Positions 1-32,044 of a stretch of DNA of 32,044 bases are shown here, in pieces. Location: positions 1-32,044 of the forward strand of contig QCKS01000016.1 of the NCBI GenBank assembly GCA_003215175.1, written 5' to 3'. The notes beneath the pieces were generated by a model. The model had not been told where the DNA came from, made no database searches, and saw nothing but the letters and a program-made list of their open reading frames with translations. How positions within the stretch are numbered: position 1 is the first letter of the stretch; the number at the start of each line of letters is the position of its first letter. The position numbers were made by a program, and so were the translations under genes. The stretch comes from Acidimicrobiales bacterium AG-410-I20. GTDB taxonomy: Bacteria > Actinomycetota > Acidimicrobiia > Acidimicrobiales > MedAcidi-G1.

Positions 1-2
1 TC

Positions 3-473
3 ACAACCTATGCTCCGGAAAAAAACATAAGAGTCCTAGATATAGGATGTGGAACTGGACTCTCAGGATTAGCGCTACAAAAACATGGTTTCAATAACAT
101 TGAGGGATGCGATTTTTCGCCATTAATGCTGAAGAAAGCTAAAGAAACAAACTCTTATCAAAGACTTTTCGAAGCTGATATTAATCACAAACTAGAAATT
201 GAAACAGAAACTTACGACGCTGCAGTAGCTGTTGGAGTTCTCAGTTTCGCTCATGTAAGAACCGAAGCAATACGTGAAATGCTACGAATCATAAAAATTG
301 GGGGACTGTTAGTCATAGGCCTAAATGAGAAATATTGGGCAGAGGATCAAGTGGACGAAAAACTAGAGAAACTTTCACAAGAAGGACTATTAGAGGTTCT
401 TTCTCAAGAATACGGAGACCATCTACCAGGAACAGGCCTTGGTGGCTGGGTAGCTACTTTAAAGAAAAGATAG
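3..473 (+). CDS. SAM-dependent class I methyltransferase, 5' partial
   Basis: The reading frame is open from the left edge (codon phase starting at base 3), so the N-terminus lies outside the window. The visible 156 residues begin just before methyltransferase motif I (VLDIGCGTG, visible residues 11-19), the glycine-rich loop that binds S-adenosylmethionine. An acidic stretch (GCDFSPLM) follows where the ribose-binding acidic residue is expected. Further on, YDAAVAVGVLSF fits motif IV and a strand-helix pattern including IKIGGLLVIG fits the Rossmann-like fold. An internal ATG at 126 is not the start, because motif I lies upstream of it. The acceptor substrate cannot be told from this part; small-molecule methylation is likely from the short, compact fold. 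The stop lies 9 bases before the next gene, so the two may be co-transcribed. Confidence 0.85.
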   Translation, partial: TTYAPEKNIRVLDIGCGTGLSGLALQKHGFNNIEGCDFSPLMLKKAKETNSYQRLFEADINHKLEIETETYDAAVAVGVLSFAHVRTEAIREMLRIIKIGGLLVIGLNEKYWAEDQVDEKLEKLSQEGLLEVLSQEYGDHLPGTGLGGWVATLKKR

Positions 474-482
474 AGTTCTGCA

Positions 483-887
483 ATGATGAATAGTATTCCT
501 GAAACACACCGTGATCTTTTAGAAAAACCCTCTATTTGGCATGTAGCTACTGTTGGGCCTAACGGCGAACCACAGGCTTCTCCGGTATGGGCTGATTACG
601 ATGGAACATACATACGTTTCCCTCACAAAATAGGTCGCCAAAAATGGAGGAACCTAAACAAAAACAATAAAATCGCGCTCTCAGCCACAGACCCAGAGAA
701 TCCAGAACGGTATTTGGAGATACGCGGGACACTAGTGGAATGGGAAACAGAAGGAGCGGTTGAATTTCTTGATCAGATGGCAAAGAAATATTGGGGAAAA
801 GACGAGTTTCCTCGTGAGCATGTCGGCCGGTTAGAGGATCGAATCACGGCAGTGGTTAAACCTGAATACTGCACGACAATGGGGTAA
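483..887 (+). CDS. PPOX-class (pyridoxamine-phosphate-oxidase-like) F420/flavin-dependent protein
   Basis: This is a 134-residue split-barrel protein of the pyridoxamine 5'-phosphate oxidase-like superfamily, resembling actinobacterial 'PPOX class F420-dependent' enzymes that reduce or bind small molecules with F420 or FMN. The diagnostic N-terminal pattern is present: a short helix, then WHVATVGPNGEPQASPVWADYDG (residues 19-41), where family members place the first barrel strands and cofactor-phosphate contacts. KIGRQKWRNLNKNNKIAL (about 49-66) is the conserved basic stretch, followed by YLEIRGTLVEW. Length is normal for the family. Two ATG codons (483, 486) are possible starts. It lies 9 bases after the methyltransferase and converges on the TauD-like gene with 8 bases between stops. 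Cofactor preference is inferred from the lineage and cannot be read from the sequence. Confidence 0.8.
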   Translation: MMNSIPETHRDLLEKPSIWHVATVGPNGEPQASPVWADYDGTYIRFPHKIGRQKWRNLNKNNKIALSATDPENPERYLEIRGTLVEWETEGAVEFLDQMAKKYWGKDEFPREHVGRLEDRITAVVKPEYCTTMG

Positions 888-895
888 CACCTTTC

Positions 896-1735
896 CTAAC
901 TATTGGGTTGGCGCACATCGCTCTCCACGACCACACGATGCATAACTCGACGTTCAGGAAAATAGTCATCAACAGCGTAATGTTGTGAGCCTCGGTTATC
1001 CCAAAGAGCGATAGTTCCTGGTTGCCACCGAAGGCGAACATGAAATTGCGGACGATTAATGAGGTCAAACAAATAGTTCAATAAGCGTCGACTTTCTGGT
1101 TGAGTCATACCCGAAATATGCACAGTGAAGGTTTCATTCACATTCACAAACGGTCGTCCAGTAACTGGATGATGATCAATAATCGGATGAACCGCAGAAC
1201 CCACAGACTCCATACGTTCATTAATCCCATCAACACCCCCTGCTTTATAAGCATGAGACCGAAAAGAACCCATGTCATGAACTGCAGAAAGTCCCTCTAA
1301 GTCTTTTCGCAAACCAGAAGGCAAAGCATCATGAACAGCGAAACAATTCGCCCACAGAGTGTCACCACCCACCGAAGGAATCTCTATGCCCTGCAACACT
1401 GAGGCAAAAGCAGCGTCTTGACTGAACGTGAGGTCAGCATGCCATTCGGCACTATCAGGAGGATTCTCCGGACCCATATCTAAGACCGTGACATGCTCAA
1501 ATCCCTCAAGAGCTTCATAAGTATGGTGCCTTCCTTGGAGAGAGCCAAAATTACTAGCAAAACCACTGAGTTGTTCTGGAGTTATATGTTGATCATGAAA
1601 AAAAAGTACGAGGTGCTTTAAAAGAGCGTCATAAAGAAAATCAGCATCGCTATCACTCAAGTCCTTAGAAAGATCCACACCAGTGATGATCGCTCCAAGA
1701 TTAGGAGTGCACGGGGAAACTTCAATAAGCGACAT
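896..1735 (-). CDS. TauD/TfdA-family 2-oxoglutarate dioxygenase
   Basis: A 279-residue Fe(II)/2-oxoglutarate dioxygenase, close in length to E. coli taurine dioxygenase TauD (283). The iron-binding facial triad is intact: H99 and D101 in EWHADLTF and H252 in NRGSQHYAVDDY; R267 in RVMHRVV is the 2-oxoglutarate-binding arginine. By eye, other TauD landmarks align: NPPD before the HxD, GGDTLW, and H70/Y73 where TauD contacts the taurine sulfonate. The residue matching TauD N95 is serine, so the substrate may be another sulfonate, a sulfate ester or a carboxylate. It ends a minus-strand run with thiamine pyrophosphokinase, an ABC ATPase and a TauE/SafE permease; a sulfite-releasing oxygenase next to a sulfite exporter makes sulfonate breakdown the favoured inference. 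A possible GGAGT ribosome-binding site lies 11 bases before the ATG. Confidence 0.88.
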   Translation of the reverse strand: MSLIEVSPCTPNLGAIITGVDLSKDLSDSDADFLYDALLKHLVLFFHDQHITPEQLSGFASNFGSLQGRHHTYEALEGFEHVTVLDMGPENPPDSAEWHADLTFSQDAAFASVLQGIEIPSVGGDTLWANCFAVHDALPSGLRKDLEGLSAVHDMGSFRSHAYKAGGVDGINERMESVGSAVHPIIDHHPVTGRPFVNVNETFTVHISGMTQPESRRLLNYLFDLINRPQFHVRLRWQPGTIALWDNRGSQHYAVDDYFPERRVMHRVVVESDVRQPNS

Positions 1736-1753
1736 TGTTGAAGAGTACTCCGA

Positions 1754-2380
1754 TCACTCTTTTCCAGCTTGGTTGGCAAAAACTAAAAGCACCCCAGAAC
1801 GAACAGACACTCCAACTTTTTCTTGCACGGAACAGTTAGACATACCGCGACCTTCACCCAACAAAAGGCTGTCATCATCAAGAGACCACTGCAATCCAGA
1901 AGTAGTAACACCAGAAGCTTCATTTCCCACTGGAAGAAGACTCACCGTCGTACCCAGAGGGAGAACAATTTCAAAAGAATCATGAACAACCCAAACTTGG
2001 GACTCATCAATAAATACAGTTATCGCCATGTGCGCCCACTCCTGGCTAACAAGAACTAACAAGTTATTGAACGAATGATCAGCCCGCCCTTGAAAAGTCC
2101 CTACAACCGTGACCTGATTAGCGCCAAGACTTGAGGCCTCCGATAAAGCCAATTCAAGATCAGTGAAATCTTTATCTATTGGATGACGCACAACTTTCTT
2201 CGCAGAAGATTCTCCCACGCTCGTCACGGAATCAAGATCACCCACAAGTAAATCAACGCCGTATCCGAACTTCAAAGCATGATCGGCACCATGATCAGCC
2301 GCAATAACAAAATCTGCATCCAATTCCGGAAGAGACAACGGAACAGGACCACCAGAAAAAATCACTACATGGTGTGTCAT
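1754..2380 (-). CDS. Thiamine pyrophosphokinase (thiamine diphosphokinase)
   Basis: The 208-residue protein matches the thiamine pyrophosphokinase fold, which transfers pyrophosphate from ATP to thiamine to make thiamine diphosphate. Visible landmarks are the N-terminal strand with IAADHGADHAL (27-37), the metal/ATP motif VGDLDS (46-51), PIDKDFTDLELAL (67-79, the conserved DKDxTDxE block), and the thiamine-binding GRADHSFNNL (98-107). The C-terminal half forms the beta-sandwich domain, with LPLGTTVSLLPVG typical of the family. Its start overlaps the end of the ABC ATPase gene by 4 bases (ATGA), and the TauD-like gene follows 18 bases later, so translation is probably coupled. A thiamine salvage role is standard; why it sits with a dioxygenase and a TauE permease is not clear. 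Confidence 0.85.
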   Translation of the reverse strand: MTHHVVIFSGGPVPLSLPELDADFVIAADHGADHALKFGYGVDLLVGDLDSVTSVGESSAKKVVRHPIDKDFTDLELALSEASSLGANQVTVVGTFQGRADHSFNNLLVLVSQEWAHMAITVFIDESQVWVVHDSFEIVLPLGTTVSLLPVGNEASGVTTSGLQWSLDDDSLLLGEGRGMSNCSVQEKVGVSVRSGVLLVFANQAGKE

Positions 2381-3171
2381 TTCTTATCAACTACTTTTGC
2401 GAAATAACGGCCGCTTTCGTTTGAAAGCGAAATCTGAAGTTCAAAGCACTGACTCAAGTTCTCTCCACTCATCACTTCCTCTATTTTCCCCTGTTTAATC
2501 ATCTGACCATTTGACATTAACGCCGCATGAGTAAAACCTTCAGGTATTTCTTCTACATGATGGGTTACCAAAATAACTGAGGGCCCAGAAGAGGCCGATA
2601 TTAATGAAGTAAGAGAAGATAATAATTCCTCTCTTCCTCCGAGATCTAAACCCGCTGCCGGCTCATCTAGTAAAACAAGATCGGGATCAGTCATTAGGGA
2701 GCGAGCAAGAAGAACACGCTGCTTCTCTCCTGAAGATAAAACACCGAAATCGTGCTCAGTTCTATTACCGCATCCAACGAGATCAAGCAGAGAGTAGGCG
2801 CGGTCACGATCATTATCAGAATATGAATGCCACCAAGGTTCAAGAGCACCATACCTAGCGGTCATAACTACATCACGAGCTTTGATAGTAGAACGAAAAG
2901 AATTTGATAAAGAAGCGGAAATGAAGCCAACTTTGCTTCTTAATTCACGAATATCTACTCGTCCGAGAATCTGATCAAGGACTGTGACTTCACCTCGAGA
3001 AGGATGAAGGTGCAGGCCAGCAATTTGAAGCAGAGTACTTTTCCCAGAACCATTCGGCCCGAGAACAACCCAATGTTGATTCGGCTCTACCTTCCAGGAA
3101 ATCTTTTTTAAAGCAGAAACTCCAGCGAATTGTCGTTCAACTTCTTCAAATCGAATTACACAGTCAGACAT
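2377..3171 (-). CDS. ABC transporter ATP-binding protein without adjacent permease
   Basis: A single 264-residue ABC ATPase. Walker A is GPNGSGKST (38-46), the signature loop is LSSGEKQR (145-152), Walker B is LVLLDEP (165-171) followed by the D-loop, and the switch histidine is in VTHHVEEIPEGF. The HHVEEIPxGF stretch and overall length resemble the YlmA/ModF-like group of ATPases. There is no transmembrane partner gene next to it: the neighbour 6 bases upstream in the operon is a TauE/SafE permease, which is not an ABC subunit. It may serve a permease elsewhere or act as a soluble ABC protein. It overlaps the downstream thiamine pyrophosphokinase gene by 4 bases, which suggests coupled translation. 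The transported substrate is unknown. Confidence 0.88.
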   Translation of the reverse strand: MSDCVIRFEEVERQFAGVSALKKISWKVEPNQHWVVLGPNGSGKSTLLQIAGLHLHPSRGEVTVLDQILGRVDIRELRSKVGFISASLSNSFRSTIKARDVVMTARYGALEPWWHSYSDNDRDRAYSLLDLVGCGNRTEHDFGVLSSGEKQRVLLARSLMTDPDLVLLDEPAAGLDLGGREELLSSLTSLISASSGPSVILVTHHVEEIPEGFTHAALMSNGQMIKQGKIEEVMSGENLSQCFELQISLSNESGRYFAKVVDKK

Positions 3172-3177
3172 AACTAA

Positions 3178-3927
3178 CTAGAAAAGAGAACGCAAAAGGA
3201 GAGCGATAGCCCCCGCAGTTGAAAGAGTGTAAATGAAGAAAGCAATCTTTCCAGAATCAACACGAGAACGTAAAGGACCTGAAATCAAAACTCCAATCAC
3301 AGCGGCAGGCAGCAAAAGTAAAGAGTTCCAAATGTCACTCAACTCGAATTGACCACCCAAGATAAGCCCAAAGATAGATATGGAAGATCCAATGACAAAG
3401 TAAGGAGACATTGTCGCTCGAAACGAAGGACCAGGCAGATCCTTCAAAGCCAAAGCCATTGGTGGTCCACCGACGCCCACTGATGTAGCCATAAATCCGC
3501 TTACCCCACCAGCAAGAGTCACAGTCTTTCTACTCCGGGGCAAAGAAAGACCACTTACTTGTAGAGCAATAGCAACTAAAAGAAGAACCCCAAAGAGGAG
3601 CCCTAAGCGGTCGGTGGAGATCAGACTCAACGCCAACACTCCAAGAACGACTCCAGGTATTCGACCTATTAAGGCGGAGACTAACGCAGGTCGATCAACA
3701 TTCCCGCGTTCACGCCACGCCAACATTAAATTCATGATTGGATTCACAATTAAAATGGGAATTGGTATAAGTTCAGGATTAATGAGAGCCAAAAGCGGAA
3801 CCGCGAAGAGATTCGCCCCAAAACCAATAGAGCCTTGAATTGCAGCGGCAATAATAAATATCGAAATGACTAAAAAAATCTCAATAGGAGTCATACCAAA
3901 TTTGATACTAACTCTTTTCACGCTCAA
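3178..3927 (-). CDS. TauE/SafE-family sulfite/anion exporter
   Basis: A 249-residue integral membrane protein of the TauE/SafE family, with about eight hydrophobic segments in two halves. The first half opens with AAAIQGSIGFGANLFAVPLL and the second with AGGVSGFMATSVGVGGPPMAL; the paired GxxxGFGA and GVGGPP motifs are the family signature. Members export sulfite, sulfoacetate or related organic anions from the cytoplasm. It is the first gene of the minus-strand run leading to the TauD-like oxygenase, which would produce sulfite if it acts on a sulfonate. The start is uncertain: the longest frame begins with TTG at 3927 (an AGCAGG-like site precedes it), while an ATG at 3894 (MTPIEIF) gives a more typical N-terminus. 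Promoters for this and the divergent CNNM gene must fit in or around the 39-base gap. Confidence 0.85.
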   Translation of the reverse strand: MSVKRVSIKFGMTPIEIFLVISIFIIAAAIQGSIGFGANLFAVPLLALINPELIPIPILIVNPIMNLMLAWRERGNVDRPALVSALIGRIPGVVLGVLALSLISTDRLGLLFGVLLLVAIALQVSGLSLPRSRKTVTLAGGVSGFMATSVGVGGPPMALALKDLPGPSFRATMSPYFVIGSSISIFGLILGGQFELSDIWNSLLLLPAAVIGVLISGPLRSRVDSGKIAFFIYTLSTAGAIALLLRSLF

Positions 3928-3966
3928 CTATGAGCCTGCTTTTCATTTCGCTAAAGTAAAGACTTA

Positions 3967-5229
3967 ATGAACACCATCTCTGGTCTTCTCATCATGACAG
4001 CACTCTTGGTGCTCAACGCGAGTTTCGTGGCAGCTGAGTTCAGCCTGCTAGCTCTAGATCGAGCCCGAGTAGAAGCACAAGCAAACCAAGGTAGCCGAGT
4101 ACACCGATCTCTTTTACGTGCTTTACAACGTCTGACTCTAACTATGTCAGGATGTCAATTCGGTATTACGTTGTCGGCTTTGATGCTGGGCTTTGTTGCT
4201 GAACCAACAATGGCAAGATTGTTAACTGGCGATGACCACCCCACTGGATTGAGTGTTCTCCTAGCCATTTTTGTGGCAACAGTTCTTCATTTAATTATCG
4301 GCGAACAGGTCCCAAAATACATCGCACTCGCGGCACCAGAAGCGACTTCACGAAAGTTAGTTCCCCTACTAGCCGGATACAGCGTCTTAGTGCGCCCTTT
4401 AGTGCGGCTACTCAACGGCACAGCTAACTCTGTTGTGCGCCGATTCGGTGTTGAACCTAGAGACGAAATAGATACCTCACGAACTTCGGAAGAACTTGAA
4501 ACACTCATCACCGAAAGAGCTTCGAGTGTTTTAGACCCAGAAGAAGTTTCACTGCTCACTCGTTCGTTACGTTTTAGCGACAAGACCGCAGTCGATGCAT
4601 TAATACCAAGAGTCGACATTGATGCCTTACAAAGAGCAACGCAGGTCTCCGATCTTATTACCCATGCTTTAGACACTGGCCGATCAAGATTTCCAGTATT
4701 TGATAAGGACCTCGACGACATCATCGGGGTTGTCCACGTCAAGTCGGTTTATCGACTCTCGCCAGAAGAAAGACACACTACACATGTGTCCGAAATTATG
4801 CGAGACATTCTTGCTGTTCCAGAAACAAGAAAACTAGAAGAAATTCTGTCTGATATGAAAAATCGTCGGACACAGATGGCTGTAGTGATAGATGAGCACG
4901 GAGCAACTTCTGGGATCATCACTCTAGAAGACTTATTAGAAGAAATCTTAGGAGAAATAAAAGACGAATATGACAACGATTCAACTGAAGCAGAACTGGA
5001 GAACCCAGGAAGCTTTCTCGTCGCAGGCCGTCTCAACTTTGAAGAAGTATTTGACTCAACAGGATTCAAAATACCTGAAGGACAGTACGAAACTCTCGCT
5101 GGATTTGTCTTAGAGAGACTAGGGCATTTGGCCGAACCTGGTGAAAAAGTCATAGAAGGACAATGGACAATAGAGGTAGTCGAAGTTAAGAGAAGACGAA
5201 TTATCACGTTAAGGGTTACTTCGTCATGA
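3967..5229 (+). CDS. CNNM/CorC-type membrane protein (DUF21, CBS pair, CorC/HlyC domain)
   Basis: This 420-residue protein has the full HlyC/CorC-CNNM layout. Residues 1-140 form the DUF21 membrane domain, with the first helix LIMTALLVLNASFVAAEFSLLA and the conserved SGCQFGITLSALMLG and IIGEQVPKYIAL stretches. Residues about 200-330 hold two CBS domains (ALIPRVDIDAL, TGRSRFPVFDKDLDDIIGVV, TQMAVVIDEHGATSGIITLEDL). Residues about 345-420 are the CorC/HlyC FAD-like domain. Family members are linked to Mg2+/cation efflux or membrane-stress tolerance. The neighbouring gene, overlapping by 4 bases, is a shorter paralogue; this tandem pair mirrors mycobacterial Rv1842c and Rv1841c. It is divergent from the TauE gene, 39 bases away. 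Confidence 0.9.
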   Translation: MNTISGLLIMTALLVLNASFVAAEFSLLALDRARVEAQANQGSRVHRSLLRALQRLTLTMSGCQFGITLSALMLGFVAEPTMARLLTGDDHPTGLSVLLAIFVATVLHLIIGEQVPKYIALAAPEATSRKLVPLLAGYSVLVRPLVRLLNGTANSVVRRFGVEPRDEIDTSRTSEELETLITERASSVLDPEEVSLLTRSLRFSDKTAVDALIPRVDIDALQRATQVSDLITHALDTGRSRFPVFDKDLDDIIGVVHVKSVYRLSPEERHTTHVSEIMRDILAVPETRKLEEILSDMKNRRTQMAVVIDEHGATSGIITLEDLLEEILGEIKDEYDNDSTEAELENPGSFLVAGRLNFEEVFDSTGFKIPEGQYETLAGFVLERLGHLAEPGEKVIEGQWTIEVVEVKRRRIITLRVTSS

Positions 5230-6263
5230 TTTTCATTGCCGTAATTTTCCTCATAGTTGTAAACGCAGTTTTTGTTGCTGTTGAATTTGCTTTAATAGCA
5301 AGCCGACCCCTTCGTCTACAAGAAGCCGCGAAGAATGGAAAGAAAAGTTCTCGCCGAGCGTTAGCAGCACACAAAGATCTCCGACGCCAAGTTTCTGGTG
5401 CGCAGTTAGGTATTACGGCAAGCAGCGTGATTTTAGGAATTACCGCTGAACCTTCTATTGGTCGGTTAATCCAACCCGTGGTAGAACTCTTCGGGGCCTC
5501 AGAAACTCTGGCTGAAAGCATTAGTTGGATCACTGCAATAGGTTTTGCTGGCATCGTACAGTTACTTCTCGGGGAAATGGTGCCAAAAAATCTTGCGGTG
5601 ACTGCTCCAGAAAATACTTTGCAGCGACTGATTTCTATACATCGAGTATTTGTTTTATCTATGACCCCACTCATCTGGATATTAGACAAATTGTCAACAC
5701 TTCTTGTTAAACCATTTGGCTATACCCCAGTTAATGAAATCAATCATGCTCTAGGTGTTTCAGAACTTTCAGCAATTTTTGATTCATCACATGAAAAAGG
5801 ATCTATCGACGAATTTGAACACGAGTTACTTACCAGTGCATTGGACCTAGGAATTCACCCGATTCAAGAGATAGCTATTCCTCGGGAAGAAATAGTTGCA
5901 GTGAATAAAGAAATGACAATTGCCGAAATAGAACAACAGATCTTAAAGAGTGGCCACACACGAATGCCGGTTATAGGGGAGACCCTCGATGACATAATTG
6001 GAATGGTGCACGCGAAAGATCTTCTTCAATACGGACCAGAGATGCAAAGTTCAATTCTTCCAGAAGGCTCAATCCGAGAATTAGCGATAGTTTCACCAGA
6101 CATAACCCAAGAGGATGCATTGCTACTTATGAGAAGCAACAGGAACCATCTAGTGGTGTTACAGAATCCTGTTTCAGAAACTGTTGGACTGGTAACGATG
6201 GAAGACGTTGTTGAGGAATTAGTAGGAGAGTTTGAAGACGAAACAGATGCTGAGGTTCTTTAA
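5226..6263 (+). CDS. CNNM-type membrane protein, short paralogue lacking the CorC/HlyC domain
   Basis: A 345-residue partner of the preceding gene; its ATG overlaps the upstream stop (ATGA), so the two are probably translationally coupled. The DUF21 domain spans residues 1-150 (IVVNAVFVAVEFALIA, SGAQLGITASSVILG, LLGEMVPKNLAV) and a CBS pair spans about 210-335 (GHTRMPVIGETLDDIIGMV, NHLVVLQNPVSETVGLVTMEDV). The protein ends soon after the second CBS domain (VEELVGEFEDE), without the CorC/HlyC domain of its neighbour. That length matches mycobacterial Rv1841c, so this is a normal short paralogue and not a truncation. The two proteins plausibly form a heteromeric transporter, inferred from the conserved pairing. 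The gene converges on fabI with 6 bases between them. Confidence 0.9.
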   Translation: MIFIAVIFLIVVNAVFVAVEFALIASRPLRLQEAAKNGKKSSRRALAAHKDLRRQVSGAQLGITASSVILGITAEPSIGRLIQPVVELFGASETLAESISWITAIGFAGIVQLLLGEMVPKNLAVTAPENTLQRLISIHRVFVLSMTPLIWILDKLSTLLVKPFGYTPVNEINHALGVSELSAIFDSSHEKGSIDEFEHELLTSALDLGIHPIQEIAIPREEIVAVNKEMTIAEIEQQILKSGHTRMPVIGETLDDIIGMVHAKDLLQYGPEMQSSILPEGSIRELAIVSPDITQEDALLLMRSNRNHLVVLQNPVSETVGLVTMEDVVEELVGEFEDETDAEVL

Positions 6264-6269
6264 ATCTCT

Positions 6270-7037
6270 TTAGGCTCCTATGGCGTGGAAGCCTCCATCT
6301 ACATGAATCATCTCACCGGTAGTTGATGGAAACCAATCAGAGAGCAATGCAACACATGCACGTGCTACTGGGTCAGGATCGTGAATATCCCACCCAAGTG
6401 GAGATCGCTCACCCCAAACTTCCTCAAACGCAGCGAAACCGGGGATACTTTTTGCAGCCATAGTTCGGATAGGTCCAGCAGCAACCATATTTACGCGTAT
6501 GCCCTCTGCTCCCAGAGATTTCGCTAAGTAACGAGAAGTTGACTCTAAAGCAGCTTTTGCTACCCCCATCCAGTTGTAAGCCGGCCAAGCAAAACGTGCA
6601 TCAAAATCCAGACCAACAATAGAACCACCATCAGTCATTAAAGGGCGGACGACTTCAGCAACAGTCTTTAGCGAGTAGGCAGAAATTTCCATAGCTACCG
6701 ACACGTCTTCCCAAGTAGGGGTCATGAAATCTTCCCCCAGGCAAGCTTCAGGAGCGAAACCTATGGCGTGTAAAGCTCCATCTATTCGACCCCAAGATTC
6801 AGTTAGTTCATTTTGTAAAGCGGAGGCTTGTTCGGCTGACGTGACATCAAATTCAAGCACCTCTGGCACTACAGGAAGCTTCTTAGCGGTTCGTTGAGTC
6901 AGACGCATTCCGCGACCAGCCCCAGTCAGAATGATCTCCGCACCCTGTTCTTGAGCTAAACGAGCAACAGAATATGCCAATGAAGCATCAGTAAGAACAC
7001 CGGTTATCAACAACTTCTTATCGTCAAGAATACCCAT
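6270..7037 (-). CDS. fabI: Enoyl-[acyl-carrier-protein] reductase (NADH), InhA/FabI type
   Basis: This 255-residue SDR-fold enzyme performs the last reduction of the fatty-acid elongation cycle (trans-2-enoyl-ACP to acyl-ACP). It closely follows M. tuberculosis InhA: LLITGVLTDASLAYSVARLAQEQGA at the NAD-binding N-terminus, GSIVGLDFDA, PAYNWMGVAKAALES with catalytic Y154 and K161 (InhA Y158/K165), AAGPIRTMAAKSIPGF, and the C-terminal DGGFHAIGA. F145 aligns with InhA F149. The residue matching InhA S94 is alanine (A91, in LHAIGFAP); see the findings. Start ATG has a good GGGAGAG ribosome-binding site 5-6 bases upstream. It is divergent from thrS across 73 bases. No FabG is adjacent, unlike the mycobacterial mabA-inhA operon. 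Confidence 0.92.
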   Translation of the reverse strand: MGILDDKKLLITGVLTDASLAYSVARLAQEQGAEIILTGAGRGMRLTQRTAKKLPVVPEVLEFDVTSAEQASALQNELTESWGRIDGALHAIGFAPEACLGEDFMTPTWEDVSVAMEISAYSLKTVAEVVRPLMTDGGSIVGLDFDARFAWPAYNWMGVAKAALESTSRYLAKSLGAEGIRVNMVAAGPIRTMAAKSIPGFAAFEEVWGERSPLGWDIHDPDPVARACVALLSDWFPSTTGEMIHVDGGFHAIGA

Positions 7038-7096
7038 GCAACTCTCCCATACATGACCTAATTTTTTAGTTATCCTCTATCAAGACCTTACCTGTC

Positions 7097-7101
7097 AGAG
7101 G
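7097..7101 (+). promoter_or_regulatory. Shine-Dalgarno site favouring the GTG start of thrS
   Basis: AGAGG lies 9 bases before the GTG at 7111. No comparable site precedes the alternative ATG at 7168, so the site supports the longer N-terminus. Confidence 0.5.
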
Positions 7102-7110
7102 CGAAAATAT

Positions 7111-9135
7111 GTGACAGACCTTTATTCCCACAAGATTGCCCCCTGCATTGACTATTCTCAAGACAGTATGAGTGATATAAAAATAACCCTTCCAGATGGC
7201 TCTTCTCGAACCTTGCCAGAAGGTTCCACGGGGCACGACCTTGCGGCTGACATAGGTGCAGGATTAGCGAAGGCTGCCCTCGTAGTTAAAAAAGACGAAG
7301 AACTTCATGACTTAAGTGCTCCGTTAGAAGATGGGGATGTAGTAGCGATAGTCACTCAAGAAACTGAAGAAGGGCTAGAAGTCCTAAGGCATTCAACTGC
7401 TCACGTACTAGCCCAAGCAGTATTGGACCTCTGGCCAGATGCTACCTATGCCATAGGTCCTCCTATAGAGAATGGGTTTTATTACGATTTTTACTTACCA
7501 GACAATGCTTCCTTCAATCCTGAAGATCTTGAAGTGATTGAGAAAAAGATGCGAGAAATCGTTAAGGCTGATCAGAAATTTCATCGGCATGAAATAACAA
7601 CGGATGAAGCACTAAAACTTTTTTCTAATCACGAATATAAGAAAGAGATCATCGAGAAAGTTTCTTCAGGTGGAAGTGATCAGGAACTATCTTCAGAAGT
7701 TAATTCAGATGGAACCGTGAGTTACTACCAGAATGACGAAGGTTTTATTGATTTGTGTTTAGGGCCTCATGTTCCCTCCACGGGGAGGCTTGGACACTTT
7801 GCTTTACAAAAGGTAGCTGGGGCTTATTGGCGTGGTGACACAAATAGGCCAATGCTACAAAGGATCTATGGAACGGCTTGGGCTAATAAAAAAGATTTAA
7901 AAGAACACCTAGAACGGTTAGTTGAAGCTGAAAAAAGAGATCATCGACGACTCGCCTCCGATCTAGATTTGGTTTCTTGGCCAGAAACGCTTGGGCCTGG
8001 TTTAGCAGTATGGCACCCCAAAGGGGCACTTGTTCGAAAGATTATTGAAGACTACAGCCGGGAACGACACGAAGCTGGGGGATATGACTTCGTTTATAGT
8101 CCCCACATTGCTAAATCTGTTCTCTGGGAAACGAGCGGGCATTTAGATTTCTACGCCGAAGGAATGTATCCCCCAATGGAACTCGACGGGGCATCTTATT
8201 ATCCCAAGCCAATGAACTGCCCATTTCATGTAGCGGTCTACCAGAGTAGCCAACGCAGTTACCGTGAATTACCTTTACGGTTTTTTGAATTAGGAACGGT
8301 TTACCGATATGAACTCTCAGGAGCTATCCACGGCTTATTAAGAAGTCGTGGATTCACCCAAGATGACTCTCATATTTTCTGCACTCGTGAAGACATAGGA
8401 AAAGAGCTTGCTTCTCTTCTTAATTTCACTCTTTCCGTTCTCCAAGCATTTGGGTTCACTGATTTTCAAGCCAAGTTATCTACCCGCCCACAAGAAAAAT
8501 CTGTTGGAGAAGATGAACTTTGGAACTCAGCCACAGATGGACTAAGGGCAGCCTTAGAATCAGCCAATCTGGAATACATCGTTGATGAAGGAGGAGGAGC
8601 CTTCTACGGTCCAAAAATAGATGTAGACATCACCGATGCCATTGGTCGGTCATGGCAACTCTCCACAATTCAACTTGATTTCAATCTGCCAGAACGTTTC
8701 GAACTCGAATACGTAGGAACAGATGGAAATCGTCATCGTCCCGTAATGATCCATCGAGCATTAATGGGATCGATAGAAAGATTCTTTGGAGTCTTACTAG
8801 AACACTACGCAGGAGCGTTCCCCACCTGGTTAGCCCCAGAACAAGTCCGGATTTTGCCGATCGCAGAAGAACATGATGACTACGCCCACGAATTACTCCA
8901 AAAACTAACCACTGCTGGATTCCGCGCCACGATTGAAGCAGCAACCGACCCCTTAGGTAAGAGAGTTCGAGAAGCAAAAGTTGAGAAAATCCCACATGTT
9001 CTCGTAGTAGGAAAAGACGACGTGGCCAACGAAACAGTAGGAGAGAATGTTCGTGGGTCTGACGAACCAGAACGCGATCTGCCGTTTACTGAGTTTATTT
9101 CCCGATTAACCGCTGAAGTCGAAGAACGCCAGTGA
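7111..9135 (+). CDS. thrS: Threonyl-tRNA synthetase
   Basis: Charges tRNA-Thr and edits mischarged serine. Domains run in the usual order: TGS domain (about 20-85, ITLPDGSSRTLPEG), the editing/SAD domain with HSTAHVLAQA (H94, H98), then the class II core with MNCPFH (zinc cysteine), the motif 2 region around FFELGTVYRYELSG and RSRGFTQDDSHIFC, motif 3 in MIHRALMGSIERFFG, and the C-terminal anticodon-binding domain (VRILPIAEEHDDYA). Length 674 is normal. The GTG start at 7111 has an AGAGG site and adds 19 residues; an ATG at 7168 (MSDIKITLPDG) matches the usual family N-terminus, so the start is not settled. It is followed by a GTGA overlap with the HIT gene, as in mycobacterial thrS-Rv2613c. 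I see no T-box leader. Confidence 0.95.
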   Translation: MTDLYSHKIAPCIDYSQDSMSDIKITLPDGSSRTLPEGSTGHDLAADIGAGLAKAALVVKKDEELHDLSAPLEDGDVVAIVTQETEEGLEVLRHSTAHVLAQAVLDLWPDATYAIGPPIENGFYYDFYLPDNASFNPEDLEVIEKKMREIVKADQKFHRHEITTDEALKLFSNHEYKKEIIEKVSSGGSDQELSSEVNSDGTVSYYQNDEGFIDLCLGPHVPSTGRLGHFALQKVAGAYWRGDTNRPMLQRIYGTAWANKKDLKEHLERLVEAEKRDHRRLASDLDLVSWPETLGPGLAVWHPKGALVRKIIEDYSRERHEAGGYDFVYSPHIAKSVLWETSGHLDFYAEGMYPPMELDGASYYPKPMNCPFHVAVYQSSQRSYRELPLRFFELGTVYRYELSGAIHGLLRSRGFTQDDSHIFCTREDIGKELASLLNFTLSVLQAFGFTDFQAKLSTRPQEKSVGEDELWNSATDGLRAALESANLEYIVDEGGGAFYGPKIDVDITDAIGRSWQLSTIQLDFNLPERFELEYVGTDGNRHRPVMIHRALMGSIERFFGVLLEHYAGAFPTWLAPEQVRILPIAEEHDDYAHELLQKLTTAGFRATIEAATDPLGKRVREAKVEKIPHVLVVGKDDVANETVGENVRGSDEPERDLPFTEFISRLTAEVEERQ

Positions 9136-9650
9136 GCAACTTAGAACATCTATGGGCTGGATGGAGACAGGCATACATAAAAGGTGAAAATAATCAACAG
9201 TCGTTGGTTGATGTCCCGGAAGGAATATCAATCTTTTCAGCCATAGAAAAAAGTGGTCTTCCAGACGAAGAAACTCTCATTATTCACCGCGGGGAAACCT
9301 GCTTCGTCTTACTGAATGTTTACCCTTACACCACTGGGCACACAATGGTCATTCCATTTAGAGAAGTAGAGAATCTAACTGACCTCACAGACCAAGAACA
9401 CAATGAACTTTGGAACCTCGTTAGAAGAACCGTGCAATCTCTAGAAAACGCTTATAAACCCGATGGCATCAACGTTGGCCTCAATCAAGGAAAAGCTGCG
9501 GGTGCAGGAATCCCTGAACATCTCCATGTTCATTGTCTTCCTCGCTGGTCAGGCGATACAAATTTTTCAACAACAGTTGCAGGAGCAAGAGTGCTTCCTG
9601 AATCTTTAATGGATACTTGGACTCGATTGTGTAAGGAATGGAATAAATGA
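9132..9650 (+). CDS. HIT-family Ap4A phosphorylase-like protein
   Basis: The 172-residue protein has the histidine-triad motif H130-L-H132-V-H134 in PEHLHVHCLPRWSGDTNF, and the family N-terminus (LEHLWAGWRQAYI) typical of the actinobacterial Ap4A phosphorylase group (mycobacterial Rv2613c). Such proteins cleave diadenosine tetraphosphate, a by-product of aminoacyl-tRNA synthetases, which fits the location directly after thrS. The nucleotide-binding part includes GETCFVLLNVYPYTTGHTMV and GINVGLNQGKAAGAGIPEH. The start is GTG at 9132, overlapping the thrS stop by 4 bases; an ATGA overlap joins it to the next gene. In mycobacteria pgsA follows at this spot; here it is replaced by a secreted hydrolase. 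Enzyme specificity is inferred from the family and synteny. Confidence 0.88.
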   Translation: MSNLEHLWAGWRQAYIKGENNQQSLVDVPEGISIFSAIEKSGLPDEETLIIHRGETCFVLLNVYPYTTGHTMVIPFREVENLTDLTDQEHNELWNLVRRTVQSLENAYKPDGINVGLNQGKAAGAGIPEHLHVHCLPRWSGDTNFSTTVAGARVLPESLMDTWTRLCKEWNK

Positions 9651-11164
9651 AGTCAAAAAAAATTCTTCTCTGCTTAACAATCCTTTTATTAGCTACATCC
9701 TGTTCAAGCGAAACATCAGAATCGCAACCCAGCACAAAGCCAGAAGAAGCAGTTTCTACTACAACACTGGAATCCACGACAACGACACAACCAGACACGA
9801 CGACCACTGAAGACATTGAATGGGATACTTGCTACGAAATTTATGAATGCGGTGATCTTCAAGTTCCACTTAACTATTCTGACCTAAATGACGGGCTCAT
9901 AAATATTGCGTTAGTTCGTATACCAGCGACAAGTGAACCTTATTTAGGTCCGCTACTCGTGAACCCTGGTGGACCAGGTGGATCAGGAGTTGAATATGTA
10001 GGGGAATATGGTGAAGTTTGGGAATGGGCTTTTCCTAATTTTGATGTAATAGGGTTTGACCCACGCGGAGTTGGATCAAGCGATCAAGTGAACTGCCCCA
10101 ATGATCCAGACAGCGACGAGAATTGGTTGGCAGAAGATGGTGAAGACATAACAGAGTTTTTCGTTGAAGCGGTAGAGGATGTAGAGGAATGTATGGAAAT
10201 GAGCGGCGAACTCTTCTACCACGTTGGCACCAACAACGTTGCACGCGATATGGACAGCATCCGTGCAGCTGTCGGGGCAGAGGAAATCAATTATCTGGGA
10301 TATTCGTATGGCACAAGAATAGGTGCGGTGTACGCGTCATTTTTCCCAGAAAGAGTACGAGCAATGGTATTAGATGGACCGGTATCTCCCGATGATCATC
10401 CGAGTGCTTTTAGTCCAATTAATGGCCTTGGCTTTGAGAATGCATGGAGCAGGTTTGCAGCGGACTGTGATGCCAGAATGTCTTGCGCCCTAAATGAATA
10501 TGGGGGAGCGGAAGAAACATTTTTCGCAGTAAATGACCTACTAGAAAATAAAAATGTTCCAACTGAAAATAACCGAGAACTTACAGGATCAGAATTTGTA
10601 TTCGCCGCTGGCGCTGCTCTTTACAGTCCCTATATGTGGCCAGATTTAGAGAATGGCATTATTGAAATATTGGAAGAAGGAACAGGGACAATACATCAGC
10701 GTTTACTTGATGAGTATTTTGGGAGGAGAGAAGACGGAAGTTATGAAAATAAGTCTCCTGTTTCATTTTTAGTCAATTGCACAGATGATCCAGTGCGGCC
10801 TACACAAGGCGAAATAGCTAAAGCAGCGGATGAAATAGCTGATCAATTAGAACATTTTGGTCCTCTTTGGCGTTCTAGTACATTCTGTTACGGAATGCCA
10901 CCTTCGTTAGACCCGCTGCATGTAGAGGAAGCTGACCTTGAAACTCCCGCTTTAGTGGTTGCTTTAGAAGGAGATCCAGCAACACCCATAGATTGGGCTC
11001 GAGGGTTGACAGGCTCTATAGGGGAAGCAGTTTTGATTACAAGCAACGGGGATGGACATGGTGCGTTCCTAGGGAATAGCGAATGTGTAACAGACGCTGT
11101 TTTTGAGTATCTCTTTTACCTAGATGTTCCTGCCGATGGATGGTCATGCGAAGAGCCAAACTAG
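9647..11164 (+). CDS. Secreted lipoprotein alpha/beta hydrolase, tripeptidyl-aminopeptidase-like
   Basis: A 505-residue exported hydrolase. A lipoprotein signal (KKILLCLTILLLATSC, lipidated C19) is followed by a Ser/Thr-rich linker (about 20-55) that would extend the enzyme from the membrane. The catalytic domain has the oxyanion loop NPGGPGGSG (106-114), nucleophile elbow GYSYG with S220, and C-terminal acid and base D443 (EGDPATP) and H471 (GDGHGAF). This layout, with the late TAP-like C-terminal region, is that of the SlpD/SlpE/Rv2223c-type tripeptidyl aminopeptidases, which trim peptides outside the cell. Several paired cysteines suit an extracytoplasmic location. It overlaps the HIT gene stop by 4 bases (ATGA) and its own end is overlapped by a 55-codon membrane-protein gene. 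Confidence 0.87.
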   Translation: MKSKKILLCLTILLLATSCSSETSESQPSTKPEEAVSTTTLESTTTTQPDTTTTEDIEWDTCYEIYECGDLQVPLNYSDLNDGLINIALVRIPATSEPYLGPLLVNPGGPGGSGVEYVGEYGEVWEWAFPNFDVIGFDPRGVGSSDQVNCPNDPDSDENWLAEDGEDITEFFVEAVEDVEECMEMSGELFYHVGTNNVARDMDSIRAAVGAEEINYLGYSYGTRIGAVYASFFPERVRAMVLDGPVSPDDHPSAFSPINGLGFENAWSRFAADCDARMSCALNEYGGAEETFFAVNDLLENKNVPTENNRELTGSEFVFAAGAALYSPYMWPDLENGIIEILEEGTGTIHQRLLDEYFGRREDGSYENKSPVSFLVNCTDDPVRPTQGEIAKAADEIADQLEHFGPLWRSSTFCYGMPPSLDPLHVEEADLETPALVVALEGDPATPIDWARGLTGSIGEAVLITSNGDGHGAFLGNSECVTDAVFEYLFYLDVPADGWSCEEPN

Positions 11165-11313
11165 TTCAGTATCTACTACTCGTTGGCTTGTTAATTACAG
11201 GGATCCTGACCGGAGTTCTTCATCCAAGCGCAATAATTTTCTTGTTTGTTCTCTGGTTCGTGGTCGTGCTCATAAGTAAAGCCGCCGAGCGTCACGGTCA
11301 AAAAGATAGGTAA
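11146..11313 (+). CDS. Small two-helix membrane protein (55 aa)
   Basis: An ATG at 11146, inside the last codons of the preceding hydrolase gene (19-base overlap in another frame), opens a 55-residue frame ending in TAA at 11313. The N-terminus MRRAKLVQ is basic, followed by helix one (YLLLVGLLITGILTGVL), a short HPS turn, helix two (AIIFLFVLWFVVVLI) and a polar tail (SKAAERHGQKDR). The positive-inside rule puts both ends in the cytoplasm. The hairpin hydrophobic pattern and the overlap with the upstream stop support a real, translationally coupled gene. I do not recognise a family. It otherwise leaves a 184-base gap with no explanation. Confidence 0.65.
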   Translation: MRRAKLVQYLLLVGLLITGILTGVLHPSAIIFLFVLWFVVVLISKAAERHGQKDR

Positions 11314-11348
11314 AAGTAATCATCAGATTCAATAGGTAAAGTAGGTTC

Positions 11349-12071
11349 ATGCGAAAAATATTATTCATCTTGATAACAGCCCTTGTAGCCTTTGGCTGCT
11401 CTTCAGACAAAAGTTCTGTAGTGGAAGAAACAGCAGAGGTGTCGTCAACTACAGAAACGACAATGACTGCGACTGAAGAAGAAGTCGTTGAAGAAGAAGT
11501 CGTTGAAGAAGAAGTCGTTGAAGAAGAAGTCGTTGAAGAAGAAGTCGTTGAAGAAGAAGTCGTTGAAGAAGAAACTACATCGGCTTGTGACTCATGGGAT
11601 GCTGATCCAAAAGTGACGGTTGGCTGGCCTGGATCTTCAGGAGATTTTTCAGGGCCTAGTATTCAGGAAACAGCCCGGATTGGGGCACATGATGGTTATG
11701 ACCGTTGGGTTTTAGAATTCCGCCCCGGAAGCACTCCTCCAACGGGATGGGAGATCTGGTGGACTGGAAATTATATTAATTCTGACGTTGGAGAAGAGAG
11801 TTTTGATCCAACGGAAGAGGTGGAAGGTTTAGAGTATTTGACTATCAGGATGCTTTCTTCAAGTGGATGGGCGTTACCGGAGGAAGAATGGTATGACGGG
11901 CCACGGGATTTATATGGATCTGATGCAGGAACAAGTAACTTGATGCAGGCATCGCTCATGGGAGATTTTGAAGGCTACTCAACTTGGGCAATAGGAGTAG
12001 ATCATGAAGCACCTTTCAACGTGTACACTCTTGCAGAGCCATCACGGCTAGTTATAGATATTTGTCACTAA
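11349..12071 (+). CDS. Secreted lipoprotein with EVVEE tandem repeat linker
   Basis: A 240-residue lipoprotein: signal MRKILFILITALVAFGC with lipidated C17, a Ser/Thr stretch, then an acidic linker of six EVVEE repeats (about residues 45-74), and a globular C-terminal domain (about 78-240) rich in Trp and Gly (VTVGWPGSSGDF, GYDRWVLEF, GWEIWWTGNY). The C-terminal part has an alternating hydrophobic, beta-rich look (about residues 84-238) and resembles the AMIN-like domains of some actinobacterial lipoproteins, but I cannot assign it firmly. Two cysteines near its ends (in SACDSW and VIDICH) could pair. The stop abuts that of the convergent gene with no bases between. It is one of four lipoprotein genes within 9647-13854. 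Confidence 0.75.
   Translation: MRKILFILITALVAFGCSSDKSSVVEETAEVSSTTETTMTATEEEVVEEEVVEEEVVEEEVVEEEVVEEEVVEEETTSACDSWDADPKVTVGWPGSSGDFSGPSIQETARIGAHDGYDRWVLEFRPGSTPPTGWEIWWTGNYINSDVGEESFDPTEEVEGLEYLTIRMLSSSGWALPEEEWYDGPRDLYGSDAGTSNLMQASLMGDFEGYSTWAIGVDHEAPFNVYTLAEPSRLVIDICH
11481..11570 (+). repeat. Six perfect 15-base tandem repeats (coding, EVVEE)
   Basis: The unit GAAGTCGTTGAAGAA occurs six times without a single mismatch (11481-11495, 11496-11510, 11511-11525, 11526-11540, 11541-11555, 11556-11570). Each unit keeps frame and encodes E-V-V-E-E. Identity at silent positions points to recent slippage expansion, so the copy number probably varies between strains. Confidence 0.95.
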
Positions 12072-13058
12072 TTAATCCAAAGGTGGAAGAGTTCCTTCCT
12101 GCATTTTGAAAAGAAAATAGTCACTTCCAGTTATTGTTGACGGATCACAACCAGGAGTGCGGATATTTTCAAGTTGCTCCCAGATCATTCCATCGGAAGA
12201 AACTTGGTGCCTCATTCCGTCAAGGGAACACGTCAGCAAACGAAACATTCCATCTTGATATGACAGATCCGGAACACCTCCTGTCACAGCAGTGATTAAT
12301 TCAAAAGTACCACCTGGTTCTTTACGAAAAATTTCACTCTTTGGGTTTTCTTCCGACAGAATTCCAACCGCTAACCACCAAGTCTCTTCAATAATCACTA
12401 CGGACGGGTCAAACCGGTCCTCCATATCAAGTAGGGCGTATTGCGAAGAAAAGTTTTGTCCATCGTTAGAAGTGAGGTAGCAGATCGGGCCGGGGGGGCC
12501 TTGTCGGAGAAAACCATCTAAAACAATCAACCCAATAGTTGAGTCATCAATAAGAACAACATCAGGGTCGACCATTCCAGAAAAAACTTCTCCATCAACA
12601 GTTATTGGACCATGGTCAGTAAACACATCTTCTTCCAAAGTGCCATGATGTATCACATGATCCTCTGCAGCTACCCACCAAATATGAATAGTGTCTCCGA
12701 TCATCAATCCATCAGCTACCGACGCTTGCTCTATAAGAAGTTCAGAGTCAGCAATTCTTATGTCTTCAAGTTGGCCAATCCAAATTTGATGAGAACTCAA
12801 AGGATCCGCATATTCAGGTAGGCCATGGCCGTCTTCACTGCATTTAGCTAAAGGAGCGGTTGTGGTAGTAGTAGCAAGAGTTGTAGGGGGGGAAGTGACA
12901 GTTGTTGAAACTTGTGATGGTGTAGAAGTTGAAGAAAGAGAAGGCTCAGTAGTCGAGGTTGAAGGCAGATTCACACCTTCTTGATCCGAACCACCCGAAG
13001 AGTTCGAACATCCATAAGTCAGGAATACAGAAAGTAAGAGATAAAGAAGTTTCTTCAC
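12072..13058 (-). CDS. Lipoprotein with Ser/Thr-rich linker and probable beta-propeller domain
   Basis: A 328-residue exported protein of unknown function. The signal MKKLLYLLLSVFLTYGC predicts lipidation at C17. Residues 18-70 are a low-complexity Ser/Thr/Pro linker (STSTTEPSLSSTSTPSQVS, TTTTTAPL). The remainder shows repeated short strands with patterns such as IWWVAAEDHVIHHGT, DPDVVLIDDSTIGLIVLDG, ICYLTSNDGQNFS and DPSVVIIEETWWLAVG, each with D-x-S/D-x-V and 'S-D/N-DG' turns. This is the look of a five- or six-bladed propeller of the sialidase/glycosyl-hydrolase-43 type, but I see no clear catalytic set. It is divergent from the LppM-like gene (34 bases) and convergent with the repeat lipoprotein. 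Confidence 0.7.
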   Translation of the reverse strand: MKKLLYLLLSVFLTYGCSNSSGGSDQEGVNLPSTSTTEPSLSSTSTPSQVSTTVTSPPTTLATTTTTAPLAKCSEDGHGLPEYADPLSSHQIWIGQLEDIRIADSELLIEQASVADGLMIGDTIHIWWVAAEDHVIHHGTLEEDVFTDHGPITVDGEVFSGMVDPDVVLIDDSTIGLIVLDGFLRQGPPGPICYLTSNDGQNFSSQYALLDMEDRFDPSVVIIEETWWLAVGILSEENPKSEIFRKEPGGTFELITAVTGGVPDLSYQDGMFRLLTCSLDGMRHQVSSDGMIWEQLENIRTPGCDPSTITGSDYFLFKMQEGTLPPLD

Positions 13059-13092
13059 AGAAAGAACTTAGTGCATGGTCTAGGATTAAACC

Positions 13093-13854
13093 ATGAAAAA
13101 ATTAGGCCTTATTTCGATTCTCCTTTCTGTACTTTTGATCCTGACCTCTTGTATGAAGGTGACCATGTCACTTGAAGTAGGTAAAGATGGCAATGGAACA
13201 ATGGAGGGAAGTTTTCTTTTCAGTAAAAAAATTGCTCAGATTGCAGAGATGAGTGGTGAAGACACTGGTGATTTCTGCTCACAAGTAACCGAAGATGAAA
13301 TGGGAGTCGCTCCGCCGGAGGGAGCAGATGAAGTAACCCTTTTTGAAGATGACGATTGGTGCGGTTATTCGTTTATTGGCACTTTCCAAGACTTTAAAGT
13401 CCCTGATAGTGAAGATGAAGCTGCTCCTTCTTTCACCGTAGCAGGCGATGAAATCACATTTTCAATGGAAATGGATATAGGGGAACTTGGGCTAGGTGGA
13501 ATGTCGGAAGACGCTGAAAGCGACGGAATTGAATTCCAACAAATGATGGAAATATTTGATATCCCAGAACCTGAGTTTGTTGTTGCTGTAACTCTGCCAG
13601 GTGAAGTGACTGCCCACAATGCTGACTCCTTAGAAGGTTCCACCCTCACGTGGAACATAGATCTACTTGATGAACAAGAATCTGGAAGTTTAAGCGCTAC
13701 TGCAGATATGTCTTCCGGGAGTAGCAGTAGTTCAAATACAGGAACAATAATTGGTATTGCTGTAGGTGTCGCAGTTGCGTTATTGGTAGTAAGGCAACGA
13801 GTAAGTGCCAAGAAATTAGATGTTTCTGAAGAAGATGACCCAATCTTTGAATAA
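13093..13854 (+). CDS. LppM-like lipoprotein with C-terminal membrane anchor
   Basis: A 253-residue lipoprotein: signal MKKLGLISILLSVLLILTSC (C20) directly followed by MKVTMSLEVGKDGNGTMEG, the strand pattern that opens the LppM domain (mycobacterial Rv2171). A beta-rich extracellular domain runs to about residue 205 and includes the typical 'L-x-G-x-x-L-x-W-x-x-x-L' close (SLEGSTLTWNIDL). A Ser-rich spacer precedes one transmembrane helix (TIIGIAVGVAVALLVV) and a short charged tail. LppM proteins are known envelope factors in mycobacteria; the molecular role is not settled. Architecture matches LppM even though identity looks low, so the assignment is moderate. The patatin gene follows after 26 bases in the same direction. 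Confidence 0.68.
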   Translation: MKKLGLISILLSVLLILTSCMKVTMSLEVGKDGNGTMEGSFLFSKKIAQIAEMSGEDTGDFCSQVTEDEMGVAPPEGADEVTLFEDDDWCGYSFIGTFQDFKVPDSEDEAAPSFTVAGDEITFSMEMDIGELGLGGMSEDAESDGIEFQQMMEIFDIPEPEFVVAVTLPGEVTAHNADSLEGSTLTWNIDLLDEQESGSLSATADMSSGSSSSSNTGTIIGIAVGVAVALLVVRQRVSAKKLDVSEEDDPIFE

Positions 13855-13880
13855 ATTTTCTTATCTCGATTTACTATTAA

Positions 13881-14768
13881 ATGATGCGCAGAACTTTTCC
13901 TCTTAAGAGAATTACGCGGGGCTTCCTTCAACGAAGAGGCAAAGGTACCGTTTTTGTTCTTTCCGGTGGGGCAGTACGAGGAGCCGCACAAGTAGGCATG
14001 CTCCGCGCCGCATTAGAAGAAGGAATATTCCCAGACCAGATAGTTGGAGTTTCCGCTGGAGCGCTCAATGGTTTGTCTTTAGCTTCGAACCCAACTTTGC
14101 AGCAAATAAGTGTTTTAGAAGAGGTATGGAAAAAAACAGCGGAGAAGTCACCCATTCGAGGGAGTCTCGTGCGTAACCTTGCTGCCATTATTCGCGGAAA
14201 ACCGAGTTTCGACAATGGAGAACGGCTCCGCGAACTTATTTCAGAGAACATCCCGGTTCAAGATATAAGTCAAACCAAAATTCCATTCCATTTAGCCACT
14301 ACAGCGGCATCTTCAGGGAGGCAAGTTTGGTGGCGTAAAGGACCAGCGGTTGACTTGCTTTGTGCCTCAGCAGCGATGCCAGGCGCCTTACCAGCAATAG
14401 AACTTTCTGACGGTGACTATCACCTTGATGGAGGGGTCGTTTCAAATATTCCACTACGGTACGCATGTTCTTTACGTCCAGCACGACTTGTTGTTTTTGA
14501 TGTAGCTGCGGGCTTTCTACCACCGGAAAAACAAACAGCTTTGTCAATTATGATGACCGGATTCCGAGCCGCTACGGCAGAGGTAACACGTCAGGAGTGG
14601 AGAGACATACCTGAGGGAATAGAGGTAATACATTTTCGTTTACCTCTTGATAACCATGGAATAGATGACGATTTTCGTGAAGCGCCACAACTCATGAATC
14701 TTGGCTACATGACCGCATTCGAAACTTTGAATTCTTTGAAACGAAATACCACGAGAACGATGACTTAG
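13881..14768 (+). CDS. Patatin-like phospholipase (RssA type)
   Basis: A 295-residue cytoplasmic patatin-family lipid acyl hydrolase. The oxyanion-hole loop is SGGAVRGAAQVG (28-39), the nucleophile elbow is GVSAG with S58, and the catalytic aspartate is D183 in HLDGG, so the Ser-Asp dyad is complete. The first 20 residues are basic (MMRRTFPLKRITRGFLQRR) and could contact membrane phospholipid, or translation could begin at a later codon; no good ribosome-binding site precedes the ATG pair at 13881/13884. The protein resembles the bacterial RssA/YchK group, whose substrates are mostly unknown. It follows the LppM-like gene by 26 bases and overlaps the stop of the convergent PEP-utilizer gene. 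Confidence 0.88.
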   Translation: MMRRTFPLKRITRGFLQRRGKGTVFVLSGGAVRGAAQVGMLRAALEEGIFPDQIVGVSAGALNGLSLASNPTLQQISVLEEVWKKTAEKSPIRGSLVRNLAAIIRGKPSFDNGERLRELISENIPVQDISQTKIPFHLATTAASSGRQVWWRKGPAVDLLCASAAMPGALPAIELSDGDYHLDGGVVSNIPLRYACSLRPARLVVFDVAAGFLPPEKQTALSIMMTGFRAATAEVTRQEWRDIPEGIEVIHFRLPLDNHGIDDDFREAPQLMNLGYMTAFETLNSLKRNTTRTMT

Positions 14769-16504
14769 GATTCTGAGATGCTGAGTAGCGTGACCGTGCC
14801 AGCAGTCCCATCCACTTCAACCATTGCTCCTTCAGGAATTTTTTCTGTAGCGCCTTCTACGGCAACAACACAAGGAATGCCAAGTTCCCGAGAAACAATA
14901 ATCGCATGAGACATCAACGCCCCTACGTTCACAACAACCGCTGCCGCGGGCAGAAACAATGGAGTCCATGCAGGATCAGTTAATGGAGCGACAAGGACGT
15001 CACCAGGTTCTAGGTTCAGAGCATCAGCAGGATCCATAACGATACGGGCTCGACCTCTAGCTATCCCACTACTACCCGCATTACCAACGAGAACATCCCC
15101 CGTCTTACTGGGCTGAATGGCGTCAACCGACTCTTTTATTTTCTCTAACTCTTCGAGGGTGAGAACCTCCTCTTGGGAACTGATAAAGAACGGGGGAGTG
15201 ATTTCAGAAAAACGATCAAAAAGAATGCCCCTTTCCTGAATTACTGAAACATAGTTCTCTGGACTCTCTAAGTAATCTGGAAGTTCTTCAAAAGGATCTA
15301 GTAGAGCCACTCTTACAGGATCGGGGTTGCCGCCACGCTCAGCTGCTCTTCTAACCAATTCGCGATACACCTGTTTCGCTGGAAGATTGACTCGAACAGC
15401 GCGATCACGAGTAGCTTCGCGTGCTTGTGCCCAAAAAGGAGCAGCTTTGAGTGCCTTATCAAACTGGATTCGATCCAATAAACCAAGATGAGGACGAACT
15501 TTTTCTGCTGCAGCTAAGCGTTTCTGCTCATTATCTTCGAGTCGAAGAGAAGGCGAAAGATCATGTTCTGCAATTCTCATACGATCTAGTGCCATTAACG
15601 CTAATTCGGGTGTGTTCTCCCAATTCCTTGAAGAAATTTCCCAATCGTTTGGCCCGCGATGGCCATGCGCATCTATGAAATCCTGAAACAAATCAAAGAA
15701 CTTTTCAGCTTCTGGCTTGCCTTCTAGACGCTCCAATAATCCTTCTACTCCTAAATCAAATTCCGCATCAACAACAGGCATCTCTTTTACAAACTTCGCT
15801 ATCCGGTAAAGATCGTTTGAATATTGTGCAGAATGCACATCTCCTGAAGCCCCAACCAAATGTGTGACTAGCCCAGGCTCTCCAGCAGCAGCGCTTGCAT
15901 CAGCGAGAGTCCCTGATACAACAGCAGCGAGAGCTGAAGAAAGCATATGGTTCCTGAAAGCAGGGAAGAAGGCATCGGGAAAGGTGTGAAGAAAATCAAT
16001 CAATTCCTTATCAGGCGCGTCAAGTGAGGGGCGTTTTTTCTCGTACTCTGAAGCTATTTCAAAACTCTCTGTAACGATGTCAGGCAATTCGTCTGCATTT
16101 AATGCATTGAGAACTACTTTCAGAATCTTTAGTGAAGAGAAAAAACTCTTATCACCTTTCTTTGGAACATATTTGGGCGGATTGCCTTCACCAAAGAAAG
16201 AGACATCGATAGCTTCTGCTGAACTACCTGGAGCGCGAACACCCATCATTCGTAAATAGGAAAGGTTTAAGTAGACATATCCTCCGTAAAGGCCGATGAT
16301 GACAGGATCTGATGAAGAGAAATCATTTGATTTCAATAAACCAAGAGTTCGGTAAGCCTCTCGCCAAGCTTTTTCGCCAGAAAGTACACCCAATTTATAG
16401 CTTAAGGGAGTAACTACTTCGGGGAATACTTCACCCACGTTCCCCCGAGTGTTTATTGGCCATCTCGGATCAATAGTTCCTTCGATTATCCACTGAGTTC
16501 CCAC
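14765..16504 (-). CDS. PEP-utilizing enzyme, phosphohistidine swivelling-domain protein lacking ATP-grasp domain
   Basis: The 579-residue protein ends in a PEP-utilizers mobile domain (about 475-575) with GSSGIARGRARIV, GDVLVAPLTDPAWTPLF and the catalytic H533 in GALMSHAIIVSREL, the histidine that carries phosphate in PEP synthase, PPDK and rifampicin phosphotransferase. The N-terminal ~450 residues are helical and open with RGNVGEVFPEVVTPLSYKLG, like the substrate-binding middle domain of rifampicin-phosphotransferase-type proteins. There is no PPDK-type ATP-grasp domain and no C-terminal PEP-binding barrel, so it needs a separate partner, or another role; none is encoded nearby. The GTG start at 16504 has an ideal AAGGAG site 7 bases upstream. 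It overlaps the patatin stop by 4 bases. Confidence 0.82.
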   Translation of the reverse strand: MGTQWIIEGTIDPRWPINTRGNVGEVFPEVVTPLSYKLGVLSGEKAWREAYRTLGLLKSNDFSSSDPVIIGLYGGYVYLNLSYLRMMGVRAPGSSAEAIDVSFFGEGNPPKYVPKKGDKSFFSSLKILKVVLNALNADELPDIVTESFEIASEYEKKRPSLDAPDKELIDFLHTFPDAFFPAFRNHMLSSALAAVVSGTLADASAAAGEPGLVTHLVGASGDVHSAQYSNDLYRIAKFVKEMPVVDAEFDLGVEGLLERLEGKPEAEKFFDLFQDFIDAHGHRGPNDWEISSRNWENTPELALMALDRMRIAEHDLSPSLRLEDNEQKRLAAAEKVRPHLGLLDRIQFDKALKAAPFWAQAREATRDRAVRVNLPAKQVYRELVRRAAERGGNPDPVRVALLDPFEELPDYLESPENYVSVIQERGILFDRFSEITPPFFISSQEEVLTLEELEKIKESVDAIQPSKTGDVLVGNAGSSGIARGRARIVMDPADALNLEPGDVLVAPLTDPAWTPLFLPAAAVVVNVGALMSHAIIVSRELGIPCVVAVEGATEKIPEGAMVEVDGTAGTVTLLSISES

Positions 16505-16511
16505 TAGTGTG

Positions 16512-16517
16512 CTCCTT
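16512..16517 (-). promoter_or_regulatory. Shine-Dalgarno site fixing the GTG start of the PEP-utilizer gene
   Basis: On the minus strand AAGGAG lies 7 bases before the GTG whose first base is 16504. No ATG in this frame is as well placed, so the GTG start is well supported. Confidence 0.8.
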
Positions 16518-16610
16518 TGTTTCTGCTAAAGGAACTTACTGTTAGAGGCAAATTAAAGCAAAGGGAGAAATATTTTTGCATCTCTCGTTATTCAACGCGA
16601 GAATGGAAGC

Positions 16611-16748
16611 AGTTCACGATTGGGTGTACGTGCTTGACGGAAACTCAAGCGTCTCCCGTAGGGAATCGTTAACTCGGGGATCAAATAGTGATCTCTGGAT
16701 TGCGCCCGTCTCAAGATGGAGACGGGTGCCTTCGCGTCTGGGTGAACT
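16611..16748 (-). ncRNA. Candidate structured RNA or leader (multibranched fold)
   Basis: A closing helix AGTTCAC (16611-16617) with GTGAACT (16742-16748) encloses four hairpins. The strongest is GCGCCCGTCTC/GAGACGGGTGC (16702-16712 with 16719-16729, 11 pairs including one G-T, 6-base loop). The others are GCTTGA/TCAAGC, a short TCCC/GGGA stem and GATCA/TGATC with G-T extensions. On the minus strand it would lie about 105-245 bases before the PEP-utilizer GTG, in the position of a long 5' leader; a stand-alone RNA on either strand is also possible. I do not recognise it as a T-box, TPP, cobalamin, SAM, glycine, SRP, 6S or tmRNA element. Strand choice is a guess from context. Confidence 0.4.
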
Positions 16749-16768
16749 AAATTGTCGTTGTCAATAAA

Positions 16769-16794
16769 GAAACCCTGACATTAATCAGGGTTTC
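16769..16794 (-). terminator. Rho-independent terminator after the helicase/cold-shock gene
   Basis: A perfect 10-pair stem, GAAACCCTGA with TCAGGGTTTC, and a 6-base loop lies 23 bases beyond the helicase stop. Read on the minus strand it is followed by a T-rich tail (TTTATTGA after the stem's own TTTC), as expected for an intrinsic terminator. The plus-strand side has no T tract. Confidence 0.75.
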
Positions 16795-16817
16795 AACTTA
16801 TTACTAAACGTATTTGT

Positions 16818-17018
16818 TCAGACTTTACGAACCTCGAGGGCTTCTGGGCCCTTGCGTCCTTCGCCAACTTCAAATTCTACTTCTTGTCCTTCGTCCAAAC
16901 TTTTATAGCCGGAACCATCAATATTTGAATAATGAACAAAGACGTCTTCGCCTTCTTCAACGGAAATGAATCCGTATCCTTTTTCAGAATTAAAAAACTT
17001 TACTGTGCCACGTGGCAT
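16818..17018 (-). other. Cold-shock domain segment with possible internal start (CspA-like, 66 aa)
   Basis: The last 66 codons of the helicase gene encode a complete, ordinary-length cold-shock protein beginning [17 protein letters not shown]. Its first codon is ATG, as in free CspA proteins. The bases before it (AAAGAAAG, about 9-16 upstream) are only a weak ribosome-binding site. Whether this is expressed as a domain only or also as a separate protein cannot be decided from sequence. Confidence 0.55.
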
Positions 17019-18479
17019 GGTATTCACTTTCTTTGATTTATTAACCGAGCCGTGGTTGGCACGATGAGCAAAGTCTACGCGAGAAGTAGGCAATAACCGT
17101 TCATCCTCATACGCAGAATTTTTTTGGAGGTGGGCGCGGCGAGCTTTACGGTTAGGTCCATTGGGTCCCACTGCAGCTAGATGCCTGTCTTTTTGTCTCG
17201 GTTTTTTCTTGTTCTGTTTTTTTCGATTTTGAGTTTTTTTAGTCTCCTGAAAGTGAGCAGATTTCTTTTGTTTTTTTGGAGGATTATCAGAAGTAGAAGT
17301 GTTGTTCTTTGGTTTATTTTTTTTGTTCTCGGGTAAGGATTTTTGAATAGGGGGAAGATAGTCCTTCAGCCAATGTGGGGTAGGCGAGGAAATTTCTTCC
17401 TGTAGGTCGATTTTTTGTTGCATTCTTTTTGCTTCTTTTATTTGGTTTGGTAAAAGCAAAGAAATTACAATTCCGTTTCTTCCAGCTCTAGCTGTTCGTC
17501 CAGATCGATGAATGTAGGCTTTGTGATCCTCAGGAGGGTCAAAGTGCATTACAGCAACAACATCATCTACATGTATTCCTCTAGCTGCAACATCTGTTGC
17601 AATCAGAACTTGCACTTTATTCTTTGTGAAATCGTTGAGCGCTCGAGATCTTTGGTTTTGACTGCGACCACCGTGGATAGCGGCTGCTTTGATTCCTGAT
17701 TTTGACATTTGTTTTGTAAGACGATCAACTCCATGTCGGGTTCTACAGAAGACGATAGCTGGCCAAGCAGAGTTAAGAATTTCAGCTGCTATTTCAAGGC
17801 GATTGCTTTTATCTACTTTCCAAAAGAAGTGATGGGCTGCAGTTATGTCAGGGGTTTCGTTACCTACCGTATGAGTGACTGGATTATTTAGGTGTTGTTT
17901 AATTAGTTGTGCAACATCTCCATCTAAAGTCGCAGAGAATAAAACGGTTTGACGCTCTTTGCTGGTTTGGTGGAGTAAACGATTAACAGAGGGCATGAAT
18001 CCCATGTCTGCCATACGGTCAGCCTCGTCGAGTACGACTTTTTCCACCGAGGAGAGATTTACCGCTTTTTGTTGAATTAGATCTTCAAGTCTCCCCGGAC
18101 AAGCTACGAGTATGTCTACTCCCTTCTTTAGGGTGTGTAGTTGGGCGCCATATCCAACACCGCCGTAAACAACTCCAACGCGAACGTCGCGTGAGAGGGA
18201 ACGCAATTCTGTATAAATTTGCTCTGCAAGTTCACGAGTTGGAGATAAAACTAAGGCGTGAGGATATTTGGATTGTGAGCGTTTAGAAGAAACGATCAGC
18301 GGAATACCAAATGCCAGAGTTTTCCCTGATCCAGTAGGAGCGCGACCGCAAACGTCTTTTCCGGCGAGTAAGTCACTGATCGTTGCTGATTGAATCTCAA
18401 AAGGTTTATGGATACCCCTTTGTTCCAAGTCGTTACAAATAGACGCGGGAACACCTATTTCTGAAAAAGTTAAAGTCAT
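16818..18479 (-). CDS. DEAD-box RNA helicase fused to a C-terminal cold-shock domain
   Basis: A 553-residue ATP-dependent RNA helicase with a complete motif set: Q motif (PFEIQSATI), motif I APTGSGKT (47-54), Ia PTRELA, II DEAD (151-154), III SAT (182-184), [33 protein letters not shown] (324-334). Residues 380-487 form a Lys/Asn/Gln-rich disordered tail, typical of RNA-annealing helicases. Residues 488-553 are a full CspA-type cold-shock domain with RNP1 KGYGFI and RNP2 VFVHY, in the same frame with no stop. An in-frame ATG at the domain boundary (17018 on the minus strand) could also yield free CspA. The role is inferred as unwinding of structured mRNA in the cold. Start ATG has AAAGGA upstream; a long structured leader precedes it. 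Confidence 0.92.
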
Positions 18480-18656
18480 GTTTTCCTTTGCCCGCGTCAG
18501 CGGTAGCTATAAGTTCGCGCTCTTTTGAAGATCGAGATAGATGGTTAGGTGGCTCACTTGACGAATAACTACACCTGTCCGCGAACCTTCCAGCAATAAA
18601 TCACTGGAACACAAACTAGTTTACCTGAATGAGAGCGCAATTTGGTGTTAAGGAAA
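18480..18656 (-). promoter_or_regulatory. Long leader region of the helicase/cold-shock gene with foldable arms
   Basis: This 177-base gap upstream of the helicase contains a perfect 7-base complementary pair (18513-18519 with 18580-18586, GTTCGCG/CGCGAAC) and inner AGGTG/CACCT arms on the minus strand, plus a TTCCAG/CTGGAA stem near 18588-18609. A structured 5' leader is common in cold-induced mRNAs. I cannot place a promoter or separate it from sequence that ends the upstream acyltransferase transcript. Confidence 0.35.
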
Positions 18657-19853
18657 CTAATGCTGTAGTTGATGTCTCAACTTTGCATTTAAAGGTTCTT
18701 CAAAAAACCGGTAACTTAAGCCAGCGACAAGAACAGATCCACAAATACTTATTAGAAGCAACGAGAAGAAATTTCCTGTAAGTTCCGGCCAGTCCAGCCA
18801 ACTATGCGCCCAAGTCAAGAACCCCTGATGCCATAGGTATATGCCGTATGAAATAGATCCGAGATATGCCATTGGACGTGATGAAAAGAAATCTAAAATC
18901 TTGTTTGAGGCGCTGGACTTGAAAACAAGTGGAATCAACAAACAAGCCCCGATAATCCAATAGAGGGTCTGTCGAGCCATATGAGTTTTCAAATTCAGAA
19001 ACCAGGGCTCACTACCAAACCCACGTGGCAAATTTAATTGAGTAGAAACCAGCCAAAACAAGGCTGCGCCAATGACCCACCACAAGAAAGGTTGACGTAC
19101 AAAAAATTCTGTCGCTCTTCTAACTTTCGGTTGCTTAGTTTCCCAAGCTGATACAACTGCTAAGACCATACCGATAGAAAAAGTGTCTAAATAAGACGGC
19201 ATCCAAAGATCTGCACCTGAAGCCCACCAACTTCCAGAATCAGGGGCAATTTTTGTTAACACAAATCGGAAAACGTAACTAAAGAAACTCAATCCAAAGC
19301 AAAGCAGGATCAAGAAGCGTGCTTGGTTATCAACCGATTTATTTCTTGTTAGTCGTCTAGCGAAAAGGGCGAACAAAGGAAGAAGCAAATAGAAACTTAG
19401 TTCTGTGGCCAAACTCCAAGCCTGACTAATTCCAAATAAACCCCAAGTTGGATCATAAATTTGCGTCAGAGACAAAGCCATGGTCACTTGACCAGCTCCA
19501 ATTAATTGGATGGCGCCAAGACCGAGAAGAACAAGTAAAGCTAGCCAATAAGCAGGGTAGATACGGCAAATCCTGCGAATCCAGAAATGACCGATCTTAT
19601 CGGAAGAGGTTTCTTCAAATTGATTAAGAACAAATGGTCGGAAGAGAAGAAATCCTGAAAGAACGAAGAATATTGAGACACCAATATCCATACGGCTAAA
19701 AAACTGACCAAAAAAATCATTACGGAAAGTTAAGCCGCTAGAGAATCCGGCGTGATGAACAACGATCAATAAGGCGCCAAAAGCACGAAGTCCATCTAAA
19801 CCTCCAAACCAGAATTTTGACTTTGAAGTTTTTACTGCTGCAGAGTTAGTCAT
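18657..19853 (-). CDS. Acyltransferase family 3 (OafA/YrhL-like) membrane protein
   Basis: A 398-residue polytopic membrane protein of the acyltransferase-3 family, which moves acyl groups (often acetyl) onto sugars of lipids, peptidoglycan or polysaccharides. The hallmark N-terminal helix is GLDGLRAFGALLIVVHHAGF (residues 18-37), carrying the conserved Arg and His; GVSIFFVLSGFLLFRPF follows. About ten further hydrophobic segments continue to the closing RFFEEPLNAKLR, a typical family end. SISYGIYLWHQGFLTW is the conserved late motif. No C-terminal SGNH domain is present, so it is the short form. The acceptor is unknown. An AAGG site lies 9 bases before the ATG. It reads away from the Rieske gene across 104 bases. 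Confidence 0.9.
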   Translation of the reverse strand: MTNSAAVKTSKSKFWFGGLDGLRAFGALLIVVHHAGFSSGLTFRNDFFGQFFSRMDIGVSIFFVLSGFLLFRPFVLNQFEETSSDKIGHFWIRRICRIYPAYWLALLVLLGLGAIQLIGAGQVTMALSLTQIYDPTWGLFGISQAWSLATELSFYLLLPLFALFARRLTRNKSVDNQARFLILLCFGLSFFSYVFRFVLTKIAPDSGSWWASGADLWMPSYLDTFSIGMVLAVVSAWETKQPKVRRATEFFVRQPFLWWVIGAALFWLVSTQLNLPRGFGSEPWFLNLKTHMARQTLYWIIGACLLIPLVFKSSASNKILDFFSSRPMAYLGSISYGIYLWHQGFLTWAHSWLDWPELTGNFFSLLLISICGSVLVAGLSYRFFEEPLNAKLRHQLQH

Positions 19854-19993
19854 AACTGGGCCTTAAATAAAGGAATAGTCGTCAAGAAACAATAGCAATT
19901 CTGTTCACCCTGAACGAGAAGGGTAAAAAATGATTCCGAGAATAACTTCTAAAATATTTGTATACATGCCTTGTTTGCTTTAGTTTTTCTTCA

Positions 19994-21142
19994 ATGGTTG
20001 GGATTGCAACTGAAATTAAAGAGGGGTTAGAAAGGTGTGTTGCTTCACCAGAAGATGCACATACTCTCCCTGCTGCTTGTTATGTAGACCCGGGAATTTA
20101 TGAGATAGAACAAAACCTTCTCTTCCGTTCAGGTTGGGTAGGTCTGGGTCGTTCTGATCGATGGAAAAATCCAGGAGACTATTCCGCTCTTGAAATAGGC
20201 GGGGTTCCCGTCGTTGTAACGCGAGACGAAAATAATAAACTGCGGGCCTTCGCTAACACTTGCCGGCATCGCTCTTCTCAAATTATGACCGGAGAAGGAA
20301 CATGCTCTCGCTTTCGTTGTCGCTTTCATTTCTGGACTTATGCGTTAGACGGAAGACTCATAGGAGCCCCCAGCATGAATAAAACTCCCGGTTTCGAACA
20401 AGAAGATTTCGGACTTAAAGAGTTTGCATTAGAAGAAACACACGGGTTTGTTTTATTAAGTTTGGAAGAAAACCCAACAAACCTTCATACTTGGCTGGGA
20501 GACTTCAAAGACGTTCATGCACCGTGGCCGGCAGAAGAACTTGTTACTACTCGCCGTCGAGAATTCACCGTAGATTGCAACTGGAAAGCTTTCGCTGAAG
20601 TGTTCAACGAGTACTATCACCTCCCTTATGTTCACCCGGTCAGTATCGGAACTACCTATAACGAACCAGATCAAGCTGAAGAAGTGAATGGAGCTTTTGC
20701 TACTCATTTTGGAACGACTGAAGGTACAGGTGGCCTCTTGGATGAGCAGCAAGGAACAGGTCAAGAATTGCCCGTGATGGAAACGCTTACCGGCAGACTG
20801 CGTTCGGGAGTTCGGTACTCGTGGATGTTTCCAAATATTGTGACTGCTTTTGGTTCCGATGCAATGTGGATGTATGAGATATATCCAGAGTCAGCTGATC
20901 GAAGTAGTTGTGCGATGACGGTCTGTTTCCCTCAAAGCACAATTGATGAAGAAGATTTTGAAGAAAAATCTGAAATTTATTATGAAAGATTTGAGGCAGC
21001 GCTAGAGGAAGACATACCAATGCTTGAACAACAACACGCCGGTATGAAATCACCGTTTGCTCAACAGGGAAGATACTCCTACTTAGAGCCAAGTGTTGCA
21101 AGATTTGCTTCTTGGTACGCCCAATCGCTTCTCGCTAATTAG
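19994..21142 (+). CDS. Rieske non-heme iron oxygenase, alpha subunit
   Basis: The protein (382 residues from 19994) has a Rieske [2Fe-2S] domain with CRH (C90, H92) and CRFH (C109, H112), and a catalytic domain with mononuclear iron ligands H209 and H214 in EVFNEYYHLPYVHP. The E-x-YH pattern resembles the choline/glycine-betaine monooxygenase-like and other single-component-type oxygenases rather than classic benzene dioxygenases. No ferredoxin reductase or beta subunit is adjacent, so electrons must come from elsewhere. The frame extends to an ATG at 19958, but the Met at 19994 (MVGIATEIKEG) is preferred: the extra residues (MYTCLVCFSF) are unlike the family, and a TATACA-like sequence at about 19949 suggests transcription starts between them with a short or absent leader. 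It shares its last bases with convergent arfB. Confidence 0.87.
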   Translation: MVGIATEIKEGLERCVASPEDAHTLPAACYVDPGIYEIEQNLLFRSGWVGLGRSDRWKNPGDYSALEIGGVPVVVTRDENNKLRAFANTCRHRSSQIMTGEGTCSRFRCRFHFWTYALDGRLIGAPSMNKTPGFEQEDFGLKEFALEETHGFVLLSLEENPTNLHTWLGDFKDVHAPWPAEELVTTRRREFTVDCNWKAFAEVFNEYYHLPYVHPVSIGTTYNEPDQAEEVNGAFATHFGTTEGTGGLLDEQQGTGQELPVMETLTGRLRSGVRYSWMFPNIVTAFGSDAMWMYEIYPESADRSSCAMTVCFPQSTIDEEDFEEKSEIYYERFEAALEEDIPMLEQQHAGMKSPFAQQGRYSYLEPSVARFASWYAQSLLAN

Positions 21143-21558
21143 TCATCCCATAAACGACGCCTGTTTGCTTTACGCTCGCTTTGTTCACGCTTGTTTTTTA
21201 ATCGTTTTTCAACAGAACTTCTTGTTGGTCGGGTCTTACGTCGTGGAACCAACTCGACAAGAGCATCTTTGAGTTTAGATTCAAGACGTTTCAGCGCAAG
21301 TTCTCTATTTTGAAACTGAGAACGATGACGATCAACAGAGACTTTCACAACTGAACCAAGTTTGTTTAGAAGCACTTTTCTGACATCTTCTTCAATGCCA
21401 TGAGCGTTTGCTAAATCAAGTGAAGCGTCAACTCGGCTATTTACGCGGTTGGCATGCTGCCCACCAGGGCCGCCCGCGGGACCGAATTTCCAGGAAATAT
21501 CTGAAATCGGAATTCGACATTTAGGTCCACAAGAAAGAAATTGGTCGTTTCTGGCCAT
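21139..21558 (-). CDS. arfB: Peptidyl-tRNA hydrolase ArfB (YaeJ/ICT1-type ribosome rescue)
   Basis: This 139-residue protein releases stalled peptides from ribosomes that lack a stop codon. The GGQ catalytic loop is GPAGGPGGQHANRVNSR (residues 26-42), with Q34, and the flanking segment ISDISWKFG is typical. The C-terminal tail is strongly basic (RRKTRPTRSSVEKRLKNK, SERKANRRRLWDD), as needed to thread into the empty mRNA channel. There is no codon-recognition domain, which separates it from RF1/RF2; length matches E. coli ArfB (140). It overlaps the end of the Rieske gene by 4 bases and is divergent from the hexapeptide acyltransferase across 36 bases. Confidence 0.92.
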   Translation of the reverse strand: MARNDQFLSCGPKCRIPISDISWKFGPAGGPGGQHANRVNSRVDASLDLANAHGIEEDVRKVLLNKLGSVVKVSVDRHRSQFQNRELALKRLESKLKDALVELVPRRKTRPTRSSVEKRLKNKREQSERKANRRRLWDD

Positions 21559-21594
21559 AACCTACCGTAGAACAACCGATAAGGTCCGTGAACG

Positions 21595-22248
21595 ATGGGT
21601 ATAAAAATAAAAATCCAAACATTGACAGCAAGTCTGTTTAGGCGTCTGTCAACCGCGCTAACTCGCATGTCTATCATCGGTCCAGATAGCCGAGAAGGGC
21701 GCCGGTTTGGTCGCTTTGGAGAAGGATCAGCAATTGGATGGCCCACGGGTGCAGGATTCGGCGAAGAATGGATATGGATAGGGGAGAACACGATGATCTC
21801 TTCTTATGTGACTCTCTCAGCAGGAATGGGTCCAAATCAAGAAATGCTTACAAACCCAGTTGTAAAAATAGGGGACCGTTGCCTAATTGGGCGAGGTTCA
21901 TCAATCATCGGGCATTGGTCTATCGAGATAGGAGACGATGTTTTTACCGGTATGAACGTCTACATCACTGATCAGAACCACGGTTACGAAAACCTTGAAG
22001 AGCCAATCGGCACACAAACACCAAACGAAGAAGCAGTTTCTATCGGCGAAGGAAGTTGGATTGGATCAGGAGCTGTGATCCTCCCCGGAGTGAAAATTGG
22101 TAAACATGTTGTTGTTGGATCAAACTCAGTGGTGACCAGTGATGTTCCTGACAATTCAGTTGTGGTAGGTGCACCTGGTCGGGTGATACGACAACACGAC
22201 GGAAATCGTTGGCAACGAAAACATCGTTTCACCTCTAATATTGAATAA
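21595..22248 (+). CDS. Hexapeptide-repeat (left-handed beta-helix) acyltransferase
   Basis: A 217-residue LbetaH acyltransferase of the CysE/LacA/NodL type. Imperfect hexapeptide turns run through the protein: IGENTMISSYVTL, VVKIGDRCLIGRGSSIIG, IEIGDDVFTGMNVYI, VSIGEGSWIGSGAVILPGVKIGKHVVVGSNSVV and VPDNSVVVGAPGRVI. The likely catalytic histidine is in YITDQNHGYEN (about residue 128), where xenobiotic and galactoside acetyltransferases carry theirs. These enzymes trimerise and acetylate or succinylate sugars, amino acids or antibiotics; the acceptor here is unknown. The TAA stop overlaps the ATG of the MBL gene by one base (TAATG), which suggests coupling. The first ~25 residues are basic and not part of the helix. 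Confidence 0.87.
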   Translation: MGIKIKIQTLTASLFRRLSTALTRMSIIGPDSREGRRFGRFGEGSAIGWPTGAGFGEEWIWIGENTMISSYVTLSAGMGPNQEMLTNPVVKIGDRCLIGRGSSIIGHWSIEIGDDVFTGMNVYITDQNHGYENLEEPIGTQTPNEEAVSIGEGSWIGSGAVILPGVKIGKHVVVGSNSVVTSDVPDNSVVVGAPGRVIRQHDGNRWQRKHRFTSNIE

Positions 22249-23513
22249 TGTCTTCGAACCAACCTTCAGATCGGGTTTTAGCTGCACAATCAGTAGGAGC
22301 TGATCTCGGTGTCGGCTTCTATGTTTTACCGGGAATGGGTAACGCCCTTGTCGCTGAAACAGACGCTGGGCTTGTTCTCGTAGATGCCGGATCACAATTC
22401 ACCACCCCCGGAATGATCGAATATCTCCGCAAGGCCACAGAATCTCCGTTACATGCCATTTGTTACAGCCATGGCCATATGGGGTACAACAGCGAAGTTG
22501 GTATGTGGCTTAACCACTGTGAAGAACGTGGGGAGAGCCCACCGCGTCTTGTCGCCCACGAAAATATTTTACGGAGATACAGCAGATACAAAGAGACGCT
22601 GACCCATCAAGCTCGCATGGCGGCAATTCAGTTCCCGGGACGGAAAGGCGTCTCCTATGAAGCGGTATTGCCTTCTTTCCGTATGACAGAACCCACTGAG
22701 ACCTTCGCTGATTCGATGGTGCTCACTGAAGGTTCACGAACAATCGAACTTTTATGGGTGCCTTCTGAAACAGACGACGCGATCGCTCTTTGGTTCCCTG
22801 ACGACGGCTTAGTTTACGGAGGGGCCTGCACCCCCGGTGACGCGATCCCTAACATCGGGACTCCGCTTCGAACTCAACGATTCACTATTCGTTGGGCTGA
22901 CTCTCTAGACCGTCTTGCCGCCTTAGACGCAGAGGTTCTAGTCACTGAATTCGGGCCGATCATAAACGGAGCCAAGGAAGTACGTCACCGGTTGGAAAAA
23001 ACTGCTGAATCTCTTCGATGGTTACGGGACGAAGTTGTTGAACGGCTTAACAAAGGTATGAGCGAACGAGAGATACTCGCGGATATGACCTACCCAGAGG
23101 AAATGTTTAATGAGCCCTGGATGACCCCAAATTATGGGTGCCCTGAATATATAGTCAGAGATTTATATCGCGAAGAAAATGGTTGGTGGGACCGCAACCC
23201 AACTAATTTGCATCCGTCTGCGCCGGAAGAAGCCGCTCAAGCAGTTTTAAGTGCGATAGGTCAACCAGAAAAAGTTTTAGCACGAGCGAAAGAAATCGCT
23301 GAACAAGGAGACATACAACTCGCACTTCATGTCATCGATTTACTTGCTTTATCGGACTCAGATCTTCCAGAAGTACTTGAAGCTAAAGTATTTAAAGCAG
23401 AACTGTGTTTACTTCGCGCAAAAGAAATAGACCCGTATGTTTCTAAAGCTTGCTACCGTTCCTCAGCACGACATTTAGAAAACGGAATAAATTCCTGGCA
23501 AGACGCACCCTAA
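22248..23513 (+). CDS. MBL-fold, alkylsulfatase-like protein with altered metal motif
   Basis: A 421-residue metallo-beta-lactamase-fold protein. The order of domains follows the alkylsulfatase (SdsA1-like) group: an N-terminal MBL part with GNALVAETDAGLVLVDAG, and a C-terminal dimerisation part beginning GWWDRNPTNLHPSAPEEAA (about 313-331) followed by helical KVLARAKEIAEQGDIQLALHVIDLL. The metal motif HxHxDH reads H75-G-H77-M-G79-Y80, so the Asp and last His are replaced by Gly and Tyr. A downstream His (VAHENI) and Asp (GGACTPGD) are present. Activity may be lost, altered or limited to one metal. It follows the hexapeptide acyltransferase with a one-base overlap and precedes the nitroreductase by 39 bases. 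Confidence 0.8.
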   Translation: MSSNQPSDRVLAAQSVGADLGVGFYVLPGMGNALVAETDAGLVLVDAGSQFTTPGMIEYLRKATESPLHAICYSHGHMGYNSEVGMWLNHCEERGESPPRLVAHENILRRYSRYKETLTHQARMAAIQFPGRKGVSYEAVLPSFRMTEPTETFADSMVLTEGSRTIELLWVPSETDDAIALWFPDDGLVYGGACTPGDAIPNIGTPLRTQRFTIRWADSLDRLAALDAEVLVTEFGPIINGAKEVRHRLEKTAESLRWLRDEVVERLNKGMSEREILADMTYPEEMFNEPWMTPNYGCPEYIVRDLYREENGWWDRNPTNLHPSAPEEAAQAVLSAIGQPEKVLARAKEIAEQGDIQLALHVIDLLALSDSDLPEVLEAKVFKAELCLLRAKEIDPYVSKACYRSSARHLENGINSWQDAP

Positions 23514-23552
23514 AGGTTCAGAACTTCATAATTTCTCTGCTACAACAGAAAG

Positions 23553-24263
23553 ATGGCAGAGCATTACGAACACCCTTATCCATCATCAGAACTCGAATCT
23601 CAATACCCGTTTGTGCATTATGAACATGAACGGTTCACCGAAGAAGAAATGCGGAACCGCAGTCATGGTTTTTATGAACAAATGGAACGTAGAAGAAGCG
23701 TTCGCATGTTTAGCTCAGACCCCGTTCCAAAGAGCCTCATAGAAACAGCGGTAAAAACAGCATCCACCGCACCTTCCGGAGCGCACAAACAACCGTGGAC
23801 GTTCGTAGCTACACAAAACCCTGAAATCAAACACGCAATACGGGTAGCAGCAGAGAAAGAAGAAGAAATAAATTACCTTGAAAATCGGATGAATAAAGAA
23901 TGGCAAGAAGCTCTCGCCCCCCTAGGAACCGACCATCATAAAGAATTCCTTGAAATAGCCCCATGGATCGTAGTCCTATTTGAGCAAAGGTATGAAACAA
24001 ACGTTGATGAAAGCACTTCTAAGAATTATTACGTCAAAGAAAGTTGTGGTATCGCCGCAGGATTCTTCATCGCAGCGCTTCATCACATGGGCTTAGCCAC
24101 CTTGACACACACCCCCACCCCAATGAACTTCCTCAACGAAATTCTTGACCGTCCAAAAAATGAAAGACCATTTGTTTTGTTTCCAGTCGGGTACCCACTC
24201 AAAGGAGTGAAAGTACCCGACTTGAAACGTAAAGATTTAGACGAGGTCCTATTTTCTAGTTAA
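23553..24263 (+). CDS. Nitroreductase-fold flavoprotein, iodotyrosine-deiodinase-like
   Basis: A 236-residue FMN protein of the nitroreductase superfamily. It is much closer to animal and bacterial iodotyrosine deiodinase (IYD) than to standard nitroreductases: EEMRNRSHGFYEQMERRRSV, TAPSGAHKQPWTFV, EEEINY, LTHTPTPMNFL and PVGYPLKG..VPDLKRK all align with the human enzyme as I recall it. The residues binding the substrate zwitterion in human IYD (E157, Y161, K182) appear conserved as E104, Y108 and K130. It would dehalogenate iodo-/bromotyrosine or reduce a related phenol using reduced FMN. The last bases overlap the minus-strand gene's end by 15 bases. It follows the MBL gene. Confidence 0.85.
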   Translation: MAEHYEHPYPSSELESQYPFVHYEHERFTEEEMRNRSHGFYEQMERRRSVRMFSSDPVPKSLIETAVKTASTAPSGAHKQPWTFVATQNPEIKHAIRVAAEKEEEINYLENRMNKEWQEALAPLGTDHHKEFLEIAPWIVVLFEQRYETNVDESTSKNYYVKESCGIAAGFFIAALHHMGLATLTHTPTPMNFLNEILDRPKNERPFVLFPVGYPLKGVKVPDLKRKDLDEVLFSS

Positions 24264-24563
24264 ACCGTCGTAGAAAACATCTTGGGACGACATCTTAAGG
24301 TCAGGATAGGTCTCGGCTAAAGCCGCAGCGGTTACATCCCACCATTCGTGTTGAAGGAGAGCATCGCAAAAAGCTCCGTAGGCCTCCATTGAATCAAATT
24401 CAAGAACGTAATAAGCGGCAGTATTGAAACCCATGCCTCTCATTAACCGAGGATTCTTTGCTCCGAGGGACTCATGTATCGGAGCAGAATCTTTTGCTGC
24501 TGCTTCCAATAGTTCCATACCACCTGGAGTTCCTGTCCACGTAGTTACTTGTGTAATAACCAT
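24249..24563 (-). CDS. Small dimeric alpha/beta-barrel-like protein (104 aa)
   Basis: A 104-residue protein of unknown role. The layout of strand (MVITQVTTWTGTPGG), helix (MELLEAAAKDSAPIHESLGA), strand (RLMRGMGFNTAAYYVLEFDS) and helix (MEAYGAFCDALLQHEWW) is that of a ferredoxin-like unit which usually dimerises (NIPSNAP, EthD, antibiotic-monooxygenase-like group). A good AGAAAGG site lies a few bases before the ATG. It is 21 bases downstream of a similar 102-residue gene, and the two share layout and the late 'W/Sxx.A.AxxPxxKM.SQ' pattern, so they look like a tandem duplication. It ends within the deiodinase-like gene on the other strand (15-base overlap). Confidence 0.72.
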   Translation of the reverse strand: MVITQVTTWTGTPGGMELLEAAAKDSAPIHESLGAKNPRLMRGMGFNTAAYYVLEFDSMEAYGAFCDALLQHEWWDVTAAALAETYPDLKMSSQDVFYDGLTRK

Positions 24564-24584
24564 TTTTACCTTTCTAAAAATCTT

Positions 24585-24893
24585 TTAAGACATCAAGTCT
24601 TGACCGAAAGACTGTGAAACCATCTTTGCAGAGGGATCAGCAGAAGCCGCAGCCATGAAAGCAACCCATTCTGGGTCTGCTGGCATGCTGTCCATAAATT
24701 TTCCAAACGTTTCTCCATCAGGAAAAACCATGGCATAAGTCATTACTGGTAGTGGACCAGCGAAACTTTGAACAAGATGGATTGCCTCAACACCATGACG
24801 GCGTTGAATTTCCGAAGCCTGTTGACAATTCGTCATAAATTCGGCAACTTTACCTGGGCGAACATCCCAAGCTGTTGTGTGAACAACTTTCAT
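24585..24893 (-). CDS. Small dimeric alpha/beta-barrel-like protein (102 aa), paralogue of the next gene
   Basis: A 102-residue protein starting MKVVHTTAWDVRPGKVAEFM, then a helix (NCQQASEIQRRHG) and strands (IHLVQSFAGPLPVMTYAMVF), ending in the helix FGKFMDSMPADPEWVAFM and KMVSQSF. The ferredoxin-like strand-helix pattern suggests a dimeric alpha/beta-barrel protein; catalytic residues cannot be named. It appears paralogous to the 104-residue protein encoded directly after it. Start ATG has an ideal AAGGAGA site about 7 bases upstream. A 78-base gap with no gene separates it from the aldo/keto reductase gene, so it may have its own promoter. No function is claimed. Confidence 0.72.
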   Translation of the reverse strand: MKVVHTTAWDVRPGKVAEFMTNCQQASEIQRRHGVEAIHLVQSFAGPLPVMTYAMVFPDGETFGKFMDSMPADPEWVAFMAAASADPSAKMVSQSFGQDLMS

Positions 24894-24971
24894 ACTCTTC
24901 TCCTTTTTTAGATTGCTTAGACTTTAATATCGGGAAGAGAAAAGAGACAATTTCAAGAAAATACTTTAAAT

Positions 24972-25931
24972 TTAGTTGCCGTCGTGAAGCCACGAATATT
25001 CGCTGCCAGTGAGTTGTATTTCACTAGCAGCGACGTTCTTTTCCACTTCGCTAAGCGACCGGGCCGCACACGTCGCAAAAGTAGGAAATGGAGCAGCCAA
25101 AATATAAGCAACCGCGATCTGCTCAAGATCACACCCCTTCTCCGCAGCGAGAGAAGCAGCACGCGCACGGCGATCCATGTTTTCTTCAGACCCATAGCAA
25201 CGCACTGTTTCAGAAAAGGTAGCGAGACTCGAATCAAAGGAAGAAGTCAAAAACCCACTCGCTAAAGAAGACCAAGCCAACACTGGCAACCCTGTTTCTT
25301 CAAACCATTGCCGTGCATCACCATGCGTACCCCCAGTGATAGTAGTAACACCCGGCCAAGGTTCCGCTAACTGATCAACCAGAGAAAAATGAGGACTGGT
25401 AGCACACGGAGAAACCAACCTTGCTTCTTCTGCATAATCAACCGCTGCCTTTAGGCGAGCAAAAGACCAGTTTGAAACACCCCACGCACAAATATTGCCC
25501 GCAGAAACTTCATGGGAGGCAGCATCAACAAGTTCTGGAACAGGCACACTTTCATCATCACGATGAAAAAGCCAAAGATCGATCCGATCAACCCCCATAC
25601 GGCTACAAGAAATAGAAACATCTTTAGCAACATTCTCCGGGGTGACACGCGAAGCAGACCAATCAGGCGGCCCGGGATGACACCCCTTACCAATAATCGT
25701 TACTTCCTCACGAACGCCACGCGAAGTAATCCACCCACCAAGCCGTTCATCACAAGATCCTGCCTCGTCTGCGTAAGTAAGGCCACTATCAAAAGCATTA
25801 ATGCCAGTAGAGAAAACATCATCAAGTAAACGTTCCGGCTCTTCAACCAGAGTTTGCCCAAAAAGAGGAGTCGCCCCTTGAATCACTGAAGGCACCGAAA
25901 GAGGTAAACCTACTATTTCTCGCTTATCCAT
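24972..25931 (-). CDS. Aldo/keto reductase
   Basis: The protein (319 residues from ATG at 25931) is a (beta/alpha)8-barrel NADPH-dependent carbonyl reductase. The catalytic tetrad is visible: D48 and Y53 (FDSGLTYADE), K82 (TIIGKGCH) and H123 (DLWLFHRDDE). The cofactor-binding end includes AVAYILAAPFPTFATCAARSLSEVEKN, the NADPH-binding loop seen in this fold. The frame continues upstream to 26015, but the start at 25931 is chosen because a perfect AAGGAG site sits 7 bases before it and because the longer frame would run into the preceding gene. Its start lies 12 bases after the stop of the Gfo/Idh/MocA dehydrogenase gene, forming an operon. The substrate is probably a sugar or polyol, by context only. 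Confidence 0.87.
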   Translation of the reverse strand: MDKREIVGLPLSVPSVIQGATPLFGQTLVEEPERLLDDVFSTGINAFDSGLTYADEAGSCDERLGGWITSRGVREEVTIIGKGCHPGPPDWSASRVTPENVAKDVSISCSRMGVDRIDLWLFHRDDESVPVPELVDAASHEVSAGNICAWGVSNWSFARLKAAVDYAEEARLVSPCATSPHFSLVDQLAEPWPGVTTITGGTHGDARQWFEETGLPVLAWSSLASGFLTSSFDSSLATFSETVRCYGSEENMDRRARAASLAAEKGCDLEQIAVAYILAAPFPTFATCAARSLSEVEKNVAASEIQLTGSEYSWLHDGN

Positions 25932-25938
25932 TAATGAA

Positions 25939-25944
25939 CTCCTT
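25939..25944 (-). promoter_or_regulatory. Shine-Dalgarno site fixing the aldo/keto reductase start
   Basis: AAGGAG on the minus strand, 7 bases before the ATG at 25931. It settles the start against the longer upstream frame and lies at the end of the preceding gene. Confidence 0.85.
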
Positions 25945-26902
25945 AATCTGCGGGATATACAACACCAATTTGCGACCGAATCTGATCCATCAAACGCATC
26001 ATCGAAACAGACCAATCAAAAGAAACAACCTGACTTTCGGTCAAACCAGAACCCAAGCATCGTTCAACCTCTCGTATCTGATACTCAAAACCATTGACTT
26101 CATGAGGAGCAGAAAACTCTTCCGACGAAGAATCGGAATCAAGAGTCGCTTTTTCTGCTTGCCAAAAAAACGGAATCTCTATCACACCTTCGGTTCCAAC
26201 AATCTTCCCCGAGAATCCAATCGCAGCGTTTATGGCAGAACCGAGGCGGGCAAGACCACCACCAGGGTATTTAGCTAAAAGCCCAAGGTGAGCGTCAATC
26301 CCCTCAGGAGAAAGCTCCGCCTCAGCGGAAACTTCTTCTGGTAGACCCCCATAAACCAAGTCCGCCAACGTCAAAGTATAAATCCCTACATCTAACAAAC
26401 TTCCGCCAGCTAAATCAGGGTTCCACAGTCGACTCTTCGGTTCATAAGGAGCATTAAAACCAAAAGAGGCTTCAACCAGAGTCACTCTTCCAATTTTTCC
26501 TTCTCGTAGCCAGGAGAGAACTTTTTCATATACCGGCAAATGACGAGTCCACATCGCCTCCATGAAGAAAGTTTCCGTAGATTTCGCAGCTTCAATCATT
26601 TTGACGACTTCAGATTCATTAACCGCAAGCGGTTTCTCACATAGCACCGGAACAGAAGCTTCTAACAGAGGAACGGCAGCCGAGCAGTGGCCGCTATGAG
26701 GAACAGCAATATACGCAGCATCAACATTACCGACAAGAGACAATAAGTCAGTTGAACTTTCCGGCACATCATGTGATTCACAAAAGTTAGATGCACGTTC
26801 AGCATCTCGACCCACAACTATGTCAACAGAGTGCCCAATACCCCGAGCAGCCTTCATGAATGTTTTAGCTATTGACCCGTGCCCAACTATTCCCCAGCGC
26901 AT
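25943..26902 (-). CDS. Gfo/Idh/MocA-family oxidoreductase
   Basis: The protein (319 residues from ATG at 26902) is an NAD(P)-dependent sugar or diol dehydrogenase. The N-terminal Rossmann fold starts RWGIVGHGSIAKTFMKA (GxGxxA-like), the substrate/cofactor motif CEKPLAV is at about 88-94, and the C-terminal beta-sheet domain includes GGSLLDVGIYTL. EAMWTRHLPVYEKVLSWL is characteristic of the dihydrodiol dehydrogenase/glucose-fructose-oxidoreductase-like subgroup. The frame is open upstream to 27052, but that extension overlaps the divergent LLM gene and looks unlike the family, so 26902 is preferred. There is no clear ribosome-binding site; a TATTAT lies about 15-20 bases upstream. It is followed by the aldo/keto reductase, which suggests joint sugar/polyol metabolism. 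Confidence 0.87.
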   Translation of the reverse strand: MRWGIVGHGSIAKTFMKAARGIGHSVDIVVGRDAERASNFCESHDVPESSTDLLSLVGNVDAAYIAVPHSGHCSAAVPLLEASVPVLCEKPLAVNESEVVKMIEAAKSTETFFMEAMWTRHLPVYEKVLSWLREGKIGRVTLVEASFGFNAPYEPKSRLWNPDLAGGSLLDVGIYTLTLADLVYGGLPEEVSAEAELSPEGIDAHLGLLAKYPGGGLARLGSAINAAIGFSGKIVGTEGVIEIPFFWQAEKATLDSDSSSEEFSAPHEVNGFEYQIREVERCLGSGLTESQVVSFDWSVSMMRLMDQIRSQIGVVYPAD

Positions 26903-26989
26903 TCCTGCAACGTTACCGAATAATAGAAGAAAGTCTATTTGGGGGTACCTTTTAAGAAATCCAAGAAAACAAAATATGAAAGTAAGCGA

Positions 26990-28051
26990 ATGAAGGTAGC
27001 GATCGGGTACGGCGGACCTGCTTCTGGAGTTAAACGAGACTGGGACACGCAAGTCGAATTTCTTCTAGAAGCAGAACAAATGGGCGTGGACATTATTTGG
27101 AGCGCCGAAGCATGGGGTATGGACGGAGTCACCACTTTGTCGTACCTCGCCGCTGTAACAAAAAAAGTGCAACTCGGAACTGGCATCTTGCAAATCTCTG
27201 CTCGTGCACCAGTTATGACCGCTATGACTGCATTGTCGCTCGCCGCTATAAGCGATGATCGATTCATCCTAGGATTAGGAGTCAGCGGACCACAAGTAGT
27301 TGAAGGCCTCCATGGAGTTCCCTTCGCCAAACCCCTCTCAAGGCTAAAAGAAACAGTAGATATCGTCCGGCAAGCATTTGCCGGAGAGAAAATCTCCTAT
27401 CAAGGAAAACACCATGAACTCCCTCTCCCCGGCGGACAAGGAAAATCCTTGCGTCTAGCTCAAAGGCCAAACGAACAAATTCCGATTTGGCTGGCAACAC
27501 TCGGACCCAAATCCCTCGCATACACCGGAGAAGTAGCTGATGGTTGGGTCGGAACATCTTTTGTCCCAAGTGGAGATGAAGCAACACTCGGACATGTACA
27601 AAAAGCCGCGGAATTGTCAGGGCGCAAAGCAAACAGTATCGAATATCAAGCCGGGGGAGCGGTCCAATTCGGCGACGACCTAGAAGCGTTGCTCGCTCCA
27701 CGCCGCCCTGGTGTTGCCTTCACTCTTGGAGCTATGGGCTCCCCGACAACAAATTTCTATAACGACGCATACCGAAGAGCAGGATTCGAAGAAGAAGCCA
27801 GACATGTTCAAAAACTTTGGATAGAAAAAAAACGAGAAGAAGCTACTGCAGCGGTACCCGATGAACTCGTTTTACAAACCAACTTCTTAGGAACAAAAGA
27901 ACAAGTAACTGAACGTGTCCGCGCTTACAAAAACGCAGGAATCACTGTTTTACGAGTTCAACCCGAAGGAATAGACCAACAAGAACGCTTAGACAGTCTC
28001 GGCCAAATCGTAGACATCGTCGCCGACTTAAATGAAGAAGAACAGAACTAA
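26990..28051 (+). CDS. LLM-class (luciferase-like) flavin/F420-dependent oxidoreductase
   Basis: The protein (353 residues from ATG at 26990) has the luciferase-like (beta/alpha)8-barrel: MKVAIGYGGPASG at the start, FLLEAEQMGVDIIWSAEAWGMD, VQLGTGILQISARAPVMTAM, and DRFILGLGVSGPQVVEGLHG, the last being the typical cofactor-binding stretch. In actinobacteria such proteins usually use F420 (reductases, methylene-H4MPT-reductase-like), though an FMN form cannot be excluded. The frame begins at a TTG (26939), but the first 17 residues (MGVPFKKSKKTKYESKR) are not family-like and would place the start in the divergent promoter region. The true ATG lacks a strong ribosome-binding site. It is followed after 51 bases by an SDR gene. 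Confidence 0.87.
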   Translation: MKVAIGYGGPASGVKRDWDTQVEFLLEAEQMGVDIIWSAEAWGMDGVTTLSYLAAVTKKVQLGTGILQISARAPVMTAMTALSLAAISDDRFILGLGVSGPQVVEGLHGVPFAKPLSRLKETVDIVRQAFAGEKISYQGKHHELPLPGGQGKSLRLAQRPNEQIPIWLATLGPKSLAYTGEVADGWVGTSFVPSGDEATLGHVQKAAELSGRKANSIEYQAGGAVQFGDDLEALLAPRRPGVAFTLGAMGSPTTNFYNDAYRRAGFEEEARHVQKLWIEKKREEATAAVPDELVLQTNFLGTKEQVTERVRAYKNAGITVLRVQPEGIDQQERLDSLGQIVDIVADLNEEEQN

Positions 28052-28102
28052 ATGTAAGACTGCCCGGTATGGGTAGAAAAAAGAAAAGTGAGACACTTTC
28101 AT

Positions 28103-28900
28103 ATGGATAATCCAGAATTCACAAACCTGTCACGATCTGTTCAAGGTCACGTGGTGCTTATAACTGGAGCAGCTTCTGGTATTGGGCGAGCTACCGCAAA
28201 ACTCTTTGCACGAGAAGGAGCGAAAGTAGCAGTAACAGACCTAGGAGAAGAAAGAGTTGAGGCAGTTGTTGAAGAAATAGCTTCTGAAAATGGTGTAGCT
28301 AAAGGATGGGAATTAGATGTAACTAACTCCGAGCAAATCAAAAAAGTCATTAATGAAGTTGCCCTCTGGGGGGAAGAGAACTCACCGCGACTAGACGTTC
28401 TCATTAATAATGCCGGGTTATCTGCAAGCACCTCAATTGATGATCCGAATTACGAAGCAGGATGGGACATATCTCTCGCTGTAATGCTCACAGCTCAAGT
28501 AAAAACAATACGAGAAGCCCTGCCGCACTTAAGAGAAGCTAAGAACCCTCGGATAATAAATATCTCTTCTACAGAAGGAGTGGGAGGCTCTCCAACATCG
28601 TCAGCTTACACCGCAGCAAAACACGGGGTAGTTGGACTAACCCGTTCACTCGCCGTTGAATTAGGAGACGAAGGAATCACCGTGAACGCTGTCGGGCCAG
28701 GACCGATACATACCGGCATGACCGAAGCGATACCAGAAGAGATGAAAACGAAATTCGCAAGACGTCGAGTGCCACTCAGGCGTTATGGTCACCCCGAGGA
28801 ACTAGCTCACGGAGTACTGCACCTAGCGCTACCAGCGTCTTCGTATATCACTGGCCATCTTCTGATGGTTGATGGCGGAATGACAATTAAAAATAACTAA
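28103..28900 (+). CDS. Short-chain dehydrogenase/reductase (SDR)
   Basis: A classical SDR of about 265 residues. The NAD(P)-binding TGAASGIGRATA, the NNAG motif, and the catalytic Ser-Tyr-Lys set (ISSTEGVGG, AYTAAKHG) are all present, as is the closing GHLLMVDGGMT. The acidic residue after the second strand (VTDLGEERV) points to NAD(H) preference. The frame opens at GTG 28088, with ATG 28103 (MDNPEFTNLS) as the more likely start; neither has a strong ribosome-binding site. It follows the LLM gene by about 50 bases on the same strand and could share its transcript, which would suggest that both act on the same compound class. Confidence 0.87.
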   Translation: MDNPEFTNLSRSVQGHVVLITGAASGIGRATAKLFAREGAKVAVTDLGEERVEAVVEEIASENGVAKGWELDVTNSEQIKKVINEVALWGEENSPRLDVLINNAGLSASTSIDDPNYEAGWDISLAVMLTAQVKTIREALPHLREAKNPRIINISSTEGVGGSPTSSAYTAAKHGVVGLTRSLAVELGDEGITVNAVGPGPIHTGMTEAIPEEMKTKFARRRVPLRRYGHPEELAHGVLHLALPASSYITGHLLMVDGGMTIKNN

Positions 28901-28910
28901 CAGTTATTTT
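28890..28910. terminator. AT-rich hairpin between convergent genes, possible bidirectional terminator
   Basis: AAAATAACT pairs perfectly with AGTTATTTT around a three-base loop. It overlaps the SDR stop and precedes the stop of the convergent cysteine-rich gene at 28912. A short T run lies on each strand, but the stem has few G-C pairs, so termination strength is doubtful. Confidence 0.45.
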
Positions 28911-28911
28911 G

Positions 28912-29109
28912 TTACCCGATAGAGCAACTCATATCAGCGCCACAGCACATTGGTGACTTAATCTTCTTACTTTCATCGTTCACACACATTGATACTTGAA
29001 CAGTGGAACCATCGTCTTTAGTAAGAATTCCGTTCACTAAAGGTTCGTTGCAGCAACCACAACTCGCATTTACTGACATTCCACACGCATCACAGGTATA
29101 AGTTGACAT
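28912..29109 (-). CDS. Cysteine-rich small protein, probable zinc-ribbon-like
   Basis: A 65-residue protein from ATG at 29109, MSTYTCDACGMSVNASCGCC and onwards. Cysteines occur as CDAC, CGCC, a single C (MCVN), then CC and C (MCCGADMSC), nine in all, suited to binding one or two metal ions or an iron centre. The frame extends four codons upstream to 29121, but a perfect GGAGGA site 4-5 bases before 29109 fixes the start. I do not recognise the family, and it is not the classic rubredoxin pattern. It converges on the SDR gene and is followed on the other strand by the tRNA. Confidence 0.75.
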   Translation of the reverse strand: MSTYTCDACGMSVNASCGCCNEPLVNGILTKDDGSTVQVSMCVNDESKKIKSPMCCGADMSCSIG

Positions 29110-29113
29110 TGAG

Positions 29114-29119
29114 TCCTCC
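29114..29119 (-). promoter_or_regulatory. Shine-Dalgarno site of the cysteine-rich small protein
   Basis: GGAGGA on the minus strand, 4 bases before the ATG at 29109. It overlaps the codons of the longer upstream frame and decides the start. Confidence 0.8.
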
Positions 29120-29249
29120 AATAATTAGTTATAGAAATTTTAGTTCATCTATGAGAAAGTACTGATTATTTGAGAATCGCTCTTATTTTTTACCCAGGAT
29201 GTTGAAGCATAATAGTTGGTTTTCATGTCAAGTCTGCGAGAATGCCGTT

Positions 29250-29322
29250 GGGCCGGTAGCTCAGTGGTTAGAGCAAGCGACTCATAATCGCTCGGTCGTG
29301 GGTTCGATCCCCACCCGGCCCA
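29250..29322 (+). tRNA. tRNA with CAU anticodon, probably tRNA-Ile2 (lysidine-modified)
   Basis: A 73-base cloverleaf with complete arms: acceptor GGGCCGG (29250-29256) with CCGGCCC (29315-29321) and discriminator A (29322), D arm GCTCAGTGGTTAGAGC, anticodon stem AGCGA/TCGCT (29276-29280, 29288-29292) around CTCATAA with anticodon CAT (29283-29285), and T arm GTGGG-TTCGATC-CCCAC. No CCA is encoded. A CAU anticodon can be Met or, after TilS lysidine modification, Ile for AUA codons. The D arm and GCGACTCATAATCGCT stem-loop match E. coli ileX very closely, so Ile2 is favoured over elongator Met. It lies 7 bases from the stop of the minus-strand fusion gene. Confidence 0.93.
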
Positions 29323-29329
29323 CACTTCT

Positions 29330-30931
29330 TTATCTAGTGATTTGGGCTAGCTCTTGGGCAAGCTCAACTATTTCTTTAGAAAGTTCTACTTCTTCACACC
29401 ATGAAGGACGTAACGCAGAAACTCCATGAAGAGCACCGAGAACGTTCCCAACCATTAACCCTGTTGAGTCCGAATCACCCGAATGATTCACAGAAAGAAG
29501 AAGCGCTTCATTTATATCTTCTTCTGCTAAAACAACAGCGATGGTGATCGCCAGAGCTTCTTCACCAACCCATGCTCCTCCAAGGGTTTCTAAATCCCAC
29601 CCATCTAACTTTCCGGAAGGATTGTTTAGAGCGAGATCAACGGCAGCGTCAATGGCTTTAACCACATTTTCCCCTTGAGGGTCTTCGGACGCCATGTGGC
29701 GGCCCGAAATAATAGCGTCAAGGAGTGCATCTCCTTGCAGGATGCGATGAATTATTACTGCTTGAACTCCCGCTGGTATCCACCCATCAGGGTGACTGTG
29801 TGTTAGCGCAGCGGTCTCACATCCAATGTGGTACGCTTCTTCAGTGGTTGAGGCAAAAAATCCAACTGGAGCCACTCGCATAATCCCACCACAGCCTTTA
29901 CTGTTATTCAACGAAGACGAGGTAGAACCAGGTATCCCGCTTTTTATAGAACTGGTGCACGTACGCCCAGGAGCGCGACGATTGTGAAGAGCGGGGATAT
30001 TTAATAATCCAAATGAGGGATCGATGTGTGGAGGGACTGTATCAAATTCTGCCCAGTCTCTTTGTGTGTAATACCAGCGGCGGTATGCTTCCCAAACCTC
30101 AGTAATTGGATCAGTACCGTTTTTTGATGATTCGATCAATCCTTCGGCAGTAAACAACGTCATTTGCGTGTCATCGGTTATTGGTGCATCGTGCCCATAA
30201 GCAGGAGTAAAAGTGGTAGCGCCTCCTTTGCCGAAAACTTCTTCGATTTCCTTTAACGTATGGAATTCAAGCGCTGCTCCTAGAGCATCGCCGATCGCTC
30301 CGCCAAGAAGAGAACCCACGACTTTACTCGTGTATAGATCGTAATTTTTGAATGAATTTGGGGCATCGGATTTATGTTCAGACCATGTTTTAATGAAATC
30401 GCGTTGCTCAGGCATCTCAGGAGATGAACGGTGCTGCCCATCAACAGCCCCTGTTCGTAGCTCATCGATAAGTCTTTGAACATTGCCTGCTGTGGCAAGA
30501 CCATTTCGTCGAAGCCAGCAACCAAGAACCGTTCCCGTTCTTCCAAATCCACCCCAGCAATGCAGATAAACAACTTTTCCATCTGCCAAGTGACTGTCAA
30601 TTGCATCCAACACAACGACCATTTCTTCATCTGTCGGAAGACCAAGATCGCGTATCGGATAGCGTTCCACAATTGCCTGATCAGCGACAAACTTGTCATA
30701 CTGATCAAGTCGAGCATCGGAATTATTTTTTCCGGATTGATCTTCAGTAAGGTTAATGAAAACCTCAACCCCAGCATCTAAAAGTTGCTGAGTGACCTCT
30801 GGGCGCCCTCCAAACTCTCCTGAATCTTTTTTCCCTGGATAAGCACCAGCTATGAATTGGTTCTCAATAACCCAATAGGAACGGTGAGTGGGTCCTGGGG
30901 CTCTCTTGGTGAAAAGGGTGTAATTCGTCAT
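29330..30931 (-). CDS. Fusion of tyrosine/dual-specificity phosphatase and ADP-ribosylglycohydrolase
   Basis: A 533-residue two-domain protein. Residues about 1-185 form a cysteine-phosphatase domain with the P-loop HCWGGFGRTG (C125, R131) and a likely general acid at D95 or D101. Residues about 200-533 form an ADP-ribosylglycohydrolase (DraG/ARH-type) domain with GAIGDALGAALEF (211-223), the metal motif TDDT (252-255) and SGDSDSTG (484-491), whose Asp residues bind the two Mg ions. Both domains look intact. The protein would remove phosphate and ADP-ribose groups, perhaps from one substrate or modification pathway; the substrate is unknown. It is not clustered with an ADP-ribosyltransferase or kinase here. 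The opposite-strand nitroreductase starts beyond its N-terminus. Confidence 0.9.
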   Translation of the reverse strand: MTNYTLFTKRAPGPTHRSYWVIENQFIAGAYPGKKDSGEFGGRPEVTQQLLDAGVEVFINLTEDQSGKNNSDARLDQYDKFVADQAIVERYPIRDLGLPTDEEMVVVLDAIDSHLADGKVVYLHCWGGFGRTGTVLGCWLRRNGLATAGNVQRLIDELRTGAVDGQHRSSPEMPEQRDFIKTWSEHKSDAPNSFKNYDLYTSKVVGSLLGGAIGDALGAALEFHTLKEIEEVFGKGGATTFTPAYGHDAPITDDTQMTLFTAEGLIESSKNGTDPITEVWEAYRRWYYTQRDWAEFDTVPPHIDPSFGLLNIPALHNRRAPGRTCTSSIKSGIPGSTSSSLNNSKGCGGIMRVAPVGFFASTTEEAYHIGCETAALTHSHPDGWIPAGVQAVIIHRILQGDALLDAIISGRHMASEDPQGENVVKAIDAAVDLALNNPSGKLDGWDLETLGGAWVGEEALAITIAVVLAEEDINEALLLSVNHSGDSDSTGLMVGNVLGALHGVSALRPSWCEEVELSKEIVELAQELAQITR

Positions 30932-31027
30932 AGAGATTTCTCTTCAGATGGTTTCTATTCTTTAAGGTATTTCTTTCGGTTAAGAAACTATCTCAGTGGT
31001 GTACGAGATGCCAATAGGATTGTTGTT

Positions 31028-31699
31028 ATGGAATTAGAAGAAGTCATAAGAACAACTTTCGCATGCAGGGAATTCACAGATGAACCTATTACCGACGAAA
31101 CTTTGTATCGAATTCTGGAGCTCGCCCGTTTTGCTCCCTCGGGAGGTAACCGGCAAGGCGCTCACGTCATTGTGGTTAGAGATCGAGATATTCGCCAGAC
31201 TCTTGGAGAGATGTGTAATCGAACACTCAGGGTTTATGGCGCCCAAGTAGATGCAGGAGAAAATCCTTTCAATCCCATCACTCCATCAAGCGTGGATCCT
31301 GTTGAAGCCGTTAAGAAGCCTGATGAAAGATTTGAGATGTTTGAGAGATGGGGAGATCTTCCCGTCGTTCTTGTTGTCAGCATAGATTTGTCAACAGTCG
31401 CAGCTATGGACAAAGAACTGGATCGAGTCGGTGTCATTTCAGGGGGCTCCATCTACCCCCTTGCCTGGAACATTCTTCTCGCGGCAAGAACCGAAGGTCT
31501 AGCCGGTGTGCTTACCACCGCGGTGGTTCCTGAAGAGGACGAAGCAAAAACGCTTCTAGGTTTACCAGACAATCATGCAATAGCGGCTGTGATTCCATTA
31601 GGTGTACCAGTCAAACAACTGACTAAGCTTTCTCGTCGTGAAGTCGAAGAGTTCACAACAATCAACCAGTACGACGGACCTAGGCTCACAAATATTTAG
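31028..31699 (+). CDS. Nitroreductase-family FMN oxidoreductase
   Basis: The 223-residue protein from ATG at 31028 is a nitroreductase-fold flavoprotein. FACREFTDEPITDETLYRIL and ELARFAPSGGNRQGAHVIVV (FMN-binding SxxNxQ-type start) are typical, and GSIYPLAWNILLAARTEGLAGVLTT in the C-terminal half matches the family core. It probably reduces quinones, nitro compounds or an unsaturated carbonyl. It is unrelated in detail to the deiodinase-like gene at 23553 (no EEEINY lid). The frame opens at 30857, inside the divergent fusion gene, but its first 57 residues are not family-like, and AGGA about 10 bases before 31028 supports the later start. A hairpin (31728-31750) follows. Confidence 0.85.
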   Translation: MELEEVIRTTFACREFTDEPITDETLYRILELARFAPSGGNRQGAHVIVVRDRDIRQTLGEMCNRTLRVYGAQVDAGENPFNPITPSSVDPVEAVKKPDERFEMFERWGDLPVVLVVSIDLSTVAAMDKELDRVGVISGGSIYPLAWNILLAARTEGLAGVLTTAVVPEEDEAKTLLGLPDNHAIAAVIPLGVPVKQLTKLSRREVEEFTTINQYDGPRLTNI

Positions 31700-31727
31700 T
31701 CGCTCTTATTTGAGAAGTACTATTACG

Positions 31728-31750
31728 CTCCCTGAATATTCCTCAGGGAG
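31728..31750 (+). terminator. Terminator-like hairpin overlapping the ribosome-binding site of the last gene
   Basis: CTCCCTGA pairs perfectly (8 pairs) with TCAGGGAG around ATATTCC. The downstream side (AAACTAAAATT) is A-rich rather than T-rich, so intrinsic termination would be weak. The 3' arm carries AGGGAG, the only good ribosome-binding site for the exported protein that follows, so the hairpin could also hide that site. Confidence 0.5.
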
Positions 31751-31757
31751 AAACTAA

Positions 31758-32044
31758 AATTATTGGATCGAGAAATATAGTCGACGAAATATCCGCTTAG
31801 CGCTACTTATTGTGTTTGGGGTAATTATCTCATTGGCGACCCCGTTTTTACTCCGCGGAACTTCAGGTACTTCTACAGATGAAACACAAGAAGCATCTAC
31901 TCCAACTGAAATAGGTCCAGTCGCGCCTGAAGAAGGAAATAGCGCTACTACGTCTTTACCTTTTACGGTAGAAACCGAACCACCTAACAAAGCACCTCAA
32001 ATCTCAATCCAAGGCCCAACTTGTCTTATTTATAATGCTCAAGA
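31758..32044 (+). CDS. Exported or membrane-anchored protein, 3' partial, start unresolved
   Basis: An open frame runs from just after a stop at 31755 to the right edge. Translation gives YWIEKYSRRNIR, a hydrophobic helix (LALLIVFGVIISLATPFLL) and a Thr/Ser/Glu/Pro-rich region (GTSTDETQEASTPTEIG, PFTVETEPPNKAP), then the beginning of a domain (ISIQGPTCLIYN). This is the layout of a signal anchor followed by an extracytoplasmic linker, like the lipoproteins earlier in the window but with no lipobox cysteine. The only standard start codon before the end of the helix is GTG at 31812, inside the helix; no ATG, GTG or TTG in this frame precedes the basic stretch. A non-standard start or an N-terminal indel is possible. 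Function is unknown. Confidence 0.6.

Follow-up and report, generated by a model that had tools for sequence, protein, structure and literature searches.

The 32,044-nucleotide stretch of DNA analysed here (the window) forms a single contig in a 1.53-Mb genome from a genus of uncultured Acidimicrobiales. On its minus strand, a DEAD-box RNA helicase, a basic linker and a cold-shock domain (CSD) are read in one frame, and the same frame encloses a csp gene preceded by elements resembling a leader of its own (Table 1). The helicase part has both helicase domains and motifs I, II (DEAD), III (SAT) and VI, with HRSGRTAR read in its sequence; all three domains, including the CSD at residues 490–552 (Pfam), score far above their cut-offs. 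The fused helicase reached the NCBIfam equivalog cut-off of none of the named subfamilies CshA, RhlE, SrmB, DbpA and CsdA (the best scores were 333 bits against a cut-off of 646 for CshA, 302 against 743 for RhlE and 277 against 890 for CsdA), and no DbpA-type RNA-binding domain was found in the protein with Pfam. The internal ATG (17018–17016, minus strand) encodes Met488 of the fused protein, at the edge of the CSD. The 66-residue protein read from this codon is of the CspA type: PF00313 covers its positions 2–65 with 89 bits, and both RNA-binding motifs, KGYGFI and VFVHYS, are present. The reading frame, the Pfam domains and the position of the ATG thus bear out the original prediction of a helicase, a linker and a complete CSD in a single frame with a Met at the domain edge.

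Table 1. Features of the helicase–csp locus, with positions in the window.
Feature	Position	Strand	Remarks
Fused ORF, 553 aa: DEAD-box helicase, basic linker and cold-shock domain	16818–18479	−	No stop inside; same architecture in five other genomes of the genus
DEAD domain, aa 28–190	17910–18398	−	Pfam PF00270, 163 bits
Helicase_C domain, aa 232–333	17481–17786	−	Pfam PF00271, 102 bits
10-residue motif, aa 443–452	17124–17153	−	Marks the C-terminal end of the helicase where it is unfused (g6, several outgroups)
Possible −35-like element CGGTT	17095–17099	−	Weakly conserved; non-coding leaders reach at most about 1 bit per position
Whole embedded csp leader	17020–17079	−	Match of covariance model R1, for which only non-coding leaders were used
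−10-like box CGTAGACT (TANNNT)	17072–17079	−	Invariant in the six fused genomes; aligned with CGTAGRCT/CGTACRCT in non-coding csp leaders
Leader hairpin AUCGUGCC-AACCAC-GGCUCGGU	17044–17065	−	Within the coding linker; encodes HRANHGSV
Shine-Dalgarno-like AAAG element AAAGAAAG	17027–17034	−	8 nt upstream of the internal ATG
Nested csp gene for a CspA-type protein of 66 aa, from ATG 17018–17016	16818–17018	−	Separate orthologous gene in g6
Intrinsic terminator 3′ of csp, 11-bp stem and T tail	16769–16794	−	The two putative transcripts would both end here

A search of 100 relatives for this architecture, which the original prediction had called for, revealed full-length fusions in five further genomes of the genus (G001, G002, G004, G005 and G006), so that six of its eight genomes carry one. 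The five proteins are 68–80% identical to that of the window over essentially all 553 residues and are encoded on different contigs; the best named relative, an Acidimicrobiales bacterium (L032), shows 79% identity. The ATG of the junction Met is identical in all six fused genomes, i.e. the internal start at the domain edge is conserved. Given that the assembly of the window's genome consists of 66 contigs and is 83% complete, two genes might have been joined by an assembly or sequencing error. This is exceedingly improbable, as the same fusion is found on separate contigs in six different genomes; its presence over the full query length in the five relatives rules out a local assembly error at the junction. 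In each of the six fused genomes, three of which are 94–96% complete, the CSD within the fusion was the only CSD found. In the other two genomes of the genus, G003 and G007 (85% and 72% complete, respectively), we found neither an orthologue of the fused helicase nor any CSD; they carry only a paralogous helicase.

We compared the locus with those of relatives in which the two genes are separate. In the sister genus g6 (so called because it is the closest in csp linkage and in the similarity of the leader), the same orthologues stand in the same order with the same csp leader, but the helicase is ended by a stop codon shortly after a 10-residue end motif, and the csp gene begins 109–132 nt further on, in the same frame as the helicase at five of six loci. 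Several outgroup helicases also have the end motif, followed by a stop after a few to about 10 codons. The fused genus (g1) retains this motif without the stop, and loss of the stop codon is therefore the simplest route to the fusion. In the helicase tree the fused genus forms one clade (99/96), as does g6 (98/96). The tree gave no resolved g1–g6 order, and, with the two left as a polytomy, the polarity of the change rests on the end motif common to g6 and the outgroups.

Other arrangements are found in the family as well. In many genomes of genus g4, csp precedes the same helicase by about 0.4 to 2.6 kb (for example, at G037:C122 and G027:C11); within the family the two genes are thus linked in either order. 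In g2 and g3, csp is on another contig than the helicase. One helicase, on a contig filed under a Dehalococcoidia (Chloroflexota) genome (L036, CALGTL010000104.1), groups inside the Acidimicrobiales set, possibly through mis-binning or transfer.

The expectation that helicases and Csp proteins are normally encoded by separate genes was correct for most relatives, but not for all, since other DEAD-box–CSD fusions exist at L060 (2680–4332), L062 (3785–5866), L180 (genome G066) and L181 (genome G093). These have the same domain order in one frame, and probably originated independently. Unlike the fusion described here, they have a divergent CSD (49–63 bits, where the CSDs of the genus score 124–132 bits), lack a Met at the edge of this domain and show no match to the csp leader, and therefore give no sign of a nested gene.

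The csp genes of the family, near a helicase or not, share a leader that consists of a −10-like CGTAGRCT or CGTACRCT box (variant GTTAGCCT in part of g3), a hairpin, an AAAG element and the ATG (examples are L175, L161, L142 and L154). The hairpin would lie at the 5′ end of the csp mRNA. In the embedded copy, the hairpin stem is formed by 17065–17058 paired with 17051–17044. Across 22 non-coding leaders, five of the seven pairs of the hairpin changed on both sides; the covariation score was 0.474, compared with 0.251±0.031 for shuffled controls (0 of 500) and at most 0.145 for slid controls. RNAalifold predicted the same stem unguided.

With a covariance model built from the non-coding leaders, the window's whole genome gave one strong match, the embedded leader (17079–17020, 49.1 bits, E=1.9e-8), the next match scoring 19 bits. 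The other five fused loci were matched at 26.6–47.8 bits. When 61 genomes were scanned, the model matched once in each of 29, always directly before csp and including the six embedded sites; it gave no match in the 24 genomes of other families of the order that were searched. As the leader sequences share ancestry, the score of the model alone is no proof of selection. A secondary match in the window (30962–31005, minus strand; 15 bits, E=0.09) is probably due to chance. At the Rfam gathering score only a tRNA was detected in the window, and the csp leader matched no Rfam family. A scan with the sigma-70 consensus found no promoter, because the −35 element is poor.

We analysed the constraint on the embedded leader at synonymous sites. 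In the six fused genomes, codons were identical at 13 of the 17 invariant residues in the range 461–487; the corresponding counts were 20 of 230 for the helicase (Fisher p=6.6e-10) and 20 of 58 for the CSD (p=0.0045). The range 461–487 was picked after seeing the data; if the count is restricted to the stretch between the −10 box and the ATG, it becomes 12 of 15. The two subclades of the fused genus differ at 47–62% of nucleotides in codons 453–467 versus 8–13% in codons 468–487; it is therefore the nucleotide sequence of the leader itself that is constrained. Shared ancestry could account for part of the retention of the leader, but the strongly diverged neighbouring sites argue against it. 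Over codons 453–487 no stop was regained (2.2 were expected, P=0.11), and both length differences between the subclades are whole codons. These two comparisons provide a modest indication of selection on the fusion itself.

We suggest that the locus is a gene within a gene, formed by loss of the stop codon between two neighbouring genes, in which the helicase start would probably give the fusion, and the promoter and leader retained by csp most of the free CspA; judging from the sequence comparisons, we put the probability of this reading at roughly 0.7. In the ancestor, a DEAD-box helicase gene would have ended about 40 codons before a csp gene equipped with its own promoter and hairpin leader, and the helicase frame would now pass through both of these into csp. 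Translation from the helicase start would yield the 553-residue helicase–linker–CSD protein. The −10-like box would drive a short transcript, starting close to the leader hairpin, from which the 66-residue CspA would be translated from ATG 17018. Both the long and the short transcripts would stop at the terminator downstream of csp, and some free CspA may in addition come from internal initiation on the long mRNA. We infer that the −10-like box is a working promoter and that both the fusion and free CspA are made. A tethered CSD would add a grip on single-stranded RNA to the helicase, and free CspA would act as a general RNA chaperone; the tether may help the helicase to hold or remodel RNA. 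We also lean, though only slightly, towards a broader reading, according to which the upstream gene has swallowed an entire unit of expression, from promoter and structured 5′ leader to start codon and coding region, which has kept its own expression, the regulatory DNA doubling as the linker between helicase and chaperone and being under double selection across the genus.

Conservation of the csp −10-like box, leader hairpin and start at synonymous sites supports the proposal, already part of the original prediction, that one locus supplies both fused and free CspA. The route envisaged there, internal initiation on a single mRNA, is probably not the main one: the conserved element begins with a −10-like box, which points to a separate short transcript. 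Free CspA could be made solely by internal translation initiation at ATG 17018 on one long mRNA, with no internal promoter, and the ATG and the AAAG-rich site 8 nt upstream of it are indeed conserved in the six genomes, where the predicted anti-Shine-Dalgarno duplexes have energies of −5.2 to −7.9 kcal/mol. However, the conservation runs further upstream, through the hairpin to the −10-like box, neither of which internal initiation needs, and both elements are also found in front of csp genes that stand alone. The duplex of AAAGAAAG with the 16S tail (−6.5 kcal/mol) is unexceptional, being only among the best 12% of the 138 internal ATGs, which makes a strong Shine-Dalgarno sequence a weak explanation. 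On these grounds, we consider it quite improbable that internal initiation is the sole source of free CspA.

It is also possible to view the CSD-tailed helicase as a neutral by-product of the lost stop, with harmless read-through into a csp gene that alone matters and has its own promoter. This is unlikely. Residues 453–467 are poorly conserved, the DNA element would account for the conserved part of the linker, and the frame-maintenance test is weak; yet the frame has stayed open in six genomes at 68–80% identity with length changes in whole codons only. Moreover, helicase–CSD fusions arose elsewhere without a nested gene, and a tether can therefore be useful. The converse possibility, that only the fusion is made and that the Met and the leader are relics of the ancestral csp gene, would agree with stop loss as a simple route, as a relic Met would fall exactly at the domain edge. 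We regard it as very improbable: relics would drift, yet the silent sites of the leader are frozen and those of the helicase are not, on which grounds we reject the Met as a mere relic. In addition, no CSD other than the fused one was found in any of these genomes.

We compared the proposed arrangement with known systems in which one gene yields a large protein and its C-terminal part. In the E. coli Rpn genes (RpnL/RpnS), dRNA-seq revealed that every rpn gene has a transcription start inside it, and an internal promoter is marked in a figure of that study (PMC10327210). As predicted here for csp, an internal start in the same frame yields the C-terminal domain as a protein apart from the full-length one (PMC10327210). 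The Rpn proteins are different ones, with a toxin–antitoxin function, whereas in our case a gene that used to stand alone was captured through the loss of a stop; its hairpin leader is family-wide, and its separate state can still be seen in relatives. In the Cas8/Cas11 case, one ORF is reported to yield a large protein and its C-terminal domain through internal in-frame translation (PMC11899642); the proteins are unrelated to those described here, and there is no captured promoter or hairpin leader. Within the portion of the open literature that we covered, we found no report of a helicase–CSD fusion with a nested csp gene, or of the csp leader. What appears to be new is that a gene once separate has been captured in its entirety, with a promoter-like box and a structured leader that double as a protein linker, while the separate state is kept in relatives.

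When two genes fuse, the downstream one is usually expected to lose its independent expression. The comparative evidence suggests that here csp has retained its promoter, RNA leader and start even as they turned into protein-coding sequence. Sister species still have the two genes as separate ones, a single stop codon away from fusion, which makes the steps of this process testable. The family-wide csp leader hairpin is described here as an element outside the present Rfam families. For the organisms themselves, our results suggest that the one cold-shock protein found in each of these genomes is supplied in two forms, free and tethered to an RNA helicase.

Follow-up and report, generated by a model that had tools for sequence, protein, structure and literature searches.

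Systems centered on an ADP-ribosylglycohydrolase (ARG) that is fused to, or encoded next to, a phosphatase of the rhodanese-phosphatase (R-P) superfamily were described by Iyer et al. in 2022 (PMC9503650, section 3.8, Figure 7). They occur in actinobacteria, planctomycetes and proteobacteria, have no coupled transferase and were proposed to counter ADP-ribosylation imposed from outside by phages; an adjacent Nudix- or WYL-type regulator was reported in over 42% of them, so that it is common but not required. In Deinococcus radiodurans, the DRB0100-DRB0098 operon of ligase, PARG and HD phosphatase/kinase (PMC11833690) likewise teams an ADP-ribosylhydrolase with a phosphatase, there in nucleic-acid end-processing, but its macrodomain PARG and HD phosphatase have unrelated folds and are encoded by separate genes.

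Here we analyzed a stretch of 32,044 nucleotides from Acidimicrobiales bacterium AG-410-I20 (hereafter the window) that encodes such a pair in a single chain. As in the systems of PMC9503650, the ARG is fused to an R-P-superfamily Cys phosphatase and no coupled ADP-ribosyltransferase (ART) or sirtuin was found, and relatives of the window protein carry the Nudix or WYL regulator, vWA, ARPP-1, nuclease and helicase genes listed there. Unlike many of those systems, the window copy stands alone, with no Nudix- or WYL-type regulator beside it and no adjoining chaperone, ARPP or nuclease gene, all of which are variable features. The architecture is therefore ordinary, having the core features of the published kind and lacking the variable ones, and the novelty implied for the pairing by an earlier sequence-only reading was forestalled by the 2022 publication. 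New here are the measured asymmetry of the coupling, the exchange of partners and the orphan case. The features of the locus, in window coordinates, are as follows.

29330..30931, minus strand: phosphatase–ADP-ribosylglycohydrolase fusion gene, 533 aa, ATG start (ORF, Pfam, 79% identical full-length fusion in the sister genome)
30362..30931, minus strand: residues 1-190, DUSP23-like Cys phosphatase (PTP) domain with D95, C125 and R131 (Pfam Tc-R-P and PTP-SAK, PDB matches including DUSP23, VIA-align Z 15-16 over residues 14-189)
30533..30562, minus strand: P-loop HCWGGFGRTG, residues 124-133 (H, C, G127, G128, G130, R131 and G133 invariant in the alignment)
30329..30376, minus strand: linker, residues 186-201 (low conservation, length variable in the alignment)
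29333..30328, minus strand: residues 202-533, ADP-ribosylglycohydrolase (ARH/DraG, PF03747) domain (Pfam E 5.7e-67; Foldseek and VIA matches to ARH3, MJ1187, DraG, a Tri1-type immunity protein and ARH1)
30167..30178, minus strand: TDDT motif, residues 252-255, with metal ligands D253 and D254 (invariant; aligned to DraG TDDT)
29459..29479, minus strand: GDSDSTG motif, residues 485-491, preceded by S484, with D486 and D488 (both invariant; aligned to DraG GDADTTG)
30932..31030, minus strand: upstream region of the fusion gene, common to the divergent nitroreductase gene (without the operator-like element of ARG-VWA genes)
29250..29323, plus strand: tRNA-Met (CAT), separated by 7 bp from the fusion gene's 3' end, a neighbor outside the mechanism (ARAGORN)

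The earlier reading had described an intact Cys-based phosphatase (C125, R131) and an intact ADP-ribosylhydrolase (TDDT, SGDSDSTG) joined in one chain, and our analyses agree on each point. Both phosphatase residues were placed correctly, lying in the loop HCWGGFGRTG, and are invariant in nine fusions; the ARG motifs are present in a domain with full-length Pfam and fold matches; and the 533-aa ORF of the minus strand has exactly the stated coordinates, 29330-30931, and its frame is kept in relatives. The phosphatase part matched the Pfam families Tc-R-P (E 1.4e-14, residues 48-144) and PTP-SAK (E 1e-11, residues 45-147) and, weakly, PTP-NADK, a phosphatase fused to NAD kinase. The ARG part matched ADP_ribosyl_GH over residues 206-508 (E 5.7e-67, profile positions 1-285 of 287) and, at 226.8 bits versus a cut-off of 26.2, passed the curated threshold of PF03747 in a full-length match. 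In the alignment of the nine fusions, which come from two phyla, H124, C125, R131, D95, T252-T255, D486 and D488 are all invariant. The DUSP-type signature, an HCx5R loop (C125, R131) with an upstream Asp (D95), is complete, and D95, in the stretch PIRDLGLP, is the likely general acid of the phosphatase. Both two-metal motifs, TDDT (252-255) and GDxDxTG (485-491), are present in the ARG domain. Overall, the two domains look catalytically complete and functionally coupled.

A search of PDB sequences returned DUSP23, Tk-PTP and ShufPTP for the N-terminal part and DraG, ARH3, ARH1 and Thermus and Methanocaldococcus relatives for the C-terminal part. An AlphaFold2 model built from 11 sequences (pLDDT 80.5, pTM 0.65) agreed with both: residues 14-189 form a PTP fold (Z 15-16 to ShufPTP, Tk-PTP and DUSP23), and residues 198-533 superpose on ARH3/DraG-type structures with Z 34-37. 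The best of these superpositions, on ARH3 (Z 37, rmsd 2.4 over 295 residues), indicates that the all-helical ARH fold is present, and Foldseek and VIA gave matches of the ARG half to ARH3, MJ1187, DraG, the Tri1-type immunity protein and ARH1. The window protein thus shares its fold over 198-533 and its metal motifs with the ARH/DraG hydrolases (DraG 2woc, ARH3, ARH1, Tri1, MJ1187), but is only ~18–24% identical to those structures over the aligned parts and has the extra phosphatase domain. It also scored far below the NCBIfam cut-offs of the DraG equivalog TIGR02662 (68.7 versus 337.05 bits) and the Tri1 immunity protein equivalog NF041672 (72 versus 490 bits). With the DUSP23/VHZ-like phosphatases (Pfam Tc-R-P, PTP-SAK, PTP-NADK), the N-terminal domain has the HCxxGxGRTG loop, the upstream Asp and the fold in common; it differs from them in being fused to an ARG and in having its own N-terminal motif, GPTxRSYWVV...AGAYPG, which is specific to the phosphatase family of the fusion.

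To quantify the pairing, the order was searched with the phosphatase domain alone and then with a separate ARG profile, and 30 loci were read. An ARG was fused to the phosphatase or located within 1.5 kb at 29 of these 30 loci (28 of 29 if the window's own locus is left out), as five PTP-ARG fusions, ten ARG-PTP fusions and 14 pairs of separate, mostly overlapping genes. Since the order averages only ~0.5 ARGs per genome (about 60 matches in 118 genomes), the expectation for a chance neighborhood is well below 1%. The search for the domain architecture and its neighbors, which the sequence-only reading had proposed, therefore found relatives that fuse the two domains in either order or keep them in adjacent, often overlapping genes, and not at distant loci. 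These data bear on the explanation that two unrelated neighboring enzymes with no shared pathway were fused by chance. Loss of one stop codon would suffice for such an event, and adjacent-gene versions do exist (G009, G041, G044); however, fusion in both orders and gene overlap are seen repeatedly, 29 of 30 loci are paired and the pairing survives an exchange of partners, which leaves a chance fusion highly improbable.

The reverse relation is looser, with a phosphatase of the fusion's type found at 13 of 30 ARG loci of the order, some of them weak matches; a sample across the phylum contained 22 other ARG loci, all of them without one. Beyond the order, the pairing recurs in Rhodobacterales plasmids, and overlapping phosphatase and ARG genes occur in one Bacteroidota MAG. 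No ARG was annotated within 4 kb of the relatives of the phosphatase on cyanobacterial plasmids (36–39% identity), one of which adjoins a MazF-type toxin; a phosphatase with no ARG within 1.5 kb was also found once in the order (G130) and once elsewhere in the phylum (G591). A universal tie between the phosphatase and an ARG was consequently abandoned, given the exceptions outside the order in the plasmid and phylum-wide checks. There is strong evidence that the coupling is near-obligate within the order, and it is not universal outside it.

Other loci of this phosphatase family have features of their own. On a Sphaerotilus plasmid (L164:1936-8486), a relative of the phosphatase without an ARG lies beside Sir2, DUF4804, MoxR and VWA genes, and this locus is possibly a further ADP-ribose conflict system. 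In the Bacteroidota MAG (L053:3542-5480), a DUF1810 gene directly precedes the overlapping phosphatase and ARG genes, which hints that DUF1810 belongs to ADP-ribose processing. In G006, the gene directly upstream of that genome's fusion gene (L016:11058-12287) encodes an HD_4 domain joined to a second member of this phosphatase family. A viral scan with the fusion protein alone gave no match, whereas a scan with the alignment identified a fusion in L121 and an unpaired phosphatase of the Rhodobacterales type in L153. The latter is a phage contig of 336 kb from IMG/VR, and its phosphatase gene (3689-4270) lies ~2.2 kb from a NADAR gene (6500-7015).

What the phosphatase does is constrained by the exchange of its partner. 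Relatives within the window's own family of genomes bear the same phosphatase (45–66% identity) together with a different ARG (25–28% identity), whose motifs read AGNG...GHDTDT instead of the KGCGG...GDSDST of the window's fusion, whereas fusions on plasmids of the Rhodobacterales Leisingera, Cereibacter and Fuscovulum combine an ARG of the window's kind with a different phosphatase. The two domains accordingly give conflicting trees. In the phosphatase tree the window type groups with the AGNG relatives (SH-aLRT 97) and the AU test rejects placing the window with Rhodobacterales (p-AU 0.001). The ARG tree instead joins the window to Rhodobacterales (SH-aLRT 99), and a grouping with the AGNG relatives is rejected (p-AU 1.2e-5). 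Long branches meet in the ARG tree and its deep order is unsure, and the groupings used here rest on the AU tests. These phylogenies show that the phosphatase was kept while the ARG was exchanged: on at least one occasion the pair was formed anew with another ARG, and fusion has taken place in either order.

A phosphatase that stays constant across differing ARGs most likely has its substrate on the side that is common to all ARGs. Acceptor specificity differs among DraG, ARH1 and ARH3, and ADP-ribose is the product common to ARGs. The exchange thus favors, as an inference, a phosphatase substrate common to all ARGs, either the ADP-ribose product or the phosphate that it capped, over one protein target. 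This narrows the role of the phosphatase in ARG/phosphatase modules, a question standing since 2022. It also bears on the two mechanisms that the sequence-only reading had put forward, as sequential action on an ADP-ribose-type product or a phosphate end would fit the exchange better and dual erasure on one target would fit it less well. Under the latter, both domains would act on one protein target bearing a phosphate and an ADP-ribose, thereby resetting it. The small Cys phosphatases related to DUSP23 do bear the names of protein phosphatases, and a fusion would give a fixed 1:1 stoichiometry. It is hard, however, to square one shared target with the replacement of the ARG by one of a distant lineage next to a retained phosphatase, or with a pair that occurs in three phyla among different neighbors, and neither a kinase nor a transferase lies near the fusion. 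We consider dual erasure unlikely.

The lack of a matching transferase or kinase nearby, as claimed earlier, was upheld when about two dozen window ORFs were scanned with Pfam: no ADP-ribosyltransferase, sirtuin or protein kinase was found among them, the single kinase by name being a thiamin pyrophosphokinase. Genome-wide, neither KptA nor DarT was found in this 83% complete genome; a search with the Pfam ART family PF01129 gave no match anywhere, controls included, and so carries no information. The KptA route, by way of ADP-ribose 1''-2'' cyclic phosphate, is the obvious source of phospho-ADP-ribose, and KptA was sought as that source here but not found in the 83% complete genome. The fusion's neighbors are the tRNA-Met, an SDR gene and the divergent nitroreductase gene. 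No defense gene lies beside the fusion, the tRNA neighbor being the only island-like sign, and PADLOC-DB 2.0.0 gave no match for the window protein or for four relatives and associates.

Relatives have a richer context. Some have an NrtR-type Nudix regulator, an ARG-VWA protein and ARPP-1 beside the pair; others, on plasmids, have an AAA ATPase, a WYL regulator, a PD-(D/E)XK nuclease and a UvrD helicase beside the fusion, and AAA, WYL and helicase genes also accompany a fusion on an IMG/VR contig, these latter surroundings being of a conflict type. The context of relatives is ADP-ribose related, as evidenced by the NrtR-type Nudix regulator, ARG-VWA, ARPP-1, the phage-contig NADAR and the Sir2 of one plasmid. 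A second ARG locus of the window's genome, C6, has a Nudix regulator, an ARG-VWA protein and another phosphatase. The element TTGACAAKAAC-N-GWTATAGTCA precedes all seven ARG-VWA genes read, one copy being weaker (G006), and has one exact copy in the genome, at C6. It is the probable operator of the Nudix regulator. In the seven promoters (L020:1090-1200, L034:7985-8095 and five more), its inverted AKAAC/GWTAT pair overlaps the -35/-10 layout. The region upstream of the fusion scored 5.5 for this element versus 32.1 at C6 and a mean of 5.6 for shuffles, and membership of the fusion in the regulon of the C6 locus was rejected on this background-level score. As far as the motif tells, the window's fusion is an orphan module outside the C6 regulon.

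In the ARG-VWA proteins encoded next to Nudix regulators, a metal motif is changed (e.g., GSDT for TDDT) and GDTDT is kept; these proteins may be ADP-ribose binders or altered enzymes. Those with the changed motif are the following.

L034:8089-10053: ARG-VWA protein of the genome's C6 locus
L022:5936-7663: ARG-VWA protein
L020:1189-2901: ARG-VWA protein
L025:9833-11557: ARG-VWA protein

The sister genome G007 has a 560-aa fusion that is 79% identical to that of the window and is flanked by the same nitroreductase and tRNA-Met/SDR genes. Identity between the two is 44% in the linker versus 77–81% in the domains. The dN/dS of the whole fusion was ~0.08 versus 0.025–0.05 for two flanking genes, values that were taken from NG86 since YN00 rates were saturated and that are rough, dS being saturated. 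The distribution is patchy, covering three of eight genomes of the genus and, for the phosphatase domain, 35 of 397 genomes of the order. These findings are relevant to the explanation that the pair has no conflict role and turns over soluble NAD(P)-derived ADP-ribose compounds (O-acetyl-ADP-ribose, 2'-phospho-ADP-ribose, ADP-ribose-1''-phosphate) as metabolic housekeeping. The weak PTP-NADK match, the HD_4-phosphatase fusion beside the G006 copy and the NrtR-type regulators all point to NAD(P)/ADP-ribose, and the window copy has neither an adjoining defense gene nor a PADLOC match. Against this stand the patchy presence in the genus (3/8) and the order (35/397) and the plasmid copies, whose operons also contain nuclease, helicase and WYL regulator genes. 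Housekeeping turnover is in our opinion a doubtful explanation, although less so than dual erasure.

The reading that we prefer, on which we are evenly divided between confidence and doubt, is that the fusion belongs to the ARG/R-P kind and works as a clean-up enzyme in two steps, reversing externally imposed ADP-ribosylation. The ARH/DraG-type domain would hydrolyze the 1''-glycosidic bond between ADP-ribose and its acceptor, using a two-metal center predicted to be held by D253, D254, D486 and D488, and the DUSP23-like domain would remove a phosphomonoester by a Cys125/Arg131/Asp95 mechanism. The substrate of the phosphatase would lie on the ADP-ribose side, as phosphorylated ADP-ribose or a breakdown product, or alternatively would be the terminal phosphate exposed once ADP-ribose leaves a phosphate end. 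ADP-ribose itself carries no monophosphate, so the former option requires either that it be phosphorylated or that another enzyme, for example a Nudix hydrolase, takes part. The phosphate-end option has backing from outside, because the Streptomyces coelicolor ARH-like protein SCO5809 and other hydrolases take ADP-ribose off RNA phosphate ends (PMC11833690). The module would undo ADP-ribosylation coming from outside, potentially from phage or competitor toxins, an external origin being suggested by the finding of no partner transferase in the genome. From these comparisons we infer both enzymatic activities, a protective role and a phosphatase that acts on the ADP-ribose side.

Several points count against the clean-up reading: the phosphatase family is not tied to ARG outside the order, ADP-ribose lacks a monophosphate, and the window copy is without regulator, chaperone, ARPP and nuclease and, apart from the tRNA neighbor, without signs of a defense island. 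A bolder version, which we consider improbable and offer tentatively, is that the phosphatase is dedicated to phospho-ADP-ribose (or to ADP-ribosylated ends) and stays constant in a modular clean-up enzyme whose other half, the ARG, is exchanged to match the modification met. To our knowledge, phospho-ADP-ribose phosphatase activity is known only from macrodomains and other unrelated folds. The window protein, a compact single chain without regulator or accessory genes, is convenient for testing both half-reactions.

Several minor features were identified around the fusion and elsewhere in the window. The tRNA flank of the fusion (29199-29330) looks like a variable spot, and the sister genome has an extra 195-aa ORF of no known kind between its fusion and tRNA-Met (L052:5758-6432). 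Between the SDR gene and the tRNA lies a Cys-rich 69-aa ORF (28912-29121, minus strand) with no Pfam match and a metallothionein-like look. A 328-aa ORF at 12072-13058 (minus strand) had no Pfam match at E 1e-8, and the gene at 16818-18479 (minus strand) encodes a DEAD-box helicase and a C-terminal cold-shock domain in a single chain.
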